This document shows positions 1 through 64,000 of a stretch of DNA of 64,000 nt, in pieces. The notes under the pieces were generated by a model. The model did not search any database. It worked only from the letters and a program-made list of their open reading frames with translations, and was not told the DNA's origin. How positions within the stretch are numbered: position 1 is the stretch's first letter; every line of letters begins with the position of its first letter. This DNA comes from Sedimentisphaera salicampi. Its GTDB lineage: Bacteria > Planctomycetota > Phycisphaerae > Sedimentisphaerales > Sedimentisphaeraceae. The stretch covers positions 3,086,995 through 3,150,994 of the forward strand of contig NZ_CP021023.1 of assembly GCF_002117005.1 (NCBI RefSeq), given 5' to 3'. A program made the position numbers and the translations under genes.

Positions 1-401
1 TTCAGTGATAAAAGCCCGAGCGATGGCGGGCAGTCTATGATAACGTAATCAAAATTCAGCTCTGAGGCGGCCAGTTTGCGGCTTAAAATCTGCTCTCTGT
101 TTTCGGCCTCCCATATTTCGCTTTCAGCCCCCACAAGATCGATATTTGCAGGCAGGAGGGTTAGATTTTCACGAATTTCTTCTGCCGCATCCTCCAGCCC
201 GCAGCTTTCGGTTAGCAGTTCGTAAATGCTGAATTCAATTTCATTTGGATCTATCCCGAAATGAAGCGTCAGATGTGCCTGCGGATCCATATCCGCAACC
301 AATGTTCTTTTCCCGCTCTCTGCCAGGCAGGCAGCAACGTTTGCAGATGTTGTGGTTTTGCCCACGCCGCCTTTCTGGTTAAGTATTGATATTGTTCTCA
401 T
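1..401 (-). CDS. parA: ParA/Soj-family ATPase, C-terminus cut by window edge
   Basis: Cytosolic deviant Walker-type ATPase for chromosome or plasmid partition. The frame reads from ATG at 401 to the window edge without a stop, giving about 133 residues. It begins MRTISILNQKGGVGKTT, the deviant Walker A signature of ParA/MinD proteins, then has VADMDPQAH (Walker A') and DYVIIDCPPS (Walker B). The start overlaps the last 23 bases of nusB, so the two are probably co-transcribed and translationally coupled. ParB would be expected just downstream, outside the window. Family is certain; whether it is the main chromosomal ParA is inferred from the housekeeping context. Confidence 0.93.
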   Translation of the reverse strand, partial: MRTISILNQKGGVGKTTTSANVAACLAESGKRTLVADMDPQAHLTLHFGIDPNEIEFSIYELLTESCGLEDAAEEIRENLTLLPANIDLVGAESEIWEAENREQILSRKLAASELNFDYVIIDCPPSLGLLSL

Positions 402-894
402 AAGCTGCCTCGTTTTCTTCGGTTTGACCGTAGCGTTTATAAACTGCATCAAGAACCCCGTTTACGAATTTTGAGGAGTGTGAGGTGCCGAATTTTTTTG
501 CCATCTCCACACCTTCATTTATCGCAACTTTTGGCGGTATTTCATCGCAGAAGATTATCTGATAAACGCAGAGCCTTATCACAGCCCTCTCCAAAGGCAT
601 AACCCTCTCAACAGACCATTTCTTCAAAACTGTCCCAACCATTTCATCGCAAGTTTTTAGGTTTTCAATCACTCCGTAAACCCATTTTTTCGCTGTTTCA
701 GCTGTGAAGTTATCTCTGGCGTTTTGCGCCGCAAAATCCCGAATCAGCTCATTCCTGTTCCAGCCCGAGCTAGGCACAGTCTTGCCGGGTGTTTCGGATT
801 GAATAAGCAGGCTCTGCTGTTCAAGTTGAAACAGAAGCTGCATTGCAATCTCTCTGGCCTCTGTTTTTCTGTGCAATTTCTTACGCTCTGTCAT
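379..894 (-). CDS. nusB: Transcription antitermination factor NusB
   Basis: A 171-aa NusB. With NusE (S10) it binds boxA RNA and supports rRNA antitermination. The sequence shows the NusB pattern: REIAMQLLFQLEQ near the N-terminus, LPLERAVIRLCVYQI in the middle and PPKVAINEGVEMAKKFG then SSKFVNGVLDAVYK at the C-terminus. The frame is open for 41 codons upstream, but that stretch overlaps ribH. MTERKK at 894 gives the normal NusB length and sits 4 bases after the ribH stop. The ribH-nusB order is common in bacteria. Its end overlaps the parA start by 23 bases. It carries a longer internal linker (about residues 33-60) than E. coli NusB. Confidence 0.95.
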   Translation of the reverse strand: MTERKKLHRKTEAREIAMQLLFQLEQQSLLIQSETPGKTVPSSGWNRNELIRDFAAQNARDNFTAETAKKWVYGVIENLKTCDEMVGTVLKKWSVERVMPLERAVIRLCVYQIIFCDEIPPKVAINEGVEMAKKFGTSHSSKFVNGVLDAVYKRYGQTEENEAAYENNINT

Positions 895-898
895 TGCT

Positions 899-1363
899 TT
901 ATATTTGCCTGAGAACGTTGACCATCTCAATAGCCCCTTCAGCAGCCTTTGCGCCGCTGTTGCCTGCTTTTGTGCCTGCACGCTCAATCGCCTGTTCAAT
1001 GCTGTCAACTGTAACAACGCCGAACATCACGGGGATTTCCGAATCGTAGTAAATCTGCCCTACGCCTCGTGATATCTGCTGGCATACGTAATCGAAATGC
1101 GGGGTTTGCCCGCGGATTACAGCGCCAATACAAATCACAGCATCGTATTTGCCGCTCTTTGCAAGCTTTTTTGCAGCAGGGGTGATTTCGATAGACCCGG
1201 GCACCCAAACCACCGTGCAGTCTGATTCGTCTGCGCCGTGCCTCTTGAGAGAGTCTATCGCTCCATCAAGCAGTTTGCTGGTAATGAACTCGTTAAAACG
1301 GCTTACCACTATGGCAAATTTACAGTCGTCTGCTCTTAAATCGCCCTGAATTGTATTTATCAT
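899..1363 (-). CDS. ribH: 6,7-dimethyl-8-ribityllumazine synthase
   Basis: A 154-aa lumazine synthase, the penultimate step of riboflavin synthesis: it condenses 5-amino-6-ribitylaminouracil with 3,4-dihydroxy-2-butanone 4-phosphate. The family signatures are present: [10 protein letters not shown] near the N-terminus (substrate aromatic), [26 protein letters not shown] with the catalytic His, and [20 protein letters not shown] with the phosphate-binding Arg. A good ribosome site (AAGGAATG) precedes the ATG. It lies 73 bases after hisI and is closely followed by nusB, so it is probably in the acn-hisI-ribH-nusB-parA run. No FMN riboswitch is visible upstream. Confidence 0.96.
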
Positions 1364-1436
1364 AACTCATTCCTTTTCGTTTAGATTAAATCAAACGAGT
1401 ATTCTATCCTATATCTGCTGGAATAAAAGCGATTTT

Positions 1437-1874
1437 TCAGCTTTGCTTTCCTGATTGCCCTGCTTCTTTACTGTACGCCTCTTTAGGGTCATAAACCTTC
1501 TCGGCGGTTTTTTTAAGGCTGTGTTTATCCAGCACTTCTCTGTAGAAGCAGCTTTTATACCCCACATGACACTGTCCCTGATCTATTTCAACCTTCAAAA
1601 GCAGGCAGTCCTGATCGCAGTCGGTAAATATTCTCTTTACCCTCTGAAAATGCCCGCTTTGCTCGCCTTTACGCCACAGTTTACCGCGAGACCTGCTGTA
1701 GAAAACGGCTCTGCCCGTTTCGATGGTTTCCCTCAAGGCATCTTCATTCATATACGCAGCCATCAGCACCTCACCGGTTTTCTCTTCCTGGCATATTGCG
1801 AGGATCAGTCCGTCTTTATTGAAACGTGGCGAGAAAATTTCGCCTTCTTCAAGCGTTTCCTTGTCGATTTCCAT
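1437..1874 (-). CDS. hisI: Phosphoribosyl-AMP cyclohydrolase
   Basis: A 145-aa HisI, the third step of histidine synthesis: it opens the adenine ring of phosphoribosyl-AMP. It contains the zinc and magnesium ligand motifs of the family: GRAVFYSRSRGKLWRKGE, then TDCDQDCLLLKVEIDQGQ, then CHVGYKSCFY. It is a stand-alone cyclohydrolase without a fused HisE domain. The ATG sits 6 bases after the aconitase stop, so it is in one transcript with acn. No other his gene is in the window, so histidine genes are dispersed in this genome. Confidence 0.95.
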   Translation of the reverse strand: MEIDKETLEEGEIFSPRFNKDGLILAICQEEKTGEVLMAAYMNEDALRETIETGRAVFYSRSRGKLWRKGEQSGHFQRVKRIFTDCDQDCLLLKVEIDQGQCHVGYKSCFYREVLDKHSLKKTAEKVYDPKEAYSKEAGQSGKQS

Positions 1875-1880
1875 AGGCTT

Positions 1881-3845
1881 TCAGCTCTCTTTGTTGAGAT
1901 TTTTTGTGTAATTAAGAAGGCCGGCGCTGAGCAGGATATCTCTGTCTCTGGGCGAGAGATTGAGCTTGCCGGTTAGAGTTTTGCCCTTGGTTTTGTTTTC
2001 AATTACCACGCTGTCTTCAGATTTCACTGCCTCCAGCAGATTCGGTATTACAATCTCATCTTCTTGGGAGATGCCGTCGTAATCTGCCGGATTTTCAAAC
2101 TCTATCGGAACAATTGCAAAGTTGATGAGGTTGGCCTTGTGTATCCTTTCGATTGATTTCGCTATCACAGCCCTCACCCCCAGATACATCGGGCAAAGCG
2201 CCGCATGTTCTCTTGAAGAACCCTGGCCGTAGCTCTCACCTGCAATGATAATTCCTGCCTTGCCCTGATTTTTCAGCTTGAGGGCTCTGTCTGCGAATGT
2301 AGGTTTGCCTTCTTCATTGAAGCAGTTGAAAACTACCTTCGCATATTCCGGCACATTCGAGCGGAACTTAAGATAAGCCCCCGCAGGCATAATGTGGTCT
2401 GTCGTAATCTTATCGCCGCACTTGAGAAGTGCATTGCCCTCAAGCTTCTCGGGCAGATATTTCGGCGCCTCCGGGACCACAATCGTAGGCCCTCTCTGCA
2501 CCTCGCACCTCTTGGCCTCCTCTTTTCCGAGCGGTTCCTGTATTAGGCTGTCATCTATTGTGAAGGCCTCGGGCATCTCTATTTCCGGGTACTCAACTCC
2601 AAGCTTTCGTGGGTCTGTGAGTTTGCCGGTCAGGGCAGCTGCCACTGCTGTCTCCGGGCTGACAAGATATGCGTTGTCGCCCTTGGTCCCGGTTCTTCCT
2701 GCGAAATTTCTGTTGAACGTGCGCACTGTTGCAGTATCGTTGGCAGGGGAGAAGCCCTGCCCGATGCAAGGCCCGCACCCGCATTCGAGGATTCTTGCCC
2801 CCGCTGCTATAATATCCGAGAGAGCCCCGTTGCTCGCAAGCATATTGAGCACTTGCCTGCTTCCGGGAGCCACCCCCAGCTCCACGAAAGGAGCAATTGT
2901 TTTGCCCTTCATAACTTTTGCAGCCATCATCAAGTCCGTGTAGCTGGAGTTTGTGCAGCTTCCGATAATCACCTGCTGCACTTCTGTGTCCTCAATTTCT
3001 TTAACCGATTTGATATTATCGGGCGAGGAAGGGCAGGCTGCCATAGGTTCAAGCGAAGAAAGGTCAATCTCTATTATTCTGTCGTATTCGGCATCAGAAT
3101 CTGTTTCGAGAGGCTGATAATCATTGCCTCTTTTCTGTGCCTTCAAAAAGCCCTCTGTAACCTCATCGCTTGGGAATACGCTCGTTGTTACCCCGAGCTC
3201 AGCCCCCATATTGGTAACGGTGGCCCTCTGCGGGACGCTTAGATTTTTAACACCTTCGCCGAAATATTCTACCACGCAGCCCACATTCCCCTTTGTCGTG
3301 AGTATGCTCAAAAGCTTGAGGATAATATCCTTGCTCGCTGTCCACGGGGGGAGTTTGCCGGTAAGCTTAACGCCTATTACTTTCGGTGCAGTGAGGAAGA
3401 ATGCCCCGCCGCCCATCGCTACTGCCACATCAAGCCCGCCTGCCCCGATTGCTATCATACCGATCCCGCCGCAGGTAGGTGTGTGCGAATCGCTGCCGAG
3501 AAGGGTTGCCCCGGGTCTGCCGAAGCGCTCCAGATGAACCTGATGGCATATACCGTTGCCTGCTCTGCTGTGATAAGCTCCGCTCTTAGCTGCTACTGTC
3601 TGAAGGTAGAGGTGGTCGTTGTGATTTTCCGGGCCGAACTGGCTCATATTGTGGTCGATATAGCTCACGCTTTTCTCGGTTTTCACTCTACCCGCACCCA
3701 TCGATTCGAACAGCAGGTATGCTGTTGTGCCTGTGGCGTCTTGAGTGAGCGTTTGGTCTATCCTTATCCCCGCAGGGCTGCCTTTCTCAAGGCTTCCCTC
3801 CATTAAGTGAGACTTAAGTATTTTGTATGTTAATGTATCACCCAT
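1881..3845 (-). CDS. acn: Aconitate hydratase (compact AcnA/mitochondrial type)
   Basis: A 654-aa aconitase converting citrate to isocitrate through cis-aconitate with a 4Fe-4S cluster. The cluster cysteines are visible in IIGSCTNSSYTDL and ECGCGPCIGQG. Other family blocks are LGSDSHTPTCGGIG and, in the swivel domain, GESYGQGSSREHAALCP. The length of about 650 aa fits the shorter clade seen in many anaerobes and Bacteroidota rather than the 890-aa AcnA. The frame also opens at TTG 3860, but ATG at 3845 has a GGAG site 8 bases upstream and gives MGDTLTYK, so 3845 is preferred. It is the first gene of the minus-strand run with hisI. Confidence 0.95.
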   Translation of the reverse strand: MGDTLTYKILKSHLMEGSLEKGSPAGIRIDQTLTQDATGTTAYLLFESMGAGRVKTEKSVSYIDHNMSQFGPENHNDHLYLQTVAAKSGAYHSRAGNGICHQVHLERFGRPGATLLGSDSHTPTCGGIGMIAIGAGGLDVAVAMGGGAFFLTAPKVIGVKLTGKLPPWTASKDIILKLLSILTTKGNVGCVVEYFGEGVKNLSVPQRATVTNMGAELGVTTSVFPSDEVTEGFLKAQKRGNDYQPLETDSDAEYDRIIEIDLSSLEPMAACPSSPDNIKSVKEIEDTEVQQVIIGSCTNSSYTDLMMAAKVMKGKTIAPFVELGVAPGSRQVLNMLASNGALSDIIAAGARILECGCGPCIGQGFSPANDTATVRTFNRNFAGRTGTKGDNAYLVSPETAVAAALTGKLTDPRKLGVEYPEIEMPEAFTIDDSLIQEPLGKEEAKRCEVQRGPTIVVPEAPKYLPEKLEGNALLKCGDKITTDHIMPAGAYLKFRSNVPEYAKVVFNCFNEEGKPTFADRALKLKNQGKAGIIIAGESYGQGSSREHAALCPMYLGVRAVIAKSIERIHKANLINFAIVPIEFENPADYDGISQEDEIVIPNLLEAVKSEDSVVIENKTKGKTLTGKLNLSPRDRDILLSAGLLNYTKNLNKES

Positions 3846-3887
3846 TAGGCTTTTCTCCAATTTTTATGTTGATATATTATGCTGAGC

Positions 3888-3915
3888 ATTTTAATAAAAA
3901 ACTAAATCAATACAA
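3888..3915 (-). promoter_or_regulatory. Candidate sigma70 promoter for acn
   Basis: On the minus strand, TTGTAT and TAAAAT are separated by 16 bases, ending about 40 bases before the acn start. The -10 matches 5 of 6 consensus bases, the -35 only 3 of 6. Position between the carA terminator and acn makes it plausible. Confidence 0.4.
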
Positions 3916-4003
3916 CTTTTATGCAGACATATAACTGTAATTTATTAAGTTAGAATGATCGCATTTCTTGAGATGAATTGTGTTTTATAATCAGGGAAAT
4001 GTG

Positions 4004-4051
4004 AAAAAAGCCCGGGATCTCCGGCATTAACTGAGGCCGGCCCCGGGCTTT
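4004..4051 (-). terminator. Rho-independent terminator after carA
   Basis: A 10-bp stem (AAAGCCCGGG with CCCGGGCTTT) encloses a smaller CCGG-based inner hairpin. On the minus strand it is followed by a run of six T. It lies 67 bases past the carA stop and separates carBA from acn. Confidence 0.85.
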
Positions 4052-4117
4052 CTGAAAATCCGTATAAGTTTCAGGGAATTACCCCTCAGTAATTGAATTT
4101 CAGTTTTAAGGCTTTCT

Positions 4118-5236
4118 CTACTGCTTGAACTGTCTTATCATCTTTTTGAAGTCTTCGAAGAGGTATCTCGAATCGTGCGGTCCGGGCGATGCCTCAGGAT
4201 GATACTGTACGGCAAAGGCCGGGTAATCTCTACATTTAATTCCCGCAAGAGTATTGTCGTTTAGGTTTATGTGTGTAGCCTCAACCTTATCGCCAATTGA
4301 ATCAAGATCTATGCAGAACCCGTGATTTTGGCTTGTTATCTCAATTTTCCCTGTTTTCAGATTCTTCACCGGATGATTTGCTCCTCTGTGTCCGAATTTG
4401 AGCTTGTAGCTCTTTGCCCCGAGTGCGAGAGCGAGAATCTGCTGTCCGAGGCAGATTCCAAACATCGGCACTTTCCCGAGAAGCTTGCGTACGTTTTCAA
4501 TTCCGCAGTTCACTGCCGCAGGGTCGCCTGGGCCGTTGCTTAGAAACACCCCGTCCGGATTCATCTTAAGAACATCTTCTGCGGGCATCTCAGCTGGCAC
4601 AACAGTAACGCTGAATCCGTGTGAGCGGAGCAGTCTGAGGATGTTTCTCTTGATCCCGTAGTCATACGCCGCCACTTTATACTCAATCTCGGGAAGTTTG
4701 CAGCCTGTCTTGTATATATCGTGTGTGCCTTCGTCCCAGTGAAAAGGCTCGCCAGCGCTGATGCTGTTTACGATATTTCTTCCCACGAGTCCGGGGTATT
4801 CGCTGAGCTTATTTCTAAGGCTTTCTGCATCAGTTTCCCCGTGCGAGATAATTCCCCGCATTGCGCCTTTGTTGCGTATATGGCGCACGAGCTTTCTAGT
4901 ATCTATCCCCTCAAGCCCTACGATTCCCTGAGTTTTAAGCCAATCATCAAGACTTGCTTCATTTCTCCAGCTGCTCGGATAGTCGCAGGCTTCCTTAACG
5001 ATGAACCCGCTTGCATAGCTTCTTATGCTTTCGTAGTCTTCGCTGTTTGTCCCGTAGTTCCCGATAAGCGGGTAGGTCATTGTGATTATCTGCTCGTTGT
5101 ATGAGGGATCTGTCAGGATTTCCTGATAACCTGTCATACTCGTATTAAACACAACCTCGCCGCAGCGGTAAGATTCCGCCCCGAAGCCTCGGCCGTGAAA
5201 AACTGTCCCGTCTTCTAATAAAAGAACTGCCTTCAA
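4118..5236 (-). CDS. carA: Carbamoyl-phosphate synthase small (glutaminase) subunit
   Basis: A 372-aa class I glutamine amidotransferase that feeds ammonia to CarB for carbamoyl phosphate. The N-terminal CarA domain has the start MKAVLLLEDGTVF and GYQEILTDPSY. The C-terminal amidotransferase has LSNGPGDP, the nucleophile-containing MFGICLGQQILALALG, and QYHPEASPGPHDS with the catalytic His-Glu pair. The start codon is TTG, preceded by AAAGGATG. It begins 16 bases after the carB stop, so the operon order is carB-carA, the reverse of the usual carAB. A strong terminator follows. Confidence 0.97.
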   Translation of the reverse strand: MKAVLLLEDGTVFHGRGFGAESYRCGEVVFNTSMTGYQEILTDPSYNEQIITMTYPLIGNYGTNSEDYESIRSYASGFIVKEACDYPSSWRNEASLDDWLKTQGIVGLEGIDTRKLVRHIRNKGAMRGIISHGETDAESLRNKLSEYPGLVGRNIVNSISAGEPFHWDEGTHDIYKTGCKLPEIEYKVAAYDYGIKRNILRLLRSHGFSVTVVPAEMPAEDVLKMNPDGVFLSNGPGDPAAVNCGIENVRKLLGKVPMFGICLGQQILALALGAKSYKLKFGHRGANHPVKNLKTGKIEITSQNHGFCIDLDSIGDKVEATHINLNDNTLAGIKCRDYPAFAVQYHPEASPGPHDSRYLFEDFKKMIRQFKQ

Positions 5237-5252
5237 TTTATCATCCTTTTAG

Positions 5253-8200
5253 TTATGAATCTGTGTAGTATTCCTGAATACTCTTAACCATCATTTCTTT
5301 GGTGCATAAGGTTTTTATGCCTTTTGTTGCTGCTGCTGCTCCACGCATTGTTGTAACGTAAGGAATACCCTTGTCCAGAGCTGTCCGCCTTATTGCGAAG
5401 GAGTCTGCAATGCTTTTCTCGCCCACTGTTGTATTTATAACAAGGTCTATATCCATATTGATTATCGAATCAACGATATTCGGGCGTGCTTGATTAACCT
5501 TATTTGCCAGCTCGGCTTTAATGCCCGCTTTTCTCATCGCCTCGCAAGTGCCTTTGGTTGCAGTGATCTTGAAGCCGCATTCATCGAGCTGCTTTGCCAG
5601 CTCAACTGCCTTGGGCTTGTCCCAGTCTTTCACACTGAAGCAGATCGTCCCCTTAACGGGCAGTTTGTTCTTGCAGGCAAGCTGCGCCTTTGCGTAGGCC
5701 ATGCCGTATTCGTTGCAGATTCCCATCACCTCGCCAGTCGAGAGCATCTCCGGCCCGAGGATGGTGTCCGCTCCGGGGAATTTGAGGAACGGGAACACCG
5801 CTTCTTTCACCGAATGGTGCTTTGGAACTATCTGCTCGAATATTCCGAGGTCTCTGAGCTTCTGACCAGCCATCACCTTAGCTGCAACTTTCGCAAGCGG
5901 CCTTCCAATACTCTTGCTGACAAAAGGAACTGTTCTTGAAGCCCTTGGATTCACCTCCAGTATGTAAATCTCTTTATCCTTTATTGCAAACTGTATATTC
6001 ATCAGACCGCATACGCCAAGCTCAACAGCGAGCGATTTTGTCTGCTGAATTACCCGCTGCCGCACATCCTCATCCAGCGATACCGGCGGTAGAACGCAAG
6101 CGCTGTCGCCGGAGTGTATCCCCGCCTCTTCAATATGCTCCATAATTCCGCCTATAACCACATCCTCGCCGTCGCTGACCGCATCAACATCCAGCTCAGT
6201 GGCATCATCAAGGAATTTGTCAACGAGTATCGGGTGCTTCCCGGCCGCCTCAACTGCATTCTTAACGCAATTCTCAAGGGCGTTCTGGTCGTACACGATT
6301 TCCATCGCACGCCCGCCGAGAACAAACGAAGGACGAATCAGCAGGGGATAACCAAGCTCATCTGCAATCTTGAGCGTTTCTTCGTACGTTCGGGCAGTGC
6401 CGCTGAAGGGCTGCTGGAGCTGGAGCTTCTCAACTACTGCATTAAACAGTTTCCTGTCTTCCGCTCTTGAGATTGCCTCAGGCGCTGTTCCGATTATATT
6501 TACCCCCGCTTCCTCGAGGGCATCTGCCAGTTTGAGCGGGGTTTGGCCGCCGAACTGAACTATCACGCCGTAAGGCTTTTCCTTGTCTATGATGTTCATC
6601 ACATCTTCGAACGTAAGCGGCTCGAAGAACAGCTTGTCTGATGTGTCGTAATCTGTACTCACCGTTTCGGGGTTGCAGTTTACCATTATCGCTTCAATGC
6701 CGATTTCCTTCAGGGCAAAGGCTGCATGCACGCAGCAGTAGTCGAATTCGATTCCCTGCCCGATACGGTTAGGGCCGCCTCCGAGGATTACCACCTTCTT
6801 CCTCTCTGTAGGACAGGCCTCGCATTCCTCCTCATAGGTGCCGTAAAGATATGGTGTGTGCGCTTCGAATTCTGCCCCGCAGGTGTCCACCATCTTGTAA
6901 ACGTTTTGTATCCCTGCCTCTTTGCGGCGAGCCCTGAATTCCGGCTGAGAAATTCCGTAAATCTCAGCGAGATACTTATCGGAAAAGCCCATTTCCTTGC
7001 AGCGTTTAAGAGTTTCAATGGAAAGGTCTTTGAGCTTTGATGATTTGAGCCTCTTCTCCATTTCTACAATCTCGCGGAAATTATTCAAATACCACCGGTC
7101 GATCTTGGAAAGAGAGAAGATCTCTTCAATACTGAAACCTCTCCGAATAGCTTCGGCAATATACCATACCTTATCCCAGCGCATACCGCTGAGGATTGAA
7201 CGAAGCTCATCGTCGGAAATTTCAGCATTGATATATTTTGAATCCAGACTGTATCTCTCTATCTCAAGCGAGCGTATTGATTTCTGGAAGGCCTCTTTGA
7301 AGGTTCTCCCTATGGCCATCGCCTCGCCGATTGATTTCATCTGGACGGTAAGCTCCGGGGCTGTTTTCGGGAATTTCTCGAAAGTAAAGCGGGGGTATTT
7401 TACCACGCAGTAATCTATCGTGGGTTCAAAGCAGGCAGGAGTTTCTTTTGTTATATCGTTGCTGATCTCATCAAGGGTGTACCCGACCGCCAGCAGAGCG
7501 GCCATCTTCGCAATAGGAAAGCCTGTTGCCTTGGACGCAAGAGCAGAGCTCCTCGATACACGCGGGTTCATCTCAATCACGTATATTTTTCCGTTATCCG
7601 GATTAACCGAGAACTGTATATTGCACCCGCCTGTCTCAACGCCAATCGCACGGATAATATCAATCGCAGCATTACGCATCGCCTGATATTCCTTGTCCGT
7701 GAGAGTTTGAGACGGTGCAACAGTTATGCTGTCGCCGGTATGAACTCCCATCGGGTCGAGGTTTTCTATCGGGCAGACAATCACAACGTTGTCTTTATTA
7801 TCCCGCATTACCTCCAGCTCATATTCCTTCCAGCCGATTACAGATTCCTCAACGAGAACCTCGCTTATCGGGCTCAGGTCGAAGCCCCATTTGCAGTACT
7901 TCTCATACTCCTCCATATTGTAGGCTATGTTTCCGCCCATACCGCCGAGGGTGAAGGAAGCCCTGATAATCGCCGGAAATTTAATCCGCTCTACGATCTC
8001 ATGTGCTTCTTCCCAGCTGTGGGCGTAGCCGCTCTGAGGAACTTCAAGTCCAATCTGCTCGATTGTCTTTTTGAATAGATCCCTCTCTTCGGCTTTCTGG
8101 ATGGTTTCGAGGTTGGCGCCGATCATCTTAACGCCGTACTTCTCAAGAACGCCTCTCTCGGCCACCTCAACAGCAGTATTCAGACCTGTCTGCCCGCCGA

Positions 8201-8468
8201 GGGTAGGAAGGATGCTGTCCGGCCTTTCAGCCTCAATAATTTTTTCTACTATCTCAGCCGTAATCGGCTCAATATAGGTTTTGTCCGCCATTTCAGGATC
8301 TGTCATAATCGTAGCAGGGTTGCTGTTTACCAGCACCACCTCAAAGCCCTCCTGTTTGAGAACCTTGCAGGCCTGCGCACCGGAATAGTCAAACTCACAT
8401 CCCTGCCCGATTACAATCGGGCCGGAGCCGATTATCAGAATCTTCTTAATATCTTCTCGTTTAGGCAC
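5253..8468 (-). CDS. carB: Carbamoyl-phosphate synthase large subunit
   Basis: A full-length 1071-aa CarB that makes carbamoyl phosphate from bicarbonate, ammonia and two ATP for arginine and pyrimidine synthesis. Two homologous ATP-grasp halves are clear: [18 protein letters not shown] opens the first half and [17 protein letters not shown] the second near residue 560. Each half has a matching metal-binding block ([20 protein letters not shown] and [20 protein letters not shown]). The last about 140 residues form the MGS-like allosteric domain. The start codon is GTG at 8468, giving [14 protein letters not shown]. It leads the carBA operon, with a candidate promoter about 75 bases upstream. 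No PyrR or arginine control element was recognised. Confidence 0.98.
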
Positions 8469-8542
8469 TTATATTTCCCTTTGCCAAGCTGGTTACAGTG
8501 TTTTACGCGTCTGGTCAAGACTTATACAGCAAAATCTGCGAG

Positions 8543-8570
8543 ATTATACAAAAATTTGAAAATTTTTCCA
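8543..8570 (-). promoter_or_regulatory. Candidate sigma70 promoter for carBA
   Basis: On the minus strand TGGAAA (4 of 6) and a perfect TATAAT are separated by 16 AT-rich bases. It predicts a leader of about 70 bases before the GTG of carB. The rest of the 8469-8727 intergenic stretch shows no gene. Confidence 0.55.
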
Positions 8571-8727
8571 TATCTTTTGCCCGCTCAGAAGTCAAAATTT
8601 TGCATAATATTTTTGCTTTCCGCCCTCATACTGCAGAAACGCAAAAAAGTTCTGTCATATTTGCGGTTTTTGAAATATCATAATCATCAGCGGCTTCTGG
8701 AAATTTATTTGGTATTGCGGCGCGGTT

Positions 8728-9870
8728 ATGAAAAAGATAAAGCTTTTAATGATAAATTATGAGTATCCGCCTCTCGGCGGCGGGGCGGGAATAGCAAACC
8801 GCAATCTGCTCAAGGCGTTCTCGGCAAGGGATGATATACAGGCAGACCTTCTAACTTCCTTTGCCGGAAGTGGGGTAAGTGAGGAGGCTTTCAGCGAAAA
8901 TATACGTTTGGTTAAGGTGGGCATAGAGAAAAAAGAGCTTCATAAATGGCGAAAGAAGGAGGTTGTTCAGTGGCTCTGGAGGGCAGGGTCGGTTCATAAG
9001 GATATGATAGAAAAGGGCAGCTACGACCTCTCTCACTGCTTTTTTGCATTTCCCTCAGGCCTTCCCGCTTGGCAGAGACGCAGCAAGCTTGGATATATTA
9101 TCTCGCTTCGAGGTTCAGATGTGCCCGGCTACAACAGCTCCCTTGGTCTAGACTATATCCTGCTGTCAGGATTGTTCAAGCGTATCTGGGGCTCTGCGGA
9201 CAGAATCGCAGCGAACAGCAAGGGGCTCAAAACCCTTGCCGAAAAGTTTTACAGCTCCTCGCCGATTGAAGTTATTCCAAACGGCGTTGACAGAGACCTT
9301 TTCCCGCCTGCAGAGAGGGCCTTTAATTCATCCAGATTAAAGCTTCTTATGGTTGCAAGGCTCACTCATCGAAAGCGCGTGGATATAGCGATTGAGTCTC
9401 TTTCGCTTCTTGTGCAGATGGGCGTGGATGCCGAGCTGAATATTGCAGGCACAGGTGAGCTTACCACAGAGCTAAAAAGGCTTACCGCCGAAAGGAAACT
9501 GCATAACAGGGTAAATTTTCTCGGAGCCGTTGACCACAGCAGGCTCGCAGAGGTGTACAGCGAAAATCATATATATCTTATGTGCAGTGAGAATGAGGGC
9601 ATGAGCAATTCTGTGCTGGAGGCGATCTCAACTGGAATGCCGATTGTTTCCAGCGACTGCCAAGGCAGCGAGGAGCTCATAAAGCAAAATGGCCTGCTTG
9701 TTCGTTCGCAGAATCCTAAAATCTACGCCGACTGCATCAACAAAATCTATTCCTCTCCTGAATTGTATCGCTCCATGTGCCATGAAGCTGAGAATATCGC
9801 AAACCATTATTCAATCCACGCTGCAGGCGAGCAGTATGTCCGTCTCTACAGGCAAACTCTCCAGCAGTAG
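8728..9870 (+). CDS. Glycosyltransferase family 4 (GT-B fold)
   Basis: A 380-aa retaining glycosyltransferase of the GT4 type, probably acting at the cytoplasmic face of the membrane in polysaccharide assembly. The N-terminal Rossmann half starts MKKIKLLMINYEYPPLGGG, the glycine-rich acceptor loop typical of GT4. The C-terminal half has IPNGVDRDLFPP, LLMVARLTHRKRVD and the nucleotide-sugar E-x7-E block in MCSENEGMSNSVLEAISTG. No transmembrane segment is seen. It stands alone on the plus strand, convergent with the fusion gene at 9878 with 7 bases between stops. Donor and acceptor cannot be predicted. The upstream ribosome site is weak. Confidence 0.92.
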   Translation: MKKIKLLMINYEYPPLGGGAGIANRNLLKAFSARDDIQADLLTSFAGSGVSEEAFSENIRLVKVGIEKKELHKWRKKEVVQWLWRAGSVHKDMIEKGSYDLSHCFFAFPSGLPAWQRRSKLGYIISLRGSDVPGYNSSLGLDYILLSGLFKRIWGSADRIAANSKGLKTLAEKFYSSSPIEVIPNGVDRDLFPPAERAFNSSRLKLLMVARLTHRKRVDIAIESLSLLVQMGVDAELNIAGTGELTTELKRLTAERKLHNRVNFLGAVDHSRLAEVYSENHIYLMCSENEGMSNSVLEAISTGMPIVSSDCQGSEELIKQNGLLVRSQNPKIYADCINKIYSSPELYRSMCHEAENIANHYSIHAAGEQYVRLYRQTLQQ

Positions 9871-9877
9871 CAGTTTG

Positions 9878-12238
9878 TCAGTCGGAAAACTTGAAATCTG
9901 CTATAAGAGGCCTGTGGTCTGATGCTATTCTGTCCAGATCAGAGTCTCCCGCTGAGCATTTAACGGGCTTGAGCTTGCCTTTATAGAAGATGTGGTCTAT
10001 TCTAAGAAAAGGATGCCTCCCGCAGTATGTGTTGTATGGCGGGCTGTCCGGCACGGCTTCTTTGAAGGTTTCCGAACATTTCCTGTAAAGACTACTGCGC
10101 GAATCGAAATTGAAATCCCCGCATAAAAGATAATTCTCGGTGCTTCCAGATCCCGCTTCCCAGCTTTCACCCAAAAGGGCATCAATCTGAGAATTTTGAT
10201 TTTTCCCCGTAAGCCCCAGATGGGTATTAACTAACTGAATTTTCCTTCCCGATATTTCAATCTCAGCGAGCAGTGCCCCTCTGGGTTCTTTATCGTATCT
10301 GCTGTAAACCCCCGGGAGCAGGTCTGCCTTGAGCAGTTTCATGGGGAAGCGGCTAAGAATCGCATCTCCGTACTGCTCCTCTTCGTATTCCAAGGCGGGT
10401 AGGAAGAAGTGATCCATTTCAAGGATCTCTGCTATGATTTTGGTCTGGTCTTTTTGCCCTGTTTTCTCACGCCCGAGGTCAAGTTCCTGGAGGCAGACTA
10501 TATCCGGGTCGTACTGTTCAAGTACGCGTGCTATCCGAAGCGGGGAGAGCTTCCCGTCCATCCCTACGCAGCTGTGAACGTTATAAGTCATCACCCTGAA
10601 AACATCCGGCTGCCTGGATTCAACCTTTTTTATGCTTTCCCCGCCAAGGGTTTCTGTCTTTCCGAGCACTTCAAATGCAGCCTTTCTTAAATCAAGCGGG
10701 CGGAGATAGCTTCTGCTCTGCATTCTGAAGGGATCATTTTCCGGAGCGAGAACAAAACCGGTGTACTCCTCTTCATGGATCCCGCCGTGAGAGCCGTTTT
10801 CTTTCTTAAAAGTGAAGTAAGGCAGGGTTCTGCCCTGATAGCCTGATATCACAAGATCGCCTGCATTATCGCTTCTGCATTTATTTATAAAATCCTCAGC
10901 AATCTCATCGGGAACAAAATCATTATCAAAAAATTCCCTGCTGCCCGGCGTAATTTCAAACTCTCCATCTGAATTTTTCGCTATAACTTTATCGTCATCA
11001 CAAAAGAAAATAAGCGGAATTTTGCCTGTCCTAATCAGTTTCTCCGCTGCTTGTCTTTTTTGATTTTTCATTTTCTCCGGCAGATAGACATTAGCCTCAG
11101 GAGCAATATCGGTAACGATAATCTCCGAATTTTCTTTGGTTTGTTCTGGCTGTTCAGGCTTTCTTTTGTTAAGCCGCCAGCCGAGCCGGTTTAGAAATGT
11201 GAGTCGTTTATTGTTTTTGCCCTCTCTTGAAACCCCGCCTCCAGGGGCAAGCGCAGCACGTACCGTTTCTTGAATGGATTCACCGAAATACCCCTCATAA
11301 GACAAGCTGTCCACTTGTCCGTGGTCAGAGTATATCCAGAAGTCATATTCCTTTTCTGCTTTGATGGAGCTTTTCCAGATTCGCTTGATGGAATTGTCTA
11401 TACCCTTTAGAGTCCAGAGGGCGAATTTTGAGCTCGCACCGCGCCTGTGAGACTGCTCATGGTAGCCGATCAGGTTGAGCTGAATTATCGGCAGGCCCCG
11501 AGTCATATCAAGCTTCGAAGATATTATGATTATCTCACGCAGAAGGACGCACAGCCCAACCCGTGAGGGGACAAATTTAAGCTCCTTCCAGAGATTTTCC
11601 CCGGCAGTGAGGCCGCGGAAGAAATCAATTAGAGCGAGGCTGAATTCCACAACCAGAAGCCCCGCAACCCTCAAAAGACTGAATGAGTGGAAAACTACTG
11701 CCGCCAGAAAGCGGATTGTTCTGCGGAGTTTGAAAACCTCTGAGAGCCGGAGATCGGCAATACAGAAATGCGGCTCACTTGCAGAGCCGGTGAATATGTT
11801 TGAGTATGCGCTGCCGCCTTCGAAAAGCCCTTTCCCCTGTTCTTCAAGGCGGGATTGGATTTCTCTTGCTTCAGCAGGATTAAACATCGCAAATACCCGC
11901 TCTGTTTGCCTGTCATAAAACGAAAAGGAAGGGACGCAGCATTTAACCCCGTAAAAAAGCTCTCCCTGAGCCCCGGGCGTTGCGCAGGGCATACCTGAAT
12001 AATGATTCCACATTTTGTAATGCTGGCTTTCAATAAGGCTCTTAACAAAGGGCATTTTTCCTGTGCTGAGCGCCCTCTCGAACTGCTTTCTGGAAACCGC
12101 ATCAATCTGAACGAGCACAAGCCCGCGTTTTTCGCTGTCTTTAGATACATAATTTAGACCCAAAAGCTGAACAAGCCAGCGGCTTTTGCTGAAAAACCTT
12201 TTGAGTTGCCTGAAGATCATCTCCGGTTTATGAAGCAT
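9878..12238 (-). CDS. Fusion of alkaline-phosphatase-superfamily phosphodiesterase-like domain and EEP nuclease/phosphatase domain
   Basis: A 786-aa two-domain protein. The N-terminal part (about residues 35-350) resembles the type I phosphodiesterase/alkaline phosphatase superfamily: VQIDAVSRKQF, a possible nucleophile in MPCATPGAQGELFYG, GYHEQSHRRG and YSDHGQVDS. Near residues 165-210 is a long hydrophobic stretch that may sit in the membrane. The C-terminal 240 residues carry a complete endonuclease/exonuclease/phosphatase set: MTYNVHSC, CLQELD, AILSRFP, LVNTHLG, LCGDFNFD, RIDHIFY and ASDHRPL. ATG 12238 has GGAG 6 bases upstream, better than the TTG at 12250. Substrate is unknown; a phospholipid, phosphoglycan or nucleotide diester is possible. 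Confidence 0.85.
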   Translation of the reverse strand: MLHKPEMIFRQLKRFFSKSRWLVQLLGLNYVSKDSEKRGLVLVQIDAVSRKQFERALSTGKMPFVKSLIESQHYKMWNHYSGMPCATPGAQGELFYGVKCCVPSFSFYDRQTERVFAMFNPAEAREIQSRLEEQGKGLFEGGSAYSNIFTGSASEPHFCIADLRLSEVFKLRRTIRFLAAVVFHSFSLLRVAGLLVVEFSLALIDFFRGLTAGENLWKELKFVPSRVGLCVLLREIIIISSKLDMTRGLPIIQLNLIGYHEQSHRRGASSKFALWTLKGIDNSIKRIWKSSIKAEKEYDFWIYSDHGQVDSLSYEGYFGESIQETVRAALAPGGGVSREGKNNKRLTFLNRLGWRLNKRKPEQPEQTKENSEIIVTDIAPEANVYLPEKMKNQKRQAAEKLIRTGKIPLIFFCDDDKVIAKNSDGEFEITPGSREFFDNDFVPDEIAEDFINKCRSDNAGDLVISGYQGRTLPYFTFKKENGSHGGIHEEEYTGFVLAPENDPFRMQSRSYLRPLDLRKAAFEVLGKTETLGGESIKKVESRQPDVFRVMTYNVHSCVGMDGKLSPLRIARVLEQYDPDIVCLQELDLGREKTGQKDQTKIIAEILEMDHFFLPALEYEEEQYGDAILSRFPMKLLKADLLPGVYSRYDKEPRGALLAEIEISGRKIQLVNTHLGLTGKNQNSQIDALLGESWEAGSGSTENYLLCGDFNFDSRSSLYRKCSETFKEAVPDSPPYNTYCGRHPFLRIDHIFYKGKLKPVKCSAGDSDLDRIASDHRPLIADFKFSD

Positions 12239-12367
12239 AAAAGGCTCCAAGCAAATGGGGGCAGGAGAAAATCTCTGTTTTGAAAAAAAGTTTCATCTCA
12301 GTTTTCATAATTTCAGCCTTAAAGTTTTATATATGCTTCTAAAACGCTTCAGAAGATAATCATTGCC

Positions 12368-12754
12368 TTACCTCTGCCCTTCGCTCATAGCAGCGTTAAA
12401 TTTATCAAAGGCTTTATCAACGCATCTTCCGATTTGCTGCTGCCTGATTTTCATAACATCAGCCTTGGAACTGGAGAGCCTTCTACTGAAAAGGATAACA
12501 ATATCGCAGGGGACAAGTAGTTTGTGCCGATTCAGGCGAAATGATTCCCTCGCAAGACGCTTGAGATGATTTCGCTCGAATGCTTTTCCGAATCTCTTGC
12601 CGACAGATACACCGAGACGGGAGTGGTCAAGCCCGTTCGGCGCAGCGTAAACATTCACAAGGCTCGTGCATTCCCGTCGGCCGCTTCTTATTATCTCTCT
12701 GAACTGCAGATTATCTGAAATTCTGTGTTTATTTCTGAAAAATGCTCTTTCCAT
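12368..12754 (-). CDS. rnpA: Ribonuclease P protein component
   Basis: A 128-aa RnpA, the basic protein subunit that helps the RNase P ribozyme remove 5' leaders from pre-tRNA. It starts MERAFFRNKHRISDNLQF and holds the family RNR block as GVSVGKRFGKAFERNHLKRLARESFR in mildly diverged form, then CDIVILFSRR. In most bacteria rnpA directly follows rpmH and precedes yidD and yidC. None of these could be found in the flanking 240 bases upstream or the 115 bases downstream, so the gene is solitary here. The ribosome site is weak. Confidence 0.93.
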   Translation of the reverse strand: MERAFFRNKHRISDNLQFREIIRSGRRECTSLVNVYAAPNGLDHSRLGVSVGKRFGKAFERNHLKRLARESFRLNRHKLLVPCDIVILFSRRLSSSKADVMKIRQQQIGRCVDKAFDKFNAAMSEGQR

Positions 12755-12917
12755 TTATTTTCTCTGCAAAGTTTACTGATTATTCTACAAAATGCTGCCG
12801 ATTCTGCAACAAAAGACTCCTGCCCAGCTCCCCTAATTCTTGCAGAATTTCGGTTTTCAGTTTAGCCTAACATATTGCCGAATTGCGTATTAAGCTTTTA
12901 TCGTTTTTTGAAAAAGC

Positions 12918-12945
12918 TTGAAAAGCTTTGGGAAAGCATTAGAAT
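12918..12945 (+). promoter_or_regulatory. Candidate sigma70 promoter for the EIIA gene
   Basis: TTGAAA (5 of 6) and TAGAAT (5 of 6) are separated by 16 bases. The predicted start point lies about 45 bases before the ATG at 12999. Confidence 0.5.
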
Positions 12946-12998
12946 TATCTGATGGTTGTATCAAACAGCTATTGTTTTATTAAAAACGGAAAAAAAGA

Positions 12999-13457
12999 AT
13001 GCTAATCTCACAGATACTGAAAAAATCATCAATTATAGTGCCTTTAAAGTCGGCTGAGAAGGATGATGTAATTGAAGAGCTTATAGACAAGCTCAACGAA
13101 AACGGCCTGCTTACAGACCGTGATGATGTTTTAGACAAGGTAATGACCCGAGAAATGACCCGAAGCACAGGTATCGGGCAGGGAATAGCTATCCCGCACG
13201 GGAAGAGCAAAGGTGTGAACGAGCTGATAATGGCAATGGGTATTGCCAGCTCAGAAATTGATTTCGACAGCATAGATAACAAGCCTGTAAGTATTGTTAT
13301 TTTGCTTGTTTCTCCTGCTGGCCAGACGGGTCCGCATATTCAGGCTCTTGCAAAAATCAGCCGGCTTATGCTTGATGGAGATTTCAGGCAGAAGCTTCAG
13401 GACGCTCAGGATGCTGAAGAAGTGTACAATTTACTGAGCAGTAAGGAATCTGAATAA
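12999..13457 (+). CDS. PTS EIIA domain protein (PtsN/fructose-type)
   Basis: A 152-aa single-domain EIIA of the mannitol/fructose (PTS_EIIA_2) family. The phosphorylated His lies in GIAIPHGKSKG. Other family blocks are the N-terminal ISQILKKSSIIVPLKSAEK and LLVSPAGQTGPHIQALAKIS. There is no EIIB, EIIC, HPr or EI nearby, so a regulatory role like PtsN is more likely than sugar transport. It is closed by its own terminator, and the GDP-mannose pyrophosphorylase gene follows. In E. coli ptsN sits beside rpoN; no rpoN is visible here, although a sigma54-type promoter is present at 40816. Confidence 0.9.
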   Translation: MLISQILKKSSIIVPLKSAEKDDVIEELIDKLNENGLLTDRDDVLDKVMTREMTRSTGIGQGIAIPHGKSKGVNELIMAMGIASSEIDFDSIDNKPVSIVILLVSPAGQTGPHIQALAKISRLMLDGDFRQKLQDAQDAEEVYNLLSSKESE

Positions 13458-13468
13458 TACTGATATTT

Positions 13469-13495
13469 AAGCCCGCATTTGTTGCGGGCTTTTTT
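13469..13495 (+). terminator. Rho-independent terminator after the EIIA gene
   Basis: Stem GCCCGCA with TGCGGGC around a 5-base loop, flanked by AA and followed by six T. It lies 12 bases past the stop codon and leaves only about 25 bases before manC. It may therefore be leaky or manC may have a promoter inside the EIIA gene. Confidence 0.88.
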
Positions 13496-13519
13496 GGTTC
13501 TATCTTACTGGAGAGAATG

Positions 13520-14602
13520 ATGGATTATGCAGTAATTATGGCGGGAGGTTCAGGAACGAGGCTTTGGCCCTTAAGCCGAAAGGACAGGCCTAAGCAGATT
13601 ATTGATATTTTCGGAGGCGAAACCCTTCTGAGGAAGGCTTTTGAAAGGCTCCTGCCGGTTTTCGAGCCCAAGAAGATTTTCGTCCAAACAAACGATGCAC
13701 ATACGAAGAAGGTAAAGAAGATTCTTCCGGAAGTCCCGAAGAAGAACATTATAGGCGAGCCGTATATGCGAAATACAGCAGGTGCGGTGGGGCTGGCTGC
13801 ATCATTCATTGCAGATAAAGATGCAGATTCATCTATGACAGTCGTTACAGCAGACCACATCATAGAACCGGAGGATAAATTTGCCCAAACTCTCGGTGAG
13901 GCTGTTCAGTTTGTCAACGATAATCCGGAAAATCTTATCACTTTCGGAATCAAGCCTGCATACCCAAGCACTCAGTACGGTTATATCAGGCTGGGCAAGA
14001 GAACCGCATATGACGGCAGCGAGGTTTACAAAGTGGAAAGCTTTAAGGAGAAGCCCGATGCAGTCAAGGCTGAGGACTATCTGGAAAGCGGAAATTATCT
14101 CTGGAATTCAGGGATGTTTGTATGGAAAACGCAGGCTATCCTCAGCAGCCTTTATCACTACCTCCCAGACTGCAAGAAGCCGCTTAAGAAAATTCAGAAA
14201 AAGATAGGCTCAAAGAGGCAGGACGAAGTAATCGAAGAGCGTTTCAAGGAAGTGCCCAAAATAAGCATTGATTATGCTGTTATGGAAAAGAGTCCATCGG
14301 TTTATTCTATCAAGCTCGACTGCAGCTGGATTGATATGGGCTCTTACGACGCCCTGATGCAGGTAATAAATCAGGACAGCGATAATAACGCACTCTCGGG
14401 AAGTGAGCCTGAGCTCATTAACTGCTCAAATAACATTATTATCAATCAGGAAGATGGGCATACCATTGCAGGCATAGGCGTTGAGAATATGGTGGTTGCC
14501 CATACTGATGATGTAACCTTTATCTGCCCAAGAGAAAAATGCGGCGATATCAAGGAAATGATTGAACAGGTACGCAAAAACAAAGGCGAAAAGCTTCTTT
14601 GA
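13520..14602 (+). CDS. manC: Mannose-1-phosphate guanylyltransferase
   Basis: A 360-aa nucleotidyltransferase that makes GDP-mannose from mannose 1-phosphate and GTP, a precursor for exopolysaccharide. It carries VIMAGGSGTRLWPLSRKDRPKQ (pyrophosphorylase signature split over residues 5-25), VVTADHIIEP and the mannose-site blocks FKEKPD and WNSGMFVWK. It lacks the C-terminal phosphomannose isomerase half of bifunctional ManC. There are two consecutive ATGs; GGAG is 6 bases before the second (13520) but only 3 before the first (13517), so the second is chosen. It ends 12 bases from the convergent U32 gene. Confidence 0.93.
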   Translation: MDYAVIMAGGSGTRLWPLSRKDRPKQIIDIFGGETLLRKAFERLLPVFEPKKIFVQTNDAHTKKVKKILPEVPKKNIIGEPYMRNTAGAVGLAASFIADKDADSSMTVVTADHIIEPEDKFAQTLGEAVQFVNDNPENLITFGIKPAYPSTQYGYIRLGKRTAYDGSEVYKVESFKEKPDAVKAEDYLESGNYLWNSGMFVWKTQAILSSLYHYLPDCKKPLKKIQKKIGSKRQDEVIEERFKEVPKISIDYAVMEKSPSVYSIKLDCSWIDMGSYDALMQVINQDSDNNALSGSEPELINCSNNIIINQEDGHTIAGIGVENMVVAHTDDVTFICPREKCGDIKEMIEQVRKNKGEKLL

Positions 14603-14614
14603 TTGCGAGTTTGT

Positions 14615-16699
14615 TCAGGTAAGGTTTCTTTGAAAATTGAACTGGAAGGACTTTTTCTTTGTGAAGGGCAGGCCTTTTCTCAGTCGGTTAGCTGCATCTT
14701 TCAGTTTTGCAGGGTCTTTGATGCCTGCAAGGTCTGCGCATAATCTTCTTACCTTTATACCTCTCTCATCGCTGCCGAGAATTGAGTATGCATCCTGAGA
14801 TCTGAGTATTGTGTTTTCATTTGAAGGTTCGAGCTTCAGCCTGATCCCCCTTTCATCCTCCAAAGTTTGGCCTTCCAGAGCCTTTTCATCAATTTTCGCT
14901 CGGGTAATGCCAAGGCATGGGAAGCCGCAAACTGTAAGCGAAAGCGGCAGGGGACTCGCCTCTGAAAGCTCTCGGATCTTCTTTTTGTCTGCCTCTATGC
15001 TTATCATTGCCTCTTTTGCTCCAAGATTTTTCAGAGCTTTTGCTGCTGTATGATTGAGTATCATAAGCCCGGGACCTGCGGTAAATTCAGCGCCGGCCTG
15101 AAGAGCAATCTCAACCCCCGCCCAGCTGTTCACTTCCAAGGTAATCCCGTTATCCCTGGCCTTTTCAGCAAGAGTTTTGAAATATTCTATTCTGTCTTCG
15201 TAAAATACTTGCGGCAGGGCTGCGAGCCAATTTTTACGAAGCGAGGATAATTTTCCGAGCTCCAAATTCTCCACCACCACCTGCTCAAATGTGTAAAGGC
15301 TCCCCGCTACCTGCTTTGCGCAGGGGTAATCTGCCCGAACAGAGTTCACCTTAGCCTCGCGGGTGAGGGGGAATTTGTTCTCTTTGTTTCGCTGGGAGGC
15401 TTTAATTGTGTCTTTTGCCTGCTGTCTTAGAGGGATACGAATTGTAGAATCGTGGGCTTTTTTCTGTCTTTGATGGAAAATTCTGCTCAGCTCATCGGCG
15501 AGCGAGTTTGCTGTTTTTTTTGAATAGAGCCTTTCGGGTTCATCGAATTCAATCCCGGCAAATTCTGCGTTCTGATAATTCTGTGTCGCAAGCAGATAGG
15601 CAATGTTCTCCGCGTTTACTCCCCGCTTAGCTTTTTTTACTGCCGTAAGCGGCAAATGTATTATCTCCTTCTCTTCTTCGCTGATTCGGACCTCTGCTTC
15701 AAATTTCCCGTTCGTTGTGGACACTGATACTGTGAAAAATTCTTTGCCCTTTTCGGTACCGCTTGCAGAATCTTCTTTATTTTCCAGATCTTTGCCGGCC
15801 TCGCTCGAAATCCTGCCGCTGCCTCCGCAGAGTTTTATTCTTTGCCCGTCGAAATAGCCGGCAGTCTGCTTCCTTCCGGTGTAATCAGAAAGCTCGTTAT
15901 GGATTGAAGCCTCAGCCTCTCCATCCAAGGCCCTTCTGAAAAGCTGTACCGTTTTGTAAACCCATTCAGGCTTTTTAAGACGCCCCTCTATTTTTATGCA
16001 GCTTACTCCTGCCTTCTTGATTTCTTCAGGCCTTTCAATAAGGCTCAAATCGTGCATTGAAAGGCGAGGTGCTTCAGCCCCCCTCGAATCTTTCCAGAGT
16101 ACCCTGCAGGGGCTTGTGCACGTTCCTCTGTTTCCGCTGCGTCCGCCGCCCCAGCTGCTAAGAAGGCATCTGCCCGAAACGCAGAAACACATCGCTCCCT
16201 GAACAAACACTTCTGTTTCCACTGAATCCATCCTTGAGGCGGCTTTTATTTCCTCCTCGCTGAGCTCTCTTGCAAGCACCGCTCTTTTTATTCCTGCTCT
16301 GCTTGCAAATTGAACGCCCATAGAATTTTCAATTCCTGCCTGTGTGCTGAAATGAAAGTCAAGTTCCGGGAAGCTCCCCGCCAGTTCAATAAACATCGGA
16401 TCAGTTATCAGAACTGCTTCTATTCCTGCTTCTGCTGCAAGCTCTAAAGCCCTTGCTGCCTGCCCTGTTTCTCTGAATGATATGTGCGTGTTGAGCGTGA
16501 GATATGTTTTCACTCCCTCACAGCGTGCGAAGCGGGCAGCTTCTTTCAGCTGCTCTGAGCTGAAATTTCCTGCTCCTCTTCTCGCGTTGAGTGTTTCAAG
16601 TCCGAGATAAACTGCATCCGCTCCTGCACTTACAGCTGATTTAAGGCAGTCAAAATTTCCCGCAGGGGCGAGAAGCTCCAATTTTTTCTCATTATTCAT
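14615..16699 (-). CDS. U32-family protein with DUF3656, RlhA-like (23S rRNA C2501 hydroxylation)
   Basis: A 694-aa protein of the U32 peptidase family, long form with C-terminal DUF3656-like region. Proteins of this architecture include E. coli RlhA, which makes 5-hydroxycytidine at 23S rRNA C2501. Visible blocks are LELLAPAGNFDCLKSAVSAG, DAVYLGLETLNAR, STQAGIENS, AVLARELSEEEI and the Cys-rich EVFVQGAMCFCVSGRC with GTCTSPCR, matching the iron-sulfur cysteines known in the family. The start ATG overlaps the upstream stop as ATGA, so it is coupled to the gene at 16696. A peptidase role is unlikely. A second, shorter U32 gene lies at 29923. Confidence 0.85.
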   Translation of the reverse strand: MNNEKKLELLAPAGNFDCLKSAVSAGADAVYLGLETLNARRGAGNFSSEQLKEAARFARCEGVKTYLTLNTHISFRETGQAARALELAAEAGIEAVLITDPMFIELAGSFPELDFHFSTQAGIENSMGVQFASRAGIKRAVLARELSEEEIKAASRMDSVETEVFVQGAMCFCVSGRCLLSSWGGGRSGNRGTCTSPCRVLWKDSRGAEAPRLSMHDLSLIERPEEIKKAGVSCIKIEGRLKKPEWVYKTVQLFRRALDGEAEASIHNELSDYTGRKQTAGYFDGQRIKLCGGSGRISSEAGKDLENKEDSASGTEKGKEFFTVSVSTTNGKFEAEVRISEEEKEIIHLPLTAVKKAKRGVNAENIAYLLATQNYQNAEFAGIEFDEPERLYSKKTANSLADELSRIFHQRQKKAHDSTIRIPLRQQAKDTIKASQRNKENKFPLTREAKVNSVRADYPCAKQVAGSLYTFEQVVVENLELGKLSSLRKNWLAALPQVFYEDRIEYFKTLAEKARDNGITLEVNSWAGVEIALQAGAEFTAGPGLMILNHTAAKALKNLGAKEAMISIEADKKKIRELSEASPLPLSLTVCGFPCLGITRAKIDEKALEGQTLEDERGIRLKLEPSNENTILRSQDAYSILGSDERGIKVRRLCADLAGIKDPAKLKDAANRLRKGLPFTKKKSFQFNFQRNLT

Positions 16700-17226
16700 T
16701 CGGCGAACTCCTCTTCTTTTCCGCTGGAAAGTTTATCTTGGCTTCCGAGATTCGGGTTAGAGTGGGGATTGAATCCGCCTAAAAATGTGAAGGCCGTTAC
16801 AATCAGCAAGGCCCCGCAAATAAACAGGAGTTTGCGGTTTTGCCCTTTGCCTGCAAATTTCAGCCACTCCCAGCGGCTCTTGTCTTCTGTTTTTATGTCT
16901 CCAAGCTCTTTGAGTATCAGCTCAGCTTTCCGGCTGTCCTGTTCGCTTGGTTCAGGGTATGGGCTCGCCTTTTTATATACGTTAAACATCTTATCATGAA
17001 AAATCTGCAAAAGTTTAGGATCTCTTTTGAGCATCTCCATCTGGGACTGGCAAATAAATTTTTTCTCACGAAGCTTTTCAATCATTTTCTCTGTTTCGAT
17101 AAGTGTTTGCCGGTTTTGGAAATAAAGTTCTATCTCAGGCGCAGCATAGCTCAAAGAAAGGAATAAAAATCCCCCCGCAATGCAAATGCAAAACATAATT
17201 GTCTGTAGAAACCTGAAAAAATCCAT
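16696..17226 (-). CDS. Small membrane protein with FtsB/DivIC-like coiled coil
   Basis: A 176-aa protein of uncertain function. It has an N-terminal hydrophobic segment (about residues 8-27), a charged helical region (35-60) and a second hydrophobic segment near residues 133-152, then a polar tail. The stretch LREKKFICQSQMEMLKRDP resembles the coiled-coil end of septum formation initiators (FtsB/DivIC), which usually read L-x-DP after the coil. DivIC has one membrane segment, so the second is unusual. It overlaps the RlhA-like gene by 4 bases. A role in division is only a suggestion from the weak motif. Confidence 0.6.
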   Translation of the reverse strand: MDFFRFLQTIMFCICIAGGFLFLSLSYAAPEIELYFQNRQTLIETEKMIEKLREKKFICQSQMEMLKRDPKLLQIFHDKMFNVYKKASPYPEPSEQDSRKAELILKELGDIKTEDKSRWEWLKFAGKGQNRKLLFICGALLIVTAFTFLGGFNPHSNPNLGSQDKLSSGKEEEFAE

Positions 17227-17722
17227 TCTGCTCTCACTCGGCTGTTAGTTAAAATGAGTCTTTGACGATGATTATATTCATAGAATTTAAAATTTGCATA
17301 TAATTTTGATTTTAGATTCCCGCAGCAGCAATTTTTTCTTAAGTCTGAGCGGCAAAACCATATAATAACCTGAAATTTAATCTCTTCTGCTGAAAACTTC
17401 GGCAAAATTTTGCGGGCAGTCAGTATTTTTTACGTATTCTGAAGAAATCTTTTCAAAAAGCTTAAAAGCCGGCTGAATGATTGTTTATTCGCCTTTTTTC
17501 AGGATTAAATGCAGAAGAGCCTTTTGAGCCGGCAGTAGATCGCAAGGAAATAAACATACTGCTTTACGGCAGGTTTTTACTGATGAATAAAATTAAATTG
17601 ACAATACAAGTAATTTTTGCCATAATCCCGCACTCACCGTTTTGACGGTCTTGAGGTGTAAAATTTGTTTAGAAGAGTGATTAGCTCTTGTTCGCTTTTA
17701 TGATATATTATGTTAAAGGTTT
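17227..17722. other. Divergent intergenic region before the exopolysaccharide operon
   Basis: About 500 AT-rich bases between divergent genes with no supportable gene. A TATAAT on the minus strand (17271-17276) may serve the DivIC-like gene, with a poor -35. On the plus strand the strong promoter at 17598 serves the operon. A small dyad ACCGT-TTTG-ACGGT lies at about 17637-17650, just after the predicted start point, and could be an operator or a leader hairpin. Confidence 0.6.
17598..17626 (+). promoter_or_regulatory. Sigma70 promoter of the exopolysaccharide/exosortase operon
   Basis: A perfect TTGACA at 17598-17603 and CATAAT (5 of 6) at 17621-17626 with an ideal 17-base spacer. The predicted start point near 17633 gives a leader of about 90 bases. 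This is the best-matching sigma70 promoter in the window and stands before a co-directional run of genes reaching about 32.9 kb. Confidence 0.75.
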
Positions 17723-17725
17723 ATG

Positions 17726-19249
17726 ATGCATAGAAAGGCGTTGATTTTCTCAGCGGTTGCTCTTGGATTACTTTTTTCAGGCGGTTGCCGTAATAAGTTT
17801 TGGGATCCAACCCAGATAGGAAGGTTCAGGCCTGTTCCTGTACAGCATGTAATACTTGATTCTCTTGGGCTTGCCGAGGAAGAGCCTGAAAGGTTTGTTC
17901 AGCCCGAACCCCCCAAACCTGAGGATGTGGTAACTTATATGGACGATTATTCGCTTCATCCCGGAGATGTCGTGCGGGTAAATATATACGAGCTGCTTCA
18001 GGAAAACTCTCCTTACATTGAAGACTTAACCGTTTCAGAGAGCGGCAGAATCTCTATTCCCGAGATTGGTGTCGTGGAGGCGGAAGGTTACACAGAGCAC
18101 GAGCTTGAATCTGAGCTCAAGCAGATCTTGTCCCCGGATATATTAAAAACTCCTGTCGTGAAGGTCTCGCTTGTTTCTTCTGATTACAGGTCTTTCTCTA
18201 TCCTTGGAACCGGCCTTCTCTCGAATGTGGCAGGGGGGCGTTATCTTGTTCCAAGGGGCGGAGATTTCAGATTGCTTGATGCCCTTGCAACGGCAGGCGG
18301 ATGTAATGAGTTCAATGTTACGAATATCTACATTACACGCCAGCTTTCAGAAGATGAGATTGCTCAGCGTGCCGAGACACAGTACGCACCGCCGGGAGTA
18401 GAGATACCGGGAGTTTCATATCGTTCACGCAGGGAAAAGAAGGTGGAAGAGGAAGAAATAGACTTCCAAAAGGCCGAAGAAGAGCTCTTGAGGCTTATCG
18501 CTCCGGCCGAGCTGCCCGTGCTTTCATTCGCTGAGGGCGACGGCAGTTCTGAGAATATAGAATGGGTCTTCAAGAACGGCCGATGGGTGCCTGTGGAGAA
18601 GGATGCTTCAGGTGAAGAAAAGGAAACTGAAGTGGTCGTTGGTGAACAGCAGGAGCAAACTGATACGCAATCTCAGGACCAGCAGCAGACAGAATCGGAC
18701 GAAAGCGTTCGGGATTCACTCCCTGAAGGGTATGTTGAAGATCAGGAGAATCCTGTGAGATATATGGTGCGGGTTATTGAAGTCCCTTGGAAGGCTCTTC
18801 GCAAAGGAGACCCGCGATACAATATCGTGATAAAGCCGGGCGATGTGATCACAGTGCCTTCAGACAGGATCGGCGAATGCGTTGTTATGGGAAATGTTAA
18901 TCAGCCAGGATACATTACTCTCAGCGGAAGGCCTATGACGCTTATGCAGGCTGTAGCTGCTGCAGGCGGGCTTGGACAGCTTGCAGAGCCGGAGAATGTC
19001 GAGGTTAGAAGGCGTATCGGCCAGGACCACGAAGAAATTGTTATGGTTAATCTCGATAAGATTGCAAGTGGCCAGCAGCCGGACTTCTACATCAAACGCG
19101 ATGATACGATTAACGTAGGTACAAGCGACGTTAGCTATTGGCTCTACGTGCTCAGAAATGCCTTCACTGCAAACTACGGCTTCAGCTTCGATTACAGCAG
19201 AATATACCGTACAGGTGAATATGATTACGATTACAATTACAACAGGTAA
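17726..19249 (+). CDS. Wza-type polysaccharide export lipoprotein
   Basis: A 507-aa outer-membrane polysaccharide export protein. It begins with a lipoprotein signal ending in the lipobox LFSGGC. The Poly_export domain starts near residue 75 (DYSLHPGDVVRVNIYELL, SESGRISIPEIGVVEAEG). SLBB-like blocks follow (ILGTGLLSNVAGGRYLVP; VVMGNVNQPGYITLSGRP). An acidic Gln/Glu-rich insert of about 100 residues separates them. The C-terminus ends in a Tyr-rich tail (YDYDYNYNR). Two ATGs occur in a row; AAAGG is 6 bases from the second (17726). It leads the operon with exosortase and the Wzc kinase, so it should form the export channel. Confidence 0.9.
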   Translation: MHRKALIFSAVALGLLFSGGCRNKFWDPTQIGRFRPVPVQHVILDSLGLAEEEPERFVQPEPPKPEDVVTYMDDYSLHPGDVVRVNIYELLQENSPYIEDLTVSESGRISIPEIGVVEAEGYTEHELESELKQILSPDILKTPVVKVSLVSSDYRSFSILGTGLLSNVAGGRYLVPRGGDFRLLDALATAGGCNEFNVTNIYITRQLSEDEIAQRAETQYAPPGVEIPGVSYRSRREKKVEEEEIDFQKAEEELLRLIAPAELPVLSFAEGDGSSENIEWVFKNGRWVPVEKDASGEEKETEVVVGEQQEQTDTQSQDQQQTESDESVRDSLPEGYVEDQENPVRYMVRVIEVPWKALRKGDPRYNIVIKPGDVITVPSDRIGECVVMGNVNQPGYITLSGRPMTLMQAVAAAGGLGQLAEPENVEVRRRIGQDHEEIVMVNLDKIASGQQPDFYIKRDDTINVGTSDVSYWLYVLRNAFTANYGFSFDYSRIYRTGEYDYDYNYNR

Positions 19250-19272
19250 TTTTAAGGCTGATTTTAAAACTG

Positions 19273-20214
19273 ATGACAGAAAAAGTTAAATACACATGGG
19301 CATCTTTGGGGAGCCTCTTTTATCTGAAGACGGCTGTCCTTGCTGTGCTTTTTGTTCTGCTTTTCTGGAACAATATTGAAGATATGGTTCGGGTATGGAT
19401 GAAGGACCCGAGCTGGTCTCATGGGTTTTTGATTCCGCTTTTCAGTTTATACCTGATCAATCAGAGAAAGGAAGAGCTGCTTTCCAAAAAGGCTTCGCCT
19501 TCTTTTATCGGTGTTTTGACGCTGGCTGCTATACTTACAGTATATATCTTCAATATAGTGCAAATAAGATACGCTTACGGCGAGCCTGTCCTTATGATAG
19601 CGGCATTAGGCGCTGTAGTTCTCGCTGTCTGCGGCTGGCGGATGATTTATCATCTATGGCTGCCTGTGGCTTTTTTGATCTTTGCTGTTCCGATCCCTAC
19701 GAGGCTTTACAGAGAGCTCACAATGCCGATGAGGATGATAGCCTCTCAGGTTACAACAGCTTTTCTCAATGCCATACCGGAAATAGATGCAACTGTCAGA
19801 GGTGTGATAATTGAGGTTACCTACAAAGGCGTGCCTCTTGAAACTGCTTTGAACGTGGCAGATGCCTGCAGCGGAATGAGGCTTATGATGGCCTTTCTTG
19901 CTCTCGGTGTGGCTATGGCCTATATTCACAGCAGACCGATATGGCAGAAAGCAACGCTCATTGCATCTATAATTCCGATCGCTATTTTGTGCAACATAAT
20001 CAGGGTAACAATAACAGCCTTCATATATATCTATATCGGGCAGCAGTATGCAAAGGGCATATACCACAATATGCTCGGTATGATGATGCTTCCGATAGCT
20101 CTTTTCTTCTACTGGCTCGTTGACTGGTTTATGAACAATCTCTTCGAACAGGAAGGTGAAGAACAAAAGCAAAAAGAAGATGATTCTCCCAAGGTAGTGA
20201 GGAGAAAGAGATGA
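19273..20214 (+). CDS. Exosortase (EpsH/Xrt family transmembrane transpeptidase)
   Basis: A 313-aa polytopic membrane protein with about eight hydrophobic segments. Exosortases cleave and sort proteins with C-terminal PEP-CTERM-type tails. The three conserved catalytic residues are all present: Cys199 in VADACSGMR, Arg244 in LCNIIRVT and His265 in GIYHNMLGMM. The N-terminal block WSHGFLIPLFSLYL is also typical. EpsI is encoded as a separate gene overlapping its stop by 4 bases, unlike XrtA proteins where EpsI is fused. The cytoplasmic tail is Lys/Glu-rich. Its substrates are not in the window. Confidence 0.93.
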   Translation: MTEKVKYTWASLGSLFYLKTAVLAVLFVLLFWNNIEDMVRVWMKDPSWSHGFLIPLFSLYLINQRKEELLSKKASPSFIGVLTLAAILTVYIFNIVQIRYAYGEPVLMIAALGAVVLAVCGWRMIYHLWLPVAFLIFAVPIPTRLYRELTMPMRMIASQVTTAFLNAIPEIDATVRGVIIEVTYKGVPLETALNVADACSGMRLMMAFLALGVAMAYIHSRPIWQKATLIASIIPIAILCNIIRVTITAFIYIYIGQQYAKGIYHNMLGMMMLPIALFFYWLVDWFMNNLFEQEGEEQKQKEDDSPKVVRRKR

Positions 20215-20948
20215 AGCTTAATAAATCAAATGTTGTATTTCTGCTTCTTGTAATTATCCTCGGCGGATTGGCCGCAGGAAAAAGGATTATAATAGACAAT
20301 CTCGGCATCTACCTTCAGAAACAGCCGATTGAGCTGAAAAATTCTCTTGACGAGCTGAACATTGATGGTAAAAAAGGGTATGTTGTTCGTAAGAAAAGAA
20401 AAATTGAAAACAAAGAAATTGAAAAAGAGCTCGGTACTACAGATTACATTATCTGGGAAATTGAGAATACTGAGGCACCTTCAGATTCTCCTACGAAATT
20501 TTGCTCGCTTTTTATCACTTATTACACAGGAATTAACGATCGGATACCTCATGTGCCGGAGGAATGCTATTTCGGTGCAGGGAATGTGGTTAAAGGTTAC
20601 CGTGAAGGACAATTGAATTTACTCTCATCAGACCAGCAGAATACCAGCCAGAGCTACAGAATGGTTGAATTTGTCAGCAAGGCAGACAGCATCTGGCGGG
20701 GCTCAAAACCGTTTTACGTGTGCTATCTGCTGAAGGTAAACGGGGAATTTGCATCTAACAGAACTGAGGCGAGAAATATAATGGCCACGAATTTATTTGG
20801 TAAATACTCATACTTTGCTAAGATAGAGTGGCGATTTAACGGGAAAAGCTCTCATCCAACAAAAAGCGAGATAGATAAGGCTTCTCAAGGCCTGATGAGC
20901 TTTGTTGTAGAGGAGCTTGATAAGAACCACTGGCCCGATTTGGATTGA
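20211..20948 (+). CDS. EpsI-family exosortase-associated protein (DUF3485-like)
   Basis: A 245-aa protein with one N-terminal membrane anchor (about residues 8-24) and a periplasmic domain. The signature is the stretch FITYYTGINDRIPHVPEECY followed by FGAG, which matches the Y-x-x-x-R-x-x-H-x-P-E-x-C pattern of EpsI. EpsI proteins accompany exosortases and are needed for exopolysaccharide production, though their chemistry is not settled. The start ATG overlaps the exosortase stop (ATGA), so translation is coupled. The middle region is more divergent than in proteobacterial EpsI. Confidence 0.85.
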   Translation: MKLNKSNVVFLLLVIILGGLAAGKRIIIDNLGIYLQKQPIELKNSLDELNIDGKKGYVVRKKRKIENKEIEKELGTTDYIIWEIENTEAPSDSPTKFCSLFITYYTGINDRIPHVPEECYFGAGNVVKGYREGQLNLLSSDQQNTSQSYRMVEFVSKADSIWRGSKPFYVCYLLKVNGEFASNRTEARNIMATNLFGKYSYFAKIEWRFNGKSSHPTKSEIDKASQGLMSFVVEELDKNHWPDLD

Positions 20949-20969
20949 TTATTTCATTCAGGGATTGAT

Positions 20970-23900
20970 ATGGCAAAGAAAAAGAAAAAAATAAGATTAA
21001 ATATTAAGGTAGCAATTGCCGGTTTGCTGCTGCTTGGCGTAATTGGTGCCGGTACGTTTTATCTTTGGTATAAAAGCGGAAGAGACCCTCAAAAGTTTAT
21101 TGTTGAGGCTCAGACTGCGCTCGAAAATAAACAGTATAAGCAGGCTGAAGAACTATACGGTAAGGCCTATCATTTCTCAGAAGGGCTGGACAAAGTAGAT
21201 ATACTCTTCAAGCTCGCAGAGATTGCTATGATTGAAGACCCGGGCGACCCCGCCGCGGGGATTGAACCGAAAGAGCCGAAATGGCGAAAGGCTCTTGGCA
21301 TCTTTGATAAAATTGCAGCTACTGACCCAAAGAATATCGAAGCACGCCTTAAAATGCTCGATTTCAGCTATGAACTTGCCGATATGGGAAGGGCCAATTC
21401 TTGGAATGAAGTAAAGGAAATCTCAGACGAGCTTCTCTTGCTATATGATGAGAAAAATATGGAGCCGGACCCATTCGTAGTGCTCGCACGAGGCAGGGCA
21501 TCTCTTGAGATTGCAAAATCTGGAAGCGCAACTGATACCCAGAAAGAAGTGGATGATGCCAAGAAGTTTATGAATATGCTTCTAAAGCTTGAGCCGAATA
21601 ATTTCGATGCATTCTGGCATCTCGCCCACGCAGAGCTGCTCCAGGGGGAAATTGAAGATAATGCCGGCATTATCGGCGCACGAGAAGACAGCGTGAAAAG
21701 GGCTGAGGCAATCATACAGGAATCTATCGATAAAAATCCCGAGATGGCCGAGCCGTATGTGAATATGCTCAAGCTCAAAATACTTGAGAGCAGATCAGGG
21801 AAAACTTCTGCGGATGTAAAGGCAACCATTGAAGAGCAGTATCAGAAGGTGAAAGAAAAATTCCCTGATAATGCTGAGATAGATTACGTTATGGCCGGCT
21901 TCTATTATAAAAACCCGCTTGATATAGATAAGGCCGTAAAGCTTATTAACGATGCTGTTGAGAAAGAGCCGGAAGATTACGATTATGTGTTCCGTGCCTC
22001 TATGATTAACTATATGAAATACTGCCTTTCCGGCGAGAAAGTGAAATGGGTAGATGAGGCGATTCGGTTGGCGAAATCTGCCTTGGAGCTTCCAGAGGCT
22101 CAGCACACAACAGGCCCGAAAGAAGCCCGCAACAACAACAATATTCTTGTTTTGAACAACCTTCTCGCTAATTATTATTCTGAAAAGGCAAGGCATACCG
22201 AAGGCGAAAAGAGAGAAAATCTTCTCGCATCTCTGGAAGAGGCAACCAAAAACATTAAAGAAATTGTAATGGTTGAGGAAAACCCAATCCTTATTAAATG
22301 GAGGGGTATGCTTGAATACCTCAGTGGAGAGCAGGAGAAGGGACTTCGCAAACTCGTTAAAGCTCAGGATAAATTCGACGCTCAAAACAGTCCTGATGCT
22401 CAGCTCTGTTATTTTATTTCGCGTATCCTCAAAAGCGAAAGCGTTATCGGTGCAAGGCAGAAGTATCTCGGGAAGGCTATAGAAAACAATATTGTTTTTG
22501 AGGGCAGGCCTGAGGCTGTGCTCGATTATTCAGAAATTCTCCTCCAGCTCCGCTCTCCGGATAATGCGATATCGCTTGTGCAGAGGTATGAGCAGGTAAT
22601 GGGTGAGAACGAGAGAAGCAATGAGCTGCTTATCGAGGCTTATATTCAGGCTAATCTCTTCGACAAGGCAGAAAAGCAGATTGAGGCTTATGGGCCTGAA
22701 TCCCTGAAGGCCCTAAATTATAAGCTTGAGATAGCAGGCCAGAGGGCTTCTCAGCTGCTCCAGCTAAGAGCAAGGCAGCAGCTCTACAATGAGCCGAACG
22801 CCCAGAATAAGATAAGCCGTTTGAGCGAGGATATAAGAGAGATTCGCCTCAAGAGGCTAAAGCTCCTGCGTCAAATATTTAACAAGTATCCTGAGTCCCT
22901 GAAAGATTACAGCGGAATTTCAGAAATACTGGTAGATGTCCTTCAGGAAGGATATAAGCCCAAGGCGATTGAGTTCAATCAGGATTTCCTTGCAAAGTAT
23001 CCTGATAATCCTACAGCTCGCCTTATGAAAAAGAGGCTCAGTAAGCCTGACCCGCTGGTTGTAGACAAAGAAGAACTTAGAGAGTTTCAGGCTGAGATTC
23101 TTTCAGATACTGATATGCCTGAGCTCGAGAAGCAGCTCAGTATTGGAAGAGTTTTCCTCAAAGGCCAGGACTACGAGAATGCCTACGGGTATTACGAGAA
23201 GGCCCTTGAGTTAGACCCTGACAATGAAGCGGCAGTTTCTTCGCTTTTCGATATGGCGATTGCCGAGGAAGATTACGAGCGTGCGAAAGGCTATATGGAA
23301 ACTGCGGTTGAAATGGACATCGACGGCTGCGGCGGACAGTTCTTTGCCGGACGTTTAGCCCTGAAGAAAGAAAATTACGAAAAAGCGCTCGACTGCTTTA
23401 ATGAGTGCATTGAGATTAAGCCGATCTTCCCGTCTGCCTATTTGAATCTCAGTATTATATATAATGAGATGAACAAGATGGATCGGGCTGTTGAAAATGC
23501 CCGCAAGGCAGCGGAGTTTTCACCTAAAGACAGCAATATTTCGCTAAATTATGCGATGGTGCTATACAAACGTAATGAGCGGCTCGGCAGCGATGTTACA
23601 GACCAGCAGAAAAAGCAGGCTCAGGATGCTATATTAAGAGCTATCAGGGTGAATCCATCGAATATAGAGCTTCAGAGCGTATATGCTGAATATATTGCAG
23701 ATACAAAGCCTGGAAGTGCTCTTGCTATGCGCCAGACTATCTTTAAGTCTAACCCCACTAAGAAAAATGCTCTTCTTCTAGCAAGGATGGCCTTGAAGAA
23801 TGCTGACGATGCGTTTAACTCTCCGAAAAAAGAGGCTATGTACAGAATAGCAGAAGACGCATACAACAATGCCCTTTCTATCTCCCCGGGAGACCCTGAA

Positions 23901-25715
23901 GTTCTTGATGCCTATGCAGATTTCTACAGAATCTCCGGGCAGGAAGATAAGATTTCCCAGCTCCTAGGAGACAGGAAAGAGGTGCTCTGGAAATCATACT
24001 ACCGACGCTCTCAGTTTGACAAGGCAAAAGAAACTCTCCTTGAGCTGAGGGAGAAAGACCCGGACAATAAAGACTATGTTCTTGGTCTGCTGGGAGTTTC
24101 AATTAAACTCTTTGATAAAGAAAACGTAGAAAAGTATTCCAAAGAACTGCTTCAACTTGAAGACACTCTTGCTAACAGAATACTCAGGGTTAAGTCTTTC
24201 GTGGAAATAGGCGCTGTTGAAGACGTTGAGAACGACCTGCAGAAGCTTATTGAGAATAATCCGGACAATTCTGAGCTTCGTCTGCTTTCAGCTACCGTAG
24301 CCCTAAGAAAGGGTGAATTCGACAGAGCTGAAGAGATTGCAGGGAAAATTCTTGATAAAAACAGCAAAAATGCCACTGCTTGGCGAATCAAAGGCAAGGC
24401 AAATTATCTAAGCGCAGATTATCAAAAGGCTCTTGATGATTTCAAAGAGTGCAAGTCTATTAAAGATGACAGCCTTATAAGAATCGATATCGCAAGGGCT
24501 TACGACAGGCTCGGCAGATATGAGCCTGCCATTTCTGAGCTAAACAGCGCTGTGGAGGATGAGAGTACGCCTCTTGTAGCATTGAGGCTGCTTGAAGAGA
24601 TCTACTGGCGTGCTAAAAAGTTTGCCCCCCTCAGGGATTATTACAACCTGATGATAAAACGCTTTCCCGAAAAGTCTTACTGGCAGCGCCGTCTTGGCGA
24701 TATGGAAACAAAGCTCGAAAATTACAGGGCAGCAGAAGATGCGTACAAAGCTGCTTGGGACAAGGCGCTGAATTCAGGCGAAGATGATCCTGCATCAATA
24801 CTTGGTTATGCAAACACTCTTCTCGAACAGGGCAAGAATTCTCAGGTGCTCTCAATGCTCTCCAAGTATGTTGATTCTCCGTACAAGGTGGCTGTATTTA
24901 CCCTGATGGGGCAGACAAGACACAGCATGGGCAATGAAGAAAATGCAATGGAAGATTTTCACGTTGCCATGAAAAGCGCAGGGATAGATTTGCAGAAGAT
25001 CAAGTTCGTTATCCAGAGAATGGTTGACAGCTACGACAAGCAAAGTGCATACGAGATAGTAACAAGTTACGCTGAGAAGGGCGAAAAAACTGTTAATAAG
25101 TACTTGTGCCTCTTTCAGGTGAATTTTGAGTTTGCTAATTACAATAAAGCCATCAGCTACGTTGATGATGCTATTTCACAAATTTCAAAGGAAAATATAC
25201 TTCATCGGCAGTTTAACATACTCAAAGCAAATACTCTGCTCTATGCTTATAAGAAAATCCCGGACAGAGACTACACCGAAAGAGCTGCGCAGATTTATGA
25301 AGAGCTTCTCAAGCAGACCCCTGGCGACACTAACGTGCTGAACAATCTGGCTTATCTGCTTGCAGAGAGTGATTATGACCTTGAGAGGGCTGAGCAGGTG
25401 GCAGCAAAGGCCTATCAAAATTCCCCCGATAACGGGCTGGTACTTGATACTTACGGTTATACGCTCATAAAGAACCGTAAATACGAGAAGGCCGAATCGC
25501 TCCTTTCAAGAGCTATTCAAAAAATGGAGCTGAGCTCTACAAGCGCGCCTTCTGAGGTGTATGAGCATTACGGCCTTGCTCTGGAAAGACTGAATAAGCC
25601 TGAGGAAGCAAAAGCGGCATATGAAAGAGCATTGAAAACAGATGAAAATCTTCCAAAAGAAACTCAAGATAAGCTTAAAGAAAAAATTTCAAGGCTTTCC
25701 AAGAGAATTTTTTAG
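20970..25715 (+). CDS. Giant membrane-anchored TPR protein
   Basis: A 1581-aa protein with one membrane segment (KVAIAGLLLLGVIGAGTFYL, about residues 10-29) after a Lys-rich start, then almost only tetratricopeptide-like helices to the C-terminus. Clear TPR units include YEKALDCFNECIEIKPIFP and DYENAYGYYEKALELDPDN. The topology suggests an N-in anchor with a very long periplasmic scaffold. Proteobacterial exosortase loci often encode a TPR protein called PrsT; this may be an enlarged analogue, but that is inference from position. The ribosome site AGGGA is 5 bases before ATG. There is no frameshift or internal stop. Confidence 0.88.
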   Translation: MAKKKKKIRLNIKVAIAGLLLLGVIGAGTFYLWYKSGRDPQKFIVEAQTALENKQYKQAEELYGKAYHFSEGLDKVDILFKLAEIAMIEDPGDPAAGIEPKEPKWRKALGIFDKIAATDPKNIEARLKMLDFSYELADMGRANSWNEVKEISDELLLLYDEKNMEPDPFVVLARGRASLEIAKSGSATDTQKEVDDAKKFMNMLLKLEPNNFDAFWHLAHAELLQGEIEDNAGIIGAREDSVKRAEAIIQESIDKNPEMAEPYVNMLKLKILESRSGKTSADVKATIEEQYQKVKEKFPDNAEIDYVMAGFYYKNPLDIDKAVKLINDAVEKEPEDYDYVFRASMINYMKYCLSGEKVKWVDEAIRLAKSALELPEAQHTTGPKEARNNNNILVLNNLLANYYSEKARHTEGEKRENLLASLEEATKNIKEIVMVEENPILIKWRGMLEYLSGEQEKGLRKLVKAQDKFDAQNSPDAQLCYFISRILKSESVIGARQKYLGKAIENNIVFEGRPEAVLDYSEILLQLRSPDNAISLVQRYEQVMGENERSNELLIEAYIQANLFDKAEKQIEAYGPESLKALNYKLEIAGQRASQLLQLRARQQLYNEPNAQNKISRLSEDIREIRLKRLKLLRQIFNKYPESLKDYSGISEILVDVLQEGYKPKAIEFNQDFLAKYPDNPTARLMKKRLSKPDPLVVDKEELREFQAEILSDTDMPELEKQLSIGRVFLKGQDYENAYGYYEKALELDPDNEAAVSSLFDMAIAEEDYERAKGYMETAVEMDIDGCGGQFFAGRLALKKENYEKALDCFNECIEIKPIFPSAYLNLSIIYNEMNKMDRAVENARKAAEFSPKDSNISLNYAMVLYKRNERLGSDVTDQQKKQAQDAILRAIRVNPSNIELQSVYAEYIADTKPGSALAMRQTIFKSNPTKKNALLLARMALKNADDAFNSPKKEAMYRIAEDAYNNALSISPGDPEVLDAYADFYRISGQEDKISQLLGDRKEVLWKSYYRRSQFDKAKETLLELREKDPDNKDYVLGLLGVSIKLFDKENVEKYSKELLQLEDTLANRILRVKSFVEIGAVEDVENDLQKLIENNPDNSELRLLSATVALRKGEFDRAEEIAGKILDKNSKNATAWRIKGKANYLSADYQKALDDFKECKSIKDDSLIRIDIARAYDRLGRYEPAISELNSAVEDESTPLVALRLLEEIYWRAKKFAPLRDYYNLMIKRFPEKSYWQRRLGDMETKLENYRAAEDAYKAAWDKALNSGEDDPASILGYANTLLEQGKNSQVLSMLSKYVDSPYKVAVFTLMGQTRHSMGNEENAMEDFHVAMKSAGIDLQKIKFVIQRMVDSYDKQSAYEIVTSYAEKGEKTVNKYLCLFQVNFEFANYNKAISYVDDAISQISKENILHRQFNILKANTLLYAYKKIPDRDYTERAAQIYEELLKQTPGDTNVLNNLAYLLAESDYDLERAEQVAAKAYQNSPDNGLVLDTYGYTLIKNRKYEKAESLLSRAIQKMELSSTSAPSEVYEHYGLALERLNKPEEAKAAYERALKTDENLPKETQDKLKEKISRLSKRIF

Positions 25716-25771
25716 CGGTTTTCAGAAGTCAATATTATATTCTTATAATAGGTTCTTAAGAGGATTATTAA

Positions 25772-28003
25772 GTGGTTAACGAATCTGAAATAACATCCAG
25801 GCTCCCAATGCAGGAGCCTCAGGCAGAGGGTATTCAGCTTACCCCGAAAGATATACTTACGATTATAAGAAGGCATCTCTTGCTGATTATCCTTCTTCCG
25901 ATTTTAGGAGCGGCTTTAGGTGTAGGTCTATATTTTGTTTTCGCAAAATATTCCCCGAAATACACATCTACCTCTGCTATCAGGGTATTGGAGCCGGAAA
26001 TCAGCGACCCGATGAAGCTCGCTGCGAGAATGTCTAACACAGACACCTACTACCAGTTCCGTCAGACGAAGGCTCGTTTCATCAAGCAGCAGGATATGCT
26101 TCAGAACCTTCTCGAAACTGATCAGGTGCGAAACACCCAGTGGTTCCGCCAGTTCGTGGCTGACGATGGGCGGCCTGATATTGCTGATGCTTTAGAAGCC
26201 CTTGAAGACAGTATAGGGGTTAATGTTGCAAGAGATAATTTTATTATCCAGATTAGTTTTTCTTCTAAAAACGCCCGAGAATCGAAGCTTATTCTCGATC
26301 AGCTTGTGGAGCTTTACACCAAATCTCAGCTTGAAAGAGAAACGCAGACCCAGCGTGATAAACTGGCTCAGGCGAAGGAAGAAGAGCGAAAGGTGCGTGC
26401 TGAAATCAGGGCGGCCGAGGCCTCGCTGAGGGATATACGCCAGTCAAACCCTACGCTTGCCGAATTCAGCGATACTGGAGATACCGGCAGCCAAAGGCAC
26501 AGCATCAAGGTTAAGCACGATTCTCTTGAGGTTCAGGTGATGGATCTTGAGGGGCAGATTAGTGAGATTGAATCACGAATTGCAACTCTTGAATCCAGAG
26601 CTCAGGGCGAGTTTGACGAGGTTGTACGTGAGCAGATGGAAAACGACCCGATCGCCATCTCTGCCCGCCAGCGAATACTTTACCTCAGGCCGGAGCTTGC
26701 AAGGCTCACTGCGAAGCTCGGCGAGAACCACCGCTCAGTCCGAAAGATGCGTGAGCAGCTTCGTATGGCAGAATCAGAACTCAACAGCAGGCAGAATTTT
26801 ATCGCTGAGCTCAACAGACAGTCGCAGCTCCAGCAGGCCGAAGACCAGCGTGCTTTCCTTGTGAGCCAGCTTGAGAATTACCGTGCCCAGCTTCAGGATG
26901 CTCTTCTCAAACAGAAAGAGCTTGATGAGTTGAGAGCGGAATACGAATCTTTTGTGGAGATTCGTGAAAGAGGCCGTGAGAGGCTCGAGAAGCTTATCGA
27001 TCACATCCAGAGCCTCAATATGCTTGTTAGGGACCCCAAGGTTTCTAAGCTTGAGCCTTTGGGAGAGGCTATTTTACCGCTGCAAAAGAGCTTCCCTGAC
27101 CTTAAGCTTTTCGTACCTGCGGGTATTGTCCTTGGCGGCTTTATAGCAGTAGTTTTCGCCTTCATACGTGAATTGGCAAATGATAAGCTCAGAACGCCTC
27201 AGGATGTTTCAAAAGCTGTAGATATACCCGTTCTCGGTGTGATATACAACAGCAAAGAAGATGATGATGTTGAGGATATCCAGCCTGAACGAGTAGTGAA
27301 TGAGGCACCGAATTCCGTTACCGGTGAGGCATATCGCCAGCTTAAGTCTAATGTAAAACTCTCAGGAGCTTTGGGTTATGGTCAGGTGCTGATGATAACC
27401 AGCGCAAATCCGCAAGAGGGCAAGTCCACAGTGGCATCCAATCTCTCTGTCAGTCTTGCTGCTGAGCAGAATAAGGTTCTGCTGATTGATGCAAACTTCC
27501 GCAGGCCTGCCTTCAGCATATATACCTCTCAGTCGGGTGAATCGGAAGAGAATCAGATGATTTCTGGTCTCAGTGAAGTTCTTGCGGGCGATAAATCCAC
27601 CGAGGATGTTATTGTTTCAGGTCAAGTTGCAAACTTAGACATAATGGCTTGCGGCGAGCTTCCGGAAATGCCTTCTGAGATGCTTTCAGGACGTTCAATG
27701 CACAAATTCCTCACCGATGTAAAAGGTAAGTATGATTTTGTGGTTATTGATGCTCCGCCTGTAATTATGAGTGAAGCTAAGAGTTTAAGTGCTATGGCAG
27801 ATTCAACTCTCGTTGTCTTCAACGCTCAGATGACTAAGCGGGGCGTTGCGCAAAGAACGGTGCGTGAGCTTGATGTGGTCAATGCTAATGTGATAGGCTG
27901 TTCGCTTGTTTCTGCCAAAGCCCTCAAAGGCGGCTACTTCAACCAGTATCTCAAAACTTACAAGGATTATATAGAATCGATGCCTGAAACTAAGGCTTCT
28001 TGA
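25772..28003 (+). CDS. Wzc-type polysaccharide co-polymerase / BY-kinase
   Basis: A 743-aa inner-membrane chain-length regulator fused to a bacterial tyrosine kinase. The N-terminal Wzz domain has a first membrane helix near residues 37-58, a long coiled-coil periplasmic region (about 180-430) and a second helix near 445-468. The kinase part has Walker A TSANPQEGKST, Walker A' VLLIDANFRRPAF and Walker B FVVIDAPPV. The C-terminal tail has four tyrosines (YFNQYLKTYKDY), the usual autophosphorylation cluster. The start is GTG with AGAGGA upstream. Together with the Wza protein it forms a trans-envelope export machine. Confidence 0.93.
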   Translation: MVNESEITSRLPMQEPQAEGIQLTPKDILTIIRRHLLLIILLPILGAALGVGLYFVFAKYSPKYTSTSAIRVLEPEISDPMKLAARMSNTDTYYQFRQTKARFIKQQDMLQNLLETDQVRNTQWFRQFVADDGRPDIADALEALEDSIGVNVARDNFIIQISFSSKNARESKLILDQLVELYTKSQLERETQTQRDKLAQAKEEERKVRAEIRAAEASLRDIRQSNPTLAEFSDTGDTGSQRHSIKVKHDSLEVQVMDLEGQISEIESRIATLESRAQGEFDEVVREQMENDPIAISARQRILYLRPELARLTAKLGENHRSVRKMREQLRMAESELNSRQNFIAELNRQSQLQQAEDQRAFLVSQLENYRAQLQDALLKQKELDELRAEYESFVEIRERGRERLEKLIDHIQSLNMLVRDPKVSKLEPLGEAILPLQKSFPDLKLFVPAGIVLGGFIAVVFAFIRELANDKLRTPQDVSKAVDIPVLGVIYNSKEDDDVEDIQPERVVNEAPNSVTGEAYRQLKSNVKLSGALGYGQVLMITSANPQEGKSTVASNLSVSLAAEQNKVLLIDANFRRPAFSIYTSQSGESEENQMISGLSEVLAGDKSTEDVIVSGQVANLDIMACGELPEMPSEMLSGRSMHKFLTDVKGKYDFVVIDAPPVIMSEAKSLSAMADSTLVVFNAQMTKRGVAQRTVRELDVVNANVIGCSLVSAKALKGGYFNQYLKTYKDYIESMPETKAS

Positions 28004-28035
28004 AAGAGAGTTTAGTTGGATAAATGGAAATTAAT

Positions 28036-28995
28036 ATGATACGCAGATTTACTAAATTACTTTTGCCCCTGTTGGTCGCCGCATTTTTCATAGCCGGCTG
28101 CCAAGACCCGCAGAAAATTTATGTGGAAGCCGTTGAACTGGATGAGCAAGGCCAGTCCGATCAGGCAATCCAAACCTTGGATGAAGCTATAAAGGCAGAC
28201 TCCGAATTTTCAGATGCATATTCTCTTAAGGGTGATATCTTTCAGCGTCAGGGAAAGCTTGAGCAAAGCTCGCAGGCATATGAGCAGGCTGTGAAGTATA
28301 ATCCAGTTTCCTTCAAGGATTTATACAATCTGGGAAAGGTTAATTATTCCTTGGAGAGATACGAAAAAGCTATAGGTGCTTTCGTTCGGGCTTTAGAGCT
28401 GCATCCTGAAAGTTACGATGCCAACTACTTCACTGCCAAAACATACTACAAGCTTGAAGACTACGAAAAGGCATTGAACTATGCTACAGAAGCAAGGCTT
28501 ATCAGCCCTGATAACACCGAGCTTGAAATTCTATTCGGCGATATTTACACCGCAACCAGCAATTACGAAACAGCTATCGCAGAATACAGAAGGGCTCTCG
28601 AGCGTGAAGGCAATAAGCCGGAGATTATGATTCCTCTCGGACTTGCATACATTAGAAGCGGAAGCTTTGATGTCGCAAGGGAACTGCTGAACGAAACGAT
28701 AAGGGTGGCGCCAGACGACCATCGTATTTATCAGTACCTCGGATATCTTGACCTCCGCGCAAAAGATTTCGAAGCCTCAATCGAGAATTACAGGGTGGCA
28801 AGTTCGCTCAGGCCGGGCGATCAGCTCTCTTTGAAAGGCTCAGGCGTGGCATATATATTGAAGGGATTCAGGGATAAAGACCCGGTCATTAAAGATAAAG
28901 GAATACAGCAGTGGCGTGTTGCGCTGAGGCTTCAGCCAGACCAGCCAGGACTGAGAAGACTTATAAGGAAGTATTCCAAGGTCAAGGTGCAGTAG
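28036..28995 (+). CDS. TPR-repeat lipoprotein
   Basis: A 319-aa lipoprotein with a signal peptide ending in the lipobox FFIAGC, followed by about seven TPR units (for example EQSSQAYEQAVKYNP, YEKAIGAFVRALELHPES, YEKALNYATEARLISPDN). The frame is open from ATG 28024, but ATG 28036 gives a compact signal peptide and has GGAA 7 bases upstream, so it is preferred. It comes just after the Wzc kinase and before lspA, the peptidase that would process its own signal. It may be a pilotin-like or assembly lipoprotein for the export machine, but no direct sign of this is seen. Confidence 0.85.
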   Translation: MIRRFTKLLLPLLVAAFFIAGCQDPQKIYVEAVELDEQGQSDQAIQTLDEAIKADSEFSDAYSLKGDIFQRQGKLEQSSQAYEQAVKYNPVSFKDLYNLGKVNYSLERYEKAIGAFVRALELHPESYDANYFTAKTYYKLEDYEKALNYATEARLISPDNTELEILFGDIYTATSNYETAIAEYRRALEREGNKPEIMIPLGLAYIRSGSFDVARELLNETIRVAPDDHRIYQYLGYLDLRAKDFEASIENYRVASSLRPGDQLSLKGSGVAYILKGFRDKDPVIKDKGIQQWRVALRLQPDQPGLRRLIRKYSKVKVQ

Positions 28996-28999
28996 AAAA

Positions 29000-29527
29000 T
29001 TGTCGGCCGGCTTAAAGAATAAGATCCCGGGAGCAAAACAGCAGCTTATATTTTTTCTGATTTTTGCTTTTCTGCTTGTTGCCGATTTGGTTTCGAAATC
29101 CGCTGCATTTGAATTCCTTGCAGATAAAGAAGGCTACTCTTGGCCGGTGTTAGGCGATTTTATCGCCCTTACTGCAAGGGTAAACCCAGGGGCGGCTTTC
29201 AGCATCGCAAGCGGAAACACATGGCTTCTGGTTGCTGTTTCCGCAGTAGCGGTATTGGCTGCTGTGGCTATTTTCGAGCTTGGGCTGGTAAAAGGCAGAA
29301 ATGCCTTGCTGCTGTCTGTTTTTACTTCAGGCGCAGCAGGCAACCTGTACGATAGAATATTTAACGATGGATATGTCCGAGATTTTATAGATGTGAATCT
29401 TTATGTTAATAATTATCACTGGCCGACGTTTAATGTAGCAGATTCCTTGATGTGCATTTCAGTTGGTTTATACTTGATTTTTCACTATGCAGATGAGAAC
29501 AAAAAAAATAAGCAGGATCGCAGTTAA
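29000..29527 (+). CDS. lspA: Lipoprotein signal peptidase II
   Basis: A 175-aa aspartyl protease of the inner membrane that cuts lipoprotein signal peptides ahead of the lipidated Cys. The two catalytic Asp motifs are visible as VRDFIDV and FNVADSL. Other family blocks are RVNPGAAFSIASG and GAAGNLYDRI. Four hydrophobic segments fit the fold. The start must be TTG at 29000 because no in-frame ATG or GTG precedes the conserved N-terminal helix. It sits 4 bases after the TPR lipoprotein and overlaps the next gene by 41 bases. Two of its neighbours have lipoboxes. Confidence 0.94.
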   Translation: MSAGLKNKIPGAKQQLIFFLIFAFLLVADLVSKSAAFEFLADKEGYSWPVLGDFIALTARVNPGAAFSIASGNTWLLVAVSAVAVLAAVAIFELGLVKGRNALLLSVFTSGAAGNLYDRIFNDGYVRDFIDVNLYVNNYHWPTFNVADSLMCISVGLYLIFHYADENKKNKQDRS

Positions 29528-29939
29528 GCTGTTCGCCGCATCGCTGACCTTGATGGTTATGGCTGGCTGCGTGAACAGGGAGCTCAAGGTTATCACTAAG
29601 CCCGAGAATGCAGATGTTTACTTAAACGGTGAGCAGATCGGCAGTAGCCCTGTATCCACAAACTTTAACTGGTACGGTACATACGACGTTAAGATAGCCA
29701 AAAAGGGTTTCAAGACTCTCCAGCAGACAGCAGAGATTAAAAGACCCCTTCACGATTATTTCCCGTTTGATATATTTGCTGGAATCTTCAACAGCGGCAA
29801 AACATACACCTACCGCTGGCATTTCGATCTTGAAAAGGCCCGGGAACCTTCCAGAGAAGCCTTGGTAGAAAGAGCAAACAATCTTGCTGAAAGGGCTGAA
29901 GCAGAACCCGAGGATTCTCCTGATGGCTCAAAGCAGTAA
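29487..29939 (+). CDS. PEGA-domain lipoprotein
   Basis: A 150-aa predicted lipoprotein with lipobox MVMAGC and then a PEGA-type repeat: ITKPENADVYLNGEQIGSSP with TYDVKIAKKGFKTLQQ. PEGA domains are small beta modules found in surface proteins. The C-terminal third is charged and Ala/Glu-rich. A second possible ATG is at 29493. The 41-base overlap with lspA and 17-base overlap with the next U32 gene show tight packing. A similar protein type with FxxDLxxG-like ends appears near lspA in other bacteria, but I cannot name it. Function unknown. Confidence 0.8.
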   Translation: MQMRTKKISRIAVKLFAASLTLMVMAGCVNRELKVITKPENADVYLNGEQIGSSPVSTNFNWYGTYDVKIAKKGFKTLQQTAEIKRPLHDYFPFDIFAGIFNSGKTYTYRWHFDLEKAREPSREALVERANNLAERAEAEPEDSPDGSKQ

Positions 29940-31131
29940 TCCCCCAGAGCTGCTCGCCCCGGCAGGAAATCTTGAGAAGCTCAAATGGGCAGTTCAATAC
30001 GGAGCGGATGCAGTTTATTTCGGCTCTGAATACAGCTTGAGAAATTTTGCAGGCAATTTTTCCCTTCACCAGGCAGAACAGGGCATCAATTATTTGCACC
30101 AGCACGGCAAAAAGGCCTACATCACTCTCAATATTTACCCCTTTTCTGATGAATATGAAAAAATCTTAGCCCTGGCAAGCAGTTTTGATGATATGAATGC
30201 CGATGCCCTTATTGTTGCAGATCTCGGTGTTTTTATGATACTCCGCCGGGCGGGTATAAAAGCAGCGCTCCATATCAGTACCCAAGCCAACACGCTCAGC
30301 TCTCAGACAGCGATTGAATACGCCGAGTTGGGGGCATCAAGGGTAAATTTGGCAAGAGAGCTTTCTCTCGAACAGATAATGGCAATTCAGCAAGCGGTGT
30401 CAGGCCGAATACAAACAGAAGTATTTATCCACGGGGCGGTTTGCTTTTCGTATTCAGGCAGATGCGCAATCAGCGATTATCTAACGGGACGCCGAGCCAA
30501 CAGAGGCGAATGCACTCATCCCTGCCGCTGGAAATATCATCTGATGGAGGAAGAACGTCCGGGAGAGTATCACCCAGTTTTTGAGGACGACCGGGGCCTG
30601 TATTTCTTCAATTCAAAAGACCTCGCTCTATTTGAATATATACCTGCTCTGGCTGAGATTGGCGTTGATTCGCTGAAAATTGAAGGCAGAATGAAGTCCG
30701 TACACTACATAGGTTCGGTTGTCTCTATGTATCGAAGAATTCTTGACGGCGAACATATCAGCAGTGAAGAGGCATTCAAGCTCCTAAGCAGGGTTAAAAA
30801 CAGAGGCTACTCACGAGGCTTTATTGATGGCCCCGCAGAAGTTCAGGATTATCAGCTTGAAGACAACCACTCCGCCGGCAATACTGTATTTGCCGCAAAC
30901 GTAACGGAGTATTCCCGGCCGGATGATTGCTGGATACGGGTGCGGAATAAAATTTTCGCTGGCGAAAGGCTTGAAGTATTGCTCCCAAGCGGCCGACTTT
31001 CAGAAACAACACTCCCCAATCCGCTCACTGACCAAAAAGGCGAGTCCCACGAGTTTGCAAATAACGAACAAATCATTAGACTAACCTCTCCTCTTCCTGA
31101 GTTTTCTATCTTGAGAAGAGTATCGGAATGA
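29923..31131 (+). CDS. U32-family tRNA hydroxylation protein, TrhP-like
   Basis: A 402-aa short-form U32 protein. E. coli TrhP (YegQ) has this length and takes part in prephenate-dependent 5-hydroxylation of wobble uridine in tRNA. Blocks are PELLAPAGNLEKLKWAV, ADAVYFGSEYSLR, STQANTLSS, VNLARELSLEQI, the Cys pair region EVFIHGAVCFSYSGRC and GECTHPCRWKY, and SLKIEGRMKSVHYIG. ATG 29923 is preferred over an upstream ATG at 29884 because the protein then begins right before the family start. Its assignment as TrhP rather than another U32 subgroup rests on length and motifs. Confidence 0.85.
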   Translation: MAQSSNPPELLAPAGNLEKLKWAVQYGADAVYFGSEYSLRNFAGNFSLHQAEQGINYLHQHGKKAYITLNIYPFSDEYEKILALASSFDDMNADALIVADLGVFMILRRAGIKAALHISTQANTLSSQTAIEYAELGASRVNLARELSLEQIMAIQQAVSGRIQTEVFIHGAVCFSYSGRCAISDYLTGRRANRGECTHPCRWKYHLMEEERPGEYHPVFEDDRGLYFFNSKDLALFEYIPALAEIGVDSLKIEGRMKSVHYIGSVVSMYRRILDGEHISSEEAFKLLSRVKNRGYSRGFIDGPAEVQDYQLEDNHSAGNTVFAANVTEYSRPDDCWIRVRNKIFAGERLEVLLPSGRLSETTLPNPLTDQKGESHEFANNEQIIRLTSPLPEFSILRRVSE

Positions 31132-31169
31132 ATTATTAATGTTCTTTTGAGTTGGATCGAGAGGTTTGC

Positions 31170-32933
31170 ATGAAATTAGATCCCACGGTAATGAAAGATT
31201 GGCAGATAGCGAAAGCTGCCGAAGAGAAAATGTTAAGTGTAGCTCAGCTTGCCGAAAATCTCGGCCTGAATGAAGATGAGCTCATCTACTACGGCAAAAA
31301 TCTTGCCAAAGTGGACTATCGAAAAGTGCTGGACAGAACAGAAGGGCGGAAAAAAGCCCGATATATTGACGTAACAGCAATAACCCCTACGCCCCTCGGC
31401 GAAGGGAAAACCACAACCACTATCGGCCTTGTGGATGGGCTCGGAAAGCTCGGTAAAAGCGTAGCAGGGGCTATTAGGCAGCCTTCAGGCGGCCCAACGT
31501 TTAATATAAAGGGCTCAGCAGCTGGCGGCGGGCTTGCCCAGTGCATTCCGCTAACTCCCTTCTCGCTTGGCCTCACTGGCGATATTGATAAAATTACAAA
31601 CGCCCACAATCTCTGTATGGTTGCTCTGAATGCGAGAATGCAGCATGAAAACAATTACGATGATGAAAAGCTCGCTCAGAGAAATCTCAAAAGGCTTGAT
31701 ATAGACCCGCAGAAAGTCCAGCTAAAATGGGTGATCGATTTCTGCGCTCAGGGACTGAGAAATATCCGTATGGGTATGGGCGGAAAGATGGACGGCTTTG
31801 AGATAGATTCGGGCTTTGCGATTAGCGTATCAAGCGAGATTATGGCGATTCTCGCTGTAGCCAGAGACCTTAAAGACCTCCGCGAAAGAATCGGCAGAAT
31901 AGTTGTTGCATACAGCAAAGCAGGCGAAGAGATCACAGCAGAGGATCTCGAAGTGGCAGGAGCGATGACAGCTTGGCTCGTTGAGGCGATAAACCCAACA
32001 CTTATGCAGACAATGGAAAACAATCCAGTTTTCGTGCACGCAGGTCCGTTTGCCAATATCGCTATTGGCCAGAGCTCTGTAATTGCAGATCGCCTCGGCT
32101 CAAATCTCGTAGATTTTCACGTTACAGAAAGCGGCTTCGGGGCAGATATCGGCTTCGAGAAGTTCTGGAACATAAAGTGCAGATATTCCGGCCTCAAGCC
32201 CGATGCGGTAGTGCTGGTAGCAACGGTGCGAGCCCTTAAAATGCACGGCGGAGGTCCGGAAGTTAAACCCGGCAAGCCCCTCCCGAAGGAATACACAGAA
32301 GAAAACGTAGAGCTCGTTCAGAAGGGCTGTTCAAATCTTGAAGCCCATATCGAAACGGTAATTAAGAGCGGCGTAACCCCAGTGGTTTGCATAAACAGCT
32401 TCTATACAGATTCTCCTGCAGAGATTGAAGCAATTCGCAGCGCCGCCGAAAACGCAGGTGCTTACTGTGCAGTGTCTGAGCACTGGCTCAAAGGCGGAGA
32501 GGGAGCGAAAGAGCTGGCGGAGGCTGTGATTAGAGCGGCTGATGAACCCTCCAACTTTAAATTCCTTTACGATTTCAATATGCCGGTGAAGAAAAGAATT
32601 GAGCTCATTGCCAAAGAGGTGTACGGGGCTGAAGGTGTGGAATTCGCACCGGAGGCAGAAGAGAGGATTCAGCAGATTGAGAAAGATCCGGACAGCTCCA
32701 AGATGGCAACGTGTATGGTAAAAACGCACCTGAGCCTCTCGCACGACCCTGCAATTAAAGGCAGACCGAAAGATTTTATCTTGCCGGTAAGGGATATAAT
32801 GATCTATAAAGGAGCTGGGCTGATTGTACCCCTTGCTGGCACTATAAAGCTTATGCCCGGCACAGGCTCAGACCCAGCCTTCAGAAGAATCGATGTTGAT
32901 ACGCAGACAGGGAAAGTGGAAGGGCTGTTCTAA
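31170..32933 (+). CDS. fhs: Formate--tetrahydrofolate ligase
   Basis: A 587-aa ATP-dependent enzyme that makes 10-formyl-THF from formate, for C1 metabolism or the methyl branch of the Wood-Ljungdahl pathway. Motifs are [20 protein letters not shown] (P-loop-like), [48 protein letters not shown] and the C-terminal [13 protein letters not shown] 31170 has GAGAGG 7 bases upstream and is preferred over an earlier start. It is somewhat longer than the usual 555-560 aa. It probably shares a transcript with the upstream U32 gene (38-base gap). A terminator follows. Confidence 0.96.
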
Positions 32934-32974
32934 GCCATGGCTTAGCTTAAAGAGCCATACCATTTGAAGATTTG

Positions 32975-33017
32975 GAGCCGCTTGATTAGGGAAGCACCCA
33001 TTGAGCGGCTCTCTTTT
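32975..33017 (+). terminator. Rho-independent terminator after fhs
   Basis: Stem GAGCCGCT with AGCGGCTC around a 21-base loop, followed by a short T-rich tract (TCTTTT). It lies about 40 bases after fhs and closes the plus-strand run that starts at 17.6 kb. The long loop makes it weaker than the others here. Confidence 0.65.
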
Positions 33018-33157
33018 GTCTTGCAAAGACCCGCCCCTTTTGCCGAAATTCAAACGCCTGTCGCATTTTACTCTTCGAAATCATACTCAAATTGAGAAAT
33101 TTTGCGGCCCTTTTCAAGAAAATTTTTAAAAAATATTTGATTTTCCGGTAAATATTC

Positions 33158-33185
33158 TTGAATACAGTTTTTTATTTGCTAATAT
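33158..33185 (+). promoter_or_regulatory. Candidate sigma70 promoter for the exported protein at 33233
   Basis: TTGAAT and TAATAT with a 16-base spacer inside a very AT-rich tract; predicted start about 40 bases before the ATG. Both hexamers match 4 of 6. Confidence 0.45.
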
Positions 33186-33232
33186 ATAACCGTCCGAATT
33201 AGATGTAACTTAATCACGGAGGGTTTATTTAA

Positions 33233-33766
33233 ATGAACGACCGAGTCAGGATGATGAGGGTCAGTTTCCTTCTTGTTGTATCACTCACAATCGGTACGCT
33301 GGCGCTGCTTTTTATGGATACCAGCAGCGATAAGCCTATCGAATTCTCAGGCTACAGCCTCAAAGCCCACACTTCCGGTGTATCTGCTATTAAAAGCGGG
33401 GATGTTTTGAGTTTGGCCAGAGGAGTAAAGCCGGCAAGATGGTCGGAGGTTGATGTCGAATTCACAGCAACGCGTTCTGGTGATTTGTCGCTGGTTGCCG
33501 AAATGAACGGCTGCGCTTCAGATGAGCAGCTGAATTATCATTTCGTAATCTGCAATAATCTCGGCGATACGCCCGACGGGCTCATCCAGCCTACCCACAG
33601 ATGGAAAAACCAGAAGCCTTGCCTTCCGGACCACAGCTGGGCCGGCGAGAAAAGCACCGTAAGGGTTTGCGTGATCGGCAAGAAAGAGGCCTCCATGACC
33701 CCCAAACAGAAGAAGAGCCTCGAAAACCTCAAAAAAGGACTGTCCGAAGGTTTCAATGTAAGATAA
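33233..33766 (+). CDS. Small exported protein of unknown function
   Basis: A 177-aa protein I do not recognise. It begins with a basic start and a hydrophobic segment (about residues 10-28, ending in a signal-anchor or cleavable signal), so it should face the periplasm. The rest is a beta-rich-looking domain with four cysteines (in NGCASDEQ, FVICNN, KPCLPD and VRVCVIG), which could form two disulfides. The C-terminus is a Lys-rich helix. The ribosome site GGAGGG is strong. It has its own promoter and ends 3 bases from the convergent queG gene. No domain family can be assigned. Confidence 0.75.
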   Translation: MNDRVRMMRVSFLLVVSLTIGTLALLFMDTSSDKPIEFSGYSLKAHTSGVSAIKSGDVLSLARGVKPARWSEVDVEFTATRSGDLSLVAEMNGCASDEQLNYHFVICNNLGDTPDGLIQPTHRWKNQKPCLPDHSWAGEKSTVRVCVIGKKEASMTPKQKKSLENLKKGLSEGFNVR

Positions 33767-33769
33767 CGC

Positions 33770-34696
33770 TCAGTTTTGACGTTTCTTACCTGCGATTACC
33801 TCAGCATTCCTCTTTAGTTTTTCAAGGCCGGTTCTTTCGATGGCAGTACCGCCGAAAGAAGCAGAGAATGTTTCGCTGCTCATTCCCAGAACATCATCAA
33901 TCCGAAGCCATTTGTTAAGCCTTTGGTTCAGAAAGCTGTTTTGCCCTTTTACGTTGAAAGGGCATACATCAATGCACTTATCGCAGCCGAAAAGCTCATC
34001 GCTTACAGCCGCCTCGGCTTCAGGATTCATTTGAGCTTGCTTTTCTATCGTTTGGAACGAGATACATTTCCTGCAGTCAAGCAGCCCATCCTCTCCGAGT
34101 GCTCCGGAAGGGCAGGCCTCTATGCACCGCCTGCAGCTTCCGCAGCTGTGCTCAATGATTCCTTCATCCGCCTCTATTTCCAGATTGCTTATAAGAACCC
34201 CCAGCAGAATTCGGCACCCCGCACGGGGCACTATCAGCATTCCATTTTTCCCGATAAAACCAAGCCCCGCTCGAACAGCCTCTGATCTTTCGTTTATCGG
34301 CACTGAATCCACGCACGCCTTGATTTTGAGATCCGATTTCCAGTTATCACGAATAAATCCTGCGATATTTAATATTTTGCTCTTTATTTTCCTGTGGTAG
34401 TCTTCAAAGCAGGCATAATCGCAGATTTTCCCCTCCAAATCGAAACACGGTTTTTCACCTTCCGCTTTGTTATAGCCTGCCGCAAACACGATCACGCTTT
34501 TTGCATCTTTGAAGAGTATTCTGGGCGAGAAACGCTTGTCTATGTTTCTTTCAAGATAGCCTGTTTTCTCGTGCATATCCGCTTCAAGCCACTTCACAAA
34601 ACGGTGCCGGCTTTGCTCAGGCAAATCTTCTGCACTGGTGAAGCCGGCTTTCAAAAATCCCTGCTCCATGGCGTATTTTCTGATTTCTTCTTTCAT
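33770..34696 (-). CDS. queG: Epoxyqueuosine reductase
   Basis: A 308-aa cobalamin and iron-sulfur enzyme for the last step of queuosine synthesis in tRNA. Two ferredoxin-type clusters are clear: CGSCRRCIEACPSGAL and CDKCIDVCPFN, plus an extra CRKC. The N-terminal cobalamin-binding half shows GYLERNIDKRFSPR and SVPINERSEAVRAGLGFIGKN (residues about 135-155), with the catalytic Asp region in CVDSVPI. It is shorter than E. coli QueG (379 aa) because it lacks the C-terminal HEAT-like region, as in many non-proteobacterial enzymes. Confidence 0.92.
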   Translation of the reverse strand: MKEEIRKYAMEQGFLKAGFTSAEDLPEQSRHRFVKWLEADMHEKTGYLERNIDKRFSPRILFKDAKSVIVFAAGYNKAEGEKPCFDLEGKICDYACFEDYHRKIKSKILNIAGFIRDNWKSDLKIKACVDSVPINERSEAVRAGLGFIGKNGMLIVPRAGCRILLGVLISNLEIEADEGIIEHSCGSCRRCIEACPSGALGEDGLLDCRKCISFQTIEKQAQMNPEAEAAVSDELFGCDKCIDVCPFNVKGQNSFLNQRLNKWLRIDDVLGMSSETFSASFGGTAIERTGLEKLKRNAEVIAGKKRQN

Positions 34697-34800
34697 AAAG
34701 GGTTCTGCTCAAGAAAAACAATTTCTTATTATTCTGAACGAATATTTTTGCGGTTTTTATCTTTTTCGCCAGAAATTTCTTATTTAATTGGCTTTCATTC

Positions 34801-34829
34801 TTGACAAGCCCCTATTTTAATTCTAAAAT
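34801..34829 (+). promoter_or_regulatory. Sigma70 promoter for the Hpt gene
   Basis: Perfect TTGACA, 17-base spacer, TAAAAT (5 of 6). It predicts a leader of about 135 bases. A second possible promoter, TTGCAA with TATAAT at 34916-34921 and a 19-base spacer, lies closer to the gene. Confidence 0.65.
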
Positions 34830-34927
34830 CAAACAAGAAATTTTTCTAAATTAAAACAAAACAAACCTTTATGGCGTAAAGTATTATCACTTGCAATCGG
34901 TGCAATTTTGTTTTATATAATTTTATC

Positions 34928-34945
34928 CCCGTATAATTTTACGGG
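34928..34945 (+). other. Leader hairpin before the Hpt gene
   Basis: Perfect inverted repeat CCCGTA-TAATTT-TACGGG located 26 bases before the start codon and just ahead of the AGGAGA ribosome site. It could be a leader hairpin that modulates translation or a protein-binding operator at the second promoter. Confidence 0.45.
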
Positions 34946-34970
34946 AAAAATGCTGACAGGAGATTCGAAA

Positions 34971-35336
34971 ATGGGTTATACTGAAAATTCACTTCTTTCC
35001 CTCGACTCTCTCTCTGAATACTGCTCATCTCCGGACATAGTAGAAGAGTTGGTGGAGGTTTTTGTTGAAGACGGCAAGTACTGCCTCCAGAAGATTGCAG
35101 AAGGCCTAAGACGCAAAGACTGCCCTCAAGTGCGTCTCTATGCGCACCGCATCAAAGGTTCGGCAAGATATATCGCTGCTGAAAAGCTTTCTGAAGCCGC
35201 CAGCAAGCTGGAAAATGCCTCCGAGCAATCCCCATGCGGTGAGCTTTCAGACTATCACGAAGAGCTTAAAAACGCCTTCTTTGATGTGGTGCATTATTTC
35301 GAAAACTCAGACTGGAAATCCCAGCTCAAAAACTAA
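34971..35336 (+). CDS. Orphan histidine phosphotransfer (Hpt) protein
   Basis: A 121-aa single-domain Hpt protein. The phosphorylated residue is His59 in YAHRIKGSARYIAA, matching the H-x-[LIV]-K-G pattern. Such proteins relay phosphate between hybrid kinases and response regulators. No hybrid kinase is in the neighbourhood; stand-alone response regulators lie at 63393. ATG 34971 has AGGAGA 8 bases upstream and is preferred to upstream ATGs at 34908 and 34950. A predicted hairpin precedes the ribosome site. Confidence 0.87.
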   Translation: MGYTENSLLSLDSLSEYCSSPDIVEELVEVFVEDGKYCLQKIAEGLRRKDCPQVRLYAHRIKGSARYIAAEKLSEAASKLENASEQSPCGELSDYHEELKNAFFDVVHYFENSDWKSQLKN

Positions 35337-35492
35337 GACACTCTAAAACCTTTCTACCTTTTTATTACACTTATTTTTTGCTTTGCAGGGTAATACTTGC
35401 AATTTTTCGCTTAATTTTTTTCAGTTTTTGTTATAATCTGCCCCGTCGTTTTGAGTCTTAAATAAAAAATTAAACACAAGAGCAATCTATCT

Positions 35493-36872
35493 ATGAATAC
35501 AAAAAGGCTTCTCACCTCATGCTTCGGGCTGGGCTTTTCACCTTTCGTCCCGGGCACAGTCGGCTCCCTTTTCCCCTGCGCCTTATTTATCATAATAGCA
35601 GCTTTCACGCGCCAGCTTTGGCAGAGCCAGCTTGCAGTCGCCGGCCTTACTGTCTTTTTTGCATGGGGGACTATAGCATTCTCCAAATATGCAATCGAGT
35701 TCGCCGGCAGGGAAGACCCGTCCGAGGTGGTATCGGATGAAGTCGCAGGGCAGGGGCTCGCTCTGCTGATTGGCTCTTTTCTCCCTGCATTCTCAGCATA
35801 CCCATTGGTGAGCATAGGCATTCTGTTCGTACTGTTTCGCTTTTTCGATATAACGAAAATCTCGCCTGCAAACCGCCTCGAGAGGCTTCCGGGCGGGCAG
35901 GGCATCCTCCTTGATGACATTATGGCAGGGCTCTACGCCGGCATCGTTTTCGCTGCGGCCTCGCTTTTCGGCTGGGTGCAGCCTGTGGGCGAGCTTCTAA
36001 ACCCATACCTTCTGCCCATCTGCAGCTACCTCTCCGGCCTGTGCGGGTCTATTGGCCTGGGCGTCGTGCAGGGACTAACAGAATTCCTCCCTGTTTCCTC
36101 TTCAGGCCATCTGGTGATGTTCGAAACATTCATCCCCAGCCTCGACCCTGAGAGCAAAGATATGCTCCTTTTCGATCTCGCCGTACACGTGGGAACAGTG
36201 TTTTCGATTCTCGTTGTATTCCGCAAACAAATCGTATTGTTCGCCCGCCATTTCTTCAAATTTGACCATTCTGGACACAACCCAATACAGCTCTACAAAA
36301 AGAATTTCGCTTGGCACTTCGCTTTCTGCGCAATAATCACAACCGCCACTACAATGCTCATTTACAAGCTCTTCGAAGAGCCCTTTGAGGCATCGCGAAA
36401 GCTCTGGGTGGTGTGTGTTATGTGGCTCATAACCGCAGCCCTGCTATACATCACAGACAAAAAAACACGCTCCTCGCTTAAGCTCCGCGAATTCGGGATT
36501 ATAGGCGCGGTGGTGATTGGCTTAGCCCAGTCCGGAGCCATTATCCCGGGAATCTCACGCAGCGGCGCCACGATCTGCGCAGCAATCCTCTACGGCCTCC
36601 ACCGCAAATGGGCGGTAGAATACAGCTTTCTGATTGCAATGCCCGCCATACTCGGCGGCGCACTTCTCACCGCTCTTAAGCACAAGGAGCTTTTCGGCGC
36701 CGGCATACTAACTCCCGGCGTGATTATATCAGGTATGCTCGCATCCTTCCTTACCGGCATTATCGCACTCAGGCTCCTGATAAAAGCAAGCAGAAATCGA
36801 CAGCTAAAATACTTCAGCATATACTGCATATTCATTTCAGCAGTTTCGTTTATATACATCCTGCTGAATTAG
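35493..36872 (+). CDS. PgpA-UppP fusion: phosphatidylglycerophosphatase A plus undecaprenyl-diphosphatase
   Basis: A 459-aa polytopic protein joining two lipid phosphatases. Residues 1 to about 165 match PgpA: FSPFVPGTVGSLFP, DPSEVVSDEVAGQ and LFRFFDITK, with the family Asp/Glu residues. Residues from about 185 match UppP/BacA: VVQGLTEFLPVSSSGHLV and the second motif PGISRSGATI. Both catalytic sets look intact. PgpA removes phosphate from PGP to make phosphatidylglycerol; UppP recycles undecaprenyl pyrophosphate for wall and polysaccharide synthesis. The open frame runs through the junction without a stop or an internal ribosome site that I can see, so one polypeptide is expected. Confidence 0.9.
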   Translation: MNTKRLLTSCFGLGFSPFVPGTVGSLFPCALFIIIAAFTRQLWQSQLAVAGLTVFFAWGTIAFSKYAIEFAGREDPSEVVSDEVAGQGLALLIGSFLPAFSAYPLVSIGILFVLFRFFDITKISPANRLERLPGGQGILLDDIMAGLYAGIVFAAASLFGWVQPVGELLNPYLLPICSYLSGLCGSIGLGVVQGLTEFLPVSSSGHLVMFETFIPSLDPESKDMLLFDLAVHVGTVFSILVVFRKQIVLFARHFFKFDHSGHNPIQLYKKNFAWHFAFCAIITTATTMLIYKLFEEPFEASRKLWVVCVMWLITAALLYITDKKTRSSLKLREFGIIGAVVIGLAQSGAIIPGISRSGATICAAILYGLHRKWAVEYSFLIAMPAILGGALLTALKHKELFGAGILTPGVIISGMLASFLTGIIALRLLIKASRNRQLKYFSIYCIFISAVSFIYILLN

Positions 36873-36962
36873 CTTTAAACACCGCCGAATAAGTGTTATC
36901 CTTTTAGCCGCAGGAAGGGAAATTTGAAGAAAATTTGAATCTAAAAACGAGAAGGGATAATT

Positions 36963-37379
36963 ATGAAGTCTTACAGAAAACAGCTCTGGTTCGATATTAA
37001 AAAGAGAAGAGAACTTATCAACATCACCCCGCAGGTGGACCAGTGCCTCGCCGAGAGCGGCGTGCAGGAAGGGCTCCTGCTATGCAACGCTATGCACATC
37101 ACTGCAAGCGTGTTTATAAACGACGACGAATCCGGCCTCCATCAAGACTATGAAAAATGGCTCGAAAAGCTCGCCCCCGAAAAGCCACACTCTCAATACA
37201 AGCATAACGGCATGGAAGACAACGCTGACGCACACCTAAAGAGAACTGTCATGGGCAGGGAAGTCGTAGTTGCAATTACCCAAGGCCGCCTCGACTTCGG
37301 ACCATGGGAACAGATCTTCTATGGGGAATTCGACGGAAACAGAAAAAAAAGAGTACTCGTGAAAATTATCGGGGAATGA
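36963..37379 (+). CDS. YjbQ family protein (UPF0047)
   Basis: A 138-aa YjbQ-type protein. Some family members show weak thiamine-phosphate synthase activity, but the true role is unsettled. Typical blocks are [53 protein letters not shown] and the end [10 protein letters not shown]. The upstream ribosome site is GAAGGG. The last 78 coding bases plus one are repeated downstream at 39211 with four synonymous changes; see the repeat entries. The gene itself is intact and has codon use like its GC-richer neighbours. Confidence 0.9.
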
Positions 37380-37380
37380 G
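37302..37380 (+). repeat. yjbQ 3'-end direct repeat, copy 1
   Basis: A 79-base segment starting CCATGGGAACAG and ending one base after the yjbQ stop codon. It matches 39211-39289 at 75 of 79 positions. All four differences are at third codon positions and are synonymous in the yjbQ frame (TAT/TAC, GGG/GGC, GAC/GAT, ATC/ATA). Confidence 0.95.
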
Positions 37381-37449
37381 AAAAAAATGTTGCGCTTCAG
37401 ATTAAAATTCAAGAAGCAATAAATAATTTTAGTTTTTTAATAGAGAATT

Positions 37450-38901
37450 ATGATGAGTCATTCCAGCTTTTCACGTAGAACATTTCTAAAGCAGGCTTCT
37501 ATTGCTGCTTCCACGCTGCTTGCCGAAAGCACCATGACTTTTGCCGAAAACTCCAATCATACACGTAAGAACGTGCTGTTTATTATCGTTGATGATTTAC
37601 GAACTCAGTTGAACTGTTACGACCGCTCCCAAATTATTTCCCCCAATATAGACCGCCTTGCTGCTCAAGGATTTATGTTCAACCGGGCTTATTGTCAGGT
37701 GCCGGTTTGTGGGGCATCCCGTGCAAGTTTGCTTACCGGCATTCGTCCCGACAATGCACACGGTCAGTTTAGAAGTTACCATACATGGGCTGAAAAAGAT
37801 GTACCCAAAGCAGATTCTGTAGCTAAGCATTTTCTTTCAAACGGCTATGAAACTATCTCTAACGGCAAGATTTTTCATCACCAGCAAGACAGTGCTGAGA
37901 GTTGGAGCAAACCCCCTTGGAGGGTTTATGATTATCAAAATCCTGAAGGTGAGGACTGGGCAGCATATAATTTTGATAAGATTTGGCTCGATCCAAAATC
38001 TCGAAAGCATATTTCCAAAAAGGGAAGAGGCCCATTTTATGAAGCGGCTGATGTGCCGGATGAGGCCTATGAGGATGGGAAAGTTGCAGATAAAACCATA
38101 AAAGATTTGAAACGGCTTTCCAAGTCTGACAAGCCATTTTTCCTTGCATGCGGTTTTTCAAGGCCGCACTTGCCATTTAATGCACCTAAAAAATATTATG
38201 ATTTGTATGACCCGCAGAAAATTAAATTAGCGGAAAACCGCTTTTCTATAAAAAATAAACCTAATGAATGCAGAAATTCAGGGGAAGTCTTAAGTTACAG
38301 CCAAACTCAAGGTTGGGCTGAGAAGGAAGAATTCCATCGTAAGGCTTTGCATGGCTACTATGCTTGCGTTAGCTATGTTGACGCTCTGATTGGCCGAATT
38401 CTTGATGAACTCAAAGCGCAAGGGCAGGATAAGAACACCATTGTTATGGTTCTTGGCGACCATGGATGGCATTTAGGCGAACACAATTTCTGGGGCAAGC
38501 ATAATACTCTCAATAACGCCCTGCATTCTCCTTTAATTATCCGCACGCCGGATAAGCTGGAAAAACATTCTACCGACGCACTCGTGGAATTTGTTGATAT
38601 ATATCCTTCCTTATGTGAGCTGGCCGGTTTGCCCTATCCTAAAACCCATCAGCTTGAGGGCTTAAGTTTTGCCCCTCTTATTAAAAACCCTGAATTGAAA
38701 TGGAAGCAGGCCGCTTACAGTGAATGGGGCACAGGCAGGGCAGTTAAAACCGACCGATATTTATATACAGAATGGAAAAATGGTAGCAAAATGCTATATG
38801 ATCATATTGCTGACCCGCACGAAAATGTGAATATTGCCTCCAATCCTGCTTGCGAATCTATTGTAAAATATCATCATGCTCTTTTGAAAAAAATCTACTG
38901 A
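37450..38901 (+). CDS. Tat-exported sulfatase, iduronate-sulfatase-like
   Basis: A 483-aa type I sulfatase that hydrolyses sulfate esters, likely on marine polysaccharides. A twin-arginine signal (SRRTFLKQA) begins it. The catalytic formylglycine site is Cys87-Gly-Ala-Ser-Arg91, a CxAxR form instead of CxPxR. Metal ligands appear in FIIVDDLRTQ and VLGDHGWHLGEH. The closest known type by motifs is the iduronate-2-sulfatase group (S1_7). The coding sequence is more AT-rich and uses codons unlike yjbQ upstream. It lies between two copies of the yjbQ 3' end, which suggests acquisition by insertion. No anaerobic sulfatase-maturating enzyme is seen nearby. Confidence 0.93.
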   Translation: MMSHSSFSRRTFLKQASIAASTLLAESTMTFAENSNHTRKNVLFIIVDDLRTQLNCYDRSQIISPNIDRLAAQGFMFNRAYCQVPVCGASRASLLTGIRPDNAHGQFRSYHTWAEKDVPKADSVAKHFLSNGYETISNGKIFHHQQDSAESWSKPPWRVYDYQNPEGEDWAAYNFDKIWLDPKSRKHISKKGRGPFYEAADVPDEAYEDGKVADKTIKDLKRLSKSDKPFFLACGFSRPHLPFNAPKKYYDLYDPQKIKLAENRFSIKNKPNECRNSGEVLSYSQTQGWAEKEEFHRKALHGYYACVSYVDALIGRILDELKAQGQDKNTIVMVLGDHGWHLGEHNFWGKHNTLNNALHSPLIIRTPDKLEKHSTDALVEFVDIYPSLCELAGLPYPKTHQLEGLSFAPLIKNPELKWKQAAYSEWGTGRAVKTDRYLYTEWKNGSKMLYDHIADPHENVNIASNPACESIVKYHHALLKKIY

Positions 38902-38923
38902 TGTTTCTAAAACTAATTTCGAT

Positions 38924-38946
38924 AAATAGGGACAGTTACCTAATTT
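38924..38946. repeat. Possible REP-associated transposon end
   Basis: The string AAATAGGGACAGTTACCTAA resembles the flanking sequence often seen at REP-associated tyrosine transposase (Y1_Tnp) genes, where a GGTAACTGTCCC-type motif is common. No transposase gene is left. The assignment rests on recall of the motif and is tentative. Confidence 0.35.
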
Positions 38947-39210
38947 TATGATTATATAAGCTATTGATTTTTAGTTAGTCATTATAAGCAATATGTCCCA
39001 AGAAAAGGGGGCTGTACCAAGATCGTTTCTGCGCAATAAAAAAAAGGCGATTGTCGAGGCGAGAAGTTAATCCGCAGATTACGCCTACTGCTCAGATTTA
39101 ATGTGTTCTTTCGCCGTGAAACTCACGAAGGGGTTTTAATGATGATTGTGCATCATAACGTCCTTCCTGTTATATATGTCTTATGCGGTAAGTTGCAATC
39201 GGCCAGTTAC

Positions 39211-39289
39211 CCATGGGAACAGATCTTCTACGGCGAATTCGATGGAAACAGAAAAAAAAGAGTACTCGTGAAAATTATAGGGGAATGAG
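39211..39289 (+). repeat. yjbQ 3'-end direct repeat, copy 2
   Basis: Second copy of the yjbQ tail, still ending in the in-frame stop codon. It lies 1,830 bases after copy 1, downstream of the sulfatase. Sequence similarity stops sharply at both edges. The upstream two-thirds of yjbQ is not repeated. Confidence 0.95.
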
Positions 39290-39355
39290 TTAGACCAAAA
39301 TTTGGTTGAATATAATTGCTTATAATTAAGCTTGTCAGTGAGATATGTGCATTAA

Positions 39356-40207
39356 TTGCTTTGGTTTAATGATTTGAAAAAAGTTAATTACATATACAAG
39401 AAAAATGTAGATTGGTCTTTATTGAATTATGGCTTTTCTATTCCTCTCAGCGTTAAGAAAGGCTTCTTAGGCTCAGTCGGATTCAATTTGAAAAGAGGTC
39501 AGAAGACCGATATAAAAGTGATAATTGATGGCCAGATTTTTTCAGCCAAAATAGTAAATCAGTATTTTGACCAAAAGAAATATCCTAACCATTCGGATAT
39601 TATTCAAGTAAGGTTTTCTTCCGAATTGGTACGCTTGCTAAGAGAAATCTTTGATTATTCTTACAGGTTATTGAAACATTCCAGAGAGACTAAGCCAAAA
39701 CCAGAAGGAAGCAGTCAATTGTTGACCAGAAATGAATATCTTGTTGTTTATGACACAGTAAAGCCGGACACTTTTTTGTTTGATTTTGTCAGCAACAAAG
39801 ACTCTGAAACTGAGATTGGCTGTTTAAATTCAGCAAATGAACTGGAATATGAAAGCGAACTCTTCCCTTCATTAGACAAGAACGCAGATTTAATAGAGAA
39901 GCAAGTTAAAACCAAAATAAGGAGAGTTGACAGGAGAATTGCAATTCGTCTTAAAGAACTATATGGTTTCAAATGCCAAATTTGCGGTTCAAATTTTGGG
40001 GAAAGATACGGAGCTAAAATCGTAGAGTCGCATCATATAATTCCGTTTGTAAAATCACTGAATAATAACCCTGAAAATCAAATAATCTTATGTCCTAATC
40101 ATCACAGAATACTGCATAATGTTGAAGCTGATTTTTCGAGAAATAATTTGGCGTTCACATTCAGAAATGGTTTTGTTGAAAAAATTAGATTAAACTATCA
40201 TCTCTGA
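39356..40207 (+). CDS. HNH endonuclease-domain protein
   Basis: A predicted protein of up to 283 aa with a C-terminal HNH nuclease domain: FKCQICGSNFGERYG, SHHIIPF and ILCPNHHRILHN, giving the two zinc-binding Cys pairs and catalytic His. The N-terminal 200 residues match nothing I know and could be a DNA-recognition domain as in stand-alone restriction endonucleases. There is no in-frame ATG; a stop codon lies directly before TTG 39356, and another TTG is at 39374. The start is therefore uncertain and the N-terminus may be truncated. The gene is AT-rich. No methylase is adjacent. Confidence 0.72.
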   Translation: MLWFNDLKKVNYIYKKNVDWSLLNYGFSIPLSVKKGFLGSVGFNLKRGQKTDIKVIIDGQIFSAKIVNQYFDQKKYPNHSDIIQVRFSSELVRLLREIFDYSYRLLKHSRETKPKPEGSSQLLTRNEYLVVYDTVKPDTFLFDFVSNKDSETEIGCLNSANELEYESELFPSLDKNADLIEKQVKTKIRRVDRRIAIRLKELYGFKCQICGSNFGERYGAKIVESHHIIPFVKSLNNNPENQIILCPNHHRILHNVEADFSRNNLAFTFRNGFVEKIRLNYHL

Positions 40208-40224
40208 TATTCCCCCGGCGCAAT

Positions 40225-40248
40225 AAAAAACCCCGGCGGCTGCCGGGG
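40225..40248 (-). terminator. Rho-independent terminator after hsp20
   Basis: Stem CCCCGGC-GGCT-GCCGGGG followed on the minus strand by six T. It lies 15 bases past the hsp20 stop. Confidence 0.9.
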
Positions 40249-40263
40249 CGTAGTTTCAATCAA

Positions 40264-40728
40264 TCAGTTGATCTCAATTTTCTTTCTTCCAGCTCCTTCT
40301 TCAGTCTTTGGAACAGTAATCTTGAGCAGTCCGTCCTTGAAGCTTGCGTCGATGTTTTCCTCATCCACGTTGTGAGCAAACGGCACAGCTCTTCTGAATG
40401 AGCCGAAAGTCCTCTCTACGTGGTAGTAGTTTGAATCCTTCTCTTCGTTAGTGTTTTTCTTTTCTCCCTCTAAGATAAGGGTATTGTCGTTCATCGTAAC
40501 GTTAATGTCGTCCTTGTCCATTCCTGCCAGCTCAGCAGTAATCTCGTATTTCTTCTCATCCTCGGAAACATCCACGCTCGGTACAAATCTGCTCATAAAT
40601 CCTTCGCCTGCTCCGAAAGCAGGAAATCCGCTGAACATATCATCGAACATCCTGTCGATCTTATCGGCCATACTCATAGGTGCATTTGGAGTCTGATTAT
40701 TGTTTCTTTTAGAAAGTACGTTCCTCAT
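40264..40728 (-). CDS. Small heat-shock protein (Hsp20/alpha-crystallin)
   Basis: A 154-aa ATP-independent holdase chaperone of the IbpA/Hsp16 family. The alpha-crystallin domain runs from about residue 50: FVPSVDVSEDEKKYEITAEL, GMDKDDINVTMNDNTLILEG, RTFGSFRRAVPF and the C-terminal DGLLKITVPK. The N-terminal region is Met/Phe-rich as usual. AGGAG precedes the ATG. Upstream is a sigma54-type promoter with paired upstream sites rather than a CIRCE, HAIR or sigma32-like element. It has its own terminator and is a single-gene unit. Confidence 0.94.
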   Translation of the reverse strand: MRNVLSKRNNNQTPNAPMSMADKIDRMFDDMFSGFPAFGAGEGFMSRFVPSVDVSEDEKKYEITAELAGMDKDDINVTMNDNTLILEGEKKNTNEEKDSNYYHVERTFGSFRRAVPFAHNVDEENIDASFKDGLLKITVPKTEEGAGRKKIEIN

Positions 40729-40815
40729 GGTAATTCTCCTTTCGATTTAACTCGTTAACATTTTCAATTTTCTTAACACCCTTAAAGCCGGCCGGCTTCA
40801 TTTTCGTTTTTATAT

Positions 40816-40833
40816 ATGCAATCGCCGTGCCAA
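40816..40833 (-). promoter_or_regulatory. Sigma54 (RpoN) promoter for hsp20
   Basis: On the minus strand the sequence TTGGCACGGCGATTGCAT fits the sigma54 consensus YTGGCACGRNNNTTGCW at every position. The GG and GC elements have the exact spacing. It predicts a transcription start near 40806 and a leader of about 78 bases for hsp20. Confidence 0.85.
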
Positions 40834-40898
40834 ACTTAGCCCCCCGCAGAAAGCCCGGCAGGGCGATTTCTGCAGGTTAAAAGGCTTGCGTTATGTGC

Positions 40899-40928
40899 CA
40901 ATTTGACAGCAGAAGGGCAAATTTGACA
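40899..40928 (-). promoter_or_regulatory. Paired upstream activator sites for the sigma54 promoter
   Basis: AATTTGACA occurs at 40900-40908 and 40920-40928, exactly 20 bases (two helical turns) apart and 80-110 bases upstream of the promoter. The distal copy lies in the near-palindrome GTCAAATTTGCC (pattern GNCAAATTTGNC). This layout is typical for enhancer-binding proteins that activate sigma54. Confidence 0.6.
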
Positions 40929-41032
40929 ACCTCAAAGAGAATTTTGCCGAAGGCAGGGGCGTTGATTTGGTTTTCCGATAATTGAATTTTGAATTTCCCG
41001 CACATATAAGGTATTTTGAATGTAAAGTTTAC

Positions 41033-41061
41033 TTGCAGGCAGGGGGTAGATGTTATAGAAT
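41033..41061 (+). promoter_or_regulatory. Candidate sigma70 promoter for clpX
   Basis: TTGCAG and TAGAAT (5 of 6) with a 17-base spacer, about 45 bases before the clpX ATG. The -35 is poor. Confidence 0.35.
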
Positions 41062-41104
41062 AGCCCTGCCGAAATTTACGAAAAGATAATTATTAGAGGA
41101 ATAT

Positions 41105-42394
41105 ATGGCTAAAACAGGAAAGAATAAGCCAGCCCAAATGTGCAGTTTCTGCGGGCGTTATGCAAGCGATGAAAGGCCAATCGTTCAGGGGCCTGAGGAT
41201 GTTTGCATCTGCGGGGAATGTATCGAAATATGCAGCAAAATTGTTTCCGAGCAGACGGCAGCGCCAAAAAGCACTTTCGAACCGGAGAAACTCCCCACTC
41301 CGCGTGAGATAAAGGAATATCTGGATCAGTATGTAATCGGGCAGGATGATGCAAAGCGCTTCCTGGCCGTTGCAGTTCACAACCACTACAAACGCCTGAT
41401 TCACTTCCAGAACGACTCGCCGGATGTGGAGCTGGATAAGTCTAACGTGCTTCTGATAGGGCCTACCGGCTCAGGGAAAACCCTTCTCGCCAAAACGCTT
41501 GCAAGAGAGCTTGAAGTTCCGTTTGCGATATGCGATGCCACAACGGTAACCGAGGCGGGGTATGTAGGGGAGGATGTTGAGAATTTCGTCCTTAAGCTGC
41601 TCCAGAGCGCTGATTTTGATGTTGAGAAAGCCCAGAGGGGCATAGTATATATAGATGAGATAGACAAAGTTGGCAAAACTTCCGCAAACGTTTCTATTAC
41701 AAGGGATGTTTCGGGCGAGGGCGTGCAGCAATCCCTCTTGAAGATGCTTGAGGGAACTGTGGTGAATGTCCCGCCGCAGGGAGGCCGCAAACACCCAGAG
41801 CAGTCTTACATACAGGTAGATACAAGCCAGATCCTGTTTATCTGCGGGGGAACGTTCGTTGGCCTTGAAGATATCGTTAGAAGAAGGCTCGGCAAGAAGG
41901 CGATTGGCTTCGGTGCGGAAGATTCCAATCAGAGCAGCGACAGAAACCTCGAACGGGCAGAGATAATGAAGCAGGTGGCCTCGGAGGATATCATCCATTA
42001 CGGGATCATTCCTGAGCTTGTGGGAAGGCTCCCGCTTATCGCCTCCCTCGAAAATCTCGATAAGAAAACGCTCGTGAATATTATGACAAAGCCCAAGAAC
42101 GCTATTGTGCGTCAGTATGTCAAGCTTTTTGAGATGGAGGATACAAAGCTCGAATTCACCGACGGCGCGCTTGAGGAGCTTGCCGAAAGGGCTCTCAAAC
42201 GTGATACCGGCGCAAGGGCGCTTCGCGGGGTAGTGGAAGAGCTTATGATTGATATAATGTATCGCCTGCCGGACGAGAAGAAAGAAGGCGGCGTGCTCAA
42301 GATTGATAAAAACGTAGTTGACGGGACAAAAGATTTGTTCGGAAGCAGGAAGAAGAAGGCGCCTGTCAGCGAGAAAAATAAGAAAGTGAGCTAA
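41105..42394 (+). CDS. clpX: ATP-dependent Clp protease ATP-binding subunit ClpX
   Basis: A 429-aa AAA+ unfoldase that feeds tagged proteins to ClpP. The N-terminal C4 zinc domain is present ([13 protein letters not shown], then [10 protein letters not shown]). The AAA+ module has Walker [10 protein letters not shown] near residue 120, Walker B YIDEIDK, the pore loop around GYVGEDVEN, and sensor/arginine region [21 protein letters not shown] precedes the ATG. clpP and tig, its usual partners, are not next to it. Divergent from hsp20, so proteostasis genes are paired here. Confidence 0.97.
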
Positions 42395-42412
42395 ATAGGA
42401 GAGCTTAATTAA

Positions 42413-43015
42413 ATGAAGAAAATCAAAGAACTTTTCAAGCCCAAAAAAAAGAAGGCTCAATCAGCAGATGCTGGCGAGCAGCAGAGCAAAACCGATTTCT
42501 TCGAGAAGTTTACCAAAAAAGCCGAGCTTATGGAAGAGAAAGAGCTCCAGCTTAGGAAAACTCAGCAGGAGAATATCGATAAGCTGAATTCCTCATTCGA
42601 TGGTATGGTTGACAAGCTCGAGAATATAAACGGCCATCTGGAGAAGCACGTTTCTCAGCAGAGCGAGCTTTTAAGGCGTTTTGAGGTGATTCCGGAGCTC
42701 ACCGAAAAGCAGACTGAGCTCATGGAAAAAACTCACAAGCATCTCGAAGAGCAGTCCGAGGTAACAGAGCAGTTCTCTGAGGTTGCCAAGGAGATTCCCG
42801 AGCAGGCAAGGCTTCAGCAGGAAAAGATTGCTGAGGTGAAGAGCTCTGTGGATAAGAGCTGCGGGTTTGAAGAGTCTATGTGTGCTGAGTTTGCAAAGCT
42901 GAATGTGCAGATTGCCAAGCAGGGCAAGTATATTTCAATGCTCTGGATTGCAATTTTGGTGATTTCAGTAATTGCTGCTGCTGGTTTTATAACATACATC
43001 GTAAACGTTACTTGA
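42413..43015 (+). CDS. Tail-anchored coiled-coil protein of unknown function
   Basis: A 200-aa protein with a Lys-rich start (MKKIKELFKPKKKK), a long heptad-like charged helix (about residues 30-165, rich in Glu, Lys, Leu and Gln), and a single hydrophobic segment at about 175-196 with only a few residues after it. It should be a cytosolic coiled coil held in the membrane by its C-terminus. I recognise no family. It follows clpX by 18 bases and precedes tyrS by 29, so it is probably co-transcribed with both. Confidence 0.75.
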   Translation: MKKIKELFKPKKKKAQSADAGEQQSKTDFFEKFTKKAELMEEKELQLRKTQQENIDKLNSSFDGMVDKLENINGHLEKHVSQQSELLRRFEVIPELTEKQTELMEKTHKHLEEQSEVTEQFSEVAKEIPEQARLQQEKIAEVKSSVDKSCGFEESMCAEFAKLNVQIAKQGKYISMLWIAILVISVIAAAGFITYIVNVT

Positions 43016-43044
43016 AAGAATCTCTTTACAGGACAACTTAATAA

Positions 43045-44253
43045 ATGACGCAGGATATTGAGCAGGCTTTTGAGACTCTCAAAAGAGGTACGGTTGAGAT
43101 ATACTCCGAAAAGGAGCTCAAGGAAAAGTTAATTGATGCCCAAAAAAAGGGCAGGCAGCTTAGAATAAAGCTTGGCATGGATCCTACTGCCCCCGATCTT
43201 CATCTGGGGCATACTGTGGTTATGCGCAAGCTCAGGCAGTTTCAGGATCTCGGGCACAAGGCTGTTTTGATTATCGGCGACTACACCGCAAGAATAGGAG
43301 ACCCTACAGGGCAAAACACCACCCGTCCGGTGCTCAGCGGCGAGGATATAGATAAAAACGCCCAGACTTATTTCAAGCAGGCAGAGAAGATCCTTGATAC
43401 TTCCAAGGAAAAGCTTGAGATTCGCCCCAACGGCGAATGGCTCAGGGATTTAGACTTGGCAGCTATAATTAAGCTGTGCAGCTCAATGACTGTTGCGCGT
43501 ATGCTTGAGCGGGACACCTTCGAGCAGAGATACAAGAAGGGCGATCCCATAAGCATACACGAATTCCTGTATCCTTTGATGCAGGGGTATGATTCTGTGA
43601 TGATTGAGAGCGATGTGGAGCTGGGCGGAACAGACCAGACCTTCAATAACCTTGCCGGCAGAGACCTCCAGAGGATTAACGCCCAGCAGCCGCAGATTGT
43701 GATGACGATGCCGATTCTCGCAGGCCTTGACGGCATTGAGAAGATGAGCAAGAGCAAGAACAACTATATCGGCGTTACCGATGAGCCAGCTGATATGTTC
43801 GGCAAGATTATGAGCATAAGCGATGAGATGATGGAGAATTATTTCACTCTGCTTACAGATGTGCCCGAGGACAAAATCGCTGAGCTTATCGATTCCGAAA
43901 AAACGCACCCCAAAAAGGCGAAGGCTTTGCTCGCCAAGGATATCATTGCCCAGTTTTACGACAGCGAAGCAGCGCAGCAGGCTGAGGCGGCTTTTGAGCA
44001 GGTGTTTGCCCGAAGAGAGCTGCCGGATGATATGCCTGAGACTGTGATGGCTGCAGAGCCAACGCCCCTTAGCAGAATGATTGTTTCAGCAGGGCTCGCA
44101 GGCTCGGGCGGAGAGGCAAAGCGGCTCGTGAAGCAGGGCGGCGTGAGCGTGAACGGGGAGAAAATGAGCGACCCGACTGCCCAAATTGCTCCCGAAAGCG
44201 GGATGGTGATTAAAGTGGGCAAGCGCAAGTTTGCGAAAGTAGTGGTGAAGTAA
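43045..44253 (+). CDS. tyrS: Tyrosine--tRNA ligase
   Basis: A 402-aa class I aminoacyl-tRNA synthetase. The HIGH motif is HLGHT (in APDLHLGHTVVMRKLRQF), and the KMSKS motif is intact (GIEKMSKSKNNY). The C-terminus is an S4 RNA-binding domain (KRLVKQGGVSVNGEKMSDP). Sequence type and length match the TyrZ/TyrRS group found in many Gram-negatives and anaerobes. No T-box leader is seen upstream, and the gene sits between the coiled-coil gene and purD, 11 bases ahead of purD. Confidence 0.96.
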   Translation: MTQDIEQAFETLKRGTVEIYSEKELKEKLIDAQKKGRQLRIKLGMDPTAPDLHLGHTVVMRKLRQFQDLGHKAVLIIGDYTARIGDPTGQNTTRPVLSGEDIDKNAQTYFKQAEKILDTSKEKLEIRPNGEWLRDLDLAAIIKLCSSMTVARMLERDTFEQRYKKGDPISIHEFLYPLMQGYDSVMIESDVELGGTDQTFNNLAGRDLQRINAQQPQIVMTMPILAGLDGIEKMSKSKNNYIGVTDEPADMFGKIMSISDEMMENYFTLLTDVPEDKIAELIDSEKTHPKKAKALLAKDIIAQFYDSEAAQQAEAAFEQVFARRELPDDMPETVMAAEPTPLSRMIVSAGLAGSGGEAKRLVKQGGVSVNGEKMSDPTAQIAPESGMVIKVGKRKFAKVVVK

Positions 44254-44264
44254 AGGAACTTGAG

Positions 44265-45533
44265 ATGAACGTACTTATTATCGGCAGCGGCGGACGCGAA
44301 CACGCAATCGCTTGGAAATTATCACAGAGCAAAAAGCTTACAAAGCTTTATTCAGCCCCGGGCAACCCGGGAATGGCAAAGCTCGGCCCTACAGCCGCGA
44401 TTGATATAAGCGACAATGAAGCTGTGGTAAAATTTGCCGTGGATAAAAACATCGGGCTTGTGGTTGTTGGACCGGAAGACCCGCTCGCTGCAGGCCTCGT
44501 GGATGCCTTGGAAGCTGCGGGAATCAAGGCTTTCGGGCCTTCGAAAGATGCAGCAAGGCTTGAGGCGGATAAAGATTTTTCAAAAAAAATGATGCGTGCG
44601 AATTCCATCCCCACTGCAGAATTCCATTCATTTGAAAACTTTGAAGATGCCAAAGATTATATCGCCACAAGGGATACCGGCCTTGTGGTCAAGGCGTGCG
44701 GCCTTGCCAAAGGCAAAGGAGTTTACGTCTGTGATGAGCCTTCCGAGGCGATAAACGCCGCCGAAGAAATTATGGAGAATAAGATTTTCGGCGAGGCGGG
44801 CGAAAAGATTATCGTAGAGGAAAGGCTCTCCGGTCCGGAGGTTTCTATCCTTGCGATTGTTGACGGAAGGAATATTTACGTTTTGGAAACCAGCCAAGAC
44901 CATAAACCGATAGGTGAAGGCGATACCGGCCCAAACACCGGAGGTATGGGGGCATACAGCCCGGCGAATATCGTGGATGAAAAGCTTATGGATAGAATCA
45001 TAGGCGAAATACTCGTGCCTACGGTGAACGGTTTGAATATGGCCGGCGCCCCGTTCAGGGGCGTTTTGTATGCAGGGCTGATGCTCACGAAGGTCGGCCC
45101 GAAGGTGCTTGAATATAACGTGAGAATGGGAGACCCCGAAACTCAGCCGATCCTGATGAGGCTCAAAACAGACCTGCTGGAGGTTATGCTCGCTGTATGC
45201 GAGGGAAGGCTCGAAAACGTGAATCTACAATGGGATAAGAGGCCGAGCGTGTGCGTGGTGATCTCTTCCGGCGGCTACCCGGGCGAATACGAGAAGGGCA
45301 AAAAGATTACTGGTATCAGCAGGGCAGAGGCGATGGAGGATGTAAAAGTTTTCCATGCGGGCACTAAGATTCAGGACGGAGACCTCGTTACCGCTGGCGG
45401 AAGAGTGCTCGGTGTTACAGCTCTCGGCGAGAATATCGAAGCCGCAAGAGAAAAGGCCTACGCCGCTGCTGAACAGATCAATTTTGAAGGGGCATACTTC
45501 CGAAACGACATCGCAATGAAAGCCCTGAAATAG
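44265..45533 (+). CDS. purD: Phosphoribosylamine--glycine ligase
   Basis: A 422-aa ATP-grasp GAR synthetase, second step of purine synthesis. Motifs are NVLIIGSGGREHAIAWKL at the start, KACGLAKGKGVYVCD, the family signature DHKPIGEGDTGPNTGGMG, and EYNVRMGDPETQPIL with the metal ligands. It is the last gene of the clpX-tyrS-purD run. No other purine gene is nearby. About 70 bases downstream are small inverted repeats (TATAGT-TCTT-ACTATA at 45567-45582) before the restriction island. Confidence 0.97.
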   Translation: MNVLIIGSGGREHAIAWKLSQSKKLTKLYSAPGNPGMAKLGPTAAIDISDNEAVVKFAVDKNIGLVVVGPEDPLAAGLVDALEAAGIKAFGPSKDAARLEADKDFSKKMMRANSIPTAEFHSFENFEDAKDYIATRDTGLVVKACGLAKGKGVYVCDEPSEAINAAEEIMENKIFGEAGEKIIVEERLSGPEVSILAIVDGRNIYVLETSQDHKPIGEGDTGPNTGGMGAYSPANIVDEKLMDRIIGEILVPTVNGLNMAGAPFRGVLYAGLMLTKVGPKVLEYNVRMGDPETQPILMRLKTDLLEVMLAVCEGRLENVNLQWDKRPSVCVVISSGGYPGEYEKGKKITGISRAEAMEDVKVFHAGTKIQDGDLVTAGGRVLGVTALGENIEAAREKAYAAAEQINFEGAYFRNDIAMKALK

Positions 45534-45602
45534 AAACATTCATAAACTGACGCTTGCAGCCTTATTTATAGTTCTTACTATAGTTTGTAGGAGAAGGGGG
45601 TT

Positions 45603-45645
45603 GTATGCTTGTTTTTTTTGCATACCTTAGAATAACTAAGCTTAG
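45603..45645 (+). promoter_or_regulatory. Dyad-rich leader of the restriction-modification operon
   Basis: Two inverted repeats lie just before the ribosome site: GTATGC-N11-GCATAC (45603-45625, with eight T in the loop) and CTTAG-AATAA-CTAAG (45626-45640) followed by another CTTAG. They could be operators for self-control of the island. No controller (C) protein gene is present, so the binding factor is unknown. Confidence 0.4.
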
Positions 45646-45653
45646 GAGAATAT

Positions 45654-46592
45654 ATGGGACATTTAGCCGTTGAAAATTCTAATTTAGAAATTATTAAAAA
45701 AAAAGCTAAGCCTTTTTTGAAGTGGGCTGGAGGAAAAAGGAAACTTGTTCCTGAAATTGAAGCCAGACTCCCAAGTAATTTTAATTCTCTGAATTTTTCA
45801 AAGTATGCTGAACCATTTTTGGGTGGAGGAGCATTTTTTTTTCATCTAGTTCAAGAATATGATTTCATAGAAAAATCAATCTTGGTTGATTCGAATCCTG
45901 ACCTTATAAATTGTTTTGAAGCGATAAAAACAGATTTTAACAAGTTGATTGAATATTTAGAATCAATGAAAAATGAGTATCTTTCATCAGATGAAGAGGG
46001 TAGGCGACATTATTTTTTGAAAATTAGGTCTGAGTATAACAAAGCTAAATTAAATAGTCATTCTACTCTAACCGCAGCTCAAATGCTTTTTTTGAACAGG
46101 ACATGCTTTAACGGTCTCTACAGGCTTAATAAAAAAGGTGAATTTAATGTCCCGCACGGTAAATATAAATCCCCAAGCATTTATGATAAAGAGAATTATA
46201 TGTTAGTTTCCAATTTGTTGCAGAATGCTGAGTTGATTTTAGGAGATTTTCAAGATTGTATCAGCTATCTTGACGAGGAGACTTTGGTTTATTTGGATCC
46301 TCCCTACAGGCCTATTAGCAATACCGCTTCTTTTACCTCTTATTCTAAAGGTTCATTTGCAGAAAAAGATCAGGTTAGACTTGCTGATTTCTGCAGAGAA
46401 TTAGACCAAAAAGGTGTCAAATTCATTTTAAGCAATTCTGATCCCAAAAATGAAGAGCCAAACGATAATTTCTTTGAAAAATATTTTGATCTTTTTAAGA
46501 TTGAAAGGGTTAAGGCAAATAGAGCTATCAATTGTAAGGGCTCTAAAAGAGGAGCTATTAATGAGCTGATAATTACAAATATTGAGGAATGA
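45654..46592 (+). CDS. Dam/DpnM-like DNA adenine methyltransferase
   Basis: A 312-aa class alpha N6-adenine methyltransferase. In order: motif X PFLKWAGGKRKL, motif I EPFLGGGAFFFHL, and motif IV VYLDPPYRP. The region between (FLNRTCFNGLYRLNKKGEFN) is the typical target-recognition stretch of the Dam family. GATC is the usual target of relatives but cannot be read from sequence. It is much more AT-rich than purD upstream. The nuclease gene follows with a 3-base gap or overlap depending on start, so the three genes form one operon. Confidence 0.92.
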   Translation: MGHLAVENSNLEIIKKKAKPFLKWAGGKRKLVPEIEARLPSNFNSLNFSKYAEPFLGGGAFFFHLVQEYDFIEKSILVDSNPDLINCFEAIKTDFNKLIEYLESMKNEYLSSDEEGRRHYFLKIRSEYNKAKLNSHSTLTAAQMLFLNRTCFNGLYRLNKKGEFNVPHGKYKSPSIYDKENYMLVSNLLQNAELILGDFQDCISYLDEETLVYLDPPYRPISNTASFTSYSKGSFAEKDQVRLADFCRELDQKGVKFILSNSDPKNEEPNDNFFEKYFDLFKIERVKANRAINCKGSKRGAINELIITNIEE

Positions 46593-46594
46593 AA

Positions 46595-47362
46595 ATGGCT
46601 AGCAGTGCTGCTTGGAATAAAATTTTTGAAAAGTATAATATATTCTCCCATGATTTCGATAAATCTCCGTTTATAATTAACGCAACAGAAATAAAGACAG
46701 CCTGTCAAGATTTTACTCGAACGACTGATAAAGAAGTTCGAATTTTATGTAAGCAAGACTCCAGAGAATTGAGGCCGCAATGTTTTAAGGATTTAGGACT
46801 TTTTTTGCTTCCTATAAAAAATGGGGAATATGCTATAATGAAGGGGGAAGGGTATATTGATATACCTGAAATTTCAGAAGAAAAAAATGAATATATCTCT
46901 AAACTAGATTTTAAGCTTGAAAGCTCACTTATTGGCAACTCTGAAATGCAACATTTAGATTATGCATATGCCTGTAGTCTTATTAGAACTTTTGCTGAAG
47001 ACGATACATTGGTTCTAACTATCCGTGGTCGAAAGTATACTCCTCGGTTTACTTTTAGAGTTAATAATAAGCCTATAGAAGTTAAAGGAGTTCAAACAGA
47101 AGTAGATGCAGGATATGAAGGACAGGATCAGATTGTATTGATAGAGGCGAAGAATAGTCGTATTACAAATACAATCATAAGGCAGTTGTATTATCCGTTT
47201 AAAAAGTGGACAGAAGAAACTTCTAAGACAGTAACAACTTTATTTTTTGAAAAAGAAAATGATGAATATAAACTTTGGCAATTTGGTTTTGCCGATAAGA
47301 ATGATTATAATAGTATATATTTAATTAAAAGTAGGCGTTACATTATTAAAGATGACCTATAA
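46595..47362 (+). CDS. Predicted type II restriction endonuclease (PD-(D/E)xK type)
   Basis: A 255-aa protein encoded between two methylases. Near residues 170-195 it has a nuclease-like core GYEGQDQIVLIEAKN followed by IIRQLYYPFKKW; the D...ExK arrangement fits PD-(D/E)xK restriction enzymes. The rest has no motif I can name and is not similar to DpnII as far as I recall it. ATG 46595 has GAGG 7 bases upstream; an earlier ATG at 46589 overlaps the dam stop with poor spacing. It overlaps the next methylase by 11 bases. Assignment as the restriction enzyme relies on motif and position. Confidence 0.8.
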   Translation: MASSAAWNKIFEKYNIFSHDFDKSPFIINATEIKTACQDFTRTTDKEVRILCKQDSRELRPQCFKDLGLFLLPIKNGEYAIMKGEGYIDIPEISEEKNEYISKLDFKLESSLIGNSEMQHLDYAYACSLIRTFAEDDTLVLTIRGRKYTPRFTFRVNNKPIEVKGVQTEVDAGYEGQDQIVLIEAKNSRITNTIIRQLYYPFKKWTEETSKTVTTLFFEKENDEYKLWQFGFADKNDYNSIYLIKSRRYIIKDDL

Positions 47363-48140
47363 TAGTGATAAAAATCTTGAAGTTACTACTGTATGGTCTT
47401 TTCCTGAGAGAGGCAGTTGGGCTACTCACAGTTCTAATTTCCGTGGAAATTTTGCCCCTCAAATTCCGAGAAATATTATGGAAATGTTTTCCCAGCCGGG
47501 AGATTATATTTTAGATCCTATGGTTGGCGGAGGTACTACGGCAATTGAAGCCAAAATGCTTGCGAGAAATATTTTGGCTTCAGATATCAATCCTAATTTT
47601 ATAAATAAAGTTAATAATGTTATGGGTTTTGAAGGAGCTAAGGTATATTCTGACTTAAAGGTGGCTGACGCACGTTGTTTGTCTCATATTCCCAACCAAA
47701 GCATAGATTTAGTTATAACTCATCCACCATACTTAAACATAATAAAATATTCTGATGGAAATATTCCGGAGGACTTGTCAAATATTGGTTCATTGCCTAA
47801 ATTTACTGCCCAGATTAGGTTGGTTGCTAAAGAACTTTACAGAGTTTTAAAAGGAGATAAATTTTGTGCCGTGTTAATTGGCGATACAAGAAAAGGCAGG
47901 CATTATGTACCTTTAGCTTTTAATGTAATGCTGGCATTCCTCAAGGAAGACTTTATCTTGAAAGAGGATATTGTTAAAGTGCAGCACAATTGCAAAATGA
48001 CTAACCGTTGGGGATGGAAAGCCAAAAGAGATAAGTTTTACCTCATAATGCACGAGCATCTCTTCGTTTTCAGGAAGCCCAGAGCTGATGAAAATATAAG
48101 CAGACTTAAGCAAAGTACCAAAAATATTTATCAGCAGTAG
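47352..48140 (+). CDS. Second DNA methyltransferase (N4-C/N6-A type)
   Basis: A 262-aa methyltransferase whose motif order is X-I-IV: the SAM-binding block ILDPMVGGGTTAIEAKML near residues 53-70 comes before the catalytic block LVITHPPYLNI near 117-127. Family relatives methylate N4 of cytosine or N6 of adenine. It differs clearly from the Dam-like enzyme at 45654. Two methylases with one nuclease occur in systems with asymmetric targets or in DpnII-like systems where the second enzyme covers single-stranded DNA. It ends 3 bases before the convergent gene at 48144. Confidence 0.88.
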   Translation: MTYNSDKNLEVTTVWSFPERGSWATHSSNFRGNFAPQIPRNIMEMFSQPGDYILDPMVGGGTTAIEAKMLARNILASDINPNFINKVNNVMGFEGAKVYSDLKVADARCLSHIPNQSIDLVITHPPYLNIIKYSDGNIPEDLSNIGSLPKFTAQIRLVAKELYRVLKGDKFCAVLIGDTRKGRHYVPLAFNVMLAFLKEDFILKEDIVKVQHNCKMTNRWGWKAKRDKFYLIMHEHLFVFRKPRADENISRLKQSTKNIYQQ

Positions 48141-48143
48141 GTT

Positions 48144-48377
48144 TTATTCTTCAAGCATATCGCCTATGTATTGAAGTACTTCAGCAAGCTCATATTTATT
48201 GATTTTTCCTCCCATCATAATGGTCATCAAGCTTTTAACCCTCCCCTTGGCCTCCTCAGCCTCGTCAGGGTTGATAGCGAAGTCATAGTCATGGACCGCA
48301 GGAAAATAAATCTCGTTTCTGTTGTCGTCAATTGTTAGTTTAGAAGCTAGTCTCAGCAAATTAGTTGAATCGTTCAT
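48144..48377 (-). CDS. Small acidic protein of unknown function
   Basis: A 77-aa acidic helical protein (MNDSTNLLRLASKL at the start, ending YELAEVLQYIGDMLEE). I do not recognise it. ATG 48377 has GGAG 6 bases upstream, better than TTG 48389. It is convergent with the second methylase with 3 bases between stops, so it may be a passenger of the island or a host gene at its edge. No membrane segment or known motif is seen. Confidence 0.6.
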   Translation of the reverse strand: MNDSTNLLRLASKLTIDDNRNEIYFPAVHDYDFAINPDEAEEAKGRVKSLMTIMMGGKINKYELAEVLQYIGDMLEE

Positions 48378-48575
48378 CTTATTCTCCAAAATTTAAATAT
48401 TTCACTTAATACGTATGATCTTTATACATCCTTTTAGATCTAATTTCAATAACTTTTTTAAATTTTTGTGATTTTTTTTTATATGATAAGCGGTTTATGG
48501 ATAAAATCTTTAGTTTTGTTAGAATTAGTTATTATTTTATTTGCTGATTTAGGTTAATTCCTTGGGAGAATATTG

Positions 48576-49571
48576 ATGTCGGAGAGTCTTGATATATCAG
48601 TGATAGTGCCTGTATTTAATGAACGGGATAACATACAGCCCCTTCATGATCAGATAGCTGCTGCCATGAAAACCGGCAGTGTTGAATACAGCTATGAGAT
48701 AATCTTCGTAAACGATGGAAGCTGGGACGGCACAGCGGAAGTTCTTGCGGGGATATTTCAAAACGATCCAAACGTTACGGTGGTGAATTTCCGCCGTAAT
48801 TTCGGCCAGACAGCTGCGATGCAGGCTGGATTTGAGCGGGCCCGCGGGGAGGTTATAATCCCGATGGACGGCGATCTCCAGAACGACCCCGCAGACATCC
48901 CCGCCCTTATGGAAAAGCTGGATGAAGGCTACGATATCGTGAGCGGCTGGCGAAAATCCCGCAAGGACAGGGCTTTCACCCGCCGGCTCCCTTCAATGCT
49001 CGCCAATTACATTATCCGCAGGATTACCAACGTTGGAATCCACGACTTCGGCTGCACAATGAAGGCATACCGCAGGGAGGTGATAAGCCAAACGAAGCTC
49101 TATGGCGAAACGCACCGCTTCATCCCCGCTGTTGCTCAGTGGCTCGGGGCGAAGGTAGGCGAGATCGTAGTAAACCACCGTCCTCGCAAAGCCGGCAAAA
49201 CGAAATACAACCTCTCACGAACATATAAAGTTGTGCTGGATTTGATTACGGTTTCGTTCATGAACAGCTATTCAACCAAGCCGCTCTATGTTTTCGGCAG
49301 ATTCAGCATATACAGCGGGCTTGCAGCAGGATTTTCTTTTGCCGTTATGGTATACCAGAAGATTGTTAGCGGCTATTCAATAAACCGAAACCCGCTTTTA
49401 ATTCTCGGCACGATCCTGACTATCGCCGCCCTTCAGCTTATAATGATGGGGCTGCTCGCTGAGCTGATGGTTCGAACGTATCACGAATCGCAGAACCGCC
49501 CAACTTACGCCGTACGAAGCATACTTTCCCACAGGGAAGAGCTCAAGACGCAACCTGAACCAAAGCAGTAA
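48576..49571 (+). CDS. Glycosyltransferase family 2, DPMS/ArnC/GtrB-like
   Basis: A 331-aa inverting GT-A transferase that puts a sugar on a polyprenyl phosphate. Motifs are VIVPVFNERDNIQPLHDQI, IIFVNDGSWDGT, the metal-binding IIPMDGDLQNDPADIP, and HDFGCTMKAYRREVI. Two C-terminal hydrophobic segments (about residues 233-257 and 267-292) anchor it in the membrane, as in ArnC and GtrB. ATG 48576 has GGAG 7 bases upstream. The product would be a lipid-linked sugar for envelope glycan modification; the sugar is not predictable. Confidence 0.92.
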   Translation: MSESLDISVIVPVFNERDNIQPLHDQIAAAMKTGSVEYSYEIIFVNDGSWDGTAEVLAGIFQNDPNVTVVNFRRNFGQTAAMQAGFERARGEVIIPMDGDLQNDPADIPALMEKLDEGYDIVSGWRKSRKDRAFTRRLPSMLANYIIRRITNVGIHDFGCTMKAYRREVISQTKLYGETHRFIPAVAQWLGAKVGEIVVNHRPRKAGKTKYNLSRTYKVVLDLITVSFMNSYSTKPLYVFGRFSIYSGLAAGFSFAVMVYQKIVSGYSINRNPLLILGTILTIAALQLIMMGLLAELMVRTYHESQNRPTYAVRSILSHREELKTQPEPKQ

Positions 49572-49592
49572 AGCAGGCGATACAGAATTCGT

Positions 49593-50603
49593 TTATTCGA
49601 AAACTCCCGGGATTTCTGCACCGCAGAGTTCGCATTTGCCTTTAATAACTCCATCCGGATCTGCTGAGAATCCCGAGCGGGAGATTATCAGCTTTCCGCA
49701 GTTGTGGCAGTAGGTGTTAGAATCGAGCATTACATTTCCGGGATATACATACTTCAGCCCCGTATCTCTCGCAATCTCGCAGGCCTTTTGGATTCGTTCA
49801 GGCGTTTGGGCGGGCGTGTCCTTCATCTCTGCACACGGATAGAATGCCGATAGATGCAGTGGAACAAATTCAGATACCTCGCCCGCTATGAATTCCGCTA
49901 TAGAGTGTATTTCCTCGTCGCTGTCGTTCAGCCCGGGTATCAGCAGGGTGGTAAGCTCGATCCAAATGCCGAGATTGAGTGCGAGTTTGATGCTTTCTTT
50001 TACTGGTGCAAGCGTTGCTGAGCAGAAATCACGGTAAAAATCTTCCGTGTTCGCTTTGAGGTCAATGTTTGCCGCATCCAGCCATCCTGACGCCTTCTCC
50101 CAAACCTGCGGCTTCATATAACCGTTAGTAACGAAAACGTTTTTCAGCCCCTTTTCTCTTGCGGCAAGAGCAGTATCTTCAGCAAGCTCATAAAAAATTG
50201 TTGGCTCGGTGTATGTGTATGAAATGCTTTTGCAATTGTGCTTAATTGCGGACTCGGCTATATCTTCAGGGCAAACTTTGCTTGTCCTCTCCAGAAGCTG
50301 CTGGTTTATTTGGCTTATCTGCCAGTTTTGGCAGAATTTGCACCTGAAATTGCACCCGGGAGCGCAAATGGAAAAGCTTGAGGTTGAAGGGAGGAAGTGG
50401 TTCAGGGGTTTCTTTTCAATCTTATCTGCGTTTGCAGAGCAGAGGCAGTGGTAGTTCAGGGTTTTGAGTTCACCGTCTTGATTCTGCCGAACTCCGCAAA
50501 AGCCCACTCCGCCCGGTTTTATTACGCATTCCCGGCTGCACAGCTCACATTTTACAGTGCTCTCTTGCTTTTGATCCCAGAAACGTGCTCTTTCATATTT
50601 CAT
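49593..50603 (-). CDS. amrS: AmmeMemoRadiSam-system radical SAM protein
   Basis: A 336-aa radical SAM enzyme of the AMMECR1/MEMO-linked group, related to pyruvate formate-lyase activases. The cluster motif is CNFRCKFCQNWQIS. N-terminal cysteines (CELCSRECVIKPG, GFCGVRQ) and C-terminal zinc-ribbon-like pairs (CHNCGKL, CELCGAEIPG) match the family. SISYTYTEPTIFYE and TLLIPGLND are also typical. The reaction is unknown. The partner genes AMMECR1 and MEMO are not visible here. It follows the YacP-like gene by 6 bases at the end of the pyr cluster. Confidence 0.9.
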   Translation of the reverse strand: MKYERARFWDQKQESTVKCELCSRECVIKPGGVGFCGVRQNQDGELKTLNYHCLCSANADKIEKKPLNHFLPSTSSFSICAPGCNFRCKFCQNWQISQINQQLLERTSKVCPEDIAESAIKHNCKSISYTYTEPTIFYELAEDTALAAREKGLKNVFVTNGYMKPQVWEKASGWLDAANIDLKANTEDFYRDFCSATLAPVKESIKLALNLGIWIELTTLLIPGLNDSDEEIHSIAEFIAGEVSEFVPLHLSAFYPCAEMKDTPAQTPERIQKACEIARDTGLKYVYPGNVMLDSNTYCHNCGKLIISRSGFSADPDGVIKGKCELCGAEIPGVFE

Positions 50604-50609
50604 AAAGTC

Positions 50610-51110
50610 CTACTCATCAATACCAAAATAATCTAACCACTGATCCACTTCGCAGGGGTCTATGCCTTTGCGTTTGGCTTCCGGCTCTTTTTTCTTGGGC
50701 GGTTTGCGGTTGATATCCTCAACCAGATCAAGCCAGAAATCGTTGCTCAGCTTTATCAAAGCCTTGCTTCGCCTTGCAGCATCTCGCACCTGCCTGTCAT
50801 TAGAAACCACCACAAGGCTTGATGGCCCCGAGTCGTCTTCTATATCCTCCACAAGAAAATCGTCTGCCTCGTAATCTTCGCCCGAAAATAAAACCTCAAC
50901 ATTGCTCAGGCAGTTATAGAAGCTTTTATCAATCGGGCCTGTACCGTCAAAATAAAGCACAGCCCTTTCATTTCGTTTTACAAGATAGCTCTCCAGAGCC
51001 TTGCAAAGCAAATCTGCGGCGTGGTGCACCTCAAAGCCGGCCAGCTGCTCGCCGGAATTTTTCATCGCAAATACAAGGTTATGGCCGTCTATCAAATACC
51101 TCAATATCAA
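50610..51110 (-). CDS. YacP-like NYN-domain RNase
   Basis: A 166-aa protein of the NYN/PIN-like family. The conserved Asp motifs are LIDGHNLV at the start and VVVSNDRQVRDAA near residue 105, with ADDFLVE between them. In Bacillus the relative Rae1/YacP is a ribosome-associated endoribonuclease. The start codon must be TTG at 51110, because the next Met lies after the conserved LIDGHN. That TTG overlaps the pyrC stop (AATTGATA), so translation is coupled. The C-terminal tail is Lys/Pro-rich. Confidence 0.85.
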   Translation of the reverse strand: MILRYLIDGHNLVFAMKNSGEQLAGFEVHHAADLLCKALESYLVKRNERAVLYFDGTGPIDKSFYNCLSNVEVLFSGEDYEADDFLVEDIEDDSGPSSLVVVSNDRQVRDAARRSKALIKLSNDFWLDLVEDINRKPPKKKEPEAKRKGIDPCEVDQWLDYFGIDE

Positions 51111-52420
51111 TTCCTCTCTGAGCTGTATCTAACTTCTCCGCCAACGATAGTACAGCTTACCCTCCCTTTCACATTCCATCCATGGAATGGGCAGTTGCGG
51201 GCTTTCGAAATGAATTTATTTACATCAATCTGCCATTTTTCTTCGGGGTCGAATATTGTTACATCTCCCCATTTACCTTTTGTAAATGAGCCTTTGGTGT
51301 CGTTAATCCCGAGTATTTCAGCAGGCCTGCACGTGAGCATGGCAATAAGCTCAGACCACTCAATTATTCCATCTTCTATCAGAGCCTTCTCAAACAAAGG
51401 TAAAGCGCTCTCAAGCCCGATAATTCCGAAAGGAGCATATAAAAATTCGAGCTCCTTTTCGCTCTGCAGATGCGGGGCGTGGTCGGTTATCAGTGCATCA
51501 ATTACGCCTTCTTTAACCGCTTCTTTTAAGGCTGCAATATCTTCTTCTGTCCTGAGCGGAGGATTCATCTTGTAATTAGTATCGTACTCAGCCACTGTTT
51601 GTTCATTCAGAAGCAGGTGGTGCGGGGTAACCTCGCAGGTAACCGGAATACCTTCCTGTTTGGCTCTTCTGATTATATCAACAGAGCCTTTCGTAGATAT
51701 GTGCTGGGCATGATATTTAGTTTTAATGCTTTTATTGAGCTGTATATCCCGCCAGAGCATAAGCTCTTCAGCCAGAGGGCTCATTCCGGGAAGACCGAGC
51801 AGTGTTGAATTGAAGCCCGCATTTATCACCCCATTCCCCGCAAGCGAATTGTCCTGACAGTGCTGGCTCACAACAAGTCCGAACATACTTGCATATTTCA
51901 GGGCTTTACGCATTACTGAGGCATCCTGCAAGCCAGTGCCGTCGTCGGTAAAGCCAACTGCTCCTGCTCCTGCCATAAGCCCCATTTCTGAAAGCTCCAC
52001 TCCTTTGCGGTCTTTTGTGAGAGCGCCCATCGCGTAAACGTGGGTTTTCCTCGTCTGACGTCCCATTCTGTGCACAAACTCTATGCTCGTTTCGTCCTGA
52101 ATGGTCGGGTCTGTATTCGGCATACAAACCACGGACGTATAACCGCCCGCCACAGCTGCATGTGAGCCGCTTCTGATCGTTTCCTCTTCTTCGTCTCCCG
52201 GTTCGCGGAAGTGTACGTGCATATCGATAAACCCGGGGCAGACAATTTTACCCGAAGCGTCTATCACTTTTTCTTCAGGCAGCTCTTTATGCGGTTTTCC
52301 AACTTCGCAAATCTTGCCTGCCTCAATCAGAACATCGCAAACCGAATCGATCTCATTCAGCGGATCGATGACCCTGCCGTTTTTTATAAGTAGCTCGTTT
52401 GTATTTATTTTATTGCCCAT
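51107..52420 (-). CDS. pyrC: Dihydroorotase
   Basis: A 437-aa class I dihydroorotase, third step of pyrimidine synthesis. The metal motif is FIDMHVHFREPGDEEEE, followed by SVVCMPNTDP, ISTKGSVDIIRRAK, CEVTPHHLLL and ITDHAPH. All usual metal-binding His and Asp positions are present. It starts 33 bases after pyrB, in the order pyrR-pyrB-pyrC. Confidence 0.96.
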   Translation of the reverse strand: MGNKINTNELLIKNGRVIDPLNEIDSVCDVLIEAGKICEVGKPHKELPEEKVIDASGKIVCPGFIDMHVHFREPGDEEEETIRSGSHAAVAGGYTSVVCMPNTDPTIQDETSIEFVHRMGRQTRKTHVYAMGALTKDRKGVELSEMGLMAGAGAVGFTDDGTGLQDASVMRKALKYASMFGLVVSQHCQDNSLAGNGVINAGFNSTLLGLPGMSPLAEELMLWRDIQLNKSIKTKYHAQHISTKGSVDIIRRAKQEGIPVTCEVTPHHLLLNEQTVAEYDTNYKMNPPLRTEEDIAALKEAVKEGVIDALITDHAPHLQSEKELEFLYAPFGIIGLESALPLFEKALIEDGIIEWSELIAMLTCRPAEILGINDTKGSFTKGKWGDVTIFDPEEKWQIDVNKFISKARNCPFHGWNVKGRVSCTIVGGEVRYSSERN

Positions 52421-52453
52421 AAGTTTTCCCGCTGAAGCAAGTTTAGCTTTTGA

Positions 52454-53389
52454 TTATTCCGGTGCTCTGCTCACAAGGAACAAAACCGCCATTCGCACGG
52501 CAATCCCGTTTGTAACCTGTTTTAGGATGAGGCTGTTCGCCCCGTCTGCCACAGAGCTTTCTATTTCCATCCCTCGGTTCATCGGCCCGGGGTGCATCAC
52601 AGCGATATTGTCCTTCGCTCTTTTCATCCGCTGTTCGGTGAGACCGAAGAGCCTTGTGTATTCCCTTTTAGAAGGGAAGGGGTTGCTTGAGAGCCTTTCA
52701 AACTGAACCCGGAGCATATTAACCACATCAAGCGATTCGATAACATCATCAAAACTGTTTGAAACCTTCACCGGCAGATCGCCTATCGGAGGCATCAGCG
52801 TGGGAGGGCCTATCAGCGTTACCTCAGCCCCGAGCTTTGTCATAGCATAGACATTGCTCCTTGCAACTCTCGAATTGGCAATATCGCCCACAATCCCAAT
52901 TTTCAGTCCGTCAAGGCTGCCGAATTTTTCCCTGATTGTGTACACATCAAGAAGGGCCTGAGTGGGGTGTTCATGGAAGCCGTCGCCTGCATTTACTACG
53001 CAGGCATCAATGCTTCTGCTCAAAAGCTTGGGCGTGCCTCCGGCATTGTGCCTTATTACTACTAAATCAACACCCATCGCCTCGAGATTTCTCGCTGTAT
53101 CAAGAAGGGTTTCGCCCTTGCTCAGAGCGCTTGATTTTTTTGTAAATTCTATAACATCTGCGCTCAGCCTTCTGGATGCAAGGGTGAAGCTGTTCCTCGT
53201 TCTCGTGCTGTCTTCAAAGAACATATTAACAACTACCTTACCCCTCAGAACAGGCGTCTTTTTTATGCTCCTTTTATTTACCTCTGCAAAGGATTTTGCA
53301 GTATCCAGGATAAGCTCTATCTCTTCTCTGCTCAATTCCCGCAGACCGAGAAGGTGCTTCCTTGTCCACTCGATTTTTCCTTCTGCCAT
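52454..53389 (-). CDS. pyrB: Aspartate carbamoyltransferase catalytic subunit
   Basis: A 311-aa ATCase chain that joins carbamoyl phosphate and aspartate. The carbamoyl phosphate site is FFEDSTRTRNSF, with GDGFHEHPTQALLD, IVGDIANSRVARSN and MHPGPMNRGMEI. ATG 53389 has GGAG 8 bases upstream and is preferred over TTG 53392. There is no pyrI, as is common outside enterobacteria; active forms may pair with PyrC. Carbamoyl phosphate would come from carBA at 4.1-8.5 kb. Confidence 0.97.
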   Translation of the reverse strand: MAEGKIEWTRKHLLGLRELSREEIELILDTAKSFAEVNKRSIKKTPVLRGKVVVNMFFEDSTRTRNSFTLASRRLSADVIEFTKKSSALSKGETLLDTARNLEAMGVDLVVIRHNAGGTPKLLSRSIDACVVNAGDGFHEHPTQALLDVYTIREKFGSLDGLKIGIVGDIANSRVARSNVYAMTKLGAEVTLIGPPTLMPPIGDLPVKVSNSFDDVIESLDVVNMLRVQFERLSSNPFPSKREYTRLFGLTEQRMKRAKDNIAVMHPGPMNRGMEIESSVADGANSLILKQVTNGIAVRMAVLFLVSRAPE

Positions 53390-53423
53390 CAAACCGCTCC
53401 GGTATTTTTTTCTTTCTCGGTAA

Positions 53424-53960
53424 TTATTTGCTGTCTATGAATATGCCGTCTTTCCCTTCAACTTCCCTGAACTTTACAGTCAGAAGTTCATCTTCTGCGA
53501 GATTGTCGAAATAATCGCCGACAAAATCCGCCTGAATCGGAAACTCTCTTCCTCCTCTGTCCAGCAGAACGGCAAGCATAATCTTTGCAGGCCTGCCGAA
53601 TTCTACCACTGCATCCATTGCAGCCCTGCAGGAACGTCCGGTATGCAGCACATCATCTGCAAGTATTATTATCTTGTGGTTTATATCGAAGTTTATCTCT
53701 GTTACCCCAACCACAGGCACTGCCTTAGGCCCCCTGATTGTGATGTCATCTCTGTAGAAAGTTATGTCGATTGAGCCAAATTCCACATCACCGCCCAGTT
53801 TTTTGTTGAGCGAATCGGCCAGACGTCTTGCAACTATTACGCCCTTGTTTCTTATCCCGAGAATTCCGATTTTGGATTTATCAAAACCCCGGTTTTTGAT
53901 CTGCTCGGCCATATTTTCAATAGCAGATTCAACTTTTTCTCCGCCGTAAATTTTTTTCAT
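53424..53960 (-). CDS. pyrR: PyrR uracil phosphoribosyltransferase / pyr regulator
   Basis: A 178-aa PRTase-fold protein. The PRPP loop is IIILADDVLHTGRSCRAAMD, with GIRNKGVIVARRLAD and FYRDDITIRGP. In Gram-positive bacteria PyrR binds pyr mRNA to cause attenuation. Here only 34 bases separate it from pyrB and 12 from rnc, with no terminator/antiterminator hairpin visible, so it may act mainly as an enzyme or bind elsewhere. It heads the pyr genes downstream of rnc. Confidence 0.94.
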   Translation of the reverse strand: MKKIYGGEKVESAIENMAEQIKNRGFDKSKIGILGIRNKGVIVARRLADSLNKKLGGDVEFGSIDITFYRDDITIRGPKAVPVVGVTEINFDINHKIIILADDVLHTGRSCRAAMDAVVEFGRPAKIMLAVLLDRGGREFPIQADFVGDYFDNLAEDELLTVKFREVEGKDGIFIDSK

Positions 53961-53972
53961 AGCAAAAATTTC

Positions 53973-54749
53973 CTAATCACATTCAGCCGCTTTGCACTGT
54001 TTTTTGCTGCTTGAAGTGTATTTTTCTGTCATTTCATTCTTTACCTGCCCGTCGGAATGAGAATCCTCTTCAATCAGGTTTAAATTGTCAAGAGCATTGT
54101 AAGCTGCCTTTTGTTCAGCTTCCTTTTTGTTCATCCCCCAGCCTTTACCGAGGCTCTTTTTATCCCACAGGGCTTCTGCCTGAAAACATTTGTGGTGCTC
54201 CGGGCCTTGTTCATCAACTATTTCATAAACGGGCGCTTCGCCGTGTTTTTTCTGGAAATACTGCTGGAGCACCGATTTGTAATTGCCCTGATGCTGGCTC
54301 TCCGCAGCTTCAATTATATAAGGTTTGAAAAGCCCTAAAACCAGTTCTGTTGTCTGCTTGAGGCCGCTGTCTAAATAAACTGCAGCTATAAGAGCCTCCA
54401 GCACTCCGGCAGCTATTGAACCGCTCAGCGACCCGAACTTTTCAGCGCCTTTGCCCACCTTGATATGTTCGTTCAGCTTAAGCGGCTCAGCTATTTTCGA
54501 GCAAACCTTGCGTGAAACAACCAGACCTTTAATCTTTGTAAGCTCGCCTTCGCTGTAGTCCGGGTATGAATTGTATATAAATTCGCAAATTATCAAATCT
54601 AAAACGGCATCACCGAAGAATTCGAGCCGTTCATTGCTCAGAGATCTTTCTGAAACACTTGAAGTGTGTGTGAGGGCTTTATCAAGAAGGCTCTCATCTT
54701 TGAACTGGTAGCCTATTGCATTCTGCAGAGCTGAAATGTCGCCGGCCAT
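53973..54749 (-). CDS. rnc: Ribonuclease III
   Basis: A 258-aa double-strand RNase for rRNA processing and mRNA decay. The catalytic motif NERLEFFGDAVLDL is intact, with the second acidic region ALIAAVYLDSGL. The C-terminal dsRNA-binding domain spans about 155-225 (SVLQQYFQKKHGEAP, GWGMNKKEAEQKAAYNAL). A polar tail of about 30 residues, rich in Ser and Lys, is extra. It is the first gene of the minus-strand rnc-pyrR-pyrB-pyrC-yacP-amrS cluster. Confidence 0.96.
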   Translation of the reverse strand: MAGDISALQNAIGYQFKDESLLDKALTHTSSVSERSLSNERLEFFGDAVLDLIICEFIYNSYPDYSEGELTKIKGLVVSRKVCSKIAEPLKLNEHIKVGKGAEKFGSLSGSIAAGVLEALIAAVYLDSGLKQTTELVLGLFKPYIIEAAESQHQGNYKSVLQQYFQKKHGEAPVYEIVDEQGPEHHKCFQAEALWDKKSLGKGWGMNKKEAEQKAAYNALDNLNLIEEDSHSDGQVKNEMTEKYTSSSKKQCKAAECD

Positions 54750-54877
54750 AGTAAATTCTTAAAATCCGAATAATCTCAAAACTGTTTATGTTAAAAATGA
54801 TCTTTGAATATAAGACTAACACTTTTCAGAAAAATATCAAAAACCATTTACTCCAAATGTCCGGTTTGCAAGTGATG

Positions 54878-55972
54878 CTATCTGCCTGATTCAGTAAGTA
54901 TGCATCTTGTCCCGTGTGCAGACCAGCACTTATTGCAGCTTATGCACATAGGTCTGTAGTTGGGATATTTAGACCATCTTTTCACCAGATCGTGCTCGCA
55001 GGTAAACGGCCTGCTCATAGCAAAGAAGCCCACTTCAGTTTCATTAAGAGCCTTCTGCATCCATTCAAAATCACGGTGCCCGCCTACAGAGATTACATCA
55101 CTTTCAACAGCACCCGCTGTTTTTGCGGCTTCAGTAAAGAAGTAAGACTCATCTTCTTTCCCTCTTATTGGTCTTATGGGCCTGAGCCTTTCCGGCGAGC
55201 CCGCCATTGCTCCGCTAACCTCAATAGCATCAAGCCCCTTTTCCGAGAGTCTTGAGCATACTGAAAGAGATTCTTCAAAAGTGAGGCCGGGGTCTTCGCC
55301 GTTGAAGTCGTCGCAATTGATTTTTATGAATATTGGGAAATCTCCGCAAAGCTCTCTGGCCTGCTCGTAGGTTTCGTAAATTATTCTTGCACGGTTTTTA
55401 ACAGCTCCCCCGTATGAATCGCTTCTGCGGTTGTAGTATGGGCTCAGGAATTTGCTGAACAGATACCCGTGCGCGCAGTGCAGCTGAACGGCATCAAATC
55501 CGCTCTTTTTGGCCCTCAGACATGCCTGAGCAAAAGCATTCTCAACCTTTTTTATATCCTCGCAGGTCATTTCTTCCGGCGTAACCCTATACATCTTATC
55601 CTGCACAGCGGAAGGCCCGAGAACCCTTCTTTTCCTTGCACGGAATTTAGATTGAGAGCTGCCTCCAGCAAGCTGAACGGCAATTTTCGCCCCCTCAGCT
55701 CTAACCTTTTCAGTAAGTTTCTGGTAGCTGTCGATAAAGCAGTCGTCGTACATCCCGATCATTCTAGGTGCCGCAAGGTCGTCCTCCATAACACGTGCAA
55801 AACCGGTTATAATCATACCAATCCCGCCGCTGGCGAAATCTGTATATAGATTTTCAAGCTTCTCGGTAGGGTAGCCGTGCTCGTCTGCCATATTCTCCCA
55901 TGTAGCAGAACGCACGAGCCTGTTTGAAACTTCTATTCCGCCAAGTGTTGTTGTTTCTAAAAGTTTTTTCAT
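54878..55972 (-). CDS. NADH:flavin oxidoreductase, old yellow enzyme family
   Basis: A 364-aa FMN-dependent TIM-barrel enzyme. Blocks are SNRLVRSATWENM, DAVQLHCAHGYLFSKFLSP (with the active-site His pair), SYGGAVKNRARIIYET and GFFAMSRPFTCEHDLV. A Cys-rich C-terminus (CISCNKCWSAHGTRC) resembles the cluster region of the larger 2,4-dienoyl-CoA reductase group, but the following flavin domain is missing. The frame opens further upstream to 56023, but MKKLLETTTLGG at 55972 fits the family start. It follows the response regulator by 37 bases and may be under its control. Confidence 0.88.
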   Translation of the reverse strand: MKKLLETTTLGGIEVSNRLVRSATWENMADEHGYPTEKLENLYTDFASGGIGMIITGFARVMEDDLAAPRMIGMYDDCFIDSYQKLTEKVRAEGAKIAVQLAGGSSQSKFRARKRRVLGPSAVQDKMYRVTPEEMTCEDIKKVENAFAQACLRAKKSGFDAVQLHCAHGYLFSKFLSPYYNRRSDSYGGAVKNRARIIYETYEQARELCGDFPIFIKINCDDFNGEDPGLTFEESLSVCSRLSEKGLDAIEVSGAMAGSPERLRPIRPIRGKEDESYFFTEAAKTAGAVESDVISVGGHRDFEWMQKALNETEVGFFAMSRPFTCEHDLVKRWSKYPNYRPMCISCNKCWSAHGTRCILTESGR

Positions 55973-56009
55973 AAATATCAAATAGGCATTAGCTTTTCGA
56001 AAGTTCAAT

Positions 56010-56657
56010 CTAAACTTCAGCAATACCTTGTTTTATAGCAAACCTTACCAGCCCTGCGCTGGAATCTATCCCAAGCATTTTCATAATTCGATACTTGTGA
56101 AATTCTACCGTTCTCGAGGAAATGTTCAAATCTGAAGCGATTTCTTTTGCGCTTTTGCCGTGGGAGAGAAGCTGTAGGATTTCTTTCTGCCTTTTTGTCA
56201 GATCATCAGCGGTAAAATCATCAGCAGAAGGCTGAGATTCATCAATCTTCTTCTGTATTGACGGGCTGATGTAGATGCCTCCTGCAAACGCAAGAGATAT
56301 CGCCTGGGCAAGTTCATCAGGTGCTGAGCTTTTAACCACAAATCCTGATGCACCTGCATCTATAGCTCTTCTTGCATAAGCCGGCTCGTCGTGCATCGTA
56401 AGAAACACTACTTTGATCTCAGAATTTTTCTTTTTAAGTTCCTTCAGAGCATCGATACCGTTAAGATTTGGCATACTGATATCTGCCACAATAAGCTCGG
56501 GCTTGAGCTCAGTAGCCATCTTCACCATTTCTACGCCGTCTTTGGCAATGCCCACCAAATCGTAAGACTCTTCAAGAATCTCTACAAGCCCTCTGGCAAC
56601 AATGAAATGGTCATCCGCTAAAAGTATCCTTTTTCTTTTTGTGTTTTCCTCAGTCAT
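56010..56657 (-). CDS. NarL/LuxR-type response regulator
   Basis: A 215-aa response regulator: receiver domain with Asp15, Asp16 and phospho-acceptor Asp59 (IVADISMPNLNG), the Lys region FVVKSSAPDEL, and a C-terminal LuxR helix-turn-helix (LTKRQKEILQLLSHGKSAKE, ISSRTVEFHKYRIMKML). Its start overlaps the end of the kinase gene by 8 bases. The pair forms a classic two-component system; the signal is unknown. Confidence 0.95.
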   Translation of the reverse strand: MTEENTKRKRILLADDHFIVARGLVEILEESYDLVGIAKDGVEMVKMATELKPELIVADISMPNLNGIDALKELKKKNSEIKVVFLTMHDEPAYARRAIDAGASGFVVKSSAPDELAQAISLAFAGGIYISPSIQKKIDESQPSADDFTADDLTKRQKEILQLLSHGKSAKEIASDLNISSRTVEFHKYRIMKMLGIDSSAGLVRFAIKQGIAEV

Positions 56658-58305
56658 TTACAGGTATCTCCAAATTAATAACTGTTCCGCTGCCTGGTTT
56701 AGAATTAATATCCAATTTTCCGCCAGTGAGTCTGGCTCTTTCTTTCATACTAATCAATCCCAGAGATTCCTTCGTTTTTCTCAAATCTATTTCAAAGCCT
56801 ATTCCGTCATCTTCTACTGAAACTTCAATAGAATCATCTTTTCTCTCTAAAAGCACGTCAACGCATTCTGCCTTCGAATGCCGTACGACATTTCGAAGAG
56901 CTTCCTGCACAATACGAAAAACTGCAAGAGCTTTATCACTGTCTATATCTTCAAAAGAACCTTTGTCTATTACCTCAATATCGAGTTCTCTCTTTTCCTT
57001 AACCAGCGAAACCTCTGATCTTATTGCTGCAACAAGACCGAGATCGTCCAGCAGAGAAGGATGGATATGTCTTGAGAGCTTCCTGATATCTTCGGAAAGC
57101 TCAAGTATATCCGTCTTGACAGCACTTATCTTATCAATTATAGCAGTACTGGAATTTTCTGCTAACATTTTTTCCAGTTTATTAATTTCTATCGCCGCTA
57201 CAGCAAGCCTTTGGGTGAACTCATCGTGCATTTCCCTTGCCAGATACCGCCTTTGAGATTCGTTTGAATTTATCAGTCTTGCGTTTAAATCCTGCAGTTC
57301 AGACTTGCTTTTTCTCAGGCTTTCCTCCCTTGCTCTGAGCTCCTGCTCGGCAATTTTCTGCTGGTGGATGTCTCTGCAAGTTCCCAGAACTCTTGAGGGG
57401 GTATCGTCCTGATCGAATTCTACTACCTTGCCCCTTGTCAGCAGCCAGCGGTATTCCCCGTCTGCCTTGAGCATCCTGTATTCAATGTTAAACAATTTTT
57501 CTTTATTAACAGATTCAATGAACGTTTGCTGGAAGGAGTCTTTGTCTTCCGGATGGACAAGCTCGATCCATTTCTCGAACGTTTCTTTTAAAGAGAAAGG
57601 CTTATACCCCAGCATTTTGTACCACTGACTGCTGAAGGTGATTTCATCTCTGCTCAAATCGTAATCAAAAACCGCATCGTTCAAAGATTCCATTGTGAGC
57701 TTGTAGAGCTCCTGCTGCTTATTGAGTTTTTCCTCAATTTTTTTGCGTTTGTCTATATCTGAACATACACCCAGTATCCGCTCGGGCTTTCCGCTGTGAT
57801 TGTAGCTTACTGTCCTTGCTCGAATGTGTACCCATTTTTCGCGGCCCTCTTTAACCACTCTGTATTCCATTGAGCAGCCGTCTATCATGCCCGTGAGCAT
57901 ATCTGAGAAAAGGTTTGCAAGCTTTTGTTTGTCCGAAGAATGTGCAGACTGAACCACATCGTCGAGCCGGTAGGTATATTTGTTTTCCTCGTTCGGTATC
58001 ATATTTTTGCTCACTGAATAAAGCAAAAATTGTTCGTTCTCAACATCCACCTCAAATATATCGTCGTTCAGGCTTCTCAGAACAGTTTGATACCTCAGCT
58101 CGCCGTATTTAACCTTGTTGCGAAGGGCAGAGAGCTTTCTCCGGTGAAGAGTTATCAGCAGGATGCAAGCAGCAATCAAGACGCTTGTCAGGATAATTAT
58201 CAGCCAGAAAAATAAAGACTGAGATATTGCGGCTGAGCCAAGACTGGAACTTGAAATCTTCAGCCAATTATTAAAGAAATAAGCAGTTTTTTCAAATGCA
58301 AACAA
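56650..58305 (-). CDS. PAS-containing NarX-type sensor histidine kinase
   Basis: A 551-aa membrane kinase. One hydrophobic segment near residues 30-52, then two PAS/PAC modules (about 72-190 and 205-320; GVCSDIDKRKKIEE and GTCRDIHQQKIAEQ are the PAC ends). The HisKA_3 dimerisation helix carries the phosphorylated His in LAREMHDEFTQRLA near residue 360. The HATPase domain has EALRNVVRHSKA and VEDDGIGFE. The start must be TTG at 58305, since no Met precedes the membrane segment. There is little periplasmic sequence, so the signal is probably sensed in the membrane or by PAS. Confidence 0.92.
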   Translation of the reverse strand: MFAFEKTAYFFNNWLKISSSSLGSAAISQSLFFWLIIILTSVLIAACILLITLHRRKLSALRNKVKYGELRYQTVLRSLNDDIFEVDVENEQFLLYSVSKNMIPNEENKYTYRLDDVVQSAHSSDKQKLANLFSDMLTGMIDGCSMEYRVVKEGREKWVHIRARTVSYNHSGKPERILGVCSDIDKRKKIEEKLNKQQELYKLTMESLNDAVFDYDLSRDEITFSSQWYKMLGYKPFSLKETFEKWIELVHPEDKDSFQQTFIESVNKEKLFNIEYRMLKADGEYRWLLTRGKVVEFDQDDTPSRVLGTCRDIHQQKIAEQELRAREESLRKSKSELQDLNARLINSNESQRRYLAREMHDEFTQRLAVAAIEINKLEKMLAENSSTAIIDKISAVKTDILELSEDIRKLSRHIHPSLLDDLGLVAAIRSEVSLVKEKRELDIEVIDKGSFEDIDSDKALAVFRIVQEALRNVVRHSKAECVDVLLERKDDSIEVSVEDDGIGFEIDLRKTKESLGLISMKERARLTGGKLDINSKPGSGTVINLEIPVND

Positions 58306-58357
58306 AATATACTCGTCTATTCAGCTTGAATATACAATTACCAAACCATCAGCATGG

Positions 58358-58389
58358 ATTCTAACGTATTTTTTCTTGATAACAAGAAA
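58358..58389 (-). promoter_or_regulatory. Promoter and overlapping dyad before the two-component operon
   Basis: TTGTTA and TAGAAT with a 16-base spacer form a candidate minus-strand promoter at 58358-58385. A perfect inverted repeat TTTCTTG-ATAA-CAAGAAA (58372-58389) covers the -35 hexamer, a position typical for a repressor or autoregulator. Confidence 0.5.
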
Positions 58390-58442
58390 TAAAAAGATTT
58401 TGCTCTTTTTTTATAACTGGTTTTATTACATTTGTTCAGCTG

Positions 58443-58736
58443 CTATTCCAAAAACTTGGCTCTCTTTGGTTTCTTGTCATTCAGTTTGCAGGTGATTCTT
58501 GCGTGCAGATGGGCAAGAGAAATGAAAGAGAGGATGTTAAAAAAACAGGCTGCTGAATAAATCATTGCGAACTTAACCGAAGTTATCTTCCTTGCAAATA
58601 TATACGCCGGCACAAAAACCAGGATGCCGGCTGCAAAACCTGGAAGGCTGAGCCAGTAAAGAATGAGTTTTAGTGCAATCAAAACCAAAACCCAACGTGA
58701 AATTACTGTTAATGTTTTTCGTTCTTTCTCTTCCAT
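58443..58736 (-). CDS. Small membrane protein of unknown function
   Basis: A 97-aa protein with three hydrophobic segments (about residues 14-32, 33-48 and 55-76) and a Lys-rich C-terminal tail (CKLNDKKPKRAKFLE). I do not recognise a family. It stands alone between the kinase and the glycosidase genes, both on the same strand. The hydrophobic pattern and a plausible ATG support it as a real gene. Confidence 0.65.
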   Translation of the reverse strand: MEEKERKTLTVISRWVLVLIALKLILYWLSLPGFAAGILVFVPAYIFARKITSVKFAMIYSAACFFNILSFISLAHLHARITCKLNDKKPKRAKFLE

Positions 58737-58878
58737 AAATATTTTCCTGTCTCAGAAATTTACACTACACAAGCAATTATTCAAGTACATTCTATTTTCG
58801 AACATAGATTTTCCTTGCTGCATTTAAGATAAATAAAATCAGACGCTTTATGATAGGGAAAAGGCCTTTAGAAAATTA

Positions 58879-60180
58879 TTACCTCTCAGGCTTGTCTTTG
58901 CGTTTAGAGAGGTTCTTTTCATCCTCCTTTCCCTTGGCGTTTTCCCATGGCAGAGGCTTTGTTTCGCTGAAAGGGCCTTTTCCAAGTGCCTCGGCCATTT
59001 CCTTGTTCAGGGCTTTTCCTGAGAAAAGCTGAACGCCGGCATATTCCACTCCCTTATACCCGTCAAGCTTACGAGCCGCCTTTATCTGCTTTATTACCAT
59101 CTCGGGGGAGTTTGAATGTGTTTTCCCGCTGCCGTACAGCATCCCTATGATTGGGGCGAATTCGGCACCGCTTCCCTGCATAGCGTCCATTGCACTTTTG
59201 CAGTCTGTTACGAATGATTTCACGTTAGGGCGGTAAGCCTGGCATCCAAAATAAGGTATCCAGCCCCATTGAATCCATTCAGGCCAGTTTCTTCCTCGGG
59301 CCCGTTCAAGAGCTGGGTAAGGACCTCCGCCTGTCATAAGGATTTTATACGGATGTTTTTCTTCAAGGAAGTCTCTGAATTTGCTTACAAATCTGTTAGT
59401 CCCGTACACTTTTACGGCAATTGCCTTGGGATCTTTTCTGTAAGCTTCTCTTGCGTTTTTCCCGCTGTAGATATGGTTGAGCAGATTTTCGCCCGGCTCA
59501 TCATACAATAATGAATAAACCTTCTGGCATCTTTTGCAAACGCATCTTTGCAGGGACAGATAGCCGGGTTCTTCTAAGTGAATTCCGGCTATCTCCGGAT
59601 ATTTCTGAAGTATGCGGTCTATCACTTCAATAGTCCAGCCTCCAGCCCCTTCGGCATTATTGCAGAGAGCCGTTCCGGAAACATTCTTGCTGGCGGGGTC
59701 TGTATAACCTGCCTCATACTCGCTCTTCGTAATTGAAGCCCATGCAGGGCTGCCTTCCGGCATTATTTCAGGATTGCTGTCGTATTCGGGCACATAATTG
59801 CGGTTTCTTTTGTATCTCGTGAATGAAAACCACAGGTGCAGCTCGACGTTATGTTTTTTCGCTTCTTTGAGCATTTCACCTATGCAGTCCCATTTTTCTG
59901 TGGAATAGAAGTTATAATCCCCGTTTTTAGCATATTTCGGCTCGCCAAGCAGGGCTGCCATATTTGCTGTTTCCATCCAGAAATAAACCATATTTATGTT
60001 TGCTTCGTTCAGGAGCTTGAAATAATGCCTCATCTCAGAGCGTTTCTCCTTAACGCTTCCCTTCCAGTACCAGCTTGGATGGGTTGCGATTGCCCTAATC
60101 TCAGTTTCTTTTACTGCGCTGAAAGCAAAGCTTGAAATGAAAAAAATAAGCAATAATTTGTGTTTCATATCCTTGCCCAT
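58879..60180 (-). CDS. Secreted glycosidase-like protein (GHL10/DUF187 type)
   Basis: A 433-aa protein with a signal peptide (KHKLLLIFFISSFAFSA) followed by a TIM-barrel of the glycoside-hydrolase-like 10 type. Barrel blocks are EIRAIATHPSWYW, NMVYFWMETANMAAL, VELHLWFSFTRYKRN, GIHLEEPGY and WIQWGWIPYFGCQAYRP. A cysteine cluster CVCKRCQKVY might bind metal or form disulfides. The HLEEPG acidic pair could be catalytic. Two start codons are possible (60180 and 60168), each with a poor ribosome site. A Lys/Glu/Pro tail ends the protein. Substrate unknown; polysaccharide degradation suits the organism type. Confidence 0.75.
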   Translation of the reverse strand: MGKDMKHKLLLIFFISSFAFSAVKETEIRAIATHPSWYWKGSVKEKRSEMRHYFKLLNEANINMVYFWMETANMAALLGEPKYAKNGDYNFYSTEKWDCIGEMLKEAKKHNVELHLWFSFTRYKRNRNYVPEYDSNPEIMPEGSPAWASITKSEYEAGYTDPASKNVSGTALCNNAEGAGGWTIEVIDRILQKYPEIAGIHLEEPGYLSLQRCVCKRCQKVYSLLYDEPGENLLNHIYSGKNAREAYRKDPKAIAVKVYGTNRFVSKFRDFLEEKHPYKILMTGGGPYPALERARGRNWPEWIQWGWIPYFGCQAYRPNVKSFVTDCKSAMDAMQGSGAEFAPIIGMLYGSGKTHSNSPEMVIKQIKAARKLDGYKGVEYAGVQLFSGKALNKEMAEALGKGPFSETKPLPWENAKGKEDEKNLSKRKDKPER

Positions 60181-60315
60181 GTCTCATAAATATGACAGTT
60201 TCAAATTATATTCACGTTTGTCTGTATTTTTAGAAAAAATTTTAATATCAACAACATTTAATATTGTTTAGCCGCCTGCTAATCACCAAAAGGGTGAGTA
60301 AATTTCAATTTTTGT

Positions 60316-60343
60316 TTTGAACTCTTAAAAGATTTCATATAAT
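60316..60343 (+). promoter_or_regulatory. Candidate sigma70 promoter for the pseudopilin gene
   Basis: TTTGAA and a perfect TATAAT with a 16-base spacer; predicted start about 30 bases before the ATG at 60380. Confidence 0.5.
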
Positions 60344-60379
60344 CGCTCCCTAAGTGCTTAAAGAGGGATACCAGCTTAA

Positions 60380-61045
60380 ATGCGAAGCATAAATACGTCA
60401 AAAGCTTTCACTTTGATTGAAGTAATCGTAGTAATATCGATTATTTCTCTGCTCCTTGTGATAATGCTGCCTGTGTTAGGCAGGGTGCGCAATGAAGCAA
60501 TGAGGTTTCAATGCTCTTCAAACCTAAAATCAATCGGTGTTGGCTACTATACATACGTTTTTTCAAATGATGACAAATTTCCGGATGCTGATGTTCTGGA
60601 TGTTTCGAGCTATCGTGTCGGCCCGCAGTACGTTACCGAAGACGGCAGGCGTGAGTGTTTCGGCCTTGCTTGTCTTTTTGATGAAAACCAGATAATCGAA
60701 GGAGGCAGTGATGTTTGGATTTGCCCCGACGGCAACAATAAATGGATGCGCGACTACGGGGTAACCTATGCCTTCAGTGTTTCGCAGGTGTTTTATGAAA
60801 AGAAGTATCCGGATTTTACTTCAGAGGAAATGCGGGAAATTGCTCTTACTTGGGACAACTGGCAGCTTTTCCCGGGTGAAGTGGGCGTAAGAGGGCAGCC
60901 GTATCCGAAGTTTCTGCCTATGAACAGAATAAAATTCCCCCATGCCTATAAAAACAACTCCGCTCAGTCTATGGCTTTTGAGGGTGTTAATATACTCCTG
61001 CTTGACGGGAGCACCACAAGGGGAAGCGAGTTTTACTTCAATTAG
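60380..61045 (+). CDS. Type II secretion/pseudopilin-like protein
   Basis: A 221-aa protein with a prepilin leader SINTSKA followed by FTLIEVIVVISIISLLLVIM, so PilD-type processing is expected after Ala rather than Gly. The body is a DUF1559-like exported domain and ends in a form of the H-x-DG signature (PHAY ... VNILLLDGSTT). Planctomycetes and Lentisphaerae encode many such proteins, often at single loci far from secretion genes. Function of these single copies is not known. The gene is divergent from the glycosidase. Confidence 0.85.
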   Translation: MRSINTSKAFTLIEVIVVISIISLLLVIMLPVLGRVRNEAMRFQCSSNLKSIGVGYYTYVFSNDDKFPDADVLDVSSYRVGPQYVTEDGRRECFGLACLFDENQIIEGGSDVWICPDGNNKWMRDYGVTYAFSVSQVFYEKKYPDFTSEEMREIALTWDNWQLFPGEVGVRGQPYPKFLPMNRIKFPHAYKNNSAQSMAFEGVNILLLDGSTTRGSEFYFN

Positions 61046-61048
61046 AGA

Positions 61049-62035
61049 TTAAAATGCCTCAAGTTCGCCTGTGAGCTCTTCGGCGAGGTCTTTCAGCGTT
61101 ATAAGCCCAACAATCCTTTTCGATTTTGATCCTGCTTTTTCCACAAGGGCTATCTGCCTTCCGTTTTCGTTCATATCCTTCATTACTGATATCACAGCCT
61201 CATTGCTTTTATAGGTGTGAATCTTGAGCATACTGCCTGCTATGCTGAAATCCGTTTTCGGCTTGCTGAGAAGCTCATATATGTTCACATATCCCTCCAT
61301 ATCATTGCGGTTTATTCGATACACAGGCAGACGTGTGAAGGGATGTTTTCTCATGATCTCAAGCAGTTCGTCTCTGCCTGCATCTATGCGAACCGAAACA
61401 ATATCCTCCTTGCGAATCATAACCTGTGATACCTTAAGCCTTGTTATAGCGGAAGTTCGTGCGATTATTGAACGCTGTATGCTGCTTAAATATCCTTCCT
61501 CAATTGTTGCGTCGAAAACCTTTGTCATTCTGCTGGTTATTCGATAGTATTCGTTGTCGCTGCTGATATCGAAAAGTTTTTCGAAAAAGCCGGAGATCCT
61601 TTTGAAAAAACAGCGCACCCCGATTTTGCCGAATAATCTGTGTATCAGCAAAAGCGGATATGAGCTTCTGAGCATAAGCGGTTCCGGACGTGAGAGAAAC
61701 AGGGTTTTGGGAACTACCTCGCCGAAAATAAAAAGCAGAGGCGCTGCTGCACATGTATTTATCAGCTCTGCGTTTTCAGGCCAGTATGAGGCGAATATAA
61801 AGGTGCCGCACCAAGATACAGCGAGGGTGGCGATGTTATTGCCTGTGAGTATTGTGAAAATCAGCTCTGCGGGTTCATTGATCAGCTCAAGCAAATGCTT
61901 GTATTTCTTCTCACCAGACTCTGCCCCCACATTGATGCGCACCTTGCTTGCGCTGTAGAGCCCTGTTTCGCTGCCCGAGAAGAAGGCGCTCATAAAAATA
62001 AACAAACAAAATAGGATTAACACTGTGAGTATCAT
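61049..62035 (-). CDS. CNNM/HlyC family membrane protein without CorC domain
   Basis: A 328-aa protein with an N-terminal CNNM (DUF21) membrane domain (SAFFSGSETGLYSASKVR; GEVVPKTLFLSRPE) and a cytosolic CBS pair (VSVRIDAGRDELLEIMRKHP; AGSKSKRIVGLITLKDLAEEL). It lacks the C-terminal CorC/HlyC domain of the gene just upstream, and overlaps that gene by 4 bases. Family members act in magnesium or cobalt homeostasis. The two genes probably form a heteromeric or specialised pair. Confidence 0.88.
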   Translation of the reverse strand: MILTVLILFCLFIFMSAFFSGSETGLYSASKVRINVGAESGEKKYKHLLELINEPAELIFTILTGNNIATLAVSWCGTFIFASYWPENAELINTCAAAPLLFIFGEVVPKTLFLSRPEPLMLRSSYPLLLIHRLFGKIGVRCFFKRISGFFEKLFDISSDNEYYRITSRMTKVFDATIEEGYLSSIQRSIIARTSAITRLKVSQVMIRKEDIVSVRIDAGRDELLEIMRKHPFTRLPVYRINRNDMEGYVNIYELLSKPKTDFSIAGSMLKIHTYKSNEAVISVMKDMNENGRQIALVEKAGSKSKRIVGLITLKDLAEELTGELEAF

Positions 62036-63264
62036 TCCAGCTCCACTAAAACGGTCTTGATTCGGTTGTCTTCTACATCTTCAACAGTAAACTTAAGATT
62101 CTGATATCTAACGCTGTCTCCCTTATGAGGGATTTTTCTGGTGTTGGATATGATAAACCCGCTTACTGTGCTGGAGTCCGTATCAATGTTGGGCAGTTCA
62201 ATAAGTTCAAGCCATTCCAAAAGGCTTGCAGAACCGCTGAGGCGGTATTTGTTCTCGCTTATCTGTTCGATGGAGTTGTTTTTGCCCTTAAAGCCCGATG
62301 TTATGCTTCCTACAACATCCTTAATTGTGGCAAGCCCGCTGAGGCCACCGTATTCATCTACAATCATCGCCATCTCGTTTTTTGTTTCGAGAAAAAATTC
62401 AAGCAACGACTCAACACTTTTCTGTTCGGGCAGAAATACAGTATTTCTTAGCACTTCAGATACGCATTCGGGATTTTTTGTAAGTATATCACGCTGGTGA
62501 ACATAGCCGCATATATTGTCAACGCTGTCTTCGTAAACAGGAATCTTCTTAACTCTGCTGCTGCGCATCAATTCAAAGACATCATCTATAGATGAGGCCT
62601 TCTCGCACATAACTATATCCACTCTCGGCCGCATTATCTCCTTCACACTCGATTTTCCCAGCTCCATCACTCTGCTGATAAGCTCTGATTCCTCCTGATT
62701 GATAAGCCCTTTTTTGCCGCTGTTTTTTACAAGATAACGCAAGTGTTCCAGACCGATTTTTTCGGCTTTTGGGATTGCAGGGGTAATAAGCCTCACTGCC
62801 GGCTTGATAAACAGGTTATTTAACACTGCGGCGATTGGAGACAGCAGCTTCTGGCATACATAAACAGGGTAAGCTGTGAGCGTACAAAAATCCTGAGAGT
62901 GAGAAAAAGCTATTGATTTAGGCATTATTTCGCCGAAAATTATCAAAAGGAAAAGAGAAACTATCCCGTAAAGCGTAACAAGAATAGTATTTCCCTTACC
63001 TGCAAGGGCAACTGCAGTCTGCCCGGCTGCTGAAAAGTAAAGAACGTTTATGATCATATTACCGAATAAAAGCGTGTTTAGAAGGCTCTTAGGCCTTGAT
63101 ATCAAGTGGAGAACGGTTTCCCCAGTCTTGCTTTTCCTAAGTTTTTTCCGGTCAGTGAAGCTCAAGTTGAAAAAAGCCGTTTCACTGCCCGAGAAGAAGC
63201 CGGAGATTGCAAGTAAAAGAATCAAAGATATAATTTGAGGAGTCTGTTGTATAATAGTTTCCAA
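62032..63264 (-). CDS. CNNM/HlyC family membrane protein with CBS and CorC domains
   Basis: A 410-aa protein: CNNM membrane domain (SGFFSGSETAFFNLSFTDRK; GEIMPKSIAFSHSQD), a CBS pair (PRVDIVMCEKASSIDDVFEL; DEYGGLSGLATIKDVVGS) and a C-terminal CorC_HlyC domain (about residues 325-408). It is the usual full architecture of the hemolysin C/CorC family that affects divalent cation transport. It leads a two-gene run with the shorter paralogue at 61049. Despite the old name, a hemolysin role is not supported. Confidence 0.9.
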   Translation of the reverse strand: METIIQQTPQIISLILLLAISGFFSGSETAFFNLSFTDRKKLRKSKTGETVLHLISRPKSLLNTLLFGNMIINVLYFSAAGQTAVALAGKGNTILVTLYGIVSLFLLIIFGEIMPKSIAFSHSQDFCTLTAYPVYVCQKLLSPIAAVLNNLFIKPAVRLITPAIPKAEKIGLEHLRYLVKNSGKKGLINQEESELISRVMELGKSSVKEIMRPRVDIVMCEKASSIDDVFELMRSSRVKKIPVYEDSVDNICGYVHQRDILTKNPECVSEVLRNTVFLPEQKSVESLLEFFLETKNEMAMIVDEYGGLSGLATIKDVVGSITSGFKGKNNSIEQISENKYRLSGSASLLEWLELIELPNIDTDSSTVSGFIISNTRKIPHKGDSVRYQNLKFTVEDVEDNRIKTVLVELE

Positions 63265-63322
63265 TTTTTATGCCTGAAAAGCTTAACTCTTAAAAGTTTC
63301 GCCTTAAAATATAAGTAACTTA

Positions 63323-63351
63323 TGGAAGAAAAGTCAAGTTTTTAGTATAAT
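63323..63351 (+). promoter_or_regulatory. Candidate promoter for the response regulator
   Basis: TGGAAG and a perfect TATAAT with a 17-base spacer, about 40 bases before the ATG at 63393. The -35 matches 3 of 6. Confidence 0.4.
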
Positions 63352-63392
63352 TCTTAATTGTTTTTTTGAATTGAAAAGATGGAGAAAAGAAA

Positions 63393-63851
63393 ATGACGGC
63401 AAAAGCCGAAAATAAACCTAAAATATTGATAGTCGATGATAACGTGCCCAATCTCGAGCTTCTTCAGGCTTATCTTGAAGATATAGACTGCCAGACTGAG
63501 CTCTCTACAGACGGCTACGATGCGCTTGAAAAAGTAAAGGACGGGTCGGTGGATCTTATAATACTGGATGTTATGATGCCTCGTCTTAGCGGTTTTGAGG
63601 TCTGCAGCAGGCTTAAATCCTCGCCTGAGACAAAAAACATCCCGATAATTATGGTTACTGCCCTTACCGAACTGGGCGATATCGAAAGGGCTATCAATTC
63701 CGGGACAGATGATTTTCTCAGCAAGCCCGTAAACAAGCTCGAGCTTATTACAAGAGTGCGAACTATGCTCAGGATAAGAGATCTCACAGATAAACTCGAG
63801 AGAACTCTGGAATATATCTCGGAGATAGAATCAAAACTGGAAAATAATTAA
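63393..63851 (+). CDS. Single-domain response regulator
   Basis: A 152-aa receiver-only protein. The acidic pair is Asp15-Asp16 (ILIVDDNVPNLELL), the phospho-acceptor Asp59 lies in LIILDVMMPRLSG, and the conserved Thr and Lys are in IIMVTALTEL and DDFLSKPVNKLEL. It resembles the first receiver of PleD/DivK proteins. A short coiled helix follows (LTDKLERTLEYISEIESKL) with no output domain. The ribosome site is GGAG. It could be phosphorylated via the orphan Hpt protein at 34971, but no evidence links them. Confidence 0.9.
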   Translation: MTAKAENKPKILIVDDNVPNLELLQAYLEDIDCQTELSTDGYDALEKVKDGSVDLIILDVMMPRLSGFEVCSRLKSSPETKNIPIIMVTALTELGDIERAINSGTDDFLSKPVNKLELITRVRTMLRIRDLTDKLERTLEYISEIESKLENN

Positions 63852-63870
63852 TTTGGAAATTTTGCGTATT

Positions 63871-64000
63871 ATGAGCGTATTGAAATATAAAAGGGTTCTG
63901 ATAAAACTTTCCGGCGAGAGTCTCTGCGAGAAGGGCGGTTCTGGTATAGATCCTGCAGCGGCAAAGCTCACAGCGGAAAAAATTAAAGAAGCGATGCAGG
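63871..64000 (+). CDS. pyrH: UMP kinase, 5' part only
   Basis: The first 43 codons of PyrH, cut by the window end. The start MSVLKYKRVLIKLSGESLCE is the typical amino acid kinase family N-terminus with the KLSGE phosphate loop, and GSGIDPAAAKLTAEKIKEA follows. PyrH phosphorylates UMP to UDP, the branch point of the pyrimidine route. ATG 63871 is chosen; an in-frame TTG at 63862 is an alternative. The usual neighbours frr and tsf would lie outside. Confidence 0.93.
   Translation, partial: MSVLKYKRVLIKLSGESLCEKGGSGIDPAAAKLTAEKIKEAMQ

Follow-up and report, generated by a model that had tools for sequence, protein, structure and literature searches.

The fused gene and its genomic setting

At positions 35493..36872 (forward strand) of the window, the whole 64,000-nucleotide stretch of the Sedimentisphaera salicampi genome analyzed here, a single open frame runs from ATG to stop with no internal stop codon and encodes a protein of 459 amino acids. 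Exactly two Pfam families match this protein: PgpA (PF04608), at 118.1 bits against a gathering cut-off of 28, covering residues 7-155 (35511..35957), and BacA (PF02673; the UppP family), at 219.5 bits against a cut-off of 33.4, covering residues 187-450 (36051..36842) and positions 2-256 of the 257 in the profile. Between them lies a linker of residues 159-183 (35967..36041) that contains no lysine or arginine and is predicted, from a structural model and loop charge counts, to be on the periplasmic side. A phmmer search of solved structures returned UppP entries only, all matching the second half of the protein, and both Pfam families are present in each of the 12 fused proteins of our first alignment (A1). 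The initial annotation had read this frame as PgpA and UppP joined without interruption and had proposed a domain search of the translation; with both domains complete and nothing else detected, the gene is confirmed as a true PgpA-UppP fusion.

Upstream, a terminator-like stem-loop (35383..35402, forward strand) separates the fused gene from an Hpt gene; it is a consensus match only, of a kind found 4 times in the region against 1.9 expected. The hexamer TATAAT at 35432..35437 (forward strand), picked out by eye, is a possible -10 element that the promoter scan did not list and for which no -35 partner passed that scan. The flanking genes with Pfam names (QueG-like, Hpt, UPF0047 and sulfatase) include none for lipid or wall metabolism, and on that ground an operon shared with the neighbors was rejected. 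Rfam gave no match in the window. Further downstream, an ORF at 39356-40207 carries an HNH endonuclease domain in its C-terminal part.

The genome is assembled as one contig of 3,192,293 bases and is 99.89% complete. It contains one match to PF04608 and one to PF02673, both of which are the fused gene; the search for separate pgpA and uppP genes, put forward in the initial annotation as a check, found neither, and a decaying gene with back-up copies elsewhere is ruled out. PAP2 (PF01569) has no match in the genome, the fused protein included, and DSPc, to which a PTPMT1-like PGP phosphatase of Rhodopirellula belongs, has none in the whole-genome search. One CDP-alcohol phosphatidyltransferase is present and is the candidate PgsA. 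The fused gene is thus the only candidate found for the dephosphorylation of undecaprenyl-diphosphate (C55-PP) among the BacA and PAP2 families searched. For the formation of phosphatidylglycerol (PG) it is likewise the sole candidate among the PgpA, PAP2 and DSPc families searched; a PgpC-type HAD phosphatase could provide a second source of PG.

Within the family, PAP2 is absent from the one-contig genomes G000, G001 and G002 and present in G003 and G004, and across the order it is matched in 14 of the 28 genomes with a fusion and in none of the other 14; replacement of PAP2 by the fusion was accordingly rejected as a general rule. Four nearly complete genomes of another family (G013, G017, G021 and G033; f6) have PgpA and neither BacA nor a listed PAP2 match.

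Conserved residues and predicted membrane topology of the two halves

The N-terminal half shares 32% identity over 154 columns with E. coli PgpA (b0418), which is a stand-alone protein of 172 amino acids. Replacement of D86, D93, E94 or R121 of the E. coli enzyme by alanine is reported to abolish or strongly lower activity (PMC13148334). These residues are kept and align with D75, D82, E83 and R116 of the window protein, the putative active site, which are retained in all 29 fused PgpA halves aligned. In contrast to these positions, the redox cysteine C75 of E. coli PgpA corresponds to S64 here, and cysteine occurs at this position in none of the 29 fused sequences. The half scores 60.1 bits against the NCBIfam PgpA equivalog PRK11068, below its cut-off of 226.

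A PgpA half whose main substrate is not PGP but either newly made C55-PP on the cytosolic side of the membrane or soluble sugar phosphates, as reported for E. coli PgpA, appears very unlikely. The cytosolic dephosphorylation of new C55-PP, described as unresolved in PMC5861054, would give such an enzyme a role. However, H. pylori PgpA is reported to have no significant C55-PP activity and not to rescue strain BWTsbacA (PMC6748449), the redox cysteine of the E. coli protein is missing from every fused sequence, and the single PgsA candidate suggests that PGP is made in this organism.

In the C-terminal half, residues 189-454 align with E. coli BacA/UppP (b3057; PDB 5oon, 6cb2), which has no N-terminal PgpA extension, at 29% identity. 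All ten residues mutated in the E. coli protein (E21, S26, S27, H30, Q164, S173, R174, S175, R189 and S196; PMC4641660) are retained, as E197, S202, S203, H206, Q346, S355, R356, S357, R371 and S378, respectively. Among them, the counterparts of the catalytic Ser27, Glu21 and Arg174 (S203, E197 and R356) occur in every one of the 28 fused BacA halves. The earlier reading that the key motifs of both halves are intact therefore holds for every mapped residue with mutant data.

Two further positions of E. coli BacA are changed in the window protein, E17 to Q193 and R261 to C445, of which R261 is reported to be needed in E. coli (PMC5861054). Judging from the alignments, the two changes are linked and characterize an entire BacA subfamily, and they do not reflect damage to the gene: Q193 and C445 go together with H232 across the subfamily, where the pairing of H232 with E. 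coli Q53 is our own reading of the E. coli BacA alignment. At positions 193/232/445, the 71 BacA sequences from the genome-search loci and E. coli comprise 52 with Q-H-C, 6 with Q-H-L and 13 with E-Q-R, with no mixtures, and 11 further sequences from the class add 3 with Q-H-L and 8 with E-Q-R. The 79 BacA sequences of a contig scan are all Q-H-x, a uniformity to be read in light of the selection of Gln at the first position by that scan. Q and H are shared by all 28 fusions of the order, of which 27 have C and one has L at the third position. BacA proteins can accordingly be sorted by this linked triplet into two types, one with Glu17/Gln53/Arg261 as in E. coli and one with Gln and His together with Cys, Leu or another uncharged residue; both types are found beside pgpA within one order.

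Against the NCBIfam UppP equivalog TIGR00753, the BacA half scores 163.9 bits, below the cut-off of 217.5, where E. coli BacA scores 366.8. The same cut-off is missed by two other fusions of the order (181.2 and 168.6), by a fusion of separate origin described below (G760; 212.4), and by the BacA proteins of an unfused planctomycete relative (L018; 186), a member of the Bacteroidota (L121; 194.9) and one of the Bacillota (L139; 215), and it is only narrowly passed by another Bacteroidota BacA (220.5) and by that of Methanobrevibacter (220.7). Because the Pfam cut-offs are passed and the UppP equivalog cut-off is missed by relatives as well, we regard the family membership of both halves as secure and their functions as predicted from it.

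An AlphaFold2 model built from 99 sequences has a mean pLDDT of 93.6 and a pTM of 0.83, a value that alone does not fix the packing of the two halves. The modelled helices of the PgpA half (residues 20-38, 42-71, 81-95, 104-121 and 135-158) fit the five membrane helices of E. coli PgpA, the pocket of which is predicted to be cytosolic (PMC13148334), and a further long helix spans residues 162-198, uniting the linker with the first helix of BacA. In Foldseek comparisons, the BacA half matches E. coli BacA structures 6fmt (E 7e-9, TM 0.82) and 5oon (E 1e-8, TM 0.80), with TM normalised to the target. Positive-inside counts of lysine and arginine, taken as sums of loop means over 28 fused proteins with loops assigned by hand on the basis of the model and of the topology published for E. 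coli, are 7.7 in the predicted cytosolic versus 0.7 in the periplasmic loops of the PgpA half (the linker included) and 14.8 versus 4.0 in those of the BacA half. According to crystal structures, the two termini of BacA lie in the periplasm (PMC5852022, PMC5861054). A PgpA half that starts in the cytosol and crosses the membrane five times would end on the periplasmic side, where BacA must begin, so that the join is topologically sound and the PgpA and BacA sites are predicted to face opposite sides of the membrane.

Distribution and at least two origins of the fusion

To survey the architecture, a profile of 12 fused proteins was searched against 161 genomes of the order, 141 of which gave a match. 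A full-length fusion without a stop is present in 28 of the 161 genomes and in all five of the family, and identity to the window protein ranges from 43 to 81% in the 12-protein alignment. Within the order, the kind of survey proposed in the initial annotation thus finds a conserved fusion, and a frameshift hiding a stop between the domains is ruled out by its occurrence in so many genomes. With the same profile, no further PgpA or BacA match was obtained in 26 of the 28 genomes; the two exceptions are G008, with a second, short fragment, and G048, where PgpA also occurs as a separate gene. The distance between motifs of the two domains is 37-46 residues in 27 fused proteins, the remaining one having missed the motif pattern.

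Comparison with the sister species gives dN/dS values of 0.17 (PgpA half), 0.19 (linker) and 0.12 (BacA half), with dS about 0.75-0.9; both halves are under purifying selection. These values bear on the proposition that one half alone is catalytic and the other serves as a membrane anchor or is a relic, to which we give a small chance. The scores of both halves below the equivalog cut-offs would fit it, as would genome G114 (locus L195), where PgpA is whole and the BacA half ends after about 26 residues, inside a contig. The low dN/dS of both halves, the catalytic residues kept in every fused half aligned and the lack of any other BacA or PAP2 in the S. salicampi genome all argue against it. 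As to G114 itself, its nearest PgpA relatives, G117 and G115, are fused, and it looks as if the BacA half had been lost there or the locus misassembled.

BacA (PF02673) is found in only 56 of the 161 genomes of the order. These comprise 28 with the fusion, 17 with a same-strand pair in which pgpA directly precedes bacA, 2 in which the two genes are convergent neighbors and 3 in which they lie apart; fragments in six genomes (G067, G103, G114, G126, G158 and G159) were kept out of this count, so that tandem pairs make up 17 of the 50 layouts judged. The gap within a pair is mostly 0-50 bases, the exceptions being G012 (205 bases) and G037 and G075, where the genes overlap as called. In G050 (gap 0) and G007 (gap 3) the two genes are in the same frame and could be joined by one error, which is what a sequencing or assembly artefact would require; given a fusion present in 28 genomes of the order with a linker of even length, the chance that the gene is such an artefact is negligible.

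Tandem pairs also occur beyond the order, in G191 and G252 (gap 15), in G215 (overlap as called) and, with gaps of 3-36 bases, in G649, G778, G780, G800, G848, G750 and G836. Each tandem pair seen has pgpA as its first gene, and such a pgpA-bacA pair is the likely precursor of the fusion. In G034 (locus L040), two pgpA frames of equal length and score lie one behind the other, separated by about 350 bases. The fusion as a trait of all bacteria was rejected: fused or adjacent pgpA and bacA genes occur in none of 50 genomes from contig-scan loci, a set hand-picked from 79 loci of a scan that selected the BacA Gln motif, which includes a few planctomycetes and is not a random sample. That scan was dominated by BacA-only matches and contained no fused genes.

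The search of the class covered 397 genomes, of which at least 380 matched; full-length fusions beyond the order include at least G596, G604 and G612 (family f108) and G760 (family f117), and a fusion in G741 is truncated by the contig end. Among 392 genomes drawn from the phylum, at least 355 had a match, and the fused genes among the matches listed are those of G000, G001, G002 and G009, all members of the order. Two candidates for additional fusions, a long frame of 473 amino acids in G028 and the first 250 residues of G760, were set aside, since each appears to be high-GC sequence read out of frame ahead of the likely start.

The BacA half of G760 is of the E-Q-R type and sits in the tree among the tandem pairs of its own family, joining G800 and G848 with support of 97/82, and the split between the two BacA types is supported at 100/100. 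In AU tests on a tree from which nine rows of order fusions and one row at a contig edge had been removed, a single origin of all fusions was rejected (p 0.0058), a clade of the order and f108 fusions was weakly rejected (p 0.033), and a clade of the order fusions alone was not rejected (p 0.377). Another tree places the 28 order fusions on one side of a branch with low support (54/35). Given the position of G760 and the rejection of the one-clade constraint, the fusion arose at least twice, the second time in another family of the class and with a different BacA subtype. The PgpA tree is poorly resolved and leaves 41 of its 85 branches open; fused and solo PgpA proteins are mixed in it, as would fit a BacA half lost repeatedly, and our conclusions do not rest on this tree.

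Probable function of the fused protein

We favor, with a probability of about 0.78, a two-headed membrane enzyme derived from a pgpA-bacA gene pair, in which each half would carry out its textbook reaction on opposite faces of the membrane and the two would be supplied in a fixed 1:1 ratio. The N-terminal PgpA half, with its site at the cytosolic face, would convert PG-phosphate to PG; its five helices would span the membrane so that its end exits on the periplasmic side, at the start of BacA; and the C-terminal BacA half, with a pocket open to the periplasm, would dephosphorylate undecaprenyl-diphosphate and regenerate the carrier lipid C55-P. Both activities, the topology and co-production as the benefit are what we infer from the families, the model and the gene pairs. 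Counting against this explanation are the Q/H/C subtype of the BacA half in place of E17/Q53/R261, given the reported need for R261 in E. coli, and the scores of both halves below the NCBIfam equivalog cut-offs.

The initial annotation further held that the fusion ties PG synthesis to recycling of the carrier lipid. The tie stands in that both enzymes are made together; any tie beyond co-production would be hypothetical. The two sites are predicted on opposite faces, an arrangement that argues against hand-over of a substrate between them and for either joint production or long-range influence. The latter would take the form of physical coupling, in which the substrate load, PG level or dimer state of one half would govern how fast the other works and keep membrane and wall growth in step, a reading we consider unlikely. 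The recurrence of pgpA upstream of bacA with two BacA subtypes and of the fusion itself, the narrow range of inter-domain distances and the linker modelled as one helix into BacA helix 1 are all compatible with coupling, but the sites are predicted on opposite faces, dN/dS shows no tighter constraint on the linker than on the domains, PgpA occurs without BacA in most genomes of the order, and co-production accounts for the same data. Also unlikely is a coordinating device, i.e. one polypeptide across both leaflets through which cytosolic PG synthesis and periplasmic C55-P recycling influence each other and envelope growth is held in register; if this were true, in species with no other C55-PP candidate one gene would be the control point of both envelope layers.

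The earlier statement that no bifunctional enzyme of this kind has been described needs to be narrowed. Our search of the open-access literature, with subscription journals and domain databases outside its scope, found neither a PgpA-UppP fusion in print nor, in the same literature, a measured activity of any fused protein, and to that extent the joining of the PgpA and BacA families is undescribed. The pair of reactions is not: E. coli PgpB and H. pylori HupA, both of the PAP2 family, are reported to dephosphorylate both PGP and C55-PP (PMC7413402, PMC6748449). In those enzymes, as would be the case here, a single polypeptide supplies PG and C55-P; they do so with one periplasmic site, whereas the fused protein combines two unrelated enzymes with separate sites and predicted activities. 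What is new is therefore a recurrent architecture of two known enzymes and not a new function.

If the predicted activities are correct, two envelope reactions that are spread over several redundant enzymes in E. coli reside here in a single gene, and the three one-contig genomes of the family have no alternative BacA or PAP2. The recurrent gene pairing, together with at least two independent fusions, suggests a functional link between the synthesis of PG and the recycling of the carrier lipid in these bacteria.
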